This document shows positions 1 to 64,000 of a stretch of 64,000 nt of DNA, one piece after another (position 1 is the first letter of the stretch; every line of letters starts with the position of its first letter). This DNA is from Polytrichum commune. Lineage: Eukaryota; Streptophyta; Polytrichopsida; Polytrichales; Polytrichaceae. Location: the NCBI GenBank assembly GCA_950295325.1, contig OX485806.1, forward strand, positions 3,410,001-3,474,000, given 5' to 3'. The position numbers and the translations under genes are program-made. The notes beneath the pieces are model-generated. The model was not told the DNA's origin, did not search any database, and saw only the letters and a list, made by a program, of their open reading frames with translations.

Positions 1-1
1 C

Positions 2-3000
2 TTTGGGCAACTTGTGGGTTGTTAGAAATTCCACTATGCCCGCATACCACGCCGGTGTAGAAGTGACCACAAAGAGGCTATCATCTACTAACATATCATT
101 TACCGGATTTTTTCCTATCTCCTCCGACAACCTAGACAAGTGGTCCGCTTGTAAATGCATACGACCCGGTTTATATTCCACCGTGTAGTTGAATTCTTCT
201 AATAACAAAACCCACCTAGCTAACCTACCACTTAACTCCGCCTTGTTAATTAGATACTTGATAGCCATGTGGTCAACAAAAAATACAACCGGGTTGCACA
301 TGAGGTAATGCCTAAACTTTTTAACGGAAAACACCATGGCTAGGCACTCCCTCTCCGTTGTAGAGTAGTTTCTTTCGGCGGGGGTCAATTGCTTACTCGC
401 ATAAGCTATAGGTTGATCCTTCTCTTTTTCTCCCGTTGCTTGACAAAGCGCACTCCCTATTGCCACATTACTAGCATCACAATAGACGTGAAAAGGTTTA
501 CCCCAATTGGGTGGTATCAACACCGGATAGGTGCTCAACCTATCCCGCAATTCCTCAAAGGCTTTTTGACAAGCATCCGTCCACTCGAATTTGACATCCT
601 TTTTGAGCAAATGGGTAATGGGCACCGCTATCTTTGAAAAATTAGGAATAAGTTCCCGGTACCATCCCACATGTCCTAACAACTTAGAGATCCCCTTGGA
701 ATTGGTTGGAGTTGCCAAGTCGCTTATGGCCGCAATCTTATCCGGATCGGGTTCTCTACCTTTCTCACTAACAACATAACCCAACAACACTCCCTTATTC
801 ACTCCCAAAAATGTCTTATCCGGGTTCAATGCTAACCTCATCTTCCTACACCTAACCAATGCCTCCCTAACACAATGTAGGTGATCATCCACATTACTTT
901 GTGTGCTAAAATCGTCCACAAAGACGGTCATGGATTTGAACAACAAGTCGGTGAAGATATACATTACTAATCGTTGGAAAGTAGCCGGGGCATTACATAA
1001 CCCAAATGGCATCACTACCCACACAAAAGTACCCCAAGGTGTAGTAAAAGCCGTTTTATGGATATCTTGGAGGGCTATGGAAATTTGATTATAACCCGCA
1101 TACCCATCCATAAAGGTATATCGCGAATGACCTCCAACCTCCTCAAGCAACAAGGTGATAAAAGGTAAGGGGAAGTGATCCTTTTGTGTGCACGAATTCA
1201 ATTTCCTATAGTCGACACAAACCCTTAATTTCCCATTTTTTTTCTTTACTAAGACCATAGGAGAAACCCAATCCGTGATTTCCACCGGCTTGATAAACCC
1301 GGCCTTCAATAACCTTTCCAATTCCGCTTTCACCAACAATTGCAATTGAGGATTCATCCTCCTCTCCTTTTGTCTAATTGGCCTCGCCCCCGGAATTAAA
1401 GGAATCCGGTGCTCTACCATTTCCCTAGGAATTCCCTTAAGCTCATCGTAGGACCATGCAAAAGTATCACTAAACTCATCCACCAAATTGCTATACTCCC
1501 TAACCTCTTTCTCCCCCAATTTGGAGCCCATCTTCATTTGTCGGGTTTTTCCATTCTTTAATTTCACATCCACGTACCGCCAATCCGCTTCCGACACATG
1601 TGCTTGTTCCTCTTTGTTCCGATACCAATCGGAAGGCATATTAGGGTAATCTTTCACATCTTGACCTACAACTATCCCCGTAGACGTGGTCTTGAAATGT
1701 AAAGGCTCCTCCAATTTCGATGACTCAATAATCACATCCTCCTCTTGAGTCCCATCTACATGAATTAAACTAACCTCACCCTCTTCCACGTCATCTACCC
1801 AAGGTGTTAACCCACCGCTAACCCACTCTTCCTCGGTGAGCACCTCACATGGCTCCAACAATGAGCCCTCTCCTAAACTAACACTAGGAAATTCACTCCC
1901 TAAGCCTACTTGGTGAAATGTAACCATTACATCAACCTCGGACTCGGGGTACTCCCTTAGCCATTGGGCATAATCCCCATTATCCCCATAATTGTAAAAA
2001 TTAGGACCTAGACTTCCCGAGCCCGAATCTATAACAACCCTTTGACCTTCGGGATGGACGACTCCCACCAATGCCTTGCCAATCTCATTCTCGTTTAAGT
2101 CATCAATTTCCTTCTCCAATGGCAAATACATCTCCTTCTTCATCCATCCTTCTAATGAACCAATGGACACTATGACCCTATTACCCTCCGGACCATAAGT
2201 GATGGATGGTTTAGGTCCACCCCAATTGACCATAGCATTCGCCATCCGCAACCAAGGCCTACCTAGCAAAATGGGGAAGGTGTCCTTGTTGGAGTGCATT
2301 TTAATGACATGGAAGGTGACCAAGTACTCCTCACCTCCCGTAGTCATTCTACAATCCTTGATCATCCCCAAAGGCGTAGTCGAACTTTGATTTGCCATAT
2401 TTATGACCAAAGGTGAAGGCCCCGTGAGTCCAAGTCCCAATTTTTTCATAGTATCCTCCGGTAGTATGTTTAGACTACTCCCTCCGTCGACTAGCACATT
2501 AGGAACCACCTTATCTACTATAACAACTTCTATTTCTATAGCTTTCACGTCTCTTCCACCTTGTGATTGGATCCTAGCGGCTATTTTAGCTTTCACCTTC
2601 CTCATCCTCTTGTGTACCGGCATTCCCTCCTTTAATGTTTTCCTTGCCGTGGGTGAAATTTCCAATAGTTGGCCGAAAGTAATATCCGCCTTGAGTGTAC
2701 TAAGGTCCGCCCACAAGTCGTACCCGGTAGATCTTTCCACCTTAGAATTACCCACTACGTCGAATTCGTCTACGGGAACCCCCGGTCCTTCCCATTCACC
2801 CACATCGCTATTATCCAAGTCATGTACCGCATTAGTCCTCTCCCTATCTTGTAAAATTATATTTTCCCTCTCCACATCCTTAGTAGCTCTTCTAGCTACC
2901 CTATCCAACTCGGAGAGATTAATCTCTTCATCCGAAGAGTAATTTCCTTGCTCTCCTATTCCTACCTCCAACGGGGCATCCCCTCTCCTAGCCCTAGTAG

Positions 3001-4225
3001 TTACCGCTAGTGCAGGTGCTTCTTCAACCACACCCTTACCCTTCACTAACTCATATGTAATAGCATTGGTGTGAGGAGGCCATTGACTTTGCTCCTCTCC
3101 AATTCTCGTTGGGAGAGGAAGCATGTCATCACATGTGGCCTCCAACACTCCATCCATGAACCTAACATCTTGGGAGTTAGATGGTCCCGGATCCGTTGGA
3201 GGCGCTTGTCTCCCGTTACTACCATTAGGTGGAACTCCTTGTCTATTTTGTATTGGAATGTAACCGGTTGTAGTTTGCAAGCCCGCCGGTGGATGAAAAG
3301 TTTGCCTAGCATTACTATGGTCATAGTATAAGTTAGGTGGCCTAAGTTCATTGGCCGGTACTCCTTGTGGCCTAGCACCTCGCATATTATCCCTTGCTTG
3401 TTGTTGTGGATTAGCCACCGGGTAAGGGACATTAATTATTTTGTCCGGTTGGCGACACGTATCCGAGGGATGACTTCCTCCACAATTGCTACAATTAAAC
3501 TCTTGACCTTCGGACCAACATTGTCCTTGAGCGTGCCACCTTCCACAAAAGGGATGAAATTCCTTCTTCTCTAAATTTTGGCCACCTTGCCCTCTAGGTT
3601 GTGGTCCTCTATTGCTTCCATTTCCATAGTGAGGTGGCGCTTGACCTCGTTGATTTTGTTGAGGTGGGTTACCGTTTCCTCTTTGGTCACGGTTTTGTCC
3701 ACTTCTACAAAATTGACGCGTGTGGCCCGGTTGGCCACATTGGACACACCATAATCCGGAAGAATGCCTACCCGACTCAACCGGGGGTGGAGGCCCCGGT
3801 TGTTGACTCCGGATCATTAATGACATTTGATCCGTGAGGCTTTGCATTTGTTTTATCATAGCCTCTTGGAATCCTAGTTGGCTAGCACCTAGTCTTCTCT
3901 CAACCTCCTCCAAGTGTGGATCCGTTCTAGGGGCCGGTAGTGCCAAAAGAGGTGCCGGTTCCCTAACCGCTAAAGGTCGGGGACCGGTGTCCACAATGGC
4001 ATATGGAATTTGGTTCTCATACTTAGCGGGTTCTACCGCTACCACCCTAGGGCGTATGGGGATGAATTGTGGGATCAATTCATCCTCCCTTCTCCATAGC
4101 CTTTCGTGATCTTTATCCAAGTTTTCAATATCTCTAGCCGCACGCTTGGCATCCGCCAAGGTCAAGGGATTCCTTTCTAGAACACCCCTAATAGTTCCGG
4201 ACTTAAAAAACCCTTGAATGAAAAA
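2..4225 (-). pseudogene. gag-pol: Ty3/gypsy gag C-terminus, protease, reverse transcriptase and RNase H (partial)
   Basis: This continues the gag frame after the stop and I see no further stop to the window edge. In order on the minus strand: a proline-rich gag tail, a zinc knuckle CVQCGQPGHTRQFC (about 3750-3708), a second CCHC cluster (CSNCGGSHPSDTC, near 3500-3460), then a retropepsin with LVDGGSSLN (about 2494-2468). RT motifs follow: VCVDYRKLN (~1228-1202), YAGYNQI (~1100), PFGLCNAPATFQR (~1010) and FVDDF (~922-908). RNase H ends it: 'YCDASN', 'NYSTTERECLAMV', 'VDHMAIKYL', 'SGRLARWVLLLEEF' and 'ADHLSRL' (~600-130). The protease has DGGS in place of the usual D-S/T-G, and RT has FVDD in place of YVDD; both variants occur in plant Ty3 elements. 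No gag/pol frameshift is needed. Integrase lies outside the window. Confidence 0.85.
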
Positions 4226-5041
4226 TTACTTTAGCGTGTCGTCGTTGAGCATGGTACCCACAAATCTAGTGCACACTAAATCAAACCTCCTAATGTAAGC
4301 CGAAATTTCTTCCTCCCTTCCTTGCTTCAATGACGACAATGCCCTTAATGCGGTACTTTGACCCACTTCCGGCCTAAATTCGTTAAGAAACTCCCTTTGT
4401 AATTGTTCCCATCCCCTAAAATGTCCCTCGGCATGATCCCGATACCATTCATAGGCTTCCCCCTCTAGAGTGGTAGGAAACCACACTAACCAATAACCCG
4501 GGTCGGTTATGAGGAAGCTAGCCAACCGTTCGATATACCGTTCCATGTGCCGAGAGGGGTCCTCATCCTTGGTCCCATAAAATTTAGGGAGATGAGATGG
4601 CATATCCATCGCCGCTAAATTTTGTGGAACCACAATTGGTAGGCCTCTTGGCCTAACCAATGGGTCTATTGGAGGTATAGGAGGTATGGGCGGAATTGGG
4701 GGTATGGGTGGTGGATCCATCCCCCGTTCCTCGGCCATGGTGACCGGTGAACTATTCAACAATCCCCTATCAACTTCTACCGGGAATTCTTCTCTAAGTG
4801 TGTAATTTTCCGAAGAAGTTTCACCACTCAATTTGGAGGGAGTGATCTCCTCTTCAAGTTGAGCTCCAAGTTCTAAGGTGTTTAGAATTGACCTAGTCCT
4901 AGGTTCGACGTTCAAACAACTCTCTATTCTAACATTATCTTGTTCTAATCTATCACTGATTTTAGAGGACCGCCTCTTTCGAGTAGATTTCTCTAGTCCT
5001 ACTATCAAACTTGGTTTTTGTGAGCGAGTCCTACCTTGCAT
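4226..5041 (-). CDS. gag: Ty3/gypsy gag, N-terminal part (ends at a premature TAA)
   Basis: This 271-residue ORF starts at an ATG at 5041. It has a charged N-terminus, a proline/isoleucine repeat (IPPIPPIPP, around residue 115), then a typical retrotransposon gag core: 'GTKDEDPSRHMERY', 'EGEAYEWY', 'LQREFLNEF' and 'LKQGREEEISAYIRRF'. In the family this core forms the capsid that packages element RNA. The frame ends in TAA at 4226-4228, exactly where gag proteins of this class continue with a 'FFIQGF'-like segment. That segment is present immediately downstream in the same frame, so the stop is a nonsense mutation or a leaky stop rather than the natural gag end. The start was chosen because it is the first ATG of the frame and directly follows the leader. 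Confidence 0.85.
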   Translation of the reverse strand: MQGRTRSQKPSLIVGLEKSTRKRRSSKISDRLEQDNVRIESCLNVEPRTRSILNTLELGAQLEEEITPSKLSGETSSENYTLREEFPVEVDRGLLNSSPVTMAEERGMDPPPIPPIPPIPPIPPIDPLVRPRGLPIVVPQNLAAMDMPSHLPKFYGTKDEDPSRHMERYIERLASFLITDPGYWLVWFPTTLEGEAYEWYRDHAEGHFRGWEQLQREFLNEFRPEVGQSTALRALSSLKQGREEEISAYIRRFDLVCTRFVGTMLNDDTLK

Positions 5042-5929
5042 TCCATAAGAATCGATCGACCCTCACTTGACCACACATAATCCTAGCAATTCCCCTCTTA
5101 ATATTTTCACTTGTCTTGGTGTGGTTATAATTTTTTTAGGAGGTGAGGAAAAGAACCTGCAAGCCCACTTAGGTGAAAGAATCCCAATAGGGGATAGGCA
5201 TGTTCATGTTAATTTTTTGGTTAAGTCGGAGCATCACCTCCGCACCTTCCCGCAAATTAACACTCACCACAATACCGATTGTGAGGGGGTGACCTTCCGA
5301 GTAGATTATGTTAAAAGTCGAGGCTTCACCCTTCAACTTCTCACACCATCCACAATTCGGGAATTACCCTCTACAACGGATAACAACAATCACGAGTACA
5401 AAAGGCATTCCTTAATTAGTTAATGAGTTCACTTTGAAGAAATAAACATACCTTGAGCAATCGCATCCCCCTGTGAGTTAGCACTCCCCTCAATCGTGAC
5501 TCAATGTAACAACACCATAAACTTTGTGAAATATTAATTTAATCTAGAGCATGAAATGACAACTCCCAAAACTTTGAGACTCACCCCGGGGTGAGTGTCA
5601 AAGTTCAATGTCCTAAGATGAATTTACCCTCTAATGTTTTAATGAGCTACTCGGTTATAGGTTCCTTTTAAGTTCTTAGCAAATCCCCAAAAAGGTTGAG
5701 GACGTACCTTCGCCGCGCTCCTTCCTCAAAAATGAATTTGCGTAATTGACAATGCAATTCATTCCAAGGAATAGTTGAAATACAATGAATTCAAATGTAA
5801 CCCAAAGAGAGAATACTTACCGAGTTTCGGGTGCTCCTTCCCTTCTCTCAAGTTTGTGTCTCCAATTTTTCCTAGTTGCCTCCAAGTCTCCCAGTCGCCT
5901 CCAAGTCTTGTAACTACCTTCCGCTTCGC
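5042..5929 (-). other. Ty3/gypsy untranslated leader between PBS and gag
   Basis: About 0.9 kb between the candidate primer-binding site and the gag ATG. On the plus strand it is rich in short direct runs ending in 'CACC/CCTC' and shows several short open frames in both directions, none with a recognisable protein. I read it as the 5' leader where dimerisation and packaging signals normally sit. No feature beyond its position supports this. Confidence 0.55.
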
Positions 5930-5946
5930 TCCCGGCGGACGCACCA
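5930..5946 (-). promoter_or_regulatory. Candidate tRNA primer-binding site
   Basis: Read on the minus strand, the sequence TGGTGCGTCCGCCGGGA starts four bases after the LTR end. It begins TGG, complementary to a tRNA 3' CCA, and continues as a GC-rich tract like the 3' half of a tRNA. It is not the initiator-Met PBS (TGGTATCAGAG) common in plant elements. The tRNA identity cannot be settled here. Confidence 0.6.
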
Positions 5947-6635
5947 ATTATGTGAGGCCAAACCCCCCACCCTTAAGCGTCCGTAGTCCGAGTAGTGGGT
6001 TTGGGCTCACATTCCTCCGCGGTATTGGATTTGGACTTGGATGAGTCCATAGTGCAAGGTTCACCCTTCAAGTGGTCTTGGATTTAACTGGAATTTCACT
6101 TTTAACAACTCAATGTACGATTTCAATACGTATGTGGAGAATGCACAAGTTAACTATGTTATTTTAACCTCCTTATGCTCGGGTGCTATTTTGTCTTTGT
6201 TTGCTTCTAACGTCCATCCGGCTGCTTTAGCTACACAAGCCCTTAAGGATATCCCTCTCCTAAATGGAGTCCGTGCCGTTGACTCTATACTACCACTTGA
6301 ACTATCACTTGTGTATTCCGTATCGCTACTATAAGAGGTCTCACTTGGTGTCTCCATACCGTACATAAGCCTTTAAGTATTAATAAATACTTATGTGACT
6401 TATGTCAATCTCTCCCTCGCACCTTTGGTCTTTGCTTCCTTTGTCTTGCCATCGCGAGAGTGCTCCACATTCTCCATTAAGTTGTGCACGTGGTTTATTT
6501 TTAAAGAGAGGATGCAAGTGTTAAAAAAACACTATTCTCTATAGTCAATCTCAAATACATTTACTTGTGAAAGCCACACATAACACTAACTAGTATAATG
6601 TAACTAACTACTTGTCTATGAGCTAATTGGGTAGG

Positions 6636-6890
6636 CTATCTACTAAGCTCCTTCATGAACCCATCTCTTTACTTTCTAATTACATAAACCTAGCTCCTTC
6701 ATAAACCCAGCTTCTTAGCTTCTAACTAAACAAACCCAGCTCCTTCATAAACCCAGCTCCTTCATGAACCCAGCTCCTTAGCTTCTAACTAAACAAACCC
6801 AGGTCCTTCATAAACCCAGCTCTTTACTTTCTAACTAAACAAACCCAGCTCCTTCATAAACCCAGCTCCTTCATGAACCCACAACTTTGT
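6636..6890. repeat. Tandem repeat inside the LTR
   Basis: Irregular copies of 'CCCAGCTCCTTCATAAACC', with spacer 'TTAGCTTCTAACTAAACAAA' or a variant, recur about seven times. Unit length alternates between about 20 and 46 bases. It looks like LTR-internal minisatellite expansion. Confidence 0.75.
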
Positions 6891-7389
6891 AGTTGTAATC
6901 CCCAACTACCTCACTAATTATTCAAGCCCTTAACTAATCTTCCTACCTAATTTCCCTAATTCTACTAACAACCCCTTTCTAATCACACAATTCTTCTCTA
7001 ATCCTAAAATCCTAAAATCCTAGAGAGGAGAGGGGGAGAGAGAATTTCCTAACTTCACTAAGACTAACTAATCCACACAAGTATATTTTTGCACTCATCA
7101 CAACATCAAGTGCTCAACTCTTAAACATGGAACTTGCAACCACGTGTATTCAAAACATGAACTTTAAGTACCACAAATTGGAATCATGAATTAACTTTAA
7201 AATCCTTCACGTCAACACTAATTCTACCAAGAGGTCAAGCCCTCTTCAAGGCCAACAAGCCTTGGCTCTCAAACTAAAAACTAAGCACACACATGTGCTC
7301 CAATATGGCTTCCCACACCCACACTTATAACTCGTGGGGTGCCTTGGAGCACAAAGGAAAGAGAGGATGAATGAGGGAAGAATGAGGGA

Positions 7390-7397
7390 TTATATAG
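7390..7397 (-). promoter_or_regulatory. Candidate TATA box of the LTR promoter
   Basis: The minus strand reads CTATATAAT here, followed by a T/C-rich tract. It lies inside the LTR roughly 0.7 kb from its 5' end. A U3/R boundary at this point is plausible but rests on this motif alone. Confidence 0.4.
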
Positions 7398-8097
7398 TAA
7401 GCTTGAGGGGGTGAGCACCCTCAAGGCTCACGATAAGCCCTTGAGATTTCCTCCTACTTAGTAGGCGCCAATCCTATCTTCTAAGCCTCCCTCCCTCAAA
7501 TGATCAACAAGGATCCTAATTCGAACATTTAACTGGCCTTGGCTTTCTACCTACCACACTTTACCAAACTTGGGATGCTTCAACCCAAACTTAGCCTCCT
7601 TCGCTTTCCGCCGCCATAACTTTCTCCCCTTACTTTCCCAAATCGTCGCTCACCACTTAATTCAAACCACGATGCTTAACTCGTGATTTGATTGGTGCTT
7701 TGAGAATTTGCTTATCCTCCACCTTGCATTCTTCCTTGGGCCTTCCCCATTAAGTGGCCATGATGAGGTGGTCCACTTGTGCGCTCCATGTGATCCTCCA
7801 TTCATCCCAATTCGAATGCACTTGCCTCTTGAGTCACTTTGGTTGTCTCCATCCATTTGTACTAGCCTACTCACTAACTACTCAATCCAAGTTCTCCTTA
7901 CCTATCCTCATTCACTCAAATCCTTCCGAAGGTAAAAACACAATAACAACTCACATCCTAGCCTCTTACAACATGGTACTTCTAAGACTAACATTTCACT
8001 CTTTTTATATTTTTGTGAAGTAACATGCTACTTCAAAGTGCATCAACTAACGTTTCAAGGGTCTAAGACTAAATGTGGGCACCCTTTTGGGCTCACA

Positions 8098-8517
8098 CCG
8101 ACTCACTCCGAAGGCTCCAACACCGAACGCGCTGGCCTGGCAGTCTCCCCAACGACGCCCCCACAAATTCGACCCACTGCAGCAACACCGACGCGGACCT
8201 GCACAACACCAACACAACTGCTAAGTCGACAGATACACCAACACTACCCCCGGAGCAGCAAGACCACAACAATCGACCCCCAACACCGAAACCACCAACC
8301 CAGGCCGCCACACGAGACTCTACCACAAGCAATTCAGCAACCAGCAACACCATCACGACGGCATCCACAATCAAGGACCCACTACATCAACACCCACAAC
8401 AATCCCAGCTCCAGACATCACACTGACACGCTCCCACCCCACCCAACACCGGCTCACGATCAACACCGCAACATCCCTGCTAAAGAAGGTAACCCCCGGC
8501 TCTAGTACCTGATTTCC
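8098..8517 (+). other. LINE 5' leader
   Basis: C/A-rich leader upstream of ORF1. It is open in the ORF1 frame (from 8038, which reaches into the LTR) until TAG at 8503-8505, twelve bases before the ORF1 ATG. The encoded stretch is only Pro/Thr/His/Gln low complexity. I treat it as untranslated, though an N-terminally longer ORF1 with one stop cannot be excluded. Confidence 0.5.
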
Positions 8518-10644
8518 ATGGAACACACTAATCAGTCTTCAGGTACCAAACAGGCGGCTACACTCAACGCCCAGTACAACGATTTCCGCCAGCAAGTCGT
8601 CTCACAGCCGCCAATCCCCAACACGTCCCAGCTTTCGAATCACGCCCCGCACCCACATCAACATCATGAATGCGACGCCGAGGAAGACCTTGACATGGAC
8701 GCACAACTCGAAGATGTGTCCCCAGAACGAGGTGGGAGTTCGCTCCAATTGACATACGACCGCTCCTCACACCAAGCCACACACGCACTACCCAACAACT
8801 CCTCACTCCACATTGAAAGCACGCCCCCAACACTCCAATACCGCAACCCCCGAATTGAAGATGTCTCGGAGAGCCAATCCACCAAAAGAAGGAAGGCCGA
8901 CGACTACACCGCCACCTCCGCGCCCGACATCTCGCACAAACCCACACCAACACCGCCAAGTTCGAGAGCAAAGAGGATGGCCACCCTAAGCATCGACATG
9001 ACCGGGCACATGTGGCTCGGGTTTCAAATGCATGAGACACTAGCCATATTACGTGGAAAGAAAGAGTTGAAGGAGAAGCGCACCGACGAAGAGTTTGCCA
9101 ACATTGGCACACCCGCCAATGAGATACAAGAATTTCGCTCACTACGAAGAGCATTCCCAAGAACCAAGCAATTCCTATACCCCAACGAACGTCCGGATGC
9201 GGTTACCGGGCAACATCTACACTTCACCCAAATCCCTATGTACGAGAAGATATCACAAGACACGGGCCTCACCGAGGGATTCCATGTTACCATCCGTTTT
9301 GACGGAGAATACAAGAAGCTCAACCGGAAGGAAGTCAAAACCGCATGCATAGAACGACTCCGGCTCATGAATATGCCATTAGGTACCACCTACTCCAACC
9401 CGATCGACATCGGCATCAACACGGTGACAAGGAATTGGAGCGGATTTGTCAAAATTCACCTTCAATTCCCAATGAGAGATGGACTAGCACTACTCCGTGG
9501 AGAGAGAGCCTTCGTCATGACAATGGGAGACGGAGAAAGGCTCATTGGAAAAGTGGAGAAAGGCTTTGAACTCATCACCAAGGCAAAGAACATGAGGTTA
9601 CACCTTAAGGGTGAAGCTCTCCGCAACCACACGGCATTGGACATACTCCGAAACCTCATGAAGGATTTCTACTACGACGGGCGCGAAGTGGAAATCCTTT
9701 CCCTCACCAAGTCGGAATCGGAGAGGGATTTCGCCTTCATCACCCTCACTACCGAGGAAGCAAGAAATGACATCCTCACCAACGGGCTCACTTTCCACGC
9801 CGAAAAGCTTAAGGTGAGCATCACAAAGGACAAAACCATGAGCAACCCTTCGGAGTTAAGAATTAGTACCACCCTTGTGGCTAATAACTTACCTCAACGC
9901 GAGTCTCAATCGTCGATCACCAACACTCTCAAGAAGCTATTTGGAGAGGAGAACATCACCGGCGTCACCTTCGGACACAAGACCAACCTCGATGATGATA
10001 GACAAGCCGGTTGGTGCCACGTCCAATGTCTTAATGCGGCGGTTTACACGGAGTGGCTACATAAGTCCGCATACATCCTCGGAAGGCGAGTAGACTTCGT
10101 GCCACACAAAGGGAGTATAGACGGCACCGCACCAAACCAAACCGCCATCCGACTCGCACAAGCCCCCGTACGCGAGGTCATAGCTCAAAAAGCCCAAGCA
10201 ATGCACAACACCGCCGCATCCGCCCCACTAGTCTCGGAGAAACTCTTCACCAAAGCGATGAAGGAACTTGCCGAGACAATGGACGACAAACTCACCACGC
10301 TCACACACAACATCAACCTCAATACGGATTTACGCATAGAGGCTTCCACGGACACCCTCAAGTCCCATGCAACCAACATACACAACATAATGAGTGCCAT
10401 GGCCATGGAGTTTCAACAATCGAACAATCGCATGCACAACATAATGCAAACCTTGGCCGCCACTTCACTGGACCCCCCACACACCAACATGGCAAGACTC
10501 CCATCCGCTCCAAGCACTTCCCTCACCAACACACACGCGGGCGACATCAACATACCACAACAAGCTCCACCGGGTTTCCATAGCGCTCACTTTAGGAACT
10601 CCCCAACAAGTCTCCACAAAGGCCAATACCCTCCTCATGAATAG
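8518..10644 (+). CDS. LINE ORF1 protein with RRM-like domains and C-terminal helices
   Basis: An intact 708-residue ORF. The N-terminal ~160 residues are Ser/Pro/His-rich and disordered-looking, with a basic 'TKRRKADD' nuclear-signal-like patch. Three stretches then read like beta-alpha-beta RNA-binding folds: about 245-325 (FHVTIRFDG ... GFVKIHLQF), 361-435 (LHLKGEAL ... FAFITLTTEEA) and 445-545 (TLVANNLP as RNP2-like, AGWCHVQCLN as RNP1-like). Residues ~580-660 are helical and may coil. LINE ORF1 proteins typically coat their own RNA, and RRM-type ORF1s are common in plant and algal LINEs. I see no CCHC knuckle. The stop overlaps the ORF2 ATG (ATGAATAG). G content is normal here, unlike ORF2. 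The RRM assignment is by pattern only. Confidence 0.75.
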   Translation: MEHTNQSSGTKQAATLNAQYNDFRQQVVSQPPIPNTSQLSNHAPHPHQHHECDAEEDLDMDAQLEDVSPERGGSSLQLTYDRSSHQATHALPNNSSLHIESTPPTLQYRNPRIEDVSESQSTKRRKADDYTATSAPDISHKPTPTPPSSRAKRMATLSIDMTGHMWLGFQMHETLAILRGKKELKEKRTDEEFANIGTPANEIQEFRSLRRAFPRTKQFLYPNERPDAVTGQHLHFTQIPMYEKISQDTGLTEGFHVTIRFDGEYKKLNRKEVKTACIERLRLMNMPLGTTYSNPIDIGINTVTRNWSGFVKIHLQFPMRDGLALLRGERAFVMTMGDGERLIGKVEKGFELITKAKNMRLHLKGEALRNHTALDILRNLMKDFYYDGREVEILSLTKSESERDFAFITLTTEEARNDILTNGLTFHAEKLKVSITKDKTMSNPSELRISTTLVANNLPQRESQSSITNTLKKLFGEENITGVTFGHKTNLDDDRQAGWCHVQCLNAAVYTEWLHKSAYILGRRVDFVPHKGSIDGTAPNQTAIRLAQAPVREVIAQKAQAMHNTAASAPLVSEKLFTKAMKELAETMDDKLTTLTHNINLNTDLRIEASTDTLKSHATNIHNIMSAMAMEFQQSNNRMHNIMQTLAATSLDPPHTNMARLPSAPSTSLTNTHAGDINIPQQAPPGFHSAHFRNSPTSLHKGQYPPHE

Positions 10645-11110
10645 AATAGCCATAGCATATACATGGACGATACTCACACACATACTTTGTATTATTTATT
10701 TTTATATTATAAATAATAAACATGCACTTTCACCCAATAAAACTACCACACTTGCTCCATACACCAACACTATTAGACCCAACCAAAAATCAAAAAGATA
10801 CTTCCTAAACACCAAAATACACAAAGACCCATACACTCAACACCATAAGATACCACATCACAAAATCACAACAAACACCACACAAACACACAACACAAAT
10901 AAAACACCCCGCCTCACCCCACCCCAAACCCACACACTATTGGCTATCCTCATTCTTTTGATAACATACGCCCACCACTACAACCCAACACTATACAAGT
11001 CAACATTATCTCTAACACACCAAGACCTCCCACAATACACACTCCCAACGAATGCAACACCATACACAAAACACCCCCAAAACCACACACATTTAACCCC
11101 CCCCCCCTAA
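10637..11110 (+). pseudogene. LINE ORF2 N-terminal segment with hydrophobic helices
   Basis: ORF2 starts with an ATG at 10637 that overlaps the ORF1 stop by eight bases, an arrangement suited to termination-reinitiation. The first ~25 residues contain a hydrophobic stretch (TILTHILCIIYFYII) like a signal anchor, and a second hydrophobic stretch (LLAILILLITYA) lies near residue 104. The frame ends at TAA 11108-11110 just after an 11-C run (11097-11107). The frame one base over is open from there through the 2A motif into the endonuclease. A one-base change in the C-run would fuse the two, so I read this as the start of ORF2 broken by a homopolymer slip. No protein family recognised for this segment. 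Confidence 0.6.
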
Positions 11111-12077
11111 TACCCCAAGACACCAAGCTCCTACACCACACTTCTACACCAACTTCCACCTCATACACAAAACATACTTACATACCCCAAGTCAAACTAG
11201 CCACAAAAGAGGTACCTCGCATACATATACCACATATAAGCACACCCACAACGCATATACTATCTACCACAATACACCCCCACTAATCGCCCTAATCAAC
11301 ACGTTAACCCACATTGGCAACATATATTACATAACACACACATACCAAAAAACTCCAAAACTTAAAAACATACAATACTACACCTGGAACAACTCCACAC
11401 TCATCCTTCAACATGGAGACATTGAACTAAATCCAGGTCCGCTATCAACCATCCTCAACAATCTCCCCCAAGCATACACACTCAGACAAAAACATTATTT
11501 CATACCAAACACACTATCGCTCAAACCTAAATACACACACCTAGGACAAATATTCGAACCTTACATAAACCCAAGCACACTCAACCCCCCACCACAAAAC
11601 CTACCACATCTACAACAACACCTCTCACTACTCTCACAATATCCCACACAACACCACATATATGCACTAATCATAGCCTATAGTCCCATACCTCAAACAT
11701 GCAACCAACAAATGACCCAAAATTTAGACCCAAGATACCTAACCATACTAAGAAGACTCCACTCCCTCCCAGAAAGAGCACCAACAAACACCATAACACA
11801 AGCCTACCCCAATATTAACGACAACACAATTGCACATGCATACTCCCACATTAATAACAACATTGCTAGAGGCAAAGAAACAAACCTACATGACATAAAA
11901 ACGAAACTACCTTACATACCCTGGAAAATTCTCGAAGAACTCACCAAGTGCACCCAACCAATACGGGGATACCACCCACACACCCAAACCACCAACACCA
12001 ACCACACACCACAAACTAATACGACTCCACACGACCAACAAATAACGACACTGAAGGTAATCACATGGAACACATGA
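11111..12077 (+). pseudogene. LINE ORF2: linker carrying a 2A-like motif, up to the APE start
   Basis: An open stretch in frame with the downstream APE ORF. It carries GDIELNPGP at 11415-11441, then about 200 residues of His/Thr/Asn-rich sequence, and reaches the first APE motif ITWNT at about 12060-12074. It stops at TGA 12075-12077. The downstream ORF (12114-13364) is in the same frame, so the TGA is a single nonsense codon inside the endonuclease N-terminus, probably from a TGG by one G-to-A change. The first in-frame ATG is at 11712, well after the 2A motif, so normal translation should enter from the 10637 start. Confidence 0.65.
11415..11441 (+). other. 2A-type ribosome-skipping motif (GDIELNPGP)
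   Basis: In-frame codons encode G-D-I-E-L-N-P-G-P, an exact fit to the D-[V/I]-E-x-N-P-G-P consensus, preceded by a hydrophobic 'STLILQH' stretch as usual in 2A peptides. 2A sequences make the ribosome skip the last Gly-Pro bond and release the upstream peptide. They are known from RNA viruses, trypanosome LINEs and some animal LINEs. Here it would separate the hydrophobic N-terminal part of ORF2 from the endonuclease-RT polyprotein. Confidence 0.85.
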
Positions 12078-12113
12078 TGTATAAGCTCTAGCCTCCCTGG
12101 TATCCAAGAACTT

Positions 12114-13364
12114 ATGCAAACCCTACCCACAGACCCACACATCATACTCATACAAGAAACCAAAATTCAAAAACTAAAATCCACAACATACATTGATAGA
12201 AAATTACAAAGCTACAAAATCATTTACAACAACTCCAACAACCTAACCAACAAACAAAATCGATTTACCGGACCTACCACGACAAGAGGAGGCATACTCG
12301 CAATGATACCTAAAATCATATACACAAACGAAAACATTACCAAAATACCCACCCCTAGCCTCATATCACACTACTTACAAGCCATCCTTATCAATAACAA
12401 ACCCATCACACCAATACTCCTCCTAAATATGTATATGCCGCCACATCCGCACGACATACATCTTATACAAAATATCCAAAATGAACTCCGAACTCTAACC
12501 ACCCGCCACCACAACCATCACATCATCCTAGCAGGAGACTTTAACCGAGATATACTATTCAAAGGAAGATCATCCAACGGCCAAATCTCCCCCCCTAACC
12601 AAGAAGACTACGAATGGGCCCACTTCACAAGCACCCTCGGACTCCACCCGATAAACAACCAAGCACAACTTACAAGACAAGGGGGCCACAATTATACATC
12701 AACTAGCCACATAGATGGCTTCTATTCAAACCACAACAACACACAATGTCACACCATACTAAACATTAACCAAAACTCCGACCATTACCCGGTACAACTC
12801 CAACTACCCGCTAATAGCATTGCCCTTAAAGAAACAACCATCCCTCCCACCAACCCCCGTATCATATACCCCATACCCCCCACTAACTTCCAAAACCTAC
12901 AAACAACCTTCCTAGAAGAACAAAACCTAGAAATAGACAACCTCACTAAACTGCTACACCAGGAACGACTCACATATACTCAATGGGAAGACGCACAAAA
13001 TAAATTCCAAAACATTATAAACTCTCTCAGCCGATGTATTGAAAAAATGTGCATGACACCACCCACACCTCCACTCACCACTAGAGCGAAAATCCAAGGA
13101 GGATTTCTACCCCGAAAACAACAAAAATTATGGAAACACCACCTTAAAATATATCACGGAGCGCGCAAAGCTATTCGAGCTGCCTGCCAACATCCCCATA
13201 CCCATCTCCAACACCACCCCAACATTAGATCCCTGACACTAATAAACAACCTAGACATCCCCCCTCTCCCTACAAACCCCACAGAGCATACACAATGGAT
13301 AGAGGAAATAGCTAACATAGGAGGGAAAGAAAAAACCGAAGCACACAAAATAATAGTCAAATAG
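12114..13364 (+). pseudogene. LINE ORF2: APE-type endonuclease domain
   Basis: With the short piece upstream of the TGA, this gives a full apurinic-endonuclease-like fold: ITWN (~12060), LIQETK (~12150), NMYMPP (~12430), AGDFNRD (~12531-12551), IDGFY (~12711) and NSDHYP (~12774-12791). These correspond to the catalytic Asn, Glu, Asp-Asn and Ser-Asp-His residues that nick target DNA for target-primed reverse transcription. The remaining ~190 residues are the linker to RT. The frame ends at TAG 13362-13364. The linker continues one frame over (e.g. 'NRNHKYRALFNIKPK' from about 13380), so a frameshift lies near 13330-13360. Confidence 0.85.
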
Positions 13365-13379
13365 ACCACAATCAACTAC

Positions 13380-13998
13380 AAAACCGCAATCACAAATATA
13401 GAGCATTATTCAACATAAAACCCAAAACTATACACAAAAAGATATTTCACCCAACAATCGAAAGTTCCCTAGATTGCATACAAAATTCCAATGGAGACAT
13501 CCTAACTAAGCCCCCAGATATAGCCAACGAAATATATTACACACAACAAGCATCTTTCCAGAGACAAGCCCCACTATGCAGCGACATCACAAATCACCCA
13601 AGCACATGTCAATGCGCAATCCGTAAATACCCTTGGCACACACACAACGGCATAATACTAGACAAAAGAGGCCCCATAACACATCCATAAGCACCCAATT
13701 TACAAGGGCAATCTACGACAACTGCGTCAAAAGATTAACTAGAGGCAAAGCCCCCGGCCCTGACAACATCCCCAACGACATACTTAAGCCACTACCATTA
13801 CAATGTCAAGACCTCATTTTCCTATTTTTTCAACATTGCTACAAACAAAGGGAAATCCCAACCTACTGGAAACAAAGTAAAACCATCCTACTCCATAAGA
13901 AAGACAACCCTATACACCTCGCCAATTATAGACCGATAGCACTAGCCAATACTATATACAAGTTATATACTAGCACCATAACAGCTCTCCTCAGTTGA
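13380..13998 (+). pseudogene. LINE ORF2: reverse transcriptase N-terminal part
   Basis: From 13380 to 13690 the linker reads in frame 2, ending at TAA 13688-13690. From about 13690 the RT continues in frame 1 (ORF 13633-13998) with KRLTRGKAPGPDNIPND (~13727-13780), WKQSKTILLHKKD (~13867) and NYRPIALANTIYKLY (~13923-13967), which are RT motifs 0 to 2. It stops at TGA 13996-13998. The next codons in frame 2 are already past the palm motif A, so about 80 residues with the first catalytic aspartate are missing. This points to an internal deletion at about 13993. Confidence 0.8.
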
Positions 13999-16369
13999 AA
14001 TAGTCGGCAACATATACAAAGATTCCACCACCTCTTTCACAGGTAACCACTTCGGCACAACACCCCCGATAACAATTAGCCGGGGCACCATACAAGGGGA
14101 TACACTTAGCCCATACCTATTCATAATATTCCTAGAACCATTGCTCAGATGATTAGAAAAAGATGACATGGGTTATCACTTTACTACATCCACCGCCACC
14201 TGCACCACTACCGCCTACGCCGACGACCTCGCAATCATCACCGACAATATCAAATACATCCAACCACAAATACTTAAACTACAAAAATTCGCCGAATGGT
14301 CATATATGGACCTCAATCTCTCCAAATGCGCCATTACGGGATGCCCTAATAAATCAAAACTTAAACTAAACACCTTCAAAGCCTACATACAATCACAAAA
14401 CATCACCTACAAAGGAAAAAATCTCCCCACCCTCACACAAAATGAATCATACGCATACCTAGGCATCCAACTAATACCATCCCTCAAATGGAACCTCCAA
14501 AAAGAAATTACACTCCAAAAGGCCAAACAACAATGCACACTACTAACTCTCTCCCCAGCCAGTCTTAAACAAAAAATTAACATCCTAAACACGGTCATAA
14601 AACCTCGCATAGCCTACGTATACTACGCAGTCCCTTTCTCCAAACCCGATATCATAAAACTAGATAAAGTCATAGGTAGACTAACCAAAGAAATCTGCAA
14701 CATACCCAAAAGCACGGCCAATATCTTAACTCACCTCCCCCATGAAAACTTTGGCATAAATGTAACCTCCCTCCTACCTGATTATATACACTGCATAGGT
14801 CAACAACTCATCCAAGCCCTTAACGACCCCGGCCAACTAGGACACATATACCAAGGCCTAACCAAATACATAGTAGCCAAATACAGAGGCTCGCTACACC
14901 TCTCTAAACTCAAACAACAAGCATGCACAAGATCTCCCATAGCAAGAACCCTCTTCCTACTGAATAAAGAATATGAGATCCACGTCACCACAACAAATCG
15001 CGGATTCCCCCTCAAGAAAACCCCCATAGAACAAATGTGGATAACCCAACAAACATACGCCAACCTCACAGACGCTTCCAAAATAAAATCACATAAATAT
15101 CTAGCCAAACTATACACACACGGAATAACAACAATAACGCAAATTCAAAATAAAGAAACCACGGCCATCCTAACCTCGGATGAATTCCGGGCCATTTATA
15201 ACCATACGTCCAAAACCATAGAAGAAGCACTACAACACGCCTCCACAATATTTCCACCAACAATACCATCCACACAACACTTAAACCACACCCAACAAAC
15301 ACAACCAACACACACAAGCATAACACACACCCCCAACCCTCCCCCACAACCCACCCTAGGACGAACAATTCACAGAATAACCCAAGAAAAAACCTCCACT
15401 ATAAAAGACAAATGGGGAGCACAAGCCATCACAAAGCAATACTTATGCCAATGGCAAACCTCACATGGAACCACACTACAATGGCGAAAAGATGAGGACC
15501 TCCTACATCCGGACAACATACTACTAGACCACAATCTATTACTCATCACACAATTCCAAAATGCAACAATGGAACTCCAAGCCACTCAAAGATATGCCAC
15601 CCACACCACACACACCCAATCAAGAGACAAAAAATACATACATCCCCCCATCCACATCACCAACCTACAAACCAACATACAAGAATGCAATCCGGACAAA
15701 GACATCCTTAGTACCAAACCTACCATACAAATACACAACCTAGAATCCAACATACATGACCATAATGGTAAATACATAGCCACAATTACCACGGAAAGAC
15801 TACATTGGTTATGGAACCAATTCATCCACAACAACCAACCCCACATAACCAACTTCCTACAACCGCCCCCACAAGACTTCGAAACCGAAATAGTATGGCT
15901 TATGCAAAGATACATATCCATACTCCCTAAGAAGAAACCAAAAGTCATACAACCCAAAAACCAACACCAAACGCTACACCCGGACATCACTAAACTACTC
16001 ATAGAGACATTCCACATCACACACTCATACTACTCATCCCCACTCACCTGTCCTATCCAACTCACACAATACAACTCACCACACACCCGAGACATAATAT
16101 TTGGCTCACTAGGACATGCCCAATCCTCTAAATGGAATGGTATAGGCCTAGCATTCCCCACAGACCATAACACAACGATCGAAGCCATACACTGGGCTAG
16201 AATGGCGGCCAAAGAAGACACACAAACAAGTACCATATTAATAATAAATCACGATGATTGGACACCAAAGAGCATCACACTTAACAAACACCCAGACATA
16301 CACACAATAGTAACCATCCCACCACATAGCATCCACTATAACCCCACGCCCGAATGGCCCAAATATTAG
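13994..16369 (+). pseudogene. LINE ORF2: RT palm and thumb, linker, and most of the PCIF1-like domain
   Basis: In frame 2 from 13994. It starts with a short strand-turn region, then RT motif B 'GTIQGDTLSPYLF' (14084-14122), a nonsense TGA at 14150-14152, and the catalytic YADDLAI (14216-14236). Next come motif D/thumb sequences (AYLGIQ, KPRIAYVYY), a ~450-residue linker with Thr/His-rich low complexity, and the methyltransferase-like domain (about 15960-16450). The first ATG after the TGA is 14168, giving a 733-residue reading frame to TAG 16367-16369. After that TAG the same frame stays open through RNase H, so it is a single nonsense codon, again one G-to-A step from TGG. Confidence 0.8.
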
Positions 16370-16450
16370 CAATACACAGAACCATCCCTCACGTCCATCA
16401 TATATATACATAATCAAACAACACTCACAACCACCCCACATATTACACAA
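15960..16450 (+). other. PCIF1-like (Rossmann methyltransferase-type) domain within LINE ORF2
   Basis: Between RT and RNase H the protein reads SSPLTCP (~16035), YNSPHTRD, FGSLG (16100-16114), KWNGIGLAFPTD (to 16165), ILIINHDDW (~16240-16262) and IPPHSIHY ... IIYIHNQ. The order and spacing match the PCIF1 family of cap-adjacent adenosine N6-methyltransferases (ASPL, FGS.G, G.F.ANPPF, vF.PeW, then Y...N), and similar modules occur in algal retroelements. The catalytic NPPF-equivalent reads FPTD at 16154-16165, so this copy probably could not bind substrate normally. TAG 16367-16369 also cuts its last strand. Assigned by motif register, not by search. Confidence 0.55.
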
Positions 16451-18088
16451 GAACTAGCAAACATACTAAAAAGAATAACATCCATAAATATTGACATACA
16501 CCCTATTAAACCTACCCACATACAATACAACGTTAAACTCTCAAACAAGTGGAAAAACGCCCCCCAGGTAAAAATCCTCCCCTCCCCTAACACCACCCCC
16601 ACACCCCTACCTCCCACATACCACCACATTTACCCCCTCAAATTTGACCCATTATCATGCATATACACAGATGGCTCATTCATCCCGCCATCCAAAAATT
16701 TTGTGGGACAAATAGTGGGCAATCTCGCAGGGTCGGGAGTGTATAGCCCCAACAACAACACCCAAATCTCAGAAAGACTACCCGGATATCAAAACATCCT
16801 AAGAGCCGAACTAAATGCAATCCTCATAGCTATAAAAACCATCCAAACTACCCAAAGAGACACACACATATTTACAGATAGTCTTAATAGCATATACTTA
16901 ATCAATAACCACATACAACACCCAACATCCCAACACCACCACCCCGACAAACTACTCATCGCTGCCATTATCAACCAAATATACTGGACCCCACAAATGA
17001 TCTACATACACAAGGTAAGAGCGCACACAGGCATTAGCGGAAATGAAATGGCGGATACACTAGCAAATGCAGGAACACAACAAAACAAACCCGACATCAC
17101 ACCAAGAATACACATAGCCCGCACTACCCCATATTGGCTAGCAAGTTGCCCAACCGGCACACACGACGGAGCAATCCGTAACCTCCGCACATTCATAACA
17201 AAAGCACATGAAAGTCAAGAATCCGCATCAGCCAACCAAAAATACTTATACGTCAACAAATGGCTATCAAACGAACAAATAAACCAAAAATTGTCAAATC
17301 ACTTCTGGAAAAGCAAGCAGATCCCCGACACACAAATTACCCAAACCCTCAAATTTAGATATGCACAATACATGGGCAACCATAGAAAACATATATTTTG
17401 GCCTCTCCAATACCCAAATCCTAACTGCACACTATGCCAAAGAAATGACAGAGACACATGGCCCCACCTACTATCAACATGCGAACACCCCTATTTAAAA
17501 GGGCTTAGAATCTCAAGACATAACAAAGTTGTCCATTTGATCACACAAACACTACAAGCCAACAAAAATACCAGATTCTTTACACTGGCCAATGCTGGTA
17601 ACCTCAACAACCAACCGCCAGACAACACGGTACCCGATTGGCTCCTAGCATGCACATGCCCGCAAACGCCATGCCGCTGGCAAGCCAAACTAAGACCTGA
17701 CATAACGTGCATTATAGGAGCCCACAACCAATCACCAACACCGATGCTACCCTCCCCTAAACATACAATCCAATTCATCGAATTTACATACTGCCATGAC
17801 AGATTTCCTGAAGAAGCACTCACCCATAAACACACTAAATATGACCCACTCATCAACACCATACAAAACAACGGATGGAAAGTCAACCCTCTAATCACCA
17901 TCACAGCTGGAGTAAGAGGTGCTATCCACGAACATTCCATGGAAAAGCTAACCAACCTAAAAATCCCAAAACACAACATTAAAACCCTCATGAAGAAAAT
18001 ACATGAAAATGCCATCAAATATCTCACATACCTCATCCTAAACAAAAGAAAACTCGATAACAAACAAACCCCTGTCCCCCCACCCTAA
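16370..18088 (+). pseudogene. LINE ORF2: RNase H, CCHC finger and restriction-like endonuclease
   Basis: Same frame as the upstream segment after the TAG; the first ATG is 16703 (461 residues). RNase HI: YTDGSF (~16664-16681), RAELNAI (~16804), FTDSLNS (~16870) and HTGISGNEMADTLAN (~17025-17070), i.e. the D-E-D-D/H set that removes RNA from the hybrid. Zinc finger: C-x2-C-x9-H-x4-C in CTLCQRNDRDTWPHLLSTC (~17426-17482), followed by RHNKV. Endonuclease: LRPDI (~17690), FIEFTYCHD (~17774-17800), KHTKYDPLINTI (~17828) and GWKVNPLITITAGVRG (~17874-17920). This is the RPD ... E-x-T ... K-x2-KY pattern of the PD-(D/E)xK enzyme of R2, NeSL and Dualen LINEs. The frame ends naturally at TAA 18086-18088. 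Confidence 0.85.
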
Positions 18089-18128
18089 CTAAACTTAATT
18101 AATATAATATAATATAATGTGATAACAA

Positions 18129-18233
18129 GAGCCCACCTCCCAAAAGAGGCATAACGCCCTATATTGCATCACGGGATACCGTGATCAATACAGGGCTAAC
18201 GGGCTCGCATTCATGCCGGTATACAATACCAGC
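18129..18233 (+). other. Structured 3' tail of the LINE RNA
   Basis: Forty bases after ORF2 the sequence folds into a compact branched structure. An outer stem GAGCCC (18129-18134) pairs with GGGCTC (18201-18206). It encloses a small CCTC/GAGG hairpin (18136-18149) and a long hairpin: 18156-18166 with 18186-18196 (10 of 11 pairs), then 18168-18174 with 18179-18185 (7 of 7), GATA loop. A further hairpin (18215-18221 with 18227-18233, 6 of 7) follows. LINE reverse transcriptases often recognise a 3' structure of their own RNA, which is the likely role. No known ribozyme core recognised. Confidence 0.65.
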
Positions 18234-18240
18234 GTTATTT

Positions 18241-19987
18241 TTCTTTCTTCTATGGTGGACAACTAGCGACCATGTCAAATTCTTGACGTATTTTTCAAGT
18301 AAAGTGGTAGTGCACTAACTTTTGATAAATAAGGTTTCTTGTGGCCTTGGATTTGGACATTTTTCTTTTGTTGTTGGAAATTCAAGTACATTGTACACTA
18401 CATAATATCACACTTGTGGCAACCAAAGTGCACGTGGTGTTAATGACTTGAGTAGTGTCAACATGAATGGGTGATAAAAGAGAATTAATGTAGCATGTGA
18501 CATTATGGAATAACACAAAGTTGGCATGCAACAATGAAAACATGATGCGTGTGAGCATGTGAACATTTGAATTTTTGATGGTTTATTTCAATGTCGAAAC
18601 TCATGATATATGGGAGGGAAACTATGAGCCCAAAATGGTTGCTCATATTTGTTTTATGTTAGAATTTACTTAGAATTGCATTTGAGGTCATTATTGAAAC
18701 ATCAAAAAGTATAAAAAGAGTGAGGCTTGGTGTGGATTTATGTTTTAGGCCTTAGGCTTATTTTGTGTGGTTAATTAAAGGCTTAGTGGCATTAGTAGTT
18801 GTTTTGGTTAAATGAGGGTTGTGTGATGAGGCAAGGGGAAGGGCCTTGGGTTTAAACGTTTGATTTAGGACATGTTCGTGTTGGTTTAGGGGGTGAGGGT
18901 TTAGTGGATAGGATAAGGTCCTACTTAGTAGGAGAGGGTTTAAGGGGTTTGTGGTCTTGGGTGCCCTCTCTCTCTCTTTCTCTCCTCTCCCTCTTCCCTC
19001 TCTCCCTATCGCTTCGAAGTAGTTGGCCGAAGACCAATGTCAGAATTGAATGTGGCTGGCCGAAGGCCTGAATCTGGTTAGAGGCAGCTAGTATGAAAGC
19101 TTGAATCTAGTTCGAGGGCAGCTGGTGAAAACCAATGTGAGAATTGAATGTGGTTGGCCGAAGGCCTAAATTTGGTTCGAGGCAGCTAGTCTGAAGGCCT
19201 GAATCTAGTTTCGGAGGCAGCTGGGCTAAAGGCATGAATCTGGTGCGAGGCAGCTGGTATGAAGGCCTGAATCTAGTTCGAGGCAGCTGGTATGAAAGCC
19301 TGAATCTAGTTCGAGGGCAGCTGGTGAAGACCAATGTGAGAATTGAATGTGGCTGGCCGAAGGCCTGAATCTGGTTAGAGGCAGCTGGTCTGAAGGCCTG
19401 AATCTAGTTTCGAGGGCAGCTGGGCTAAAGGCTTGAATCTGGTTTCGAGGGCAGTTGGGCCGAAGGCCTGAATCTGGTTCGAGGCAGTTGGTATGAAAGC
19501 CTGAATCTAGTTCGAGGCAGCTGGGCTAAAGGCTTGAATCTGGTTTCGAGGGCAGCTGGTGAAGACCAATGTGAGAATTGAAGGTGGCTGGCTAAGGGGT
19601 GAAACCAAAGTGGTATAGGGGGGAGGAACTAATAGTGTTCCACTAGCTTAAGTTTAGTTAGTAAATTAGTTATTACATAATATTAATTTAAGTAATTAGC
19701 TCATTAGCAAGTTAGATGGCCATGAGGAAATAGATGGTGGGGATTAGGGGGTGAAAGTTGATGTGAGTGATTGTGGGGTCGTGATAGGGAGTGTTAGGAT
19801 TGTGATAATATAGAAGAGCGTTTGTCAACGCTTGTATTCATGTCATGGAATAAATTGGTGTGCAAGAGTTGATGGGAAATGTAATGGATATTTACGAAGT
19901 TGGAAAGAGGGAGTTATGTGAACACAAATGTGATACCCATTCCCTCACCCGGACTAGGACGCATAAGGGTGGGTGGTTTGGCCTCAC
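18241..19987 (+). repeat. LTR relic related to the Ty3/gypsy LTR at 5951-8097
   Basis: The last ~60 bases (19925-19987), ending in GGTTTGGCCTCACA, match the inner end of the left LTR read on the opposite strand, including 'GGACTA.GACGC.TAAGGGTGGG'. A second shared block is 'CCTACTTAGTAGGA' near 18929 versus the left LTR near 7450. The relic lacks the left element's PBS after its end and I find no matching gag. Its start is unclear and it may have been cut by the LINE. It carries the 19015-19610 minisatellite. It has no convincing ORF. Confidence 0.6.
19015..19610. repeat. Minisatellite, ~40-bp units
   Basis: About 14 degenerate copies of a unit built from 'GAATCTGGTTCGAGGCAGCT' and 'GGTCTGAAGGCCT', with a longer variant containing 'GAAGACCAATGTGAGAATTGAA' at 19035, 19130, 19330 and 19560. 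The recurring long variant gives a higher-order pattern. One antisense frame is open through several units but has no protein character. Confidence 0.85.
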
Positions 19988-20262
19988 AGAAACCCAACAA
20001 CAAGGAGTAAAATTTACACTGCGAACCTCCGCTCCATAGGGTTTTAGGATATAAGAGAAGGAGTAACATCAAGGAGGTTGATATTACGGAGTTTAGAGTG
20101 CACATTCCTAGTGAAATTCACAGTTAAGATATTTTTGGCAACTTGCTTTAATTTGTTTGTCAATACAAAACATAAAGTGTTTACGACTCCGCCTCCGATG
20201 GTGAGAAAAAATATAAAGCCTTTGACGGATGAAGAGATCCTGAGTGGATCTCAACATCCATA

Positions 20263-20986
20263 TAAGGTAGAGGGTGCTAAAACCAACACCCCATCCAAAA
20301 CCAACACCTATAAATGCCTCCCAATTGGCAACACTCTACAACCTTGAACCGTACCCGGCAGTGTAGGAGTGTCTGGGCCCACGGAGTGACGGTTTTAGGT
20401 GCCATTAGTGGTGCCACCTCATAGTGGCCTCCATGACCTTCATGTAGGGTATGTAACGGGCTCCACTCTATCTCGGGTTGGTTCAAGGTGGGATTAGGGT
20501 GGCTTGTCAATGCCTATTCTAGTCATTCTATTCACAACGCCAAGGAGGTAGGCCCACAAAGCACAAAAGGGTCATTTCCCGGGATGCAAGGGGGTCAGTT
20601 CCCGGGATGCAAGGTGATGGTTTTGCAAGTGAACCGGGAGGGATCATGGAGGTAGCCCGTGTGGCTTTGCATACCATTACTACTTGGGCTTTGATGTAGT
20701 TTGGGTCTAGTACCCAGCTATGTTGTGTTGGTTCTAGGCAATGAAGGTGGGGGTCCTCATCATATGTGAGGTTGCCATACACGGGGCCTATGGATTGGTA
20801 TAAGGAAGCTAGTAGTTTTGACTTTGAATATTCATCAAATATTCATTTGAGACTAAATTTATTTTTTCTTTCTTGATACCTATGTTTAGCCCAAAGGCTA
20901 ATATGAATATATATTTTATATATCAACCACATAGCCATATGTATGTGCAATAGCTTAAAGTGTTGGTTTAAGCACCCTCTACCTTA
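20263..20986. mobile_element. TIR element, copy A (724 bp)
   Basis: It begins TAAGGTAGAGGGTGCTAAAA and ends in the inverted form (AGCACCCTCTACCTTA), a TIR of about 26 bases with one internal mismatch. The body has no plausible transposase, so this is a non-autonomous element. It is nearly identical to 53544-54240. It differs by an internal duplication of a ~23-bp 'TTCCCGGGATGCAAG' unit near 20575-20610 and four extra bases near 20534. No clear target duplication is visible, so the superfamily is open. Confidence 0.85.
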
Positions 20987-22584
20987 GTGTAATAATTTGC
21001 TCTCATGGCCTACAATGAACTTGCATGCCAGGCTCGCATTCTAAAATGTTTTCAAATGACCCTACGTAATATTTTATATATCTTCAAGATAAGTGGCTCT
21101 GATCATATAACAATTCGATGTGTAGAGAGAATCCTATCAAAGAAGTAGTATAGGCTTTACGAAAAGCACTCTAGTTTAGTTTAGTTCGCCCATAAAATCA
21201 AACATAGTTAAGAAGGAGATTAGTTCATGTAGTTTTTGAAAATAGGTTCAAACCTCCTTGGGTCCAAGCACTTTGATCTTTCTAAGAATGTTTCCATTTT
21301 TCTACATTAATATTTTTAAAAAATTATGTTAAAATTAGTCTTTTGTGTTAAAATGAATCTATTATGTTAAATTTAATATGTTAAACTCAATAATATTAAT
21401 CATAATTTATCATCACGTTTGACACCAAAAAACAAAACAAATAAAATCAATGTTGTCCATCGAGAGCAAAATTGGTAACCATGCACTTGTCCCATAATTA
21501 TCCAAATAATTGATCCAAATATATTTTCATTAAAAAGATTCTAGGTTCAAATTGTTGCTTGGCAACGATTAGAAATTACTTGTTTGGCAATCAAAGGAAA
21601 ATGAAATATCATGCCTAAAATTGATATAACCTACTAAAACTACTCTAAGTCCATGTGGTAGAGACTAGTAACTGGTATTCAAGTAAACCTAACATATTTG
21701 TTTGCTTCAATTCTACGGCTAGATCCGTTGATACCAATATGGTACACCTAAATTTCATGGGAGATGTGTAAAGCCCTAGTGATCACTTGAAATTTAGGCT
21801 ACTCAAATATGATGGAAAACTCAAACATATATATTTAATTAACTAATTTTAAATATGTAAAATTAAATGTCAAATACTAAAAATATCATCAAAAAAACTG
21901 CTATAATATTTTCATTATCATCTTTGGAAATTCTATTGATAGATCCTACCATACAATCTTATCGTAGGATCTTATGATAGAATTTATCATGCTATAATTA
22001 TGGACTTGTACTTAGTCCAATTCTACTTAAATAATCAATTTAATAGAGAGAAAAATATCAATACTTAGTTTAAATCCAAGATTCACACCGTAATTTAAAT
22101 GTTGGTTGGCAAGTAAACCATGCCCAAGGGGTGGACTTCCCACTGGAAACCTAAATGATGTGCATGAGGTCAAACCCCCTATATACAAGAAATTTATAGA
22201 GAAGAACAACTGTATACGAACTAATGGCTAGAAAATGCCTCCACTACATACATTAAATATACATCATGAAATAAATAGGCATTTTTTACATATGCAATCC
22301 ACTTTCACCTTCCAATGAAAATGTCATTAGCAACTTTTTCGTAAATAGGACATAACTCAATGATTGCCAGGGGATTGCCATAGGCACATATATACGTTCT
22401 ATGGTCTAAGCAATCATTTTTATAACCTGCCGATAAGTATCAAAGATTTCTTTAATATTTAGCACAATCTACTTAAAAAAAGGAAGTGATTACATGATCA
22501 AATGCGACAACGGTGCGCGATAGGAGATTTGTATGTCTTCATTTCCAGAACTACCTAGAGAACTCATTCTTGCTAAACCCTTGC
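20987..22584. other. AT-rich intergenic DNA
   Basis: Many short A/T runs and stop codons in all frames; no recognisable gene, TIR or tandem repeat. Confidence 0.6.
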
Positions 22585-23810
22585 CTCCAACTTTGCACGT
22601 GCAACTTGATAATTGTGATAAAGACAACAAATGTTAATATGTGTTTTGTTTTTGTCGTTGCTCATGGAAAAATGCATTTTCAAAGAGGTGTTTGTGTGTT
22701 TCTTGATGGTGGGGCACACACATGATGACATTAATACCACATTCGGCCGTTGGAGCATGAAGTTGCATGAAGAGGATTTTCCCACCATATCATATTTCAT
22801 AAAATCATATATAGATCTGGACAATGTGTCGGTTATCCCGCATATGATTGAGGAAATATGAAATTTCAAAACCTTCACTAAGCCATACATGCTGAAGGAA
22901 GTAGACCGTTTGTTCGGACATACCAAAGCACAACAACTTTGTTTCTATATGAGGGATGATGGTGTTCCAGCCATGCAGTTCAAGCTTTTGTGTACATCCC
23001 CAAATTGAGGCCCGGAAGATGGTATACTCGTGTGACATCAGAACAAGGATGGAAAATGTATGCTCCTAGATGGGTGTCTAATGTCTTGCAAACCCGATCC
23101 CATGAGGAATGGGCCAAAAATCATCAGAGATATATTTGGATTCATTGATATTGAAAAGAATTTTATGAGGAAGTCATCACCATATGTATTCGGGCTACTC
23201 ATGAACCGTTGATTGCATATTGGGATCGCATTCGCTCAGTCATACTAACATTTGGTGTCGACACCTGTATGACTTTGACAGAAGGATTTCGGCCACAAAA
23301 TTGTTTCACAGTTGTGGAATCCGATGCCATGTTCTTTAATAATAAAGGCATCCGTAAACAATTCGCAGTGGACGAGTATTATGTTGGGCCTACACGCAAT
23401 TGTCTGGCTTCATCGTTTCATGTGGTTGTTGATTGGTACGAAGGTTATATGGTCCTCGTACGTGCATGAGATGAAGAGAATCCCAAACCAATTCGGCTGG
23501 TGAAAGTATTGTCTTCACCCAATTTTGTTCGAACTAGCCCCAACTTTCATCAAATTGAAGTGGAGTATTGTTGTCCAAGCACCAAAGACCAGAACATGCT
23601 TCGCAACTATTTAGGTTGGGACACCAAAAATGGTTTCAAGTGGACAGTGGACTTAGCATACATGCCATGTTGGATAAACACGGATACCATACTTTGTGCT
23701 TGGAAGCCGTAGAAGGGTTCCAAATCGGAAACAATGACCATTTCCTAAAAACATATAGATTTTGCCAAGAGAGAGAAGAAACTTCGATCCCTAGGAAGGG
23801 ACCGACGTGA
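22585..23810 (+). pseudogene. DUF7869-like gene relic
   Basis: Broken plus-strand coding pieces in shifting frames. 'LHVQLDNCDKDNK' (~22590) and a frame later 'FKEVFVCFLMVGHTHDDINTTFGRWSMKL' (~22680-22770) match the DNC...NK / F..VGHTHdDID signature of the plant and animal DUF7869 family, whose function is unknown and which often occurs in repeated, mobile-looking genes. The decayed continuation includes 'VIPHMIEEI', 'GHTKAQQLCFYMRDDG', 'SHEEWAKNHQRY' and 'GFRPQNCFTVVESDAMFF' (23209-23469). Stops and frameshifts occur throughout (e.g. 22859, 23006). No start or splice signals could be fixed. Confidence 0.5.
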
Positions 23811-24905
23811 ATGAAGTGTCTATTCGTTCCATCCCTAGACTTATGTCCACGGGACATAGGATAATTTTTTGCCAAAAACAATTTGGCATGTATTGCTATT
23901 GCGGAAATGACGTCGAAAATGGATATGAAGTGGAAGATGAAGATGGGGAAACATAAAGTAGGTTGGAATTAGTGTGGAAATTAGGAGCACTTTATAGACT
24001 TGGTTACATTCAAATTTATAAATAGCTTTGGGATGTGCCATTCAATTCAATAAGACCTTTATATGTGGGATGCGCATCCTAGACTCTATAATCACATAAA
24101 ACCATTTGCTTTTGGGATTCAATTGTTATTTTCCACGTGTAGTTCATGTTTTGATTATGATTTAAATATTTACTATATTTAAAAATGTGAATATTCTTCG
24201 CATACGAATTTGAAAATTGTCATGTTCCCAATGTTTTGTATGCTTACAATATTGGCATCCCGAACTATGAGTAAATTTTATTTTGAGACTTTCCAAAGTC
24301 TTTGATTAACTAATATAGTTTTATATTTGATTCTCTACATTTGAGCTACGATGCATTGGAGGAACAACACAAAGAAACATTCTTGATGTAGCTTGTGATT
24401 TTGTAGGGACACATGGGTAGATCACTTAGTGCATTTTAAAAACGACGTGCGGCATAATATAGAGAGGATTAAAATCATTTGAAATAAAAATTACAAAGGA
24501 ATTCCAAATAATGAAGGGGCCATTAAATGTAGACAATCTCATTATAAGTAAATTAGATGGACATAAAACGTGGGCCATTATTTTCTTGTAAAATTAATAT
24601 AGGGGCTGAAGATAAGGATCCTAGAAGGTATGTTTAGTATGGTATGTAAATGGGTTTAGGACTCACGGGGAATCGGGGATGGATGATAATTGGGATTTCC
24701 GTCTGTCCAAAATTACTTAAAAGGAATATAGAGTACAAAAAATTGCAATGAATTGGACAATATAAGTAATGGAAGGGTGCAAACAAATGGGCCATTTTTG
24801 AAATTTAAGTAATTATAGGGAGGCTTTAATTCAGCCCTTGAAGGTAAATAGCCCCAAAACAAAAAAAAAACCCCAACCGCACGTGGTGCACAAAAATGCC
24901 TTAGA
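23811..24905. other. AT-rich intergenic DNA
   Basis: No gene or repeat recognised. There are A-runs near 24860 and no long open frame on either strand. Confidence 0.6.
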
Positions 24906-25187
24906 GTGATCTACCTGTGTAGGGACATCAATGGAGAAAGCCAAATACATGTGGGGGCAAAAAGGTGGTTTGTGGAAGTTGGCATACGCAACCTCGTGGC
25001 AAGATCTCTCATTATAGTAGATGGTGAAGGATGTGTGGTCATGCATGATTTGTTAAGGGACATGGATAGGGTAGTAGTGAAGGCAAAATGTGGAAGGATT
25101 ATGGAGAAACAAAGTCGTATATGGATGCCATATTCTTTAATTAAGTTTGAAAATGAAATTATATGTTTTCTAAGTCAAGTAAATTAA
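24906..25187 (+). pseudogene. NLR resistance gene relic: end of the NB-ARC (ARC2/MHD) region
   Basis: A 93-residue frame containing 'GIRNLVARSLIIVDGEGCVVMHDLLRDMDRVVV' and 'GRIMEKQSRIW'. This is the ARC2 end of plant NLR proteins: 'LV.RSLI' helix, MHD box as VMHDLLRDM, then the (R/K)SR-W motif common in TIR-NLRs. The family binds ADP/ATP through the NB-ARC and activates immunity on effector sensing. Upstream P-loop and kinase-2 motifs were not found, so only the C-terminal part remains. LRR pieces of the same kind and strand resume at 29530, and the ~4.3 kb between is filled with transposons, so both probably belong to one gene split by insertions. Confidence 0.65.
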
Positions 25188-25506
25188 AGTGTGTTTCAGT
25201 GAATCGTTTGATTGTTTCACCAAAATCAATGCGGATATGGACCCCATAATATGGCCTTCCTAAAAATCACCGTCCTACCTAGGCGACATTGAGGGAATTT
25301 CTTTTATTTCATAAAAAAGCAAAAATTCATGGAAGTACTATGGTTAGAAAGATAAAATAGAACAATGAATACATTGGAAAAACGCTGATGTTCATATTGG
25401 TCAAAGTCTATATTTGGAAATAAAACTAGATGTCTCAAACTAATATTCAAAATTGCCCAAGTAGGAGGGTATTCAATTTTGTGCACTACACAATACATGG
25501 CATTAA

Positions 25507-26605
25507 GGGCCGGTTTACACTATGGACCATGAAGTTGGACCAAGCCTATGTAAGCCAGTTGATTGGTTGCTGAAGTTGTCCCGGGACAACTTCGGTTTAC
25601 ACTAAGGAAAATTTGTCAGAGGGACCATGAAGGTCGAGGTCCCCAAAATATAATTTTTAAGGCCTAATAAATGCACTGACATGGTCCAACGGGTTTTGCG
25701 GTGAGAGAGGCAAGAGAGGTGGTTTGGTAGGAAAAGACAAGGGCCCATGGGAAAGAAATGTTGTTTTAATAAATTCTTAATGAATCTACCCTCTATCTGC
25801 CTTAATCATATCATAGCCCATGAGATATACCATTACTATCTTGCCCTACCCCTTAAACCGGCTCCCACGAGTTTCACCAAACAACGTGGGACATCTAAAC
25901 CTCGAGAATTTGAGTGCAGGTTTGTTTTTTTGCTCTACCAACTGCAATTGTTGGAATTTGGGGGCTTGTAATATACCGTTGGAAAGATATTGAAAATACC
26001 TTTCCAACAGTATATTACATGATTAATTATTTTTCTAAAATTACAGTTGAAAAACCAAAACAAAAAAATTGTAGTCGTTTAGTGAATGTAGATCAGGGTG
26101 GTCAAAAGAACCGCAATGGGAAACCTTCCAACACTAATTATCAAAGAATTGAACTTTAGTGTTGAGCAAGGTAGGGTGGTAACAACATTAAATATAATCA
26201 AACACTAAATATCCTATTTAATGTAGTGACAACACAAGGTACATTTCACATGTACAAATTAAATGGCTCATTTTTTTGTAAAAATTGTTGTGAGAAGATT
26301 TGCAAGCCACATCTTTTACACATTTAACAAGAAGTGAAGACAAGTGAAGACAAGAGAATGGTCAAACTTGAATTTTTTTCAAAATTGCCCTTTTTGGGCA
26401 TGTATTAAAAAAATCAGCACCTTCACTTTTGGGTGCATGGTCAATTTTCTTGGTCCACATTTGGTTTACACCTAGTGAGGGGCCCAAGGCTTTCAAAACT
26501 GATTTTTAATGAAGTCAGACCATGGAAGTCGGACCATGAACTCGGACCATTGACAAAGGCCATCTTCCATGGTCCGACTTCATGGTCCATAGTGGAAACC
26601 GGCCC
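25507..26605. mobile_element. TIR element (1099 bp), TTAA-flanked
   Basis: It starts GGGCCGGTTTACACTATGG and ends in the inverted form (... ATAGTGGAAACCGGCCC). The TIRs extend about 36 bases including 'ACCATGAAGT.GGACCA'. Direct TTAA lies on both sides (25503-25506 and 26606-26609). The interior has only short ORFs. It contains a decayed copy of the hairpin module found at 27215-27376. TIR and flank resemble the other TWA-flanked elements here (PIF/Harbinger-like), although the strict four-base TTAA would also fit piggyBac-type insertion. Confidence 0.85.
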
Positions 26606-26746
26606 TTAAGTAAAATTGTCACTCTCTACACTGCTGCACTTTCCATTGCTTTAGATCCAAATGATTGCCAGTCGCCAACTTGAACTTTTCAGGAGATTCC
26701 CACCAATAACAAACAGTTGCATGTTGGAGGATTATCATGAGTCTAA

Positions 26747-27976
26747 GAGCATCCCCACTAGACCGGGCACCGCCCCGGGCATAATTGCACCGGTGGCACC
26801 CCGGGCATAGTGTGGGTTTACCCGACATATTGTTGGAGCCCACTAGCTCGGGTACATGCCCCTCTTCGAGACCGGCCCCCGCCCGGTATTACCCCCTTGC
26901 CCGATTCCATTAGCCTTGCCCGATGCCTTGCCCGGATACCGATTCCGTGCCCGATGTGTTGCCCGATTCCCTACCCGATCCCTTTCGGTTCTCCGCCCGG
27001 AAATATACTAAAATCCCTCGTTAACTAATTCACTAATTAACTAATTCACTAATCATACTAGATTTTCATCAATCACGAAATAAAACATTACACTAATATC
27101 ACTATATGAGTTAATTTGAGACTTTCTATTGTCACCCATTAATATATGGACCACAACAACATGGTCTAATGTTTGAGTCGTCCTACCTAAACCATCTTGA
27201 AATGGGTTCTTAAAGACTGCAGATTTGTTTTCTTGGTTTTCTAGCTCCAATTTCAAGACTTTGGGGGCATGTTATATACCGCTGGAAAGATATTTTCAAT
27301 ACCTTTCCAACGGTATATAACATGCCCCCAAATTCTTAAAATTTCAGCTGTAAAACCCACAAAACAAATCTGCAGTCTTTTAGTGACTGCAGATCAGGGT
27401 GGTCAAAAGCTCATGGTCCCATAACCGTTGTCCAAACCCCAAGTGGCAGATATAAAGGAAAAAAATTACGAAGAAGAAGAAGGAGCTGGAGCGGGAGCGG
27501 TTTGGTTTGGTTTGGTTGACGTTGACGTTGACGTTGACGTTGCATAACATTTTAGGTCAAGTACCGTCCTGTGTTTTTGCTTTGCTTTAGTTTGTGTTAA
27601 GGTGCAGCAACATGGACAAGGAAATCAAATGCAACAATGGAGATTGTGATCCAAAATTGTGCATTCTTCTGCCCTATCCCTCCTCCTCCGGGCAGTAGTT
27701 CCTGCCCTTCTTGGTCCTCCCACCCGTTGCAGGTACACCCCCCCCCCTTCCTGACATGGTGGAATAAGTCCAAAGTTGGGCTAACTGGCGGATGGCGTTG
27801 GCGGGCAGAACACGGTACCCGAGGCCAATATACCCGAAGAGCTCCTCCCAAATGCCCGGCCCGGCACCCTTTATGGCGTTAGCGTCGACTGGTGGACGTT
27901 AGAACTTGGCGTCCCGGGCACCGGATTTCCAGGAGTGCCGTTCAACTAACTTATACCTTCGCTGGTGGGGATGCTC
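26747..27976. mobile_element. PIF/Harbinger-like MITE (1230 bp), TAA-flanked
   Basis: Ends GAGCATCCCCACTAG and CTGGTGGGGATGCTC are inverted copies, flanked by TAA at 26744-26746 and 27977-27979. TIRs of the 'GAGCATCCCCA' type with TWA duplications are typical of non-autonomous PIF/Harbinger elements in plants. The interior is GC-rich near both ends ('GCCCGG' clusters), has a (GACGTT)n microsatellite at 27519-27542, a 10-C run (27738-27747) and the hairpin module at 27215-27376. No transposase. Confidence 0.85.
27215..27376. repeat. Long near-perfect hairpin module
   Basis: The outer ends GACTGCAGATTTGTTTT and AAAACAAATCTGCAGTC are perfect inverted repeats. Inner arms 'TTTGGGGGCATGTTATATACC' and its complement are perfect for 20 or more bases. 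The centre is 'GGAAAGATATTTTCAATACCTTTCC'. The whole 162-bp unit can fold on itself. A diverged version lies at about 25915-26090 in the neighbouring TIR element, including the downstream flank 'GATCAGGGTGGTCAAAAG'. Confidence 0.85.
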
Positions 27977-27979
27977 TAA

Positions 27980-28384
27980 GGTCGTAGCCACACCACAGGC
28001 AGGTGTGTACCGGCAAAAGGCTAGGCTTAAACCTAGCCTAGTAGCCCTGATGGTAGCCGGCAGCGGGTTCAGGTGCCACACGGGCCCGACACCGGGATTC
28101 AGGAGGTAGCAACTTCGGGGAAGGTTCCAGGCAGTCTGCTTGCCTGCAGAGCCGAGATTAGCAGAGAAGAGCCTCTATGGCTGGTGGGAAGAGCCTATGT
28201 GGCAAGGTCCGGCACCGGGGGGGTAGGAGAGCCAGCCTCCGCCCCCTGGAACTTCTTCGGCAGGCTGACTCCTGCCACGCAGGATTCCCGCCATGTTCAT
28301 TGCCGTTGGTGGGGTAGTGTTGCTGCTGCTGCGGCCAATCAGATGCCGGGAAATGAACTGCCTGCCTGTGGTGTGGTACGGGCC
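27980..28384. mobile_element. GC-rich TIR element (405 bp), TAA-flanked, abutting the previous one
   Basis: Left end GGTCGTAGCCACACCACAGG and right end CCTGTGGTGTGGTACGGGCC are inverted with two or three mismatches. The TAA at 27977-27979 is shared with the element to the left and a second TAA follows at 28385-28387. The interior is GC-rich and non-coding. It appears to be another PIF/Harbinger-like MITE that used the existing TAA as target. Confidence 0.75.
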
Positions 28385-28733
28385 TAAACTCTAGACGTTG
28401 CATGACCACCTTCAGTCACCTCTCTGCATGCAATCTACGTCTGATTACAGTTGTGTTAGACTTCATGATTGGTCCTTCGCCTCCCATGCAGTGATTGGGG
28501 AGATTTTTGGGCATAATCGGTTGAGATCCTAGTGTTTGCAACTCCGACCGGTTACATGTTGACATCCTTCGATTTTTCTATATTAAAAAGGTATATTCCA
28601 TAAGATCCTTCTAAAGTGTTTGGTAATTCTCCTGAAGTCTTGAAACTTCAACCAGTTCATTTGTAACTAACTGTCGGTTCTCCCCGATCATTGCTCCCAT
28701 GTCTCCCACTTTGATCACTTTCTACTCCACTTT

Positions 28734-29133
28734 GTGTGCCCGGCCCGGGCTACATCACATCTTCATTCGGCTGGGGCCCGCCCCTCCCAAGCCCTCTTCA
28801 CTGCCCGCTCTTCCTGCCCATTCTTCATGCCCACTCTTCCTACCCGCACCTGCATGGGAACTCTTTCCCGTTGCGAACCAACGTGACAATACCCGGTCAA
28901 AAGTACAAATATTCAAGTTGACATCACTTTCATTATTCCCAAGTTAATTGATGGAGTTCCTTCACATGCCCAAGGAGCTTAATGGCTTAAGTGACCGGGT
29001 ATTGTCACATTGGTTCTCAATGGGGAAGAGTGGCCACACATGTGCGGATAGGAAGACTGGGGAGTGAAGAAGGCGTGGGAGTGGGGGGGGGGGGGGACCA
29101 AACGAAGATGTGATCTAGCTTGGGGCACTTTGT
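28734..29133. repeat. Foldback element with ~150-bp arms
   Basis: Arms 28734-28899 and 28992-29133 are imperfect inverted copies around a 92-base loop. The inner ends 'GACAATACCCGGTCA' and 'TGACCGGGTATTGTC' are perfect. The right arm holds a 14-G run (29083-29096) where the left arm has mixed 'GGGGCCCGCCCCTCC'. The flanks (28388-28733 and 29134-29500) show nothing recognisable. Confidence 0.75.
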
Positions 29134-29529
29134 GTTGCCTCTTAACATACTGTCCACTTGGCTCTCTAGCATGTTGTCACCTTGGTTTTTTCTCCTTTGT
29201 TTTGATATATTATGAACATATATGTTGCACAGTACATCATTTATGGTATTTGGTGTCACGCACACTATTTGCGAAGGGGCCTAAACTAGATGCCTGGAGA
29301 TCTCAAAGTGTCACGTCCGCTAATTGCTAGTATGATACTATTCGTTAATATAAGTAATTTGTTCAAGCGGAAAAATATTTACTTTGTAGGGATCAAACAA
29401 TTGATGCAAAAATACTATAAATCATTTTTTTACTAAATATTTCCAAGCATGCTTCAATGACATGTAGATCTTATTCACTCTAGTTTTGGGAATTGCTTAA
29501 CTTTCTTGTATTATTTGTTCTTGTTCTAT

Positions 29530-30805
29530 GTGAACCCTAGATCTCATATTTGAAGCATTTGAATCTTTCTCATTCCAAATTCAGAACAATGCCAATTTCA
29601 TGCCTGCATTTGAAGAGACTTACGGTATTGGACCTTGGAAGAAGATATGATCTACAAAGTCTACCCAAATCTCTCAAAGAATTGAATGAACTCAAGGAAT
29701 TATCTCTTCATTATCATTATAGCCTCATCACATTACCAAGTTCCTTGGGATGATTGAAAAGACTTTGGATTTTGAATCTTGAAGGTTGTTGCGCTTTAAC
29801 AAAATTGCCCGAATCTTTTGGGGAGTTGGTTAATTATGCAACTTAAACCTTCAAGATTGTGACAACCTCGCAACATTACCAAGTTCTCTTGGGCAACTTA
29901 AGAAACTTGTAGAATTGAACCTTGTAAATTGTCAAGATTTACAAAAATTGCCAAAATATTTTGGTGACTTGGAAGGACTTGTGGGTTTAAATCTTCGGCA
30001 TTGTACAAACCTTCTCACGTTACCAACTTCATTAGGAAAATTAAAGAAGGTTATGCCCCCTTCCCACCTAACTTTACCAAATAGCCAAAGTCTTTCCTAA
30101 AAACCGGGTAAAGCTCTCTCGGTTATAACGGATGCATCTGGCTATCCCACTGCACCTACAAGAATTTACTATGGAGATTTATGTGTAAGTTTCAGTTAAG
30201 TAGTTTTCATACATGTTCATGGTTTTATCCACCAAGCAATAAATATTGGATAGTTTTAGTCCCATCCCCAAAATGCCTTACCACTCATCTATCTTCCCAT
30301 CGGTTTTTGTTAATGGGACTCCTCGTGCCCTCACAACTAAGACTAAAAGCAACCAATCACAAGGGCGGGAGGCGACACTTTTAAAGGTCCTACATTCTTG
30401 CCTCATGTCTAGGTACCGATGGGAGGGTCGGTGCTTGAGGCTTAAAACCTCCGACCTTGAAATTTGTATTGCTCTACAAAGTTGGCCAAAATCTTAGGAA
30501 GAATTGAATAAACTTTTGTGGGTAGGTCTAAAACAAAATTCAAGACTTACCAAATTGCCAAACTCATTGGAAATTTGCAGTATTTAAAAAAAATCTCATT
30601 GGGGTACTTGAAAAAATTTACAAAGTTGGATCTCCAAAATTGCCGTGCTTTACAAAGTTTGCTAGACTCTATTTGGGGGATTGAAAGAACTTGTAAGCTT
30701 GAAATTGAGTGGTTGTGGCAATATGGCCATATTACTCATGTGAGGGATAAGGATCTCAAGTCTTTGAGCTCTCTAGTGAAATCACCTCCATATTACAAAA
30801 ATTAA
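29530..30805 (+). pseudogene. NLR resistance gene relic: leucine-rich repeats
   Basis: Starting just after a possible splice acceptor (AACCCTAG, ~29540) the plus strand reads LRRs: 'LKHLNLSHSKFRTMP', 'LTVLDLGRRYDLQSLPKSLKELNELKELSL', 'SLITLPSSLG', 'NLATLPSSLGQLKKLVELNLVNCQDLQKLPKYFGDLEGL' and 'LNLRHCTNLLTLPTSLGKLKK'. The units are 23-24 residues with the LxxLxLxxCxxLxxLP pattern of plant NLRs. In-frame pieces are 29550-29753 and 29915-30100. A TGA at 29751-29753 and a frameshift near 29840 break them. Weaker LRR-like sequence ('FTKLDLQNCRALQSLLDSI') follows in 30518-30805. The stretch 30050-30440 is not LRR-like and may be another insertion. Probably the 3' part of the gene seen at 24906-25187. 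Confidence 0.75.
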
Positions 30806-32179
30806 GTTAACCATCATTTGAACCCAATGTATTTCATGTTGGGAGGATTGACAAAGAAGTTCCTTATGATCTCTAGCTTACTTCACCTTAATATGTCTTT
30901 GAGAGATACTATAATGTATTGCACTATTATTGGCTATTCACATACATACAAGGATTTGAGCTATCTTGCACCTCTTACCGTGTGTTCGGTGTGAGTGGCC
31001 ACTTTTGACCTTTATGGTCTACGAACAATTTGTCATCATCCTCACATATAAAGACCTTGCAAGCATTTTTTTACTCCTATTCATAACCATATTTGTTAAC
31101 ACACATGGATCCATTTGGAGTTGATGAAAAACCTATAGAATTTTTCAAAGGTAATACCACAAATCTCTCCCCCTAGCAGAAGAATGAAATCATATACATA
31201 TGCATTAATTGTGGTCATTTATTGAAATGACATAAAGTGACAAATTTACTATATGCTTGAAAGTATTGCAACAATCCTTGGTGTTAGACCCATGCAATGG
31301 TCTCAAGGGGGTCTCAAGGACTACAAGAACCCCCTAGAATGAACACATTTTGACACGAGTGTCTCCTTCTTTCTTAATATGTGGATATTGAAAAATGTAA
31401 GAAAGTATCTTCACATATGCCTATTCATTCATCAAAGTGAATAGCACTTCTAGTCACTCCCTTAAGTTTTTCTATCCATGCAAAGAATAATTTTGTGATA
31501 CCCTCCAATATGTTCGTGATCATATTGGTTATATAACAAATTGAGTAAGGAATGTGACCCTATTGTGGGCAATTCCAATTTCCCATAAACAACCAATTTC
31601 AACCCTAAACCCTATTGCTAAATCTTGGTTGTAATTGTGGAGTGTGTTTTTGAACTGACCTGAAGCTAGAATTGTCAAAAAAATAAAACGTGATAGACCA
31701 AAGAAATTAGCTCCAATCCAAGTATGATATGTTGGAAGGTTTATAGGATGCATAAAAAAATATGGTAATCATTTGATGAAGTATAGGGATCCAATTGACT
31801 TGATGGATCGTCCATCAAACATGGAGATTGGTTTATGTTGGTATCAAAAAGATTTGTCTCTTTAAATTCGCTGTCCTTTCCAGCAAGTGCTTTGAGGTAT
31901 AGACCTAAATGTAGTTTTGGAGCAGCGCTTGAGCAAACATTATGGCTTCATAATGCAACGTCGGCTACTTTAGGTCGACGTGAATCTTTGCTGCTCAAAG
32001 GCAGTGCCATGAGATTTAGAGCAAACTTTACAATTTCATAGCACTTTCCACACTATCCACACTATCCACACTATCCACCAATATGAGGTGAAGCATCCTC
32101 ACCCCCTGCATCTTTGTGTGCAAAGCAGAGCCCTACATTGGGTGCCCATACCCATGCCCACCCATGCCCATGGGTTTTG
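30806..32179. other. Intergenic DNA
   Basis: AT-rich with no recognisable gene. There is a short triplication of 'CACTATCCA' at 32048-32076 just before the minisatellite. Confidence 0.6.
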
Positions 32180-32550
32180 GGTGGGCATGGGTGCGATATT
32201 ATTGTTCATGGGTGGGCATGGGTGGGCATGGCTACGATATTATTGTTCATGGGTGGGCATGGGTGGGCATGGCTACGATATTATTGTTCATGGGTGGGCA
32301 TGGGTGGGCATGGCTGCGATATTATTGTTCATGAATGGGCATGGGTGGGCATGGCTGTGATATTATTATTCATGGGTGAGCATGGGTGGGCATGGCTACG
32401 ATATTATTGTTCATGGGTGGGCATGGGTGGGCATGGCTGCGATATTATTGTTCATGAATGGGCATGGGTGGGCATGGGTGGGCATGGCTATGATATTATT
32501 ATTCATGGGTGAGCATGGGTTTGATATTATTGTTCATGAGGGAGCATGGG
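32180..32550. repeat. 41-bp minisatellite, about nine units
   Basis: The unit contains 'CATGGGTGGGCATGGGTGGG' and 'CATGGCTACGATATTATTGTT'. The GATATTATTGTTCAT landmark recurs every ~41 bases from about 32194, with one unit lengthened by an extra 'GGGTGGGCAT' near 32470. As 41 is not a multiple of three, three units (123 bases) give a 41-residue periodic peptide open in several plus-strand frames. These ORFs are by-products of the repeat. Confidence 0.9.
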
Positions 32551-34941
32551 CTAAATCAAAGCATATTGGAAGGGGTCATTGAATGAGCTCTCATTCAATG
32601 CTTTCGAGGGTAAGAGCACCGAATCACCTTCACCCAGTAAGGTGCATCCCTTAATCCCTACATCCAACTCCAAATCGGAGTCAAACTTCTCGGATGTAGG
32701 GAATATAAATACGCTAACCAAGAAGCGCTCCGGGCTGAAGCCAACGATAGTGAACGACCTTTTATTTGTCCAATCCAACCAAGACTTGGTGTAGGCGGGT
32801 AATACACATTATACAATTTTTGAATACATGGGCGCAATTTGAATAGCATGGGTGGGCATAGGTTGCTACTAATGGGTGCAATTTAAAAGGAAAATGTTGG
32901 GCTCTAGTGCAAAGGTAGATATCTTCCATTGAATTGAGATCCTTACAAAGGAAGCACTTTATACTATTCTTATCATTTCCCATTCATTGCAATTTAGCAT
33001 CCACAATGGGGAGGGATTCAAGGGATCCAAAAAGGAAATTTTACCAACGACGTCGTTGTAGCTAATGATTTCTCAAGGGCGGACGTTAAACACCCCCGCA
33101 CGAACTTTTGGGGGTGTTAGATTTGGGTTGGGGCAACCCTCCAAGGAAATTTCTAAACCCGACCGAAAACCGTTGGCCATCATGTCCAACTTTGAAAAGA
33201 AAAAAATTGTCCTTGCATCCTTGAAGGCCACTTGACTAAAAATCCCATTTTGAATGCACTTCACCTTCAAGGTCTAAAATCCAATATATAAGTGCACTTT
33301 TGATTAATAAATAAGCAATTGATTGGGATTTCATTCCAGAAGTGAAACCATCAATGAAGCACGTAATTAACTTGGAGGTCAAAAACATTACAAAATCCTC
33401 ATTAACATTGAGGTTATCATTTTTTGTGACTTACCATTTGAAATTGTCTTTGTCATTCTAAAATGACACTTAAATTACTGTATTGATTTAGTATGTATAT
33501 TTTATAATATTTAAGGTAATGCCGTCTACTTTCACAAGTATTCATATGCAATTAATTATAAAATGTACTTAATGCATGAACAACTCTCGGATCCAATGGA
33601 TAGACTTGTGATCCACCACGGAGGTGGAAGGAGGTTGTGAATGGTCACGGATCACAATGCTAATTTGTGGGTGAGTCTAACTTAGCTCCGTGCACCAAGT
33701 CAATTGTGGATCAATGCAATTTGTGGATTGATGTCATTTCACACCCAACTAAACCCTAGGTGACGTGAGCCCTTGGATGGGATGATGGGCTTCATTCATG
33801 GCTCACGATTGATCACACTGGCTACTCCCCATAATGAAGCTTTGTGGCAGGTCCCGATTTTTAGGTGACTCCACACCACCTATTTGAAGCAAGTTGGTAC
33901 CACCTTTAACCCACTAAGAGTAGAGGTAGCTCCTTTCAAGACAAAAATCCAATTTTTAACATGTGTGTGTAAATCAATTCACTCCACCATAGCAAAGTGG
34001 TTACTAGTAGCCAGAAATTTATTATTATAGTTTTATAATTTTATACTAATAATTAGTCGGACGATTACAACTAGTTTGTTTTGTACTTCTGTTCTTTGGG
34101 CTTAATTAGAATCTAGCAAAGGGACCATCTCAAGTTGGGTACAAAATTTGGATTAAGGAAATATGGTCAACATTTGTTCTCCTTGAAGGCAACAAATTCC
34201 TCATGTCTATGACAATATTTCTCCTTCATAATTGATATAGATATTAGGTTAATCCATTTTTTTTACCACAAATCTCAAAACAACAAAGGAAGGAGAACCA
34301 TTGGAAATGGAAAAGAAAGCTCGGACATCAATCGGCTGGAGTGGGTAACACACCACCTTAGCCATACAACGGGTCGGTTATCGATTAGTAAAAATAAGAT
34401 ACTACGTAAGGTTAATTGGCCATGATTAGTAAGTCAATTTAGACTAGTAGGTTATGTAGGGGGCAAGTAAACATTAGTGGAACTATTAGAAAATTAATAA
34501 GTCACATATCAAGCCACTTAGGATTAGTGGGCTTCAAGGTGGCAAGTAACCGCCTAGGCCACATAGGTGAGGCAAACGGAGGTGGAAGTAAATAAGGGCC
34601 AAGAAATGACTCCTTGGTTAGCCTTAGGAATCTTCTCATACCTAGATAATACATAGGTAGATTTTAGGCTACAATTTACCACATTTTGAATGTAAAAGAA
34701 GATGAGAATTATATGTGCCCTCTTCGAGCATGTACGAAAGAGCCATCTTCATCTTCTTAAAAAAAATAGGAGATATAGGGATATAGGAGGAAGGCACATG
34801 CTAGACACTTTCTCCTACTATATATAGAGTTAAAGTTAGAAGACCTTACCTTATTCACGACAATAGGCTACACGAGAGCCAAGTCCTTTGTATCTTTACC
34901 ATTTTGGAATACAAGAGCTTCAAGCTCAACCCTTCGTCTTA
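32551..34941. other. Intergenic DNA
   Basis: No gene recognised. A nine-base inverted repeat AACACCCCC/GGGGGTGTT (33089-33118) may be the edge of a small element. The stretch 33590-33870 has repeated 'GGATC' and 'GTGGATC' words. Nothing else could be supported. Confidence 0.55.
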
Positions 34942-36868
34942 GGGCCGCTTTACACTACGGTGGAAAAGTCCTCCGGTCAAGAATTCTAGGGGGATTCTGA
35001 AATTTGATTGACTGAGAGTGACACTCTTGTCCGGTGGTGGTTTACACTACGGCCAAAAGTCCTTTGGTGGAGAACTTTGTACATGGATGAAATAATGACA
35101 TGGTTGGCAGCGTGGCCACACTTTTTCCAAAGGGAGTTCTCCGGAGGTCAAGTTTCTTGGGCAAACTCAAAGCCTCGGACAAGAAACTTGGCCTCCAGAG
35201 AACTCCAACTTCAATAAAATATTTCTTCCTTAAAGATATTTCTCGGGGGGTGCACTCCATTATCAAGTTGAACACCACATGCGATAAATAAAATCTACTT
35301 TCTACATAAAGCATCACCAAAATGGGTCAAATTTTTTTATTTTTTTTTCATGAGTAGATATACATGGTATCTATTACATAGTTAAAATAAATAACCAATT
35401 TTTTTGATTTTTTGATAAATTTTATAAAACATACCATTTTTAACTAGAATGATGCAAAATTACTACAAAAATTAAGTTGCTCACAAATTTCAAAAAATAT
35501 ATAAAAAAGATAGTATCAATGGTTATGCATATGTAGAAAAAATATCATAATTTTCAAAATTATATATGGCATAAAATATAGGGTAGCAAAATTTTATCAC
35601 ACGTGGTTATGAAACGTAAGGGGGTGTGATCGTCTCGAGAGAAATCTTTGCACTATTGTTCTCCCTCTTTGGTATGACATTTTTGGGAAATACCAAAAAG
35701 TCGTATTATTGAGGTGTCGTCTTCTCATTACTATAACAAATGACATAAAGTTGTCATACTATTGAGGGAATACGAAAACATAAGTAATATGAGCTTAAAC
35801 ATATATACAACAAGTTTAAGCAATATAGATGGTATTAAATAATATCTTATAACTCCAAACAATTACAAATATTCTCATGAACTCTTAAAATAAGAGTCCA
35901 AAGATCTTTGGTGTTGCCTACCCAAGTTAGCACCTGTCATCTTATCTAAATGCCCATCTAACTTTTGGAAACTAATAATTTCATTAACACCAAAATATAA
36001 AGAGTTCTCTAATAAGAAACTAGACAACAACGATACATGACGTTTAGCATCAAGGTACTGGTGATACTATATCACCCGTGTACAAGGCAACATACTAGGC
36101 AGGAGGCCACTCTCACCCTAACCATGTCCATTCTACACTAGTAACCCTAATTACCATTAAGTTCCCAACAATAAGTGAAGTTCCCAAGTAGTTCCCAAGT
36201 GAAAATGGATGTATTTTAGATGTACATTATGTAGATGAAAGGAATTCTAGCATTAAATACCTCTTTAATATGACAAAACGAAGATTCTTAATGTTGCATT
36301 ATTGAGTGTTGTAGTCGTATAAAAGAGGGAGTTTTGAACTAAAAAGATTGGTCTCGTAAAAATGTGTCGTAACATTGAGGGTGTCGTATAAACGAGTGTC
36401 GTATTAACAAGGTTGGACTATACCAACATGTTATTTCTTTAAAAATCAATAAGAAGATAATGTTACCTACTTATTTACCTTAATTTGGATGTATTATAGA
36501 GGTGGAACATTTTCAAATAAATTATTGTCATGAAAGAAGTTCTAAAACATTGCTATATACATTTTTTTTTTTTTATCAATATAATTTCATTAAATATCAA
36601 TACAATGGTCATTTAGGGGGTAAGGTTTCTACTATGGCCGGCTTTGACAGTTTTGTGAAGTAGTCCGGTGGACTTCTTCTCTTGGTGAAGTTGTCCAATA
36701 CACTTCTCCTATAGGTGGGTACACTACGGCTGGTCAAGACTTCTCAAGGCATTATTTTATTGTCTTTTCATCTTCTCCGGGATACCATCCCTCGCCTCAA
36801 ACAACCATGTCTTGGGCGAAAGTTCTTGACCGACCGGTGCACTTCTCCACCGTAGTGTAAAGCGGCCC
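34942..36868. mobile_element. TIR element (1927 bp), TTA-flanked
   Basis: Starts GGGCCGCTTTACACTACGG and ends in the exact inverse (CCGTAGTGTAAAGCGGCCC), TIR about 23 bases, with direct TTA at 34939-34941 and 36869-36871. Subterminal copies of the TIR ('TTTACACTACGGCCAAAAGTCC' near 35041; 'TACACTACGGCTGGTCAAG' near 36718) suggest earlier nested ends. The interior is AT-rich with no transposase. TIR start and TTA target fit the PIF/Harbinger superfamily and match the 25.5-kb element in its first bases. Confidence 0.85.
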
Positions 36869-38012
36869 TTACTTATTCAAGGTAGAGACAAAGTAATTGA
36901 TAACACAAACTTCATCAATTGATTATGGTTGAGAGAATTGATGAGTGTCATGCATATAAACCCACATGAGGTGAGATAGATATATGTGTCGGAAATTGAG
37001 TGTGATCAAATTTTATAAGACTCCCAAGAAGTGAGAAAATTATAGGAGTTGAGAGGCAATTGTGTAAGAAGTGATTATGGAATTTTACATGTGATGAGGG
37101 AATTGTAGTAATGAGAAGCAATTATGTAAGTGTTGAGAGATAATAGGAACTCACATGAGGTGAGGATAATTGTAATGCAAAGTTATGAGTGAAGGGAATT
37201 ACCAAGAAAGGCTCGTGAAAATTTAGAAACGCACATGAGAGAGAGAATATTGGAAGGAGATTGTATGAGTTGCATGCAGGTACATTGATAATTAAGTTGT
37301 GTATTTTCCTAAATTAATGATTGTAACGAGTCTAAGAGGTATCAAGATCTTAACATAAATCACAATTTATTTCTTGCACATCTATTTCATTCCGTTGTCA
37401 TTCTTATCATAATAAGTATTGAACTCATGTTAACTATATTTCATGAGTATGATTGATTGTCTAAGGAAATTAAAATCTAAGGAAATTAATGTGACGAGTA
37501 ATATATAATCTATGATATGATAAAATTAAGTATATGAATATCTTACCAAGATGTGTTATTATATTATTTCAAATCTAAATATAGATTGTACATATGTTAT
37601 ATATACTAATTAATATCATTAAGAGGTTGCACTAAAAGTAGATTGTAATCTTTATAGGTGAGAATCCAAAGGACACACGAGAAGAAGATGATTAATATAA
37701 GAGCAATGACTAAGTTGAGATAATGACTCAAGGATGCCTCCTCAAGAGTTGATGAAAAAATGAAAGATTAGTAGAGGCATTATCACACATGTGAAAAGGA
37801 AATCTCCTTTACATGGGAAGAGAGTATCTAACAATCACTTCATTATTGATAAAATACTATCCACACATGTTTCAACAGAAAGAAGTTCCGGTAATGGAAA
37901 CTAACAATTAGGAGACTAAAGATAAGAGTTGAGAGAGGATTTTTTTAAAAAACGAAAGGTAACTTGGCCACTTGGTGACGTGAAGAGAAGCTACTCGGTT
38001 ACTTGAAGACTC
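36869..38012. other. Intergenic DNA
   Basis: Rich in 'TGAG/GAGA' words on the plus strand around 36930-37270, where 'CACATGAGGTGAG' recurs loosely. No gene recognised. Confidence 0.5.
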
Positions 38013-38355
38013 GGGGGGGGGGGGGGGTAGTCATTGGTTGGAGTAGCAATATACGTGCGAACAAATGTAGGGTATTTTAAAAACATGGGGGCTAAAAATT
38101 ATAAATGGACTTAAGAGTAATATAGGGTATCAAAAATGGCACTGGACATCTTTAAAGTACTATAGGGTATGGAATAATAGGTAATTTGGAATCATAAGTA
38201 ATGCAAGCCATTTTTCTATTAACCCAAAGTAGAAATTTACATAATGATAGCATGTGAAAAAAAGAAGAGAATTGAAAGTAATACCCCCCTATAAAATAGT
38301 GGTTGTTCGCACCTATATCCTTAACTTTTTAACACACTGCCCCCCCCCCCCCCCC
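38013..38355. mobile_element. G-run/C-run-capped foldback element, copy 1
   Basis: It begins with 15 G (38013-38027), then TAGTCATTGGTTGGAGTAGC, and ends with 16 C (38340-38355) after 'TTAACACACTG'. The homopolymer ends are inverted to each other, and 'GTGCGAACAA' near the left end is inverted near the right end ('TTGTTCGCAC'). The interior is AT-rich and non-coding. It is nearly identical to 38653-38980. The flanking DNA (37960-38560) consists of loose 'TTACTTGGCTACTTGAAGA' repeats. Confidence 0.8.
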
Positions 38356-38652
38356 GAGCTTGAAGAAAGGCTACTTGGCTACATTGAAGACGGTTACTTG
38401 GTTACCCAAAGAAGATTAGTTTGATTACTTAAGAGAGTTACTTGGCTACTTGAAGAGAATTAGTTGGCCGCTTGAGGGAAGTAACGTGCGACTTAAGATA
38501 CTTAGAAAAGAAGAGAAGACTCGTTACTTGGCTACTTACCAAATGTAAAAGAAAAAAGAAAACCGCGAGACGATAACAACGTATGACGAGGAAATTAGGT
38601 AGTTTGGTCATCATAATCCGGACAACGCTCTAAGTCACTACGATACGGTCTT

Positions 38653-38980
38653 GGGGGGGGGGTAGTCATTGGTTGGAGTAGCAATACACGTGCGAACAAA
38701 TGATAGGGTATTTTAAAAACATGGGGGCTAAAAATTATAAATGGACTTAAGAGTAATAAAGGGTATCAAAAATGGCACTGGACATCTTTAAAGTATTATA
38801 GGGTATGGAATAATAGGTAATTTGGAATTATAAGTAATGCAAGCCATTTTTTTATTAACCCAAAGTAGAAATTTACATAATGATAGCATGTGAAAAAAAA
38901 AAATTGAAAGTAATACCCCCCTATAAAATAGTGGTTGTTCGCACCTATATCCTTAACTTTTTAACACACTGCCCCCCCCC
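38653..38980. mobile_element. G-run/C-run-capped foldback element, copy 2
   Basis: Same element as 38013-38355 with a shorter 10-G start (38653-38662) and 9-C end (38972-38980) and a few substitutions and small indels. The two copies are about 300 bp apart in direct orientation, so either a local duplication or two insertions into the same repetitive DNA. No target duplication could be read. Confidence 0.8.
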
Positions 38981-41940
38981 GAGGATACGGTCAATCCTAA
39001 GAACAAGTGGAGGTAGTTGAATTCTACATCCATATCCATTTGTAATAATGAACATGCAAAATACGAGGTCAAGATAAGAGTGTCATGGCAAATTTATTAC
39101 AAGTGCATAGGATTAGGATATCCCTTGTTACAATAACTAATAAGCAAATGTTGCACATATCTTCCCAGTAAACAAATTAGATCCATCAAAATTGAGTAGA
39201 TTATTTTCCCGTTCCAAAGATGAAGCGTGCTTTCAATATTGAGGTTGGGATTGTAGATTAGGTGATTTTGTTGTTAGAGATTTAGGATGTTGAACATATG
39301 ATGAATAAATTCAATAAGTAATATTATCCATTGAATTGCCAGCTCAACATTCATTGGGTCCACGTGACCATTCAGTAACATGTCCATCGGAGCCACCTCG
39401 GCGAGAGGGTGGCAACCTCAACCGAGAAAACCCCCGAGCCTAAATTTTGGGGAAGGATTATCTATAAACCCCCTATGTAACTCATAAGCATTTAAATCTA
39501 TAACATATGTCATAAAAGCTATTATAATTATTTGTTTCAAGATCTACTATCCAATAATCCGTAAGATCGTAGGTCCACTTATTCTTAATTTTACACTTTG
39601 TTCAAGCCCACATTCGGGGTTGGTCTATCAACACTACAAGCCTCGTGACTCCTACTACACTCTCCCCTTCCATTATAGGTAGGCAATCCACATAGTTTTC
39701 CCTATCACTGTCTATGATCTTATATCCGAGATTTGTAAAGGAAAAAGATGGACATTGAAATGACACATTGGAAAACTCTCCAACACTCTTGTTACGCAAC
39801 ACTCGTTCTCAATAAAGCTCTCTATGACCAACATGAAGTGGCCCTTGTATCCTCTTTACACATATTGTTATAGCTTCTCTGCATGTACTAAGTTGTCTGG
39901 TTGCCAATGTATCTTCAACCCGTGCTTAACAAAATATTCTCATTAATCGCGTTAAGAATAGTTGTTGAACATGAATTTGTTGGCCACTCATTATTTCTCA
40001 AGGCTGCGCAAATAAAACACCGCCCACAACATCCCAATTTCCATTTATTTTGCACAATCATTCTTTCAATTATGATACATTTACAAACTTCTAGAATATT
40101 CCTACATTTCCCACCCGTCTTGTTTGTAAACTCATGATTTCAAGCGGAAAAAGTCTTAGTGCCATGAGTTATTGGATTTGTCAACTAGTGAATTTGTGGG
40201 ATTGCTTTCACAATATCTCATTGCTTCAAGCACCAACTATTAAGGTGATAATTAGCACTGTGTTTTAAGAACATGACATTGGTAATCAACCTTATAAAGC
40301 CATACCAGTTGGCCATAGATTGTGAGAATGGCCAAAAATGACGGTTTAGTGGTTGACATCAAATTTTTCCTTAGTACAACTTGTTGTTAGAGCTTACACT
40401 AACTGTTTTGTTCTTAAATTATTAACCACTACGTGTAGTAGTGGTAAATGTGTGGCCTTGGTAATTTAAATGGCCAAGAAGTTACTTGTATACATGAAGT
40501 CATTATAATGACATTGTGAATATTTTACTAGTAGATAGTTTGTGTGTCCTTATGTGCAGATTGGTCATGAACTAGACAGGGGGGCAAAAACGCATACGAA
40601 CAACTAGTTACAATGTTTTGTTAAGGTATCAACCTACTGAGTTCACCGTTTAGTAAGTAGTTGTTTTGAAGTGTATATGGGTATTCCTAAAGCCTTATGG
40701 CTCTCTTAGTTCATATGTGCGAAGATAGCTTAGAGAGAGTGTGTAAACTTGGGAGTTTTGGATTTGGATGTGAAGTGTCTTGAAACTATGTGAAAGTACA
40801 AACACACAACAATCCTTGAAAAACAAGCAGTAAAGTGTTGAGAAAGAGATTTAAAGAGTAGACTCATTGTTGGCTTAATCTTATTGTTCATCTTCTTATA
40901 CACTAACGTGTTCCTTAGGGTTGACAAACTTAAGATGTTGAAGGTGTTAGTGGAAGCGTGCATAAAATAACATGTGATATGTTACCTAGAAATGCATTTA
41001 GAAAGCAAATAGGGTGTGGGCGTGGACGCGACGCACATGGTGAGATGTCTCACGCAAATGACTGGAATCACCTAAAAACATTGTTGTAGGTTGGTAGGAG
41101 GTTAGGGAGACTACACCTGGACTCAATTTGTGAAAACCACCTCTAGAAGTTAGTTGATCTAACCAAAAACGTTAGCTGGTTGACAACATGAAAGTGGTCA
41201 AAATGACCCGAAAGCTCTATCATAGTTGGTGGAAGATTAGAGACACTAGATTCAAGCTTAGTTTGTGGGAAAAATCTCCAAAAACTAGCCGATTGGGCAA
41301 AAAATGTGAGTTGGTAGGTAGGATTTAGAGCATGTTCCAAGCCCTAAACATGAAGTTTAAGATAGTATTTGCTAAAAGGATCGCTCTAAGGATGAAGCAC
41401 TAGCTTGGGATGTATTTTGGCAAAGCTTGGACGTGACTAGCGGAAAATTAGTAAATGGAACAAGGAAGGAGTGTAAAAACCCATTTACACTAACTTGATT
41501 TCATCATGTTCTAATAGCATAACAATGAATCAATCATTAGGACTTACATGTCTCCCATGAAAAATAGATATACTAAGAATGCATGACGGATGGAGGCCTC
41601 CATAGAATCAAAGTTACTGAAAAGTCAAGATTTTAAATTTTTGCCTAGTTTACATGGGGATGACTTAGGTGATCATAGTGTGGGCACTTCCAACTCCGCA
41701 TACAATTAGACCGTTTGATTTGAATAAGGAGTTACCTTATCCAGTCAAAAAATGAAAGAAGAGGTTTAGGGAAACTCTTATCCAAATGAGACAATTCAAA
41801 GCTCGTCATCCACTCCCCTCTCGCCGGTTGCCGGTCAACTTATGTAGTCCGCATCCTACTTGAAGTGGGTGTAAGCTTATAGAGCTAAAAGTGTCCGTTT
41901 AAGACCCGGTAACACAGCTCGTCATCCACTCTCACTCTCT
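38981..41940. other. Intergenic DNA upstream of the histone gene
   Basis: No gene recognised. A diverged ~145-bp tandem duplication lies at about 41085-41330 ('TTGGTAGGAGGTTAG...AGTTAGTTGATC' versus 'TTGGTGGAAGATTAG...ACTAGCCGATTG'). Confidence 0.5.
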
Positions 41941-41945
41941 CACCC

Positions 41946-41951
41946 ACGTCA
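41946..41951 (+). promoter_or_regulatory. Histone hexamer motif (ACGTCA)
   Basis: CCACGTCAC, containing the ACGTCA hexamer of plant histone promoters that bZIP factors bind, lies 262 bases before the H3 ATG. A second ACGT core (TCACGTAG) follows 9 bases on. No clear TATA box was found; the region to the ATG is C/T-rich, consistent with a 5' UTR. Confidence 0.5.
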
Positions 41952-42179
41952 CTGGTCACGTAGAGCATTCATCATGCGTAGTTGCAATATTCATCTATCC
42001 ATCCACCCTCCATCCGAGGCTATTCAAACCAAAGTGAATTCCCGCGCTTTCCTCAGTCCTCCCTCCGTCTTCGAGAACTTATTAAGTTATGCTTTTCAAA
42101 CTTCACTCTCTGTCTCCATTCAAGCATAGCCTCTGCCTCCCTTGCATTGTCCTCGCAGGTTCCCTTTACGCTGCCGTAG

Positions 42180-42623
<444 letters not shown>

Positions 42624-43859
42624 GTTTTGTGGTTTCTTGATTTTGACCTAATTGGTGTTTGATAACACCACCTAACTCTTGAGATTTTGTCTTCTTTGCT
42701 AATGTTACCGATGTTGGATTGTTGTTTTAGGCACGGGTGAGGTCGTAGCATTAGGTCGTGTTCTATTGGAGTCATGTCAGGAAGCTCAGGTTATGGGATT
42801 TGCGTCTTGTTCGCCGCGTCAATTTTCAGCGATGTTACATCCTGAGAGTTGAGTTAGTTCTTCTGGATTGGAATTAATCTCACTCGCTGCTTTGTGAGCG
42901 ATGTGTGAGGTAATCTTGGTATCACATTCTTGTTGGATGTAATGCTGAATGCTATATTTGTGAGTCAAAATTTCACCCAAGTTTCCTGGATGCTCTGTAT
43001 ATGTAGAATCCGCGGCTGTGCGATCCGCGGGCCATGTATTACCTATGATCTGTAGGCCAGCAGATCGCACGGGCCATCACCTGGAAATCTGAAGAAATAC
43101 AATCAATTCTAATTCGAGTATATAATTTGTGATTTTAGGGATCTCGCCTTAGCTCCCTGTCTCCCTGTTTAGAAGCTTGTTAGTGAGGGCCCAAAATTGT
43201 TGTAGTTTATACCGACTATTTTGGCACAATTGTAGGAACTTCATTGTGGAGAAACCAAACACAACCAAGGCAACCTCATAGACCGTCGCTGGCAAGGGAT
43301 TTAAAAAGATATCCCAACCTGAGGACTCTACTTTTCCACACCACCTGTAGCTCTTTCCTACAACAAATAAATCTGGCCAAGGTACTCACACTAGATCACC
43401 ATTGCTGCGCTTGCTAAACCCTTAAACATCAGTGGATACCATATATACGAAGCTTCTACTAGTGACACTTTTCTGTTTGGTACAGAAGCTTGGTGATGCA
43501 CGTATAGTCTATCAGACACGAGGCTGTGTTTAACAAGTCTCCTAGATATTCTGACATCGGTCAAGTCAAGGTGGCTGAGTGTCGAGTAACAGCCTCTGAA
43601 ATTTGAGTTTGGTGTAAGCATACAGGGGTATAAGACTTATATGCAGTTTCATTTGCATCTTGCACTTTGATGTCCAGTGCTAGTTATGGATTCAAGTAGT
43701 TCACTACCCTGTGTCACGAAGCTTTGCTTGGTAACCATGAAGCTGTCTGTTACTTGTCAAAGCTATGCTCTGTGATGCCAGGGAATGTACGGGGCTAATT
43801 CCGAAAGATGGACAACATTTCAGTCACACTGTCTACCCCAACATGTGGTTTCTGGTTAA
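42624..43859. other. H3 3' flank and intergenic DNA
   Basis: Holds the H3 3' UTR (T-rich to about 42730). A pair of octamer-like motifs, ATCCGCGG at 43008-43016 and GATCCGCG at 43022-43029, corresponds to the histone promoter octamer in reverse. No second histone gene is present. No other gene recognised. Confidence 0.5.
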
Positions 43860-44359
43860 GGGCCACTTCACATACGAGACTGAGAGCCCATGAACATTAC
43901 ACTTCAAGCAGTCTCATTGGTGGAAAAGGTGGAGCCGGTCCAAGTTCGCTTCACACTACACTTGAGGGACCAACAGAGTATGTGAATGCAAGATAGATGT
44001 AAATTCTACATAGATTCCTACATGGCATTGAATGGATCATGTTTCATGGTCACTTGGGACTATTTTCCAAAATCACTTGTTGGAGGTAGGCCTAACACAA
44101 AACCGGGAGACCATGGCACTTTGAATACTCACAACCGTTGATTTATTCTATTTTATCATGTGTGAAGGCCCGCATGAAGAGAAATTCATTGAAATGGCAT
44201 TTGATTGAGGGCCTGGTCACATATGACTTCACACTATACTTGAGGGACTGGGACCACACTACATGATTTTGGAGGTGTCTTGGGACAGCCTTTTCACACT
44301 TTCTTTTGGGCTCTCACAATTTCATGGTCACGACTCTTGGCTCGTGTGTGAAGTGGCCC
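43860..44359. mobile_element. PIF/Harbinger-like MITE (500 bp), TAA-flanked
   Basis: Starts GGGCCACTTCACATACGAG and ends in its inverse (CTCGTGTGTGAAGTGGCCC), TIR about 19 bases with one mismatch, with TAA at 43857-43859 and 44360-44362. An internal near-copy of the end ('GTTCGCTTCACACTACACTTGAGGG' ~43944; 'ACATATGACTTCACACTATACTTGAGGG' ~44218) gives subterminal repeats. Same family as 62542-62872. No transposase. Confidence 0.85.
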
Positions 44360-44362
44360 TAA

Positions 44363-46130
44363 ATATAACTAACAGCTTAGAGATTTGGTGGCGGTGGCGA
44401 GAGCAGGGCTTGTGGGTGGATGGTAAGTTCAACAACCTACAGTGCAATTGAGGTCTCTTTACATGCTGGGTAGGTTAAAGATTCCTGACAAGAATCAGCT
44501 TTTTCAGGCTATGAACGAACAACCAGAAATTTAGTGGAGCAGTAGACAGCCTGATTGATGAAATGACTTTGATTACAAAGTCCATGAAGCCAAAAGGCTG
44601 AGATTATGTGCGTAGTTGCATTTTAAATCATAGTTTGTTGGCTGTTTGATATGGCAGGCTCGTTTGTATATGCTCTATAAAGTCATCAACATTGTTTGTG
44701 AGACATGATGAGAACAGTTAAGCTCACTTGGTGTCTATTCCACATGTGAACGTTTTCGGCGGAGAGCAACTGTGGGAAGAAAAGGTTTTGAATGTTGGTT
44801 ATTAGGATATATAGTGGTCTTTAAAATGAACAATTTCTTAAACTGAAGACTCAGTACTTAGACATCAAGTTGGTTGTCCTTGACATAAGATGTATCATAT
44901 TGAACCGTAAGTCATGCGAATACCATGTCATCCTAGCTTCCTTGGCCCCATCATATCAATACTTCCTCTAACCCTAAACCCTAAATTCAAAATGGTGACC
45001 AATTCATGATTAATGTTTGTCTCTTGTTGTTTTTGTCCGATGGAGACCATCTGAAGTTGATCACTCTCAATGTTAAAGAAGCTTATTTGATGATGACAAA
45101 CTCGAGAATTAAAATGGTCATCATTGGCCTAAAACGAGAGAAACATTAGTTATGTGTTGGTGATATTTTGAGTTGGCAAGCCATTCTGTGTGATGGGAGT
45201 AAAAGGAGTCTCATTTCTTTATCAGAGCTTTGGACTTCATATGTTGATCTTTATTTTTGGCCGATTAAAATGGTTACCAACATTGTATAATAATTCCAGC
45301 CAATGTTAGATAGGTTAGAGCAAGAGGCACAAGCCTTGTTGAGGCAACCTTTGAAATGTTGAATTTCAAGTAACCCTTAGGAGAGAACACTGCTTAAAGC
45401 TCAAACTGGAGTTTTCACCTACTAGGTTCATGTCTTTAATTTTATGGGTTCATTACAAAACATCAATATGGAATTGTGTATTTGAAATGGTTGGTTACAG
45501 AAAGTTAGCATTCAAAACAACTTCATGGTATGATGTTGTATAGTCATTAATGGTTGGCGATTGTTTTGTTGCGTTTGGATACCATCATTCTAAGCTTTGC
45601 AACCAAGAACCGACCAAGTGAATCCATGTGTAATATTTTTTATGGGCCAATTTCTGCACATCACATGATATAAAATAGTATATGTGGCCAATACAATGAG
45701 ACAATTTCCTTACCTTCCAATGTTGTGACATACACCAATGGCCGAGTATAGTATTGCTCCCTTACTATAGATTGTATAGAAATTGTGCAAGACAAAGTGC
45801 AAGGGATCAAGCATGGCACAATATTGCAGCTAAATGAATGGCAATGCAAATATTTGACAGATGAAGCTCTTTTCCAAAGTAAAGAGTGCCTTGTAGCGCA
45901 AGGGTCTTGAAAACAATCTCATGACATTGAACGTGAAGTGCTTACCCATGTGCGTACAACTGTGACACGAGTAAAGATGTTGGTTGAAAGTTGTTGTGGG
46001 AATTCATCTTGGTTTGTTGCAGCCATGAAGGTGGCATATATTATAGAAGATGCTATTGCCATTACTTTTGATCTTGATTAATGGACGTTCTTGTTGGACA
46101 TTGCAATTGATGTTGTTAATGAAGCTCTCT
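44363..46130. other. Intergenic DNA
   Basis: No gene recognised. Two telomere-type CCCTAAA units at about 44973-44987 are too few to be a telomeric tract. Confidence 0.5.
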
Positions 46131-46137
46131 TGAGAGT

Positions 46138-46275
46138 GAAGGAACTACTCAAGACGGAAACTTGATTTCTTGAAGGAACTATTCAAGACAGAAATGTGAT
46201 TTCTTGAAGGAACTGCTCAAGATGGTAACTTGTCTTCTTGAAGGAACCACTCAAGACGGAAACTTGACTTCTTGA
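46138..46275 (+). repeat. 34-bp tandem repeat, four units
   Basis: Four copies of 'GAAGGAACTACTCAAGACGG' plus 'AAACTTGATTTCTT' with a few substitutions each. They lead directly into the LRR pseudogene and may be a decayed part of it. Confidence 0.8.
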
Positions 46276-47130
46276 AGAACTCCTCAAGCTTAGGAAGCTA
46301 GATTTCTTTGACAACGCTTCATTTGCGAAGTTGTTTGAGCTTGACCACAATACCAAAGGGTTTTGGGAACTTGACTTCGATGACAACATTTGATTTGCAA
46401 AGTTGTTTGAGTTTATTAATGATACTAGAGGGATTGGGAATTTTGACTTCTTTGACAACCCTCAATTTGGGTAATTGTTCGAGCTTGACAACAATACTGG
46501 AGGAATTGGGCAACTTAATTTCTTTGACAACCTTCCATTTATGAAATCGTACAAGCTTGATGACAATACCAAAGGGATTGGGGAACTTGACTTCTTTGGC
46601 AACCCTGGATTTGTCAAGTTGTTTTATCTTGACAAAGATACATGAGGGATTGGGCAACATGGTATCTTTGACAATCATATAGTTGAGTTGGTGTAGTAGC
46701 TTGACAAACATACCAAAAGGATTGGAGAACTTGACTTTTTTGACGACCCTTAATTTATGGAGTTGTTTGAGCATGACAACAATACTAGAGGGATTGAAAA
46801 ACTTGTCTTTTTTAAACAACACTTGATTTGTGAGGTTGTTCAAGATTAACAACTATACCAACTCAAGATTAGGGAATTTGACCTCTTTGACAACCCTCGA
46901 TTTGCGTAACTATTTGAACTTGACAATGACATGAGATGGATTGGGAAATTTGACTTCTTTGACACCACTTAATTTGCAAGGTTGATTTAGCTTGACACCA
47001 ATATCGAAGGGATTGGGAACTTGACTTCTTTGACAACATTTTATTTGTGAGGTTGTTAAAGCTTGACAACGATACCAAAGGGATAAGAGAAATCAACTTC
47101 ATTGACAACCCTTCGGTTACATGGAAATGG
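46276..47130 (+). pseudogene. LRR-protein pseudogene (72-bp LRR units)
   Basis: About eleven tandem ~72-bp units on the plus strand, each reading roughly LTSLTTL-x-L-x-x-C-SLTTIPKGLGN. The best frame is 46308-46544 (three to four full units). Later units are broken by stops (46545, near 46830, and several at 46900-47080) and small indels. The 24-residue unit is like the LRRs of NLR or receptor-type proteins and recalls the regular 'GNLTSLTTL' LRR proteins of mosses and other non-seed plants. No kinase, NB-ARC or signal sequence is adjacent. The antisense ORFs over this block are shadows. Confidence 0.75.
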
Positions 47131-47222
47131 TAATTTTGGTGCCAAAACTATAATTTCCAAAATTTTGGAAACTTTTGATTTTTTGTTTAAAGAGTCCACT
47201 ACATTGATAGTGTACAATGAGT

Positions 47223-47239
47223 GGGGGGGGGGGGGGGGG
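47223..47239. repeat. 17-G homopolymer
   Basis: An uninterrupted G-run following AGT, followed by AGGGCTCAGGTCACTACCC. Shorter G-clusters follow at 47343-47352. It resembles the ends of the G-capped elements at 38 kb, but no partner C-run was found nearby. Confidence 0.8.
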
Positions 47240-47369
47240 AGGGCTCAGGTCACTACCCATGACCTTGGATTTTATCTTGATTGGCTATAAACGGGCAAGT
47301 GGAAGCCAAGTCACTACATCCCAACCCCCATTTACTCATGGCTGGGGGAGGGGGCATGTGATGTGGGGG

Positions 47370-47820
47370 TCAAAGGATTGAGGAACAAACTTGAATGCTT
47401 ATCATACCCTCTCCGTTGCTTGGCCGTACTCCAACAAGCTTCGTGCCCCCAAGCGCTCCGTCCACCTCCGCTTGTTGTCCTTCTGCCGATCCCCACAACC
47501 TTGCTCTCCTTTGTCGCTCCTGCAACGTCCACATGTGTGGCCGTTCCCAAATCCTCCATGCCTTCGCTCCACCGTCCAATTCCCACAATGGCTCCCCTCT
47601 TATACCCTTTGCCCACAAACCCACCTCTCAAAGTGTTATGGTCAAGATTAAGTTCATGCATGCCCCAAAGAATAACAAGGAGCTATCAAGTCAAGCTTGC
47701 CCAATCTATGTTTCCCCCATGCCTCGCAATCATAAAAGAATACCACATTCATCCAATGGATCTGTATGTACATCAACTTTAACCCCATTTACAAATGCTA
47801 TGTGCAATTAGGTTGACTTC
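47370..47820 (+). other. GC-rich block with overlapping ORFs, not recognised
   Basis: Several frames are open on both strands through a C-rich stretch (47400-47640), the longest being 139 codons at 47363-47782. The translations are Ser/Pro-rich with no motif or domain I recognise, and frames on both strands are equally open, which points to composition rather than coding. Possibly a decayed exon. Confidence 0.3.
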
Positions 47821-49480
47821 AGGAATAGGTTGCCTCTTTACCCATGCAAATCACCTTGTTTATCTATCTGTATATGGCAATCACAGTAAAAGAAAAATTC
47901 CTGTATTTTTGGTGGTGTGTGTAACAAATTTTCAAAATAGTGTGGAATGTCGATAAATTAGTGTGGGGCAACCTAATTGCACATATCAGTGGATATGAGC
48001 TTTACATTTTACAGTCGGCTTGTTCTCACAACGATTGCTTGCATTTAGATCATGTACACAGTAATGCTGGCTCTTCTCTGGCAGTTGTTCTAGGTGTCTC
48101 AAGATTCTCAACAATATCATTAGACTCCCCAAAACTGCACTAAGTGCAAAGCTTAGCATCATGATTGGTACAAGGAACTATACCAATCGAAGCACAAATC
48201 TGGAAGTTTGTTCAGAAATCCAAGCAACACTGTTTTGTTTCTGTTCCCAAGTTGACAATTTTTTGGTTCTACCTTCAAGAAAGGACAATACTGTCTGATG
48301 CAAGAGCAAATCTAGCGTATCATGTAGTTCAGCTACCAACATCATGAGAATCTATGTATTTCTGCAATAATTTCCCAAGAAAGTCGTTTTGCAGGTTCCG
48401 AGGCCATTATTTCTTGTTGAATCAGAGCAACACAGTATGTGACATAATTTCTCTCGTGAAGCCTGAAGGGATCCACTCAAACCCCCCTTTTAAGTTCCGT
48501 ATTGCAAGAACACCATCCACATCATCAAATTTTGCAGAACTCTGTTACTCATGCACATGATGAGCTCAATGAGGAAGTAGTCATAAGTGCTTGCCCTGGA
48601 TTGAATCCAGTACTAGTTTATTTTGGCCCCTGTGAACTTTCATTCCAGAAAATCTGATTCATTTTCTAAAAGAACTGAAGATCTCTATGCCACCACCTTC
48701 TTGTGTAGTTCTATGCATGAAGGCCACTCAAAAAGATTCTGCAACAATCTCCAAAAGTGTCGTAGAAGGTTTTCAAAGATTGAAAACCTTTACAACCCCC
48801 TCCCTCTTTTCCCTCAAAATGAACGCCATGATCCATGGGGAGAGATCATGCCTATCTTTGAAAAGGTGCATCATTTTGAGGGACAAGAGGGAGGGGGTTA
48901 GGAACTATTTGAGCGGCACAGAATTTTTTTCCTTGATCGAGTTTTCGTTTATTGAGGATGATGTGGGTGAGGTATTTAATACAGATTTGAGAAAGTGTTC
49001 TCATAAATAACTAAATAATTTTTTTTTTGTCAGAGTTAGAGAAGCAATTAACTCAACTGCCTCTGGAGGTTGGTTCTACAAATGGGAAACCCGACCGCTT
49101 GTTACAGATGAACTGATTAAATCTGAGAAATACCCAGTTCAAAGTTCAGGATATTAGACACATTGCCAGTCTTTTAAAAGAATCTGCAGAATATACCTTA
49201 CATTTGTAAAGAAAAACACAAAACATATTCACATGTAATGGTTGGACAGGAAACATTTGGATCTCGACCAAGTTTGCCCAGAATCTCTCCAGGCAGTAGC
49301 TTTGGTTGCAAGTTACAAGCCTCCGGAGTTGTGCCTCAATTTGAACACCAGCACGATCTGGAACGATTTCGAGGAGCTTGTCATGTGTTTGCAAAGAATC
49401 AATTAAGTGATCATGGCTCAAAGACAACCTTGCTTGCTCTCAGGTCCGATCAATCTGATGTAATTCTTGAGTGACCTAGG
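47740..49480. repeat. Segmental duplication, copy 1
   Basis: Several blocks recur in the same order at 51000-52430: 'GCAATTAGGTTG..TT' (47806), 'GTGTGGAAT.TTGAT' with 'GTGTGGG.CAACCTAATTGCACAT' (47940-47985), and 'AACATGTAA..GGCTGGA ... GGATCT.GACCAA' (49230-49270). Open frames inside are short and unrecognised. The minus-strand ORF 49146-49427 covers the last block but shows no known motif. The two copies may be the remains of a duplicated gene. Confidence 0.5.
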
Positions 49481-50999
49481 TTGACTTAGTACGAATTTTG
49501 CAGGCGTGTGTCCTTCAAGTGTTTCATGTCACTCTGCAGGCGCAGGTGCCCATGAATGGTACAACCTTTAATTCGTACCCACCGAATGTGAGACTCAAGG
49601 GTTTAAGTTAATTAGTGGGGGAATGATTGACAAGGAAGCTCGTGAACCATCTCCGTGCATGCTGCACCCGGCAATTTTCGACTCTGACGCTTTCACGTGC
49701 CTTCTTCAAGTGAGCGCTAAGTAGCAAGGCATCAATTGCAACAGCACCTGAAATGCTGTTTACACACACGATACAAACTATGATGGTTGATGGTTGTAAT
49801 ATATGCACATTCTTCAGTCCTACCGCAGACACACCCACCATCCTCATTCCAAACTACCACCATAATGAGTTTCGTGCAACGCGTCATTTTTGTCACTGGA
49901 AAAGCTTGCGAATCTTCCACTTGTGGTATAATAAGGGTCATTGATTGTGACCGCAGCCGCAACCACAAACTGCATCTGGTGTGTAAACAACAATGGAGAG
50001 TATATATGAAGAGTAGTGAATCTTGGGTTTTTTTTAAAAACCAGGTAAGTAACCTGATTTTCACAATTGTTGTTGCTTGGAGAATAGAGTTATCCAATGA
50101 CTCTCAGGGCCAAACTCTGGGTGAGTTGGCTGAAAGGTGAGTCCAGTAGCTTATGACATACAAAGTGACTCAAGTTTATTAAGATTTCAGGGTACACTAG
50201 AACATGCTAAAAGATTGAGGCCATGTTATAAGAACCCAACTTTTAAGCTTGTCATACTAGGTCTGGTGGGCCAAGCTTGCCTTGCATAGGTCAAGCCAAG
50301 GACATGGTCTTTCATCGTCTATCTTCTATGCATTTACGATTGGTTGGCGTAAGAAGGCGAGCTCACCATTTCCCACCTTGAAGGCTTTTTTGGTTCCTAC
50401 ACCTACAAAAAGAAAAACAGACAAGATAATATGCACTTGCCAATACAGAGACCTCTTAGGATGAATAACATTTGGAACATGTGAATTAATCTACAAAAAC
50501 CACAAATCTTTGCTAGGGGTTTTGTTCTAAGAGGATGAGTTTCAGTAGCATCATGAAACCTACACATAGACCATGACACATCCTCCTCTTGAAATTATTG
50601 AATCCATACTAGAGGTATATGGAAAGTCCTTGAAAGAGGCACCTTCACAAAGTTTGATGCCTATTTGAAGGATCTTTTTGTTGATTGTTCATTGATTCAA
50701 AGCTTTCGACATTGGAGCCAAAAAGTTTAAACATGGGTGAAACTCCTTGTACCATTGTTTTTCATTGCCATGATTCTTTTTGAAACAAATTTAGGGTTTA
50801 GTATATAAAATAGGTTCGACCTGTTGCCACTTTAAACCTTGGCTGGACCTATGCAAGTGCATTTTTTCTTGTCCATTTAAGTGGAAAATGCTTCCAAAAA
50901 CTCCCCTATGCTTTTGTATTGATGCAAAGAGCAATTCATCCATAATCTCTAGTTTTTGACCATGAGCAAACCGGTTATGTAGTCTGAAATTGCCCAACT
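49481..50999. other. Intergenic DNA
   Basis: Short overlapping ORFs on both strands at 49600-50140, none recognised. No repeat seen. Confidence 0.45.
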
Positions 51000-52430
51000 T
51001 GTCTACATTGATACATTATGCAATTAGGTTGCCTTTGCAAACATGTTGTCTCTTCACCCATGCAAAATACTTCATGTTAGAAACAAATTACAAAATCTTA
51101 TAACTTTTTTTGTTCATCCATATATACACTACAAGCACATGCATCCTGGCCAATTGACATGTGTCGTTGGAAAATTATCCAGAGTCACTAGAAAATTTGT
51201 AAATCTACCAAAGTGATAGATCTACATATTTCCCTTAGTGACACAGATTGATCATCTAGGACTCATAATGCTAGTAGTGAGAAACCACAATAAAAAAATA
51301 AATTATATTTTATGACTTTGGTAGTAAAAATTCAACATGGTGTGGAATATTGATATGTTAGTGTGGGACAACCTAATTGCACATCTTGGTGTTGTAATTC
51401 CTTACAGAATAACGCCTCACATAAAAAATTGCATTGATGTAAAATTTTCTCCTTTGAATAGCCACAGTGTAGGCCTCATATTGATTTATTCTATTTGTTG
51501 GTGACCTAGCAACATCAAAAGAATTTGAGCTGGCTTTTGTAGGAACTGGGGCACCTTTGGAATGTCTTCAATCACATAGTATTTTCCATGAACAAAGGCA
51601 AATTGTAATGAAGTTGTTGAAAGATGCCTGGCTTGCAAGTACTGTATAGAGTCATTTACTGACTCTCCTGCCTTGAGTTATGAGACCTCAAAGTACGAGA
51701 GACAGACCTCCACGACCAAGTTTGTCCACATGCTAAAGAAAAACTACGTCAACATTGTCACATTTCGCATGCACCAATTCAATTGCACAATGGATTGTTG
51801 GTACTTTGCACTCCGCGATGCAAGGTAGGTATGTGCTGTTATTTGGTTCATTTTTTCAATGTTCTCCAACTTCTACCAATTAGATTTACACAATGAAACT
51901 TGTATTGCATTAACAAATCTACAATGAAGCACCATGAAATATTGGATTATGAATTAAATCTCACATGATTCAGTTATGCTTATTGGAAGTGCATGTTTGT
52001 TGATTCCTTAACTAGATACACAAGTCTTGATCCAATTGTGTTGAATGTGGAATAAAGACGTAGTCTAATCGCTTTTAAACGTGTGTCTATACATCATTTG
52101 TTCTTTTGATCTTCACTTAAACACACACCGATCAGATGTAGGTGTAGAGTTAAGAAAAGTAACCAAATAACACTTGCATATGAGTGTTGCATGCAACAAC
52201 CATCTTAGTGTAGACCTATGTCCGGGAAGAACCGGCAATTGGTTACATATGAACCGGTTGAAGTTGGAGACTTCAGGAGAATTATTGATCATTTCAAAGG
52301 AATCTATAGAATCTACCTCAATGAATAAAGCAAAACCGGAAGATGTCAACATGTAACTGGCTGGATTTAGAATCACTGGGATCTTGACCAACTATGCCCA
52401 AAAACTTTTTGGGCACTGGTGTAGACTATC
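51000..52430. repeat. Segmental duplication, copy 2
   Basis: Counterpart of 47740-49480, much diverged: 'GCAATTAGGTTGCCTTTGCAAAC' (51020), 'GTGTGGAATATTGATATGTTAGTGTGGGACAACC' landmarks (51341-51375), and 'CATGTAACTGGCTGGATTTAGAATC ... GGGATCTTGACCAA' (52350-52395). It contains no intact ORF. Confidence 0.5.
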
Positions 52431-53543
52431 GAGATATCTTCCTCTAACTCTTGCAATAATTCATCATTTGTGTTTGTTCCATAATTGTCATCGGAATCCA
52501 CAAAAGGTACATAATCCATGATACTAATGGCGGAAAGGGTTACGAATAATGATGAAACCTCTCACAAAAATATGAAATCCTACCACTTGAAGAAAAACCA
52601 AAGCTATTGAGCTCCGAAATCCTTCTCAAGTGTGTTGGTCCCAAAAAAAACATTGGTTGGGTTTGCAATGGGAATGGGCATGGGGAGCATAAGGTATAGG
52701 GAAACACATGGCGGTTTGCAGGTGGCTCAAGCTAGGCTAGGCCGGCTGGCGGCAAGGGAGGTGTCATTGTCAAGTGTAGTTTGGCAAGCCATTGATAGGC
52801 CTGGGAAACATGTGTTCAGACCTCATAAGTTTTGATGTAGCTAAACTCCATGTTTAGAGTCCAAGTTCGGGCTTTAGAGCTTGAGACTTTAAGGATAACT
52901 TTAATGGAAGAATGTTACCACTTCTTACAAAAACCTCCATCATTTAAGTGGGTGCCATTGGAATATTGAGTGAGTGATCTCACATGAAAACCAACCTTTA
53001 GCCCACCACGTTACCATAGACGATAAACATATCTAACACGTATTAACTCAAAACTTGAGCAAAGTGCCACTTGTTGCTCTTTCATTAGTCGCAACATCCA
53101 TAAAATTCCACGTGTCACCTTAAAAAAAACCAACATTTCAACACCAAAGTGGCAAACCCACTTATCACCTACAATATGGTATGCAGGTGTTATTCGGTTT
53201 ATTTTTCTTAACCGGACCTATATTTGGCTAGTGTGGTGCTAGGTAAGAATCAAAGAACAAACACCATAAAGACACATGTTTAAAAGAGATAGGACTACGC
53301 CTTCACCTTTTATTAAGTACTCCACACTCTATAGTGAGCACAATTGGGAGGACATACGTATTCCATTAAGAAATCAAGGAACATGCACTTCCGATAACCA
53401 TGACTTGATCAAGGGAGTTTTTTTTTTCTAATCCACTTTTGTGATTGCTTCATTGAAGATTTGCTAATGCAACACAAGTTTCGTTGTGTAAATCTAATCG
53501 GTAGATATTGGAGAACATGAAAAACGAATTGAACAATACCATA
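52431..53543. other. Intergenic DNA
   Basis: No gene or repeat recognised. Confidence 0.5.
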
Positions 53544-54240
53544 TAAGGTAGAGGGTGCTAAAACCAACACCCCATCCAAAACCAACACCTATAAATGCCT
53601 CCCAATTGGCAACACTCTACGACCTTGAACCATACCCGGCAGTGTAGGAGTGTCTGGGCCCACAGAGTGACGGTTTTAGGTGCCATTAGTGGTGCCACCT
53701 CATAGTGGCCTCCATGACCTTCATGTAGGGTATGTAACGGGCTCCACTCTATCTCGGGTTGGTTCAAGGTGGGATTAGGGTGGCTTGTCAATGCCTATTC
53801 TAGTCATTCTATTACGCCAAGGAGGTAGGCCCACAAAGCACAAAAGGGTCATTTCCCGGGATGCAAGGTGATGGTTTTGCAAGCGAACCGGGAGGGATCA
53901 TGGAGGTAGCCCGTGTGGCTTTGCATACCATTACTACTTGGGCTTTGATGTAGTTTGGGTCTAGTACCCAGCTATGTTGTGTTGGTTCTAGGCAATGAAG
54001 GTGGGGGTCCTCATCATATGTGAGGTTGCCATACACGGGGCCTATGGATTGGTATAAGGAAGCTAGTAGTTTTGACTTTGAATATTCATCAAATATTCAT
54101 TTGAGACTAAATTTATTTTTTCTTTCTTGATACCTATGTTTAGCCCAAAGGCTAATATGAATATATATTTTATATATCAACCACATAGCCATATGTATGT
54201 GCAATAGCTTAAAGTGTTGGTTTAAGCACCCTCTACCTTA
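53544..54240. mobile_element. TIR element, copy B (697 bp)
   Basis: Same ends as copy A (TAAGGTAGAGGGTGCTAAAA ... AGCACCCTCTACCTTA) and near-identical interior, but without the internal duplication of the 'TTCCCGGGATGCAAG' unit. Both copies are preceded by CCATA. The sequence after the right end differs (GTGTAAT for A, CCTTGCA for B), which fixes the boundary. The orientation is the same as A, about 33.3 kb away. Confidence 0.85.
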
Positions 54241-54887
54241 CCTTGCATCAAGAAGCTTTCCTTCAATCCTCAATGCATGGGGTGGGGGCACATGTGGATT
54301 CTCCCTTGCAATTATTAACAAGGTGTGGTGGGCCTTTAGCCTTTTGTGCCTCATATCAGGCCCTTGACTTAAACCTCTCAGGTGCCCAAAGGGCCCACCC
54401 AGAATATTTGACTTAAAGCCTCTAATGATTTGAACTTTGGGATTCCTTGATAGCTATGACATGCATAACATTATTAAGTAATGTGCATTAGTGAATCTAC
54501 GATGAAGCATCAAGCAAAAATTATATGGAGAATCGTATTTCTCTTGATTTAGTCATGACTATCATAAGTGCATGTTTGTTGTTTTTTTTTAACCCAAATA
54601 CAAAGGTCCTCCCAATTGTGTTCACTATAAAATGTGGAGTAGCTAACAAAATTTGAGGATGTAGTCGAATCTCTGTTAGATACGTGTATTCATGGTGTTC
54701 GATTTTTGATCCTTACCGAACCACACACCAATTCAATATAGGCCCGGGTCCAATTAAGGAAAGTAACCAAATAGCACCCGCATATCTCAGTAGAGTGCTT
54801 ATAAGTCCAAGCATATTGTCACCTTCTAAGAATCAGGCCAATCAAAAGGGGTAGAATGGTATGCTTTAGCCCCGCTTTAGCTTTTAA
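54241..54887. other. Intergenic DNA
   Basis: No gene or repeat recognised. Confidence 0.45.
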
Positions 54888-55113
54888 CTACACTAAATAT
54901 GATATTTAGTACCAATTACTATTTGGAATTACACAAAGCTATATCTTTTGCCATGGATGTTATTTTTTGCTAAGTAAAGATGTTAATGGTCTATAATGTC
55001 CAAACGACCAATTCAACTATTGTTGGGGAAAAAAGGAAAAGAAGGGAAAAAAACAATCATAACATTGCGTAATTCCAAATAGTAAGTGACACTAAATACA
55101 ATATATAGTGTAG
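54888..55113. mobile_element. Small inverted-repeat element (226 bp)
   Basis: CTACACTAAATATGATATTTAGT ... TTACTATTTGGAATTAC on the left is inverted on the right, giving arms of about 48 bases with a few mismatches. The end motif CTACACTAAATATG also opens the element at 63150. Non-coding. Target duplication not clear. Confidence 0.7.
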
Positions 55114-56670
55114 CACTACATACATCATGTGGTAAAGGCCCTATAAATCCAAACTCAACTAATCAAAATAAGTAACTTTATGAATTACAAATTCGTGGTC
55201 ACGTCTACGGAAACTCGATTATTGCGCAAGTGAAAACAAAGATGATTATAGTATATATTATAAACGACTATTTTCAACGACTTGACTTTGAAAATAACAT
55301 CAGAAACCCCAAATTAGTGCAATGAAACATAGTTGGAATGAATTGACCGTCAATCTTATAGGAGACTTGTCTTTACTAGAGCCCCTTCAAGCATGATGAA
55401 CGAGTTTACACAGACACCATGAATCTCAAGCCATAAAGTGGGTGTAGATTCATATGATTTACTAGGTGCTACAATCAGGCCCATCTATGTACACATACTT
55501 CGGCTAGTGTGTGATGATTTGAAGTGACGATTTTTTGTTCCAATGCCCACACTACTTACGATACTTCGAATGTCAAAATGCCCACATAATTCGAAGACCT
55601 GAATCTTGGCACATTATACATTATCCACTCAAAGTCCTTAGAAGGAGAATATCCATAGTAATGTTATTAAATAGGGCTTTTGTTGAAAAGGCGCTACACT
55701 GTTACTTCCATCTGGTATAAGGTGGCCCACACTATTCATTATCGACCAACGTAACTGATTTTGCAATCATTGGGTAAACAAATAGAAAGGCATGGGATAG
55801 TTGTTATTACATGATATAAGTCACGAGAGTGAGTCATTCTAAGAAACATGGTGCACTAATTCTAATGGTGTAGGCTAAAAACCCAACCCTAAACTGTAAA
55901 CTAACTTGAGAAAAAGTTTCTAGGGAACATGATCTTTTTTTCTTTTTTTCTCCAAATTGTCGAGATAGTCACACTAGTGAAAATTATTGAAGCGATGAAA
56001 AGTACACATTGGTAATAATAGATATTCATTTCTTCCAAAAAGTGAGCACATTTATCCAAATCTAGAGATTTCATCTAATTTTATGGGATTTTGATAGTTG
56101 TCTGGTGATCAACAGAGGGGTGAAGAAACGATTGAATATTACATTTTTCTATTTTAGTATTTGAATTTAGTGATGAGTCGCACCAAAGAAAGTCGATTTG
56201 GGATTTGAATTACATGGTTTGGATCCTCAACTTCAAGTGTGAAGAAACATAAATTTCGTATCATGTCAACCCTATTCTAGAAAGCCATTGTAGCCCACCT
56301 TACTCGAAATCATTTTTTTCCGGCAAACATAACGATAGATGCTTTAGTGACATTGTGTCATGTCAGACAATACACTAGGTGCACACAATTTCAACTATTT
56401 CATGATCAAACCCTCAAGCCTTTATTGGAAAATCAAGTAAGTCTTTGGAAGTTGAGTATGCAAGGGCCTTGTTGCACTAGGAGATCATGGTATATCTTGC
56501 GATGTTGTGACAAATGAATGCATTACCCATGTATTTGCCGTTCGGGTCCATGTTGGCATGACAATATAAGACAGAGGTGACGTTGATGGCATGGAACAAG
56601 TCTCAAAGGGAGTTGGTGATGTGCTCCTACAAATAGCTCGTGTTCACTCCTTTGATGTAGATAGGTAGGC
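55114..56670. other. Intergenic DNA
   Basis: No gene or repeat recognised. Confidence 0.45.
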
Positions 56671-57054
56671 TTAAGATGCAGGCCCAGGCTTTGTCCATAG
56701 ATAGTTTGGGGTCCACGTTGATAGGTAGAAAGACATCGAGTTTGATATGTCTAAGCATGGTGGACATTTTAGTAGTTGGTTTGTTCTCGTTTTGGTCATG
56801 AGGAAGAGGGATGCGTATTCATAATCATTGGAGGTCTTCTCGAAATGACAAATTTCAAGTAGGGTCCTTGCCAAATAGTTATGTTGGATAAACCTAACAA
56901 CCAACACACCTACCCCTTGGCCTTTGAGGCTATCACCTTTGGCCCTAAGTTTCAGATAATGAGTTGAGGAAAGGAAATCAAAGTATTTCTCAATGTCTTC
57001 ATAGATGAATTGTGAATATGAGTTCAAGTATGAATGTCTACTGCCAGTAAGCAA
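56671..57054 (-). CDS. Unrecognised 127-codon ORF
   Basis: A minus-strand frame of moderate complexity containing 'YEDIEKYFDFLSSTHYLKLRAKGDSLKGQGVGVLVVRF' and 'NYLARTLLEICHFEKTSNDYEYASLF'. It looks more like real protein than the surrounding low-complexity frames, with mixed charged and aromatic residues. I cannot name a family. There is no convincing start context and no intact extension upstream or downstream, so it may be one exon or a relic of an old mobile-element gene. Confidence 0.3.
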   Translation of the reverse strand: MLTGSRHSYLNSYSQFIYEDIEKYFDFLSSTHYLKLRAKGDSLKGQGVGVLVVRFIQHNYLARTLLEICHFEKTSNDYEYASLFLMTKTRTNQLLKCPPCLDISNSMSFYLSTWTPNYLWTKPGPAS

Positions 57055-57643
57055 TGGGTAAGCATATTTTTGTGGATGTCAGAGGTCAACCTTTAAATGC
57101 TTGGTCCAAAATTTGTCCCTAGGGACTATTATAGATGAAGGCCATTACATGCCTAGATAACGTCTGACCGAGTTCTATGTTCATAAGTGCAAATCTAGCA
57201 ATTCTTAGCTCCTCGATTTTGGATTTTGGGATTGTGTAAGTAGTGTTGAATTGGATTTTGAATATGGCGTCATGGAGCAAGGTAGGTATCTTTATCTATT
57301 TCCTAATGGGTGGGAAGTTGAGTGAAATGCATTGTTTGATTCGGAGCTCTATCGAGTTTGTACGGCGATAGGACGGACTAGGGGACGTGCGGGAAGGAGT
57401 TGTAGCATGTAAGAATATGTTGAGTTCTAATGATGAGTTTCCTAGTGCTAGTAGTTCATGTTTTGTGAGAACGGTATGAGGGAGGGGGCTAGGGGGAAGT
57501 CTACTTTGGTATATAGACTTTGGAGGATATCATAGCCATACCATAGAAAGTTGTCAAGGGATTTGTTAGGAATTTGGGGAGTGAGGTCTGATGGAACACC
57601 TAATGTTTTTCGTGAGATACGTGGAAGTGTAGGTGTTGGATTT

Positions 57644-57660
57644 GGGGGGGGGGGGGGGGG
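57644..57660. repeat. 17-G homopolymer
   Basis: An uninterrupted G-run followed by AGGGGGATC. It creates a poly-glycine stretch in one plus-strand ORF (57551-57757) that I do not consider coding. Confidence 0.8.
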
Positions 57661-57905
57661 AGGGGGATCTAGATGGGATGAAAATGGAGCGAGCTTGCAG
57701 GTAATGAGGATTGGTTTGGTCGTGGCTACTATGCCCGCATGCTCTCTTCTCGCCTAAAGCTAGGGGAGTGAAGGCAAGCCGTTTACTATTTTAGTTGACG
57801 TCTAATAGGAGTTTGGATCATGGTGGTGAAGTGGTGAAGTGGTGATGAAGCTAAGAGAGGAAATGGTAGAATTGCAAAAGATAATTGTAACTATGGTATT
57901 GTAAA

Positions 57906-58692
57906 TCATGTGTATGTTGATGAAGTGGGTCTGGTGAAGCCCGAGGGAACAGATCTTGAGGAGGTGATACACAATTGATATAATTCCATAGGTGTGTTGT
58001 ATGGAGCAAGAGTAGCATGACCATTGGAAGCTATCAATTGTTCTTGTTGGAGAGGTCTATCATGTATGGACGAAGACCCGCATGTGCACCACTTGAATGA
58101 ATTTTGAGTAGGAAGGGTGTTTGCAACAATAGAAGATGTGAAAATGCATGTGGTAAGTAGATGGATAATATGAGGTATTATGGTGGATGACTTGTGGAGG
58201 ATTGGATCATTAGGGGTTGGAAGCCTAGGTGAAGATAAAGTATAAAATGATGGAAGTGGAAAGAGACAAAAAGAAACATAGAAGGTATTGAATTGAAGAA
58301 GGTGAAGGGGAAAAATTGCACGTGGGATTTTCGAGTTGAGTATGTGGGGATTTAGAATGTGGGAGATGGATTTATGGGGTGTTGGTAGGGAAGTTGTTGC
58401 GCAAGAGGGACAACAACTCTTGATCATGTGAGGGGTGGTAAAGAGTAAATTTCGGGGAGTGAGGGGAGAGCGGTCTAATGCGTGATGTTGGGGTTGGTGC
58501 AGGAGGTAGGGAAGGAGGAGATTTATGTGGGGTGGGCATTGGTGGACCTAATTTTTGGGTGGCATGTGTGCAAACGGTGTAATCTTGAGTGTGGAGGAGT
58601 GGTGAGGAAGTGGAGTATGGTGGGGAGAGGCTAAGTTGACATAGAAAGATTATGAGTTGGGTTGTGAAGAAGGGTAATAGAGGATAAGGCAA
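57906..58692 (-). other. Open Ser/Pro/Thr-rich minus-strand frames, not recognised
   Basis: Two overlapping minus-strand ORFs (58372-58692 and 57906-58427) are Pro/Ser/Thr/His-rich. The plus strand here is strongly purine-rich (G/A), which by itself keeps the antisense free of stops. No motif supports a protein. I see no other feature in 57060-57900. Confidence 0.25.
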
Positions 58693-59915
58693 TTGTTGGT
58701 GTTAACGGTAATAGAAGTTACCTTTACTAAAGTAGGAAAAGATAAGGGTTAGAGGATAGATAAGGATAAGAGAGAAGGTTCGGAGGAAAATAATCATTGT
58801 TAAAGGTGTGGATTGGTTTTGAAGTAGGGAAATTGAGATAGAGTGGGAAGTAAAAAATTAAGGGGAGAATGATCAATGTTGGGGCGACCCCATTTTGTGT
58901 GAAAATGTTGGTTAGGTTACCATTCTGAAGGAGTGTATTGACACATTTTGAGGTATGTGTATCAAGGAAGGAGTGTATGGTTATGTTGAATGTTTTGTAT
59001 TGATGAATGTTATAATGATAGCATTGTCTCTAGTCTTTGATAATATCTAGTGGTAGTAATTGGGTTAATAAGGGTATGGAGTGATCAGGAGCAAAACTTG
59101 GAAGTACTGCAAGATAGAGGGGAGAATCAGTAAAGGATTTATATTACCATGGCAAGGCATAAGGAAATCAACAAGGTATTATCAAATAGGGTATTCTAAC
59201 TACCGGGTGCTAGAACGGTACTAGGTGCCTTACATTTTGCCAACCTTATAGTACTACTAGGACTATTAGAGTAAGGTAGCCACTATGTGGGTGATGTTAA
59301 CATAGAAGGTTCAAGGAGAAGATACTATGAAAGGTCATCACATGTATGAAGAAGGAGCCGGTAGCAATGTCAAAGACATAGCCTTGGGTAACTAGACAAG
59401 ACATAAGTGAACATAACAACGTAGGATTGGGAGGCAGATCGGGTGGTAGTAGTATCAGTGAGGGTAGTTGGTAATATGCTCTAAATAGTAGCTCAGTAGC
59501 ATGATAGGGTAGAAGACAAGAAGTTGTTAGGACTTAGAAACAAATGAGCAGTTTAGATAACATTAACGAAACTGTATTAGAACCAATAAGGAGACTAGAA
59601 GGTAGAGAGGTAGAAGAAAGCATGGTCCAATAAGAATGTTTGGATCTACCATGGGTAGAATAAACATTTTTTAGTAGTTGGATAGTGGGAATGCGGCTTG
59701 GGTTGATAGTATTGTGGAGAATACATAGGTGGGTTGATGTCACATTAGAGGAGAGGAGAGAAGTGATGCCTTTAGTTCAAGATAATGTTACCCTCACTGG
59801 GAGAGGAGTTGTGTGATATTCATGAGAGAGAGTAAAGGTTGAGGAAACGAAGATAGAGAGTGTAAATGTTGTGGTTGTATGAAACTCTCATTATAATGGC
59901 AACATTTGTGTCAAC
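58693..59915. other. Purine-rich intergenic DNA
   Basis: The plus strand stays G/A-rich with many 'GGTAG' and 'GGAGA' words. No gene recognised. Confidence 0.45.
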
Positions 59916-60371
59916 TTGGTGAACTTTGGGAGTTTTGTGTGGTGTGTAGTCATGCTTGAATGTTTGCTAATGATTTTGGTAGCCATGGAATCGCCTTGTG
60001 ATTGTGCCTATGTCAGTGAGGTCATGCTTGAATGTTTGCTAATGATTTTGGTAGCCATGGAATCGCCTTGTGATTGTGCCTATGTCAGTGAGGTCATGCT
60101 TGAATGTTTGCTAATGATTTTGGTAGCCATGGAATCGCCTTGTGATTGTGCCTATGTCAGTGAGGTCACGGGAGTCAGTCAAATGTGGGCGCTAAAGATT
60201 GCCTTGGGATGTTTGCGGCACTTAACTTGTTTTTGTGGTTTGCAAAGCCTCATGCTTCAACCCCAAAAGTGCAACCTTGGCATCCTTCACCCAAAAAATT
60301 ACCCCTTCAAGGACAAGAAACTAATCTTCGAGCTTGGGTCCAATCTTGAGTCCAAATGTGACACCCATTAA
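59916..60371 (+). CDS. ORF with three tandem 24-residue repeats, not recognised
   Basis: A 151-codon frame. Residues ~12-83 are three exact 24-residue copies (VMLECLLMILVAMESPCDCAYVSE), encoded by three identical 72-bp units at 59949-60164. The first part of each unit is hydrophobic enough for a membrane segment. The remaining ~68 residues show nothing recognisable. Identical units mean the duplication is recent. Because 72 is divisible by three the frame survives, which may be chance. There is no evidence of a promoter. Confidence 0.3.
   Translation: MVNFGSFVWCVVMLECLLMILVAMESPCDCAYVSEVMLECLLMILVAMESPCDCAYVSEVMLECLLMILVAMESPCDCAYVSEVTGVSQMWALKIALGCLRHLTCFCGLQSLMLQPQKCNLGILHPKNYPFKDKKLIFELGSNLESKCDTH
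59949..60164. repeat. 72-bp tandem triplication
   Basis: Three perfect copies starting at 59949, 60021 and 60093 (each starting GTCATGCTTGAATGTTTGC). Perfect identity indicates very recent expansion. Confidence 0.95.
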
Positions 60372-61272
60372 ATTTTGGGTTTGATCTTAATTCTTAAAGA
60401 GAATTCTATTTAAGAGCTCGTTAGCTCATTGTGTGTTAGAGACTATTTTGGAAGTTGGGTGATACTCCTTGGACCTCCTCTTGTCATCATCCCAAAAACT
60501 TTGAGAAAACTTAGGATCTAAAATAGGGTTAGTCCATGGGACCCACCGCCCTAAGTCATGAATCGGGTTGTCCCAGGGTATCTTGGCCCACGTGCTCTTT
60601 GCCTAAGGTAACTTAAGCATTTAAAAAACTTGGGTGACTTGATGCATAAACTCTCAAACTCATCTCTTAGCCAACTCACCAAGATATCGATGCCAATACT
60701 TTAGGCATAACACGATTGAGCCTTTTGGCCAAGACATTACACATGACCCAAGATAAACATTTGAGTGACCTATACTTTTAAATCAATCTCAATTCATCAA
60801 AAAGTTGTGTTTTAAACCCCAAGTTTGATGGCTGGGACGAAACAACCCATACACTGGTTCCTTGGAGACAAGGATTTAGGCATCCAACAAGAAACAAGTG
60901 CATGAGTTGGGTTGTCCAAATCCAAGTTTGATGGACCCAGACTTTGATGTAAATCCACACTTTAAAAGGAAAAGTCACATGTGTCTCCAACACCCATGAT
61001 GACAAAAGACGTAATCGTCATCTTGAATCTCGTAACAGCCACATAACGTAAAAGCTTGCATCATGCATGCTGGAAAGCTGCAGCCAAAAGACTGAGGCCG
61101 CCTTTCGTCCACCAAAAAGACTGTTGTTCTGTTAACCTTGTCATTATTGCAAACATCTCCACCGTTTTACCGCAAATTATCGCACTAAAATTCTAGAGCC
61201 CTCCCGCTTTTGGTCCCGTGTTGGCCTCCCCTCTTTCAAAATAGGTATTATAGGTTGAATTACTAGAACTTA
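60372..61272. other. Intergenic DNA
   Basis: No gene or repeat recognised. Confidence 0.45.
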
Positions 61273-62252
61273 GAGCAAGCCCAGTCGTTCCTGGATCTGT
61301 ATCTGCATCCAGGAATGAAAAGTGGCCTCCCTCCAGGATGCAGATGCAGACCCAGGAAAAACTACCACTATCCTGCTTTCTGCATTCTGGTTGGACTTGG
61401 AAATGGCAGGATTTTACCATTAATGCTCAGAAATCATCCCAAAAAATTTCATGAAATCTTGTTCTTCAACCGGTTATTTCTCAAACTCAACCGGCTCATC
61501 CATGAGGTGTAATTTTTCAGAAGTCTTCATCTTCAACGGGTTATTTCTAAAACTCAACCGGTTCATCTGTAACAGGTGATTTCTCTGAACCCCAAGCCTC
61601 AACCAGGTAATTTCTATGAACCCCAAGCCTCAACCGGTGATTTCTCTGAACCCCGAGCAGGTAATTTCCCCGAACCCCAAGAAACCCCAAGCATGTAATT
61701 TCTCAACCCCAAGCCTCAACCAGTAATTTCTCTGAACTCCAAGCCTCAACCATGTAATTTCTCTGAACCCTAACCCCAAGCAGGTAATTTCTCAACCCCA
61801 AGCCTCACCCGGTAATTTCTCTGAACTCCAAGCCTCAACCAGGTAATTTCTCTGAACCCTAAGCCTCAACCGGTGATTTCTCTGAACCCCAAGCAGGTGA
61901 TTTCCCCGAACCCCAAGAAACCCCGAGCAGGTAATTTCTCAACCCCAAGCCTCAACCGGTAATTACTCTGAACTCCAAGCCTCAACCAGGTAATTTCTCT
62001 AAACCCTAAGCCTCAACCGGTGATTTCTATGAACCTCAAGCAGGTAATTTCTCTAAAGTTCATTGTCCTTTAGCTGATAGCAGGCTCCCTGTATAAGTCG
62101 ACGTTATGCAGGGAGCCTGGCAGTTCCTGCATGATTTTTCATCCTCTTTTGCAATTTGAAGGGACCACTGGGCGTCGTTCCTGCATCCGCATCTGCATCG
62201 CGGATGTAAAAGTGGAGATGCAGATGCGGATGCAGGGTGAGTGGCATTGCCC
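61273..62252. mobile_element. PIF/Harbinger-like MITE (980 bp), TTA-flanked, with internal minisatellite
   Basis: Left end GAGCAAGCCCAGTCGTTCC and right end (inverse of GGGCAATGCCACTCACCC) are related inverted ends, followed on both sides by '..CTG.ATC.G.ATCTGCATC' arms. Direct TTA lies at 61270-61272 and 62253-62255. Each end carries its own small foldback of ATCTGCATCC type. The middle (about 61520-62055) is a degenerate tandem array of 'AGCCTCAACC', 'GGTAATTTCTCTGAACCCCA' words. No transposase. Confidence 0.75.
61520..62055. repeat. Degenerate minisatellite inside the MITE
   Basis: About fifteen irregular copies of a ~32-bp unit, 'CAACC(A)GGTAATTTCTCTGAACCCCAAGCCT'. Shorter forms use 'GAGCAGGTAATTTCCCCGAA'. 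Copies near 61660 and 61910 share the same variant order, which suggests a higher-order duplication of about 250 bp. Confidence 0.8.
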
Positions 62253-62541
62253 TTATAGCATATCCACATCTACTGGTGTGGGCGACCAACAAATGGCTCT
62301 TATCAAGCAAGGACCACTTTTAGTTCCAATTTGATCAGTGATGGCATTGGATTAGTTACTATATGAGGTTGGGTTTTTTTATTGATCAAATTGTGAACAC
62401 ATCCATATTTAGCATTTTGAAGGATATAAGATTTTAGATTCTTAAGAAAAACAAAGAACTCTTCTTCCTATTTGATGCGATGTATAGGTGCAACATTTGT
62501 GAACTTCCTTCCATGATGATTGTTTTGCATTTCTTCTCTAA

Positions 62542-62872
62542 GGGCCACTTCACACACAATATTGAAGGCCCGTGACCATTGCAATCTCTCATTGGTCGAA
62601 AAGGTCAAGACTGTCCAAGTTCACTTCATACTAGAAGGTGAAGGTCTAAAGGTGCAAAGAAATTACCATGGATGAAATGTCTGCATGGATTTCTACGTGG
62701 CAAACTGTATATAATGTTTCATGGTTTGCTGGAATTTGCGTTAGGCCCACCTTCAAGAGGTAGGCATGACACAAATTATGGTAGACCATGTCATTGGTAT
62801 GGCCTTTGGATGAGAATCAAGGGCACTTGCGGTTACATGATCTCGGCTCTTGGCTCATGTGTGAAGTGGCCC
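62542..62872. mobile_element. PIF/Harbinger-like MITE (331 bp), TAA-flanked
   Basis: Starts GGGCCACTTCACACACAAT and ends ATGTGTGAAGTGGCCC, with TAA at 62539-62541 and 62873-62875. Internal sequence ('CCCGTGACCATTGCA', 'TCTCATTGGTCGAAAAGGT') is homologous to 43860-44359, so the two are family members of different length. No coding capacity. Confidence 0.85.
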
Positions 62873-63149
62873 TAAGCTAAAAGGCTAAAGTCTTCCTCAT
62901 CACATAATTACAATGTGCATCATTCACTTGCTATGAAGGAAGGTGCAACCTTAGAAAGCAAGTAGATTCTAAAGCAAAGTTGTGATACTCATTTAAAGAT
63001 CACGATCATGTATGATGGGTGTCCTCAATGAATTTTGTGAACTTCAATGGGGTGGCTTCAACCCAAGGTCCTAACCCAAATCTCATGGGAACTCCGAGGT
63101 TAAGTCGCCTAAGGTTGAAATAATACTCCAATGGGTGACCTTTCTAACA

Positions 63150-63525
63150 CTACACTAAATATGGCATTTAGTGTCATCGATTCTAGCTATCTTGCTCAAT
63201 ACTAATTGTAAACCGCATTATAGCGTCACCAACACTGAATGTTAACACAACATTAATTGTCATCCTTGTAAATTTTAGGGGGATTACAAATTTACAGTGT
63301 TGCAGTTACTGTCACTTAACAAATGCTCTTTCATCCAAATTTCAATCATCCATGACATTATTTCATCACAAGTGGCTAACAAGAGAAGGTATGATTTTGG
63401 CCAATGAATGAACTCATCCATCACCTACGACAGTATTTATCCACTTATTCATAAGAAGTGTTATCCAAAAAGTTACCATAATGACATTAAATACCATATG
63501 ACACTAAATATCATATTTAATGTAG
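63150..63525. mobile_element. Small inverted-repeat element (376 bp)
   Basis: The left end CTACACTAAATATGGCATTTAG is inverted at the right end (TAAATATCATATTTAATGTAG), with further 'TGACACTAAAT' and 'CATTAAATACCATATG' copies inside. It shares the end motif with 54888-55113. Non-coding. Confidence 0.65.
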
Positions 63526-63910
63526 TCGATTTCCGCCCATGATCCACCCGATCATAGCGGGGGTATCCATGTGAACTAAATGTTGTGAACCAACCATGTG
63601 AGAACCTAGGGGAGATTGGTGCCAACTGGCTTGTCAACACCCTTTCAAGGTGTTCGTTTTCGAAACAAGGTAGTAGTTGTCGGGGGGCTCTAATTCTCAT
63701 AATGTTTGTTTTGGGATATAAACGTAGACAAACTTCAAAATGAAGCAACACCAAGAATTGTGCCAGTGGCAACATAGAGTTGTCTTCCTTTCTTCTTTTC
63801 AGCTAATTTTATGTAAGCAAGTTTAAATTTGAAAAATAATCATAATGAAGATTGCAAATGTTTGACTCTTTAGGTAAAATTATTTATTCATGTAGATTTG
63901 TGGTCTAAAA
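63526..63910. other. Intergenic DNA
   Basis: A 100-codon minus-strand frame (63473-63775) overlaps the MITE end and has no recognisable motif. Confidence 0.4.
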
Positions 63911-63957
63911 ATACATACATACATACATACATACATACATGTGTGTGTGTGTGTGTA
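63911..63957. repeat. Compound microsatellite (ATAC)n(GT)n
   Basis: About seven ATAC units followed by about eight GT units. Confidence 0.95.
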
Positions 63958-64000
63958 ATTCGAATGATACAAAAAGATATCAAATTTGATACTTGTTTTA

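What the first reader, a model, noticed from the sequence alone, without database searches (positions are those of the whole stretch)
15960..16450. PCIF1-like methyltransferase domain inserted between RT and RNase H of a retrotransposon
The order SSPL, YNS, FGSLG, G-x-G-L-A-F-P-T-D, IINHDDW, Y...N follows the core of the PCIF1 family (m6A writers next to the mRNA cap) in register. A LINE with its own RNA-modifying domain could mark its transcript cap, evade RNA sensing or tag its RNA for its RT. In this copy the catalytic NPPF position reads FPTD and a stop cuts the domain, so activity must be judged on other copies.
Basis: inference. Interest (0 to 1): 0.85.

Follow-up and report, generated by a model that had tools for sequence, protein, structure and literature searches.

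The report
Retrotransposon carrying a PCIF1-derived pseudo-methyltransferase
A jumping gene in a moss-like plant genome carries, inside its copying enzyme, a domain related to an enzyme that marks the start of messenger RNAs; the motif for that chemistry is replaced in the copies read, yet selection preserves the domain, so it probably does a job other than RNA methylation.

Summary
Observation confirmed. The window holds a decayed LINE in which a stretch homologous to the PCIF1 methyltransferase domain (MTD) lies between RT and RNase H. Pfam PCIF1_WW hits it at E 1.1e-6, just under its cut-off. Relatives reach 3.5e-14, with 0 of 6 shuffled or reversed controls. A profile of 26 copies against PCIF1 sequences from the PDB beats 200 of 200 nulls; the window's own family alone is weak. 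Two capped searches of the host genome, probably a moss, each returned 150 matching places.

Interpretation partly right. The catalytic NPPF is replaced in 90 of 90 loci read. The MTD is nonetheless under purifying selection: dN/dS 0.09-0.20 within groups, above RNase H but well below the neighbouring linker. Most likely a captured PCIF1 domain is kept as a pseudo-methyltransferase, perhaps an RNA-binding module, not an m6A writer.

The element also has an APE endonuclease, a chromodomain-like module, an RLE-like C-terminus and a 2A-like motif, and so resembles Dualen. Five literature searches showed no title or abstract describing it; two likely sources are not held.

The parts
8506..10644 (+). 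ORF1 of the LINE (stop to stop, 712 aa); only Pfam match E 0.23, far below its cut-off
   Evidence: part of a 5.6-kb stretch 98.7% identical in DNA to the related copy L055
11412..11441 (+). 2A-like (ribosome-skipping) motif HGDIELNPGP near the start of ORF2
   Evidence: position; recognised by eye, consensus recalled; a second family (L054) has GGDIKPNPGP
12078..13364 (+). ORF2 part with the APE-type endonuclease
   Evidence: Pfam Exo_endo_phos_2 4.6e-10, Exo_endo_phos 5.1e-6
13730..14470 (+). Reverse transcriptase, broken in this copy (several frames, a deletion relative to L055); YADD at 14216-14233
   Evidence: RVT_1 2.7e-6 in the last part; start by DNA identity to L055 and by eye
15338..15574 (+). 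Chromodomain-like module (YLCQW at 15440-15454)
   Evidence: profile of 12 copies: 9 of 11 PDB sequences matched at E<=10 are chromodomain proteins, best E 0.046; Pfam Chromo E 0.024 and 0.14, below cut-off, in 2 of 5 copies; window span by position relative to L001
15878..16417 (+). PCIF1-like methyltransferase domain; FPTD at 16154-16165 in place of NPPF; in-frame TAG at 16367-16369 in this copy; the end beyond about 16261 is matched by eye
16658..17077 (+). RNase H domain
   Evidence: Pfam RNase_H 2.2e-16
17078..18085 (+). C-terminal zinc-knuckle and restriction-like-endonuclease-like region (RPDI from 17693, IQFIEFTY 17768-17791)
   Evidence: profile of 5 rows has only two PDB hits, 8gh6 and 8ibw (both recalled as R2 of Bombyx), E 0.39; RLE motif read by eye (recalled)
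18089..18255 (+). 3' UTR with predicted nested hairpins (-49.7 kcal/mol, no shuffle control) and a T-rich 3' end; the last few bases may be flank
   Evidence: the same tail, then flanks that look unrelated by eye, in 6 of 6 related copies fetched

Best explanation
The element is a Dualen-like LINE whose second ORF captured the methyltransferase domain of a PCIF1-family protein between RT and RNase H. Both deep families read here have it at the same place, so the capture probably predates their split. The domain lost the PCIF1 catalytic motif and is now a pseudo-methyltransferase held by selection. Most likely it works inside the element's own ribonucleoprotein as a binding module, for example gripping the 5' or capped end, or another part of the template RNA, during target-primed reverse transcription. 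Shown: homology, position, loss of NPPF in the loci read, selection. Inferred: lack of catalysis, age of the capture. Conjecture: which ligand it binds.
For: Pfam PCIF1_WW: 1.1e-6 in the window, 3.5e-14 in L022, 3.6e-13 in L026, 1.2e-7 in L001, and 0 of 6 shuffled or reversed controls. A whole-genome search with PF12237 scored 150 of 697 candidates, all 150 over the cut-off. A 26-copy profile ranks the zebrafish and human PCIF1 fragments first and second above 20,000 shuffles, and with longer fragments above 10,000 shuffles. hhalign scores 53.4 against a maximum of 21.5 in 200 column-shuffled nulls. Catalytic position: 0 of 90 loci with NPPF; position 1 is H 68, F 21, C 1; position 2 is P in 86. 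dN/dS of the MTD is 0.09-0.20 in 10 within-group pairs with finite dS, linker 0.22-0.50 in the same ten; between the two deep families identity is 47% in the MTD, 44% in RNase H, 22% in the linker for the one pair computed. Precedent from papers: PMC10544176 (passages) says that NPPF-to-APPA and NPPF-to-SPPG mutants are the usual inactive PCIF1 and that the helical domain binds the m7G cap; [quoted passage not shown] PMC11588057 (passages) reports no m6Am signal in flies.
Against: The window's own family (A) alone gives only a weak direct match to vertebrate PCIF1: hhalign 27.9 (probability 15%), and in HMMER one decoy outranks the zebrafish fragment. Profile A1 found no PCIF1 in the whole PDB at E<=1. 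The fold could not be predicted with confidence (single sequence, pLDDT 37.7). RNase H is more constrained than the MTD in each of the 6 within-group pairs where both are usable. The pattern [HF]-P-x-[ND/T] is itself conserved, which would also fit a rebuilt active site. There is no RNA-binding evidence. PCIF1's cap-binding helical domain was not tested for, and only about 300 nt lie between the chromodomain-like part and the MTD.
Confidence: 0.62

Rival explanations
1. The domain is still an active methyltransferase with a rebuilt active site ([HF]-P-x-[ND/T]), methylating the element's own RNA or another substrate.
For: Purifying selection. Other loops are kept: SSP[LVI]TC in 87 of 90 and FG[SA].G in 89 of 90 loci; the new motif is conserved within families.
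Against: N and F of NPPF are lost in all 90 loci read, and APPA and SPPG mutants are the usual inactive forms of PCIF1 (PMC10544176, passages). I know of no active N6-adenine methyltransferase with HPxN or FPTD (recalled, not searched).
Confidence: 0.15
2. The domain is a purely structural spacer or scaffold that joins RT and RNase H, with no ligand of its own.
For: Pfam order RT, PCIF1, RNase H in L001, L054 and L055; PCIF1 then RNase H in L020 and L022, whose pieces start inside or after the RT. Loss of the catalytic motif. The MTD is less constrained than RNase H.
Against: The MTD is clearly more constrained than the linker in all 11 pairs with a finite value, and the SSPxTC and FGSxG loops are kept.
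Confidence: 0.15
3. The similarity to PCIF1 is a chance or composition artefact of an A/C-rich coding strand.
For: Scores of the window's family are marginal. Profile A1 did not retrieve PCIF1 from the PDB at E<=1. The coding strand is strongly A/C biased.
Against: Shuffled and reversed LINE pieces give no PCIF1 hit (0 of 6). The all-copies profile ranks PCIF1 above all decoys in two tests (20,000 and 10,000) and all 200 hhalign nulls. The Pfam match reaches 3.5e-14 in family B.
Confidence: 0.04

Closest known systems
PCIF1/CAPAM (cap-specific m6Am methyltransferase)
   Same: Homologous methyltransferase domain; SPL[NT]C, FGS.G and the A-x-P of motif IV in register
   Different: NPPF replaced in 90 of 90 loci, by [HF]-P-x-[ND/T] in most; no WW domain found by Pfam; embedded in a retrotransposon polyprotein
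Catalytic-dead Drosophila Pcif1
   Same: A PCIF1 homologue kept without m6Am activity (title cited in PMC10544176; PMC11588057 passages)
   Different: A free-standing host protein; its own motif sequence was not seen here (PMC10158991 not held)
Small jumbo-phage adenine methylases close to the PCIF1 clade
   Same: Described as closest to the PCIF1 clade (PMC7824862, one passage)
   Different: Phage proteins, presumed active; not compared with the LINE domain here
Dualen/RandI group of non-LTR retrotransposons
   Same: APE plus a restriction-like endonuclease in one element, with RNase H reported (PMC4640811, passages; domains here)
   Different: PCIF1-like and chromodomain-like modules, not mentioned in the passages read; RT phylogeny not tested; the RLE part rests on weak evidence
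R2 elements (R2Bm)
   Same: The region before the RLE-like motif matches 8gh6 and 8ibw, recalled as R2Bm, the only PDB hits at E<=10
   Different: R2 has no APE, RNase H or PCIF1 domain (recalled); no site specificity is apparent in the 6 copies looked at

Membership tests
PCIF1 family | Sequence homology to the PCIF1 methyltransferase domain | tested here: met
   weak for family A alone
PCIF1 family | Catalytic NPPF motif | tested here: not met
   0 of 90 loci; register fixed
PCIF1 family | N-terminal WW domain that binds the Pol II CTD | tested here: not met
   no WW match in the 2924-aa and 2422-aa ORFs at E<=5
PCIF1 family | Helical cap-binding domain next to the MTD | not tested
   its sequence was not obtained; only the part of 6irv/6irx from about residue 288 on was printed
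PCIF1 family | Rossmann fold | tested here: inconclusive
   single-sequence AlphaFold2, mean pLDDT 37.7
PCIF1 family | m6Am methyltransferase activity | not testable with these tools
   needs biochemistry
Non-LTR retrotransposon (LINE) | RT of the retroelement type and a shared 3' end without LTRs | tested here: met
   RVT_1 1.5e-29 and 3.6e-26; 6 of 6 copies share a T-rich 3' end; LTRs were not searched for as such
Dualen/RandI | APE-type endonuclease | tested here: met
   4.6e-10 in the window, 1.1e-7 and 2.2e-6 in L055; none reported for L054 by Pfam at E<=5, NCBIfam exonuclease III 0.014 there
Dualen/RandI | Restriction-like endonuclease in the same element | tested here: inconclusive
   only PDB matches are 8gh6/8ibw, E 0.39; the RPD...E.T motif is read by eye; no Pfam match above cut-off
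Dualen/RandI | RT phylogenetic position | not tested
   no Dualen reference sequence was at hand
Chromodomain | Sequence match to the chromodomain family | tested here: inconclusive
   9 of 11 PDB hits are chromodomain proteins, E 0.046-0.55, the other two E 0.48 and 2.7; Pfam 0.024 and 0.14 in 2 of 5 copies, none in 3

The most novel reading that the evidence does not exclude
A retrotransposon turned a cap-adenosine methyltransferase into a non-catalytic reader of its own RNA 5' end. The H-P-H-N-type motif replaces NPPF so that the pocket holds the cap-proximal nucleotide without methylating it. This would give the element a template-recognition or full-length-checking device, working beside a chromodomain-like module that aims insertion.
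Probability: 0.22. Interest if true: 0.85.

Novelty: new variant of a known kind. Interest (0 to 1): 0.66.

Why it matters
RNA-modifying enzymes are known as host factors that act on retrotransposon RNA. A retrotransposon that carries a descendant of such an enzyme in two deep families, conserved but without its catalytic motif, is unexpected. It offers a natural experiment on what the PCIF1 fold can do besides methylation. It also bears on how LINEs recognise their own template and on the modular history of dual-endonuclease LINEs.

Tried and rejected
An active m6A writer was set aside as the leading reading because of the motif counts. Chance similarity was rejected by controls. Decay of this one copy was rejected because the replaced motif is also read in copies with long open frames (for example L042, in a 2924-codon frame) and the domain is under selection.

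Led nowhere: profile A1 against the PDB gave one hit at E<=1, a ribosomal protein at 0.46, and no PCIF1. Two scans of viral contigs, one with the zebrafish PCIF1 fragment and one with A1, gave no confirmed relative. A first motif script missed nearly all copies through a spacing error and was replaced. AlphaFold2 on one sequence failed to give confidence. tblastn with three relatives found one copy in the window at E<=1e-3. A script looked for exact repeats of 9 bases or more between the element's 3' flank and window 7500-9000 and printed none. The host's rRNA search ended in a server error and was not repeated. A paper search for a moss with seven chromosomes did not name the host.

No host PCIF1 gene was seen. 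tblastn of the 96-aa zebrafish fragment over the whole genome gave 29 places at E<=10, best 0.018. Of these, 17 overlap places listed, the best two (L064, L065) read as LINEs by eye, and 12 were not examined. This is weak evidence of absence, since exons may be missed.

Limits of the motif count: the 90 loci were taken from lists ranked by likeness to the window or to the Pfam model, some are near-identical, and remoter copies were not read. A copy with NPPF should have ranked high with the Pfam model.

Full report
WHAT IS THERE. The window (G000:C4:3410001-3474000) contains one copy of a non-LTR retrotransposon at about 8.4-18.25 kb on the + strand. ORF1 is 8506-10644. ORF2 is broken into several frames in this copy. 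Pfam finds an APE-type endonuclease (ORF 12078-13364), the end of the RT (ORF 14153-16369), PCIF1_WW in that same ORF (E 1.1e-6, 28.8 bits, cut-off 31.1) and RNase H after the stop (E 2.2e-16). The copy is 98.7-99.2% identical in DNA to a relative, L055, which has open frames of 596 and 2422 codons; each of the two copies lacks a piece of the RT region that the other has.

HOST. The telomere repeat CCCTAAA is at 3 of 5 contig starts read; the other two read N in the 240 bases printed. The assembly has 408 Mb in 64 contigs, seven of them of 42-78 Mb. A LEAFY fragment matches PDB 4bhk best, 58 of 61 residues by my count, E 1.9e-35, against 3.3e-25 for 2vy1. I recall 4bhk as the protein of the moss Physcomitrium and 2vy1 as that of Arabidopsis. 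The host is therefore probably a moss; Polytrichaceae, with n=7, is a recalled guess.

IS IT REALLY PCIF1? Scanned alone, domain pieces score 53.2 bits (L022, E 3.5e-14), 49.9 (L026) and 32.0 (L001, the window's family); three reversed and three shuffled versions give no PCIF1 match, only two unrelated weak hits at E 0.17 and 0.29. The Pfam model might itself include retroelement proteins, which I could not check, so I made a comparison independent of it. PCIF1 sequences of human and zebrafish (6irv, 6irx) were taken from PDB printouts. A profile of 26 LINE copies ranks them first and second above 20,000 shuffles (15.0 and 14.6 bits against 9.1). With longer fragments they rank above 10,000 shuffles (19.2 and 16.5 against 5.6). 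hhalign gives score 53.4, probability 94%, while 200 column-shuffled nulls reach 21.5 at most. Results against: the window's family alone is weak (hhalign 27.9, probability 15%; in HMMER a decoy at 5.2 bits outranks the zebrafish fragment at 5.0), whereas the second family alone is strong (hhalign 49.5; 20.4 and 18.9 bits against 8.2); and profile A1 did not find PCIF1 in the whole PDB at E<=1. The alignments agree on register: ASPLNC/SSPLTC, FGSRG/FGSLG, SGSFEANPPF/GIGLAFPTD, PEW/DDW. A match of the last strand beyond this is by eye.

HOW MANY COPIES. A protein search of the genome scored 150 of 2364 candidates, all at E<=3e-76. The Pfam search scored 150 of 697 candidates, all above the family cut-off, and rang in 0 of 14 control genomes. 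Both lists are capped, so true numbers are higher or unknown. Open frames reach 2924 codons. Two deep groups exist, A (the window's) and B; their domains share 41-47% identity with the first row of the alignment.

THE CATALYTIC MOTIF. I read 90 loci: 20, 8, 20, 2, 40; L003 is the window copy itself, and L054 and L055 were left out as second fetches of L042 and L001. At the NPPF position they read HPHN 41, FPTD 18, HPHT 16, HPNN 3, HPPN 2, and ten singletons, of which three are cut off or out of frame there. None reads [DN]-P-P-[FYW]. The proline is kept in 86 of 90; SSP[LVI][TS]C in 89; FG[SA].G in 89. An earlier count on 46 of 48 loci also had no NPPF. The loci come from lists ranked by similarity and include near-identical copies.

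SELECTION. I aligned 20 loci and computed dN/dS (Nei-Gojobori, own script) for 13 chosen pairs of the 190 possible. For the PCIF1-like domain 11 pairs gave finite values: 0.09-0.20 in ten within-group pairs and 0.26 in the A-B pair, where dS is near saturation; two pairs were saturated. RNase H gave 0.03-0.14 in seven within-group pairs; one value of 0.34 comes from only 33 codons at a truncated end, two pairs were saturated, two lacked data, and the A-B pair gave 0.33. In the six within-group pairs where both are usable RNase H is the more constrained (for example 0.06 against 0.13). The linker after the domain gave 0.22-0.50 within groups and 1.03 in the A-B pair. The chromodomain-like region gave 0.03-0.28 within groups and 0.53 in the A-B pair. 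For the A-B pair (L001, L042) identity is 47% in the MTD, 44% in RNase H, 35% in the RT tail, 27% in the chromodomain-like part, 22% in the linker. Pairs are not independent, and divergence after insertion is presumably neutral, so constraint on active lineages may be stronger than these figures.

NEIGHBOURING MODULES. Upstream lies a stretch whose 12-copy profile hits chromodomain proteins in 9 of 11 PDB matches (best E 0.046); Pfam Chromo is found weakly in 2 of 5 copies. The C-terminus, as a 5-row profile, has only two PDB hits, 8gh6 and 8ibw (E 0.39), which I recall as R2 of Bombyx; its RPD...E.T text resembles the restriction-like endonuclease of R2 and its kin (by eye, recalled). A 2A-like HGDIELNPGP lies at 11412-11441. 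Elements with both APE and RLE make up the Dualen group, and RNase H has been reported there (PMC4640811, passages). Six of six group A copies share the same hairpin and T-rich tail, with flanks that look unrelated, so no site specificity is apparent.

MECHANISM. Shown: homology, location, loss of the catalytic motif in the loci read, selection. Inferred: no N6-adenine methylation, since mutants of N553 and F556 are the usual inactive PCIF1 (PMC10544176, passages) and a catalytic-dead Pcif1 is kept in Drosophila (title in the reference list seen; PMC11588057 passages report no m6Am signal in flies). Conjecture: the domain binds RNA, perhaps the capped 5' end of the element's transcript, within the RNP that carries out target-primed reverse transcription. 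I give about 0.62 to the pseudo-enzyme binding module as a whole, 0.15 to a changed but active enzyme, 0.15 to a scaffold.

LITERATURE. I saw listings (titles and starts of abstracts) for: PCIF1 with retrotransposon (16 papers); adenine methylation, PCIF1, transposon, eukaryotes (1 paper); PCIF1_WW (2 papers, neither opened); two of non-LTR retrotransposon, methyltransferase domain, moss (351 papers, 20 listed); PCIF1 with reverse transcriptase domain (1 paper). None describes this. PMC8868631 (passages) finds PCIF1 only in eukaryotes and does not contain the words retrotransposon or transpos-; PMC7824862 (one passage) describes phage methylases close to the PCIF1 clade. Two works that might mention it, Boulias et al. 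2019 (seen in a reference list) and Iyer et al. 2016 (recalled), are not held, so prior notice cannot be excluded.

Noticed in passing
window 11412-11441; L054 ORF 401-9172: 2A-like motif (HGDIELNPGP; GGDIKPNPGP in family B) near the start of ORF2, which would let the ribosome split the leader from the polyprotein.
   Followed up: partly
window 15338-15574: Chromodomain-like module upstream of the PCIF1-like domain in both families; I know of no LINE with one (recalled, not searched).
   Followed up: partly
window 17078-18085: C-terminal region resembling the zinc-knuckle and RLE of R2, in an element that also has an APE endonuclease: a possible dual-endonuclease LINE in a land plant.
   Followed up: partly
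window 18089-18255: Predicted nested hairpins in the 3' UTR; the tail is shared by 6 related copies.
   Followed up: partly
window about 900-940, - strand, within 1-5000: Looks like a Ty3-type retrotransposon (FVDDF text on the minus strand), read by eye.
   Followed up: no
window about 59960-60180: Three head-to-tail copies of a unit containing ATGACCTCACTGACATAGGCACAATC (by eye).
   Followed up: no
window about 19020-19600: Degenerate repeats around CTGGTTCGAGGCAGCTGG, less than 1 kb past the LINE's 3' end (by eye).
   Followed up: no
whole genome G000: No cellular PCIF1 gene was seen with the zebrafish fragment; the best places are LINE copies.
   Followed up: partly
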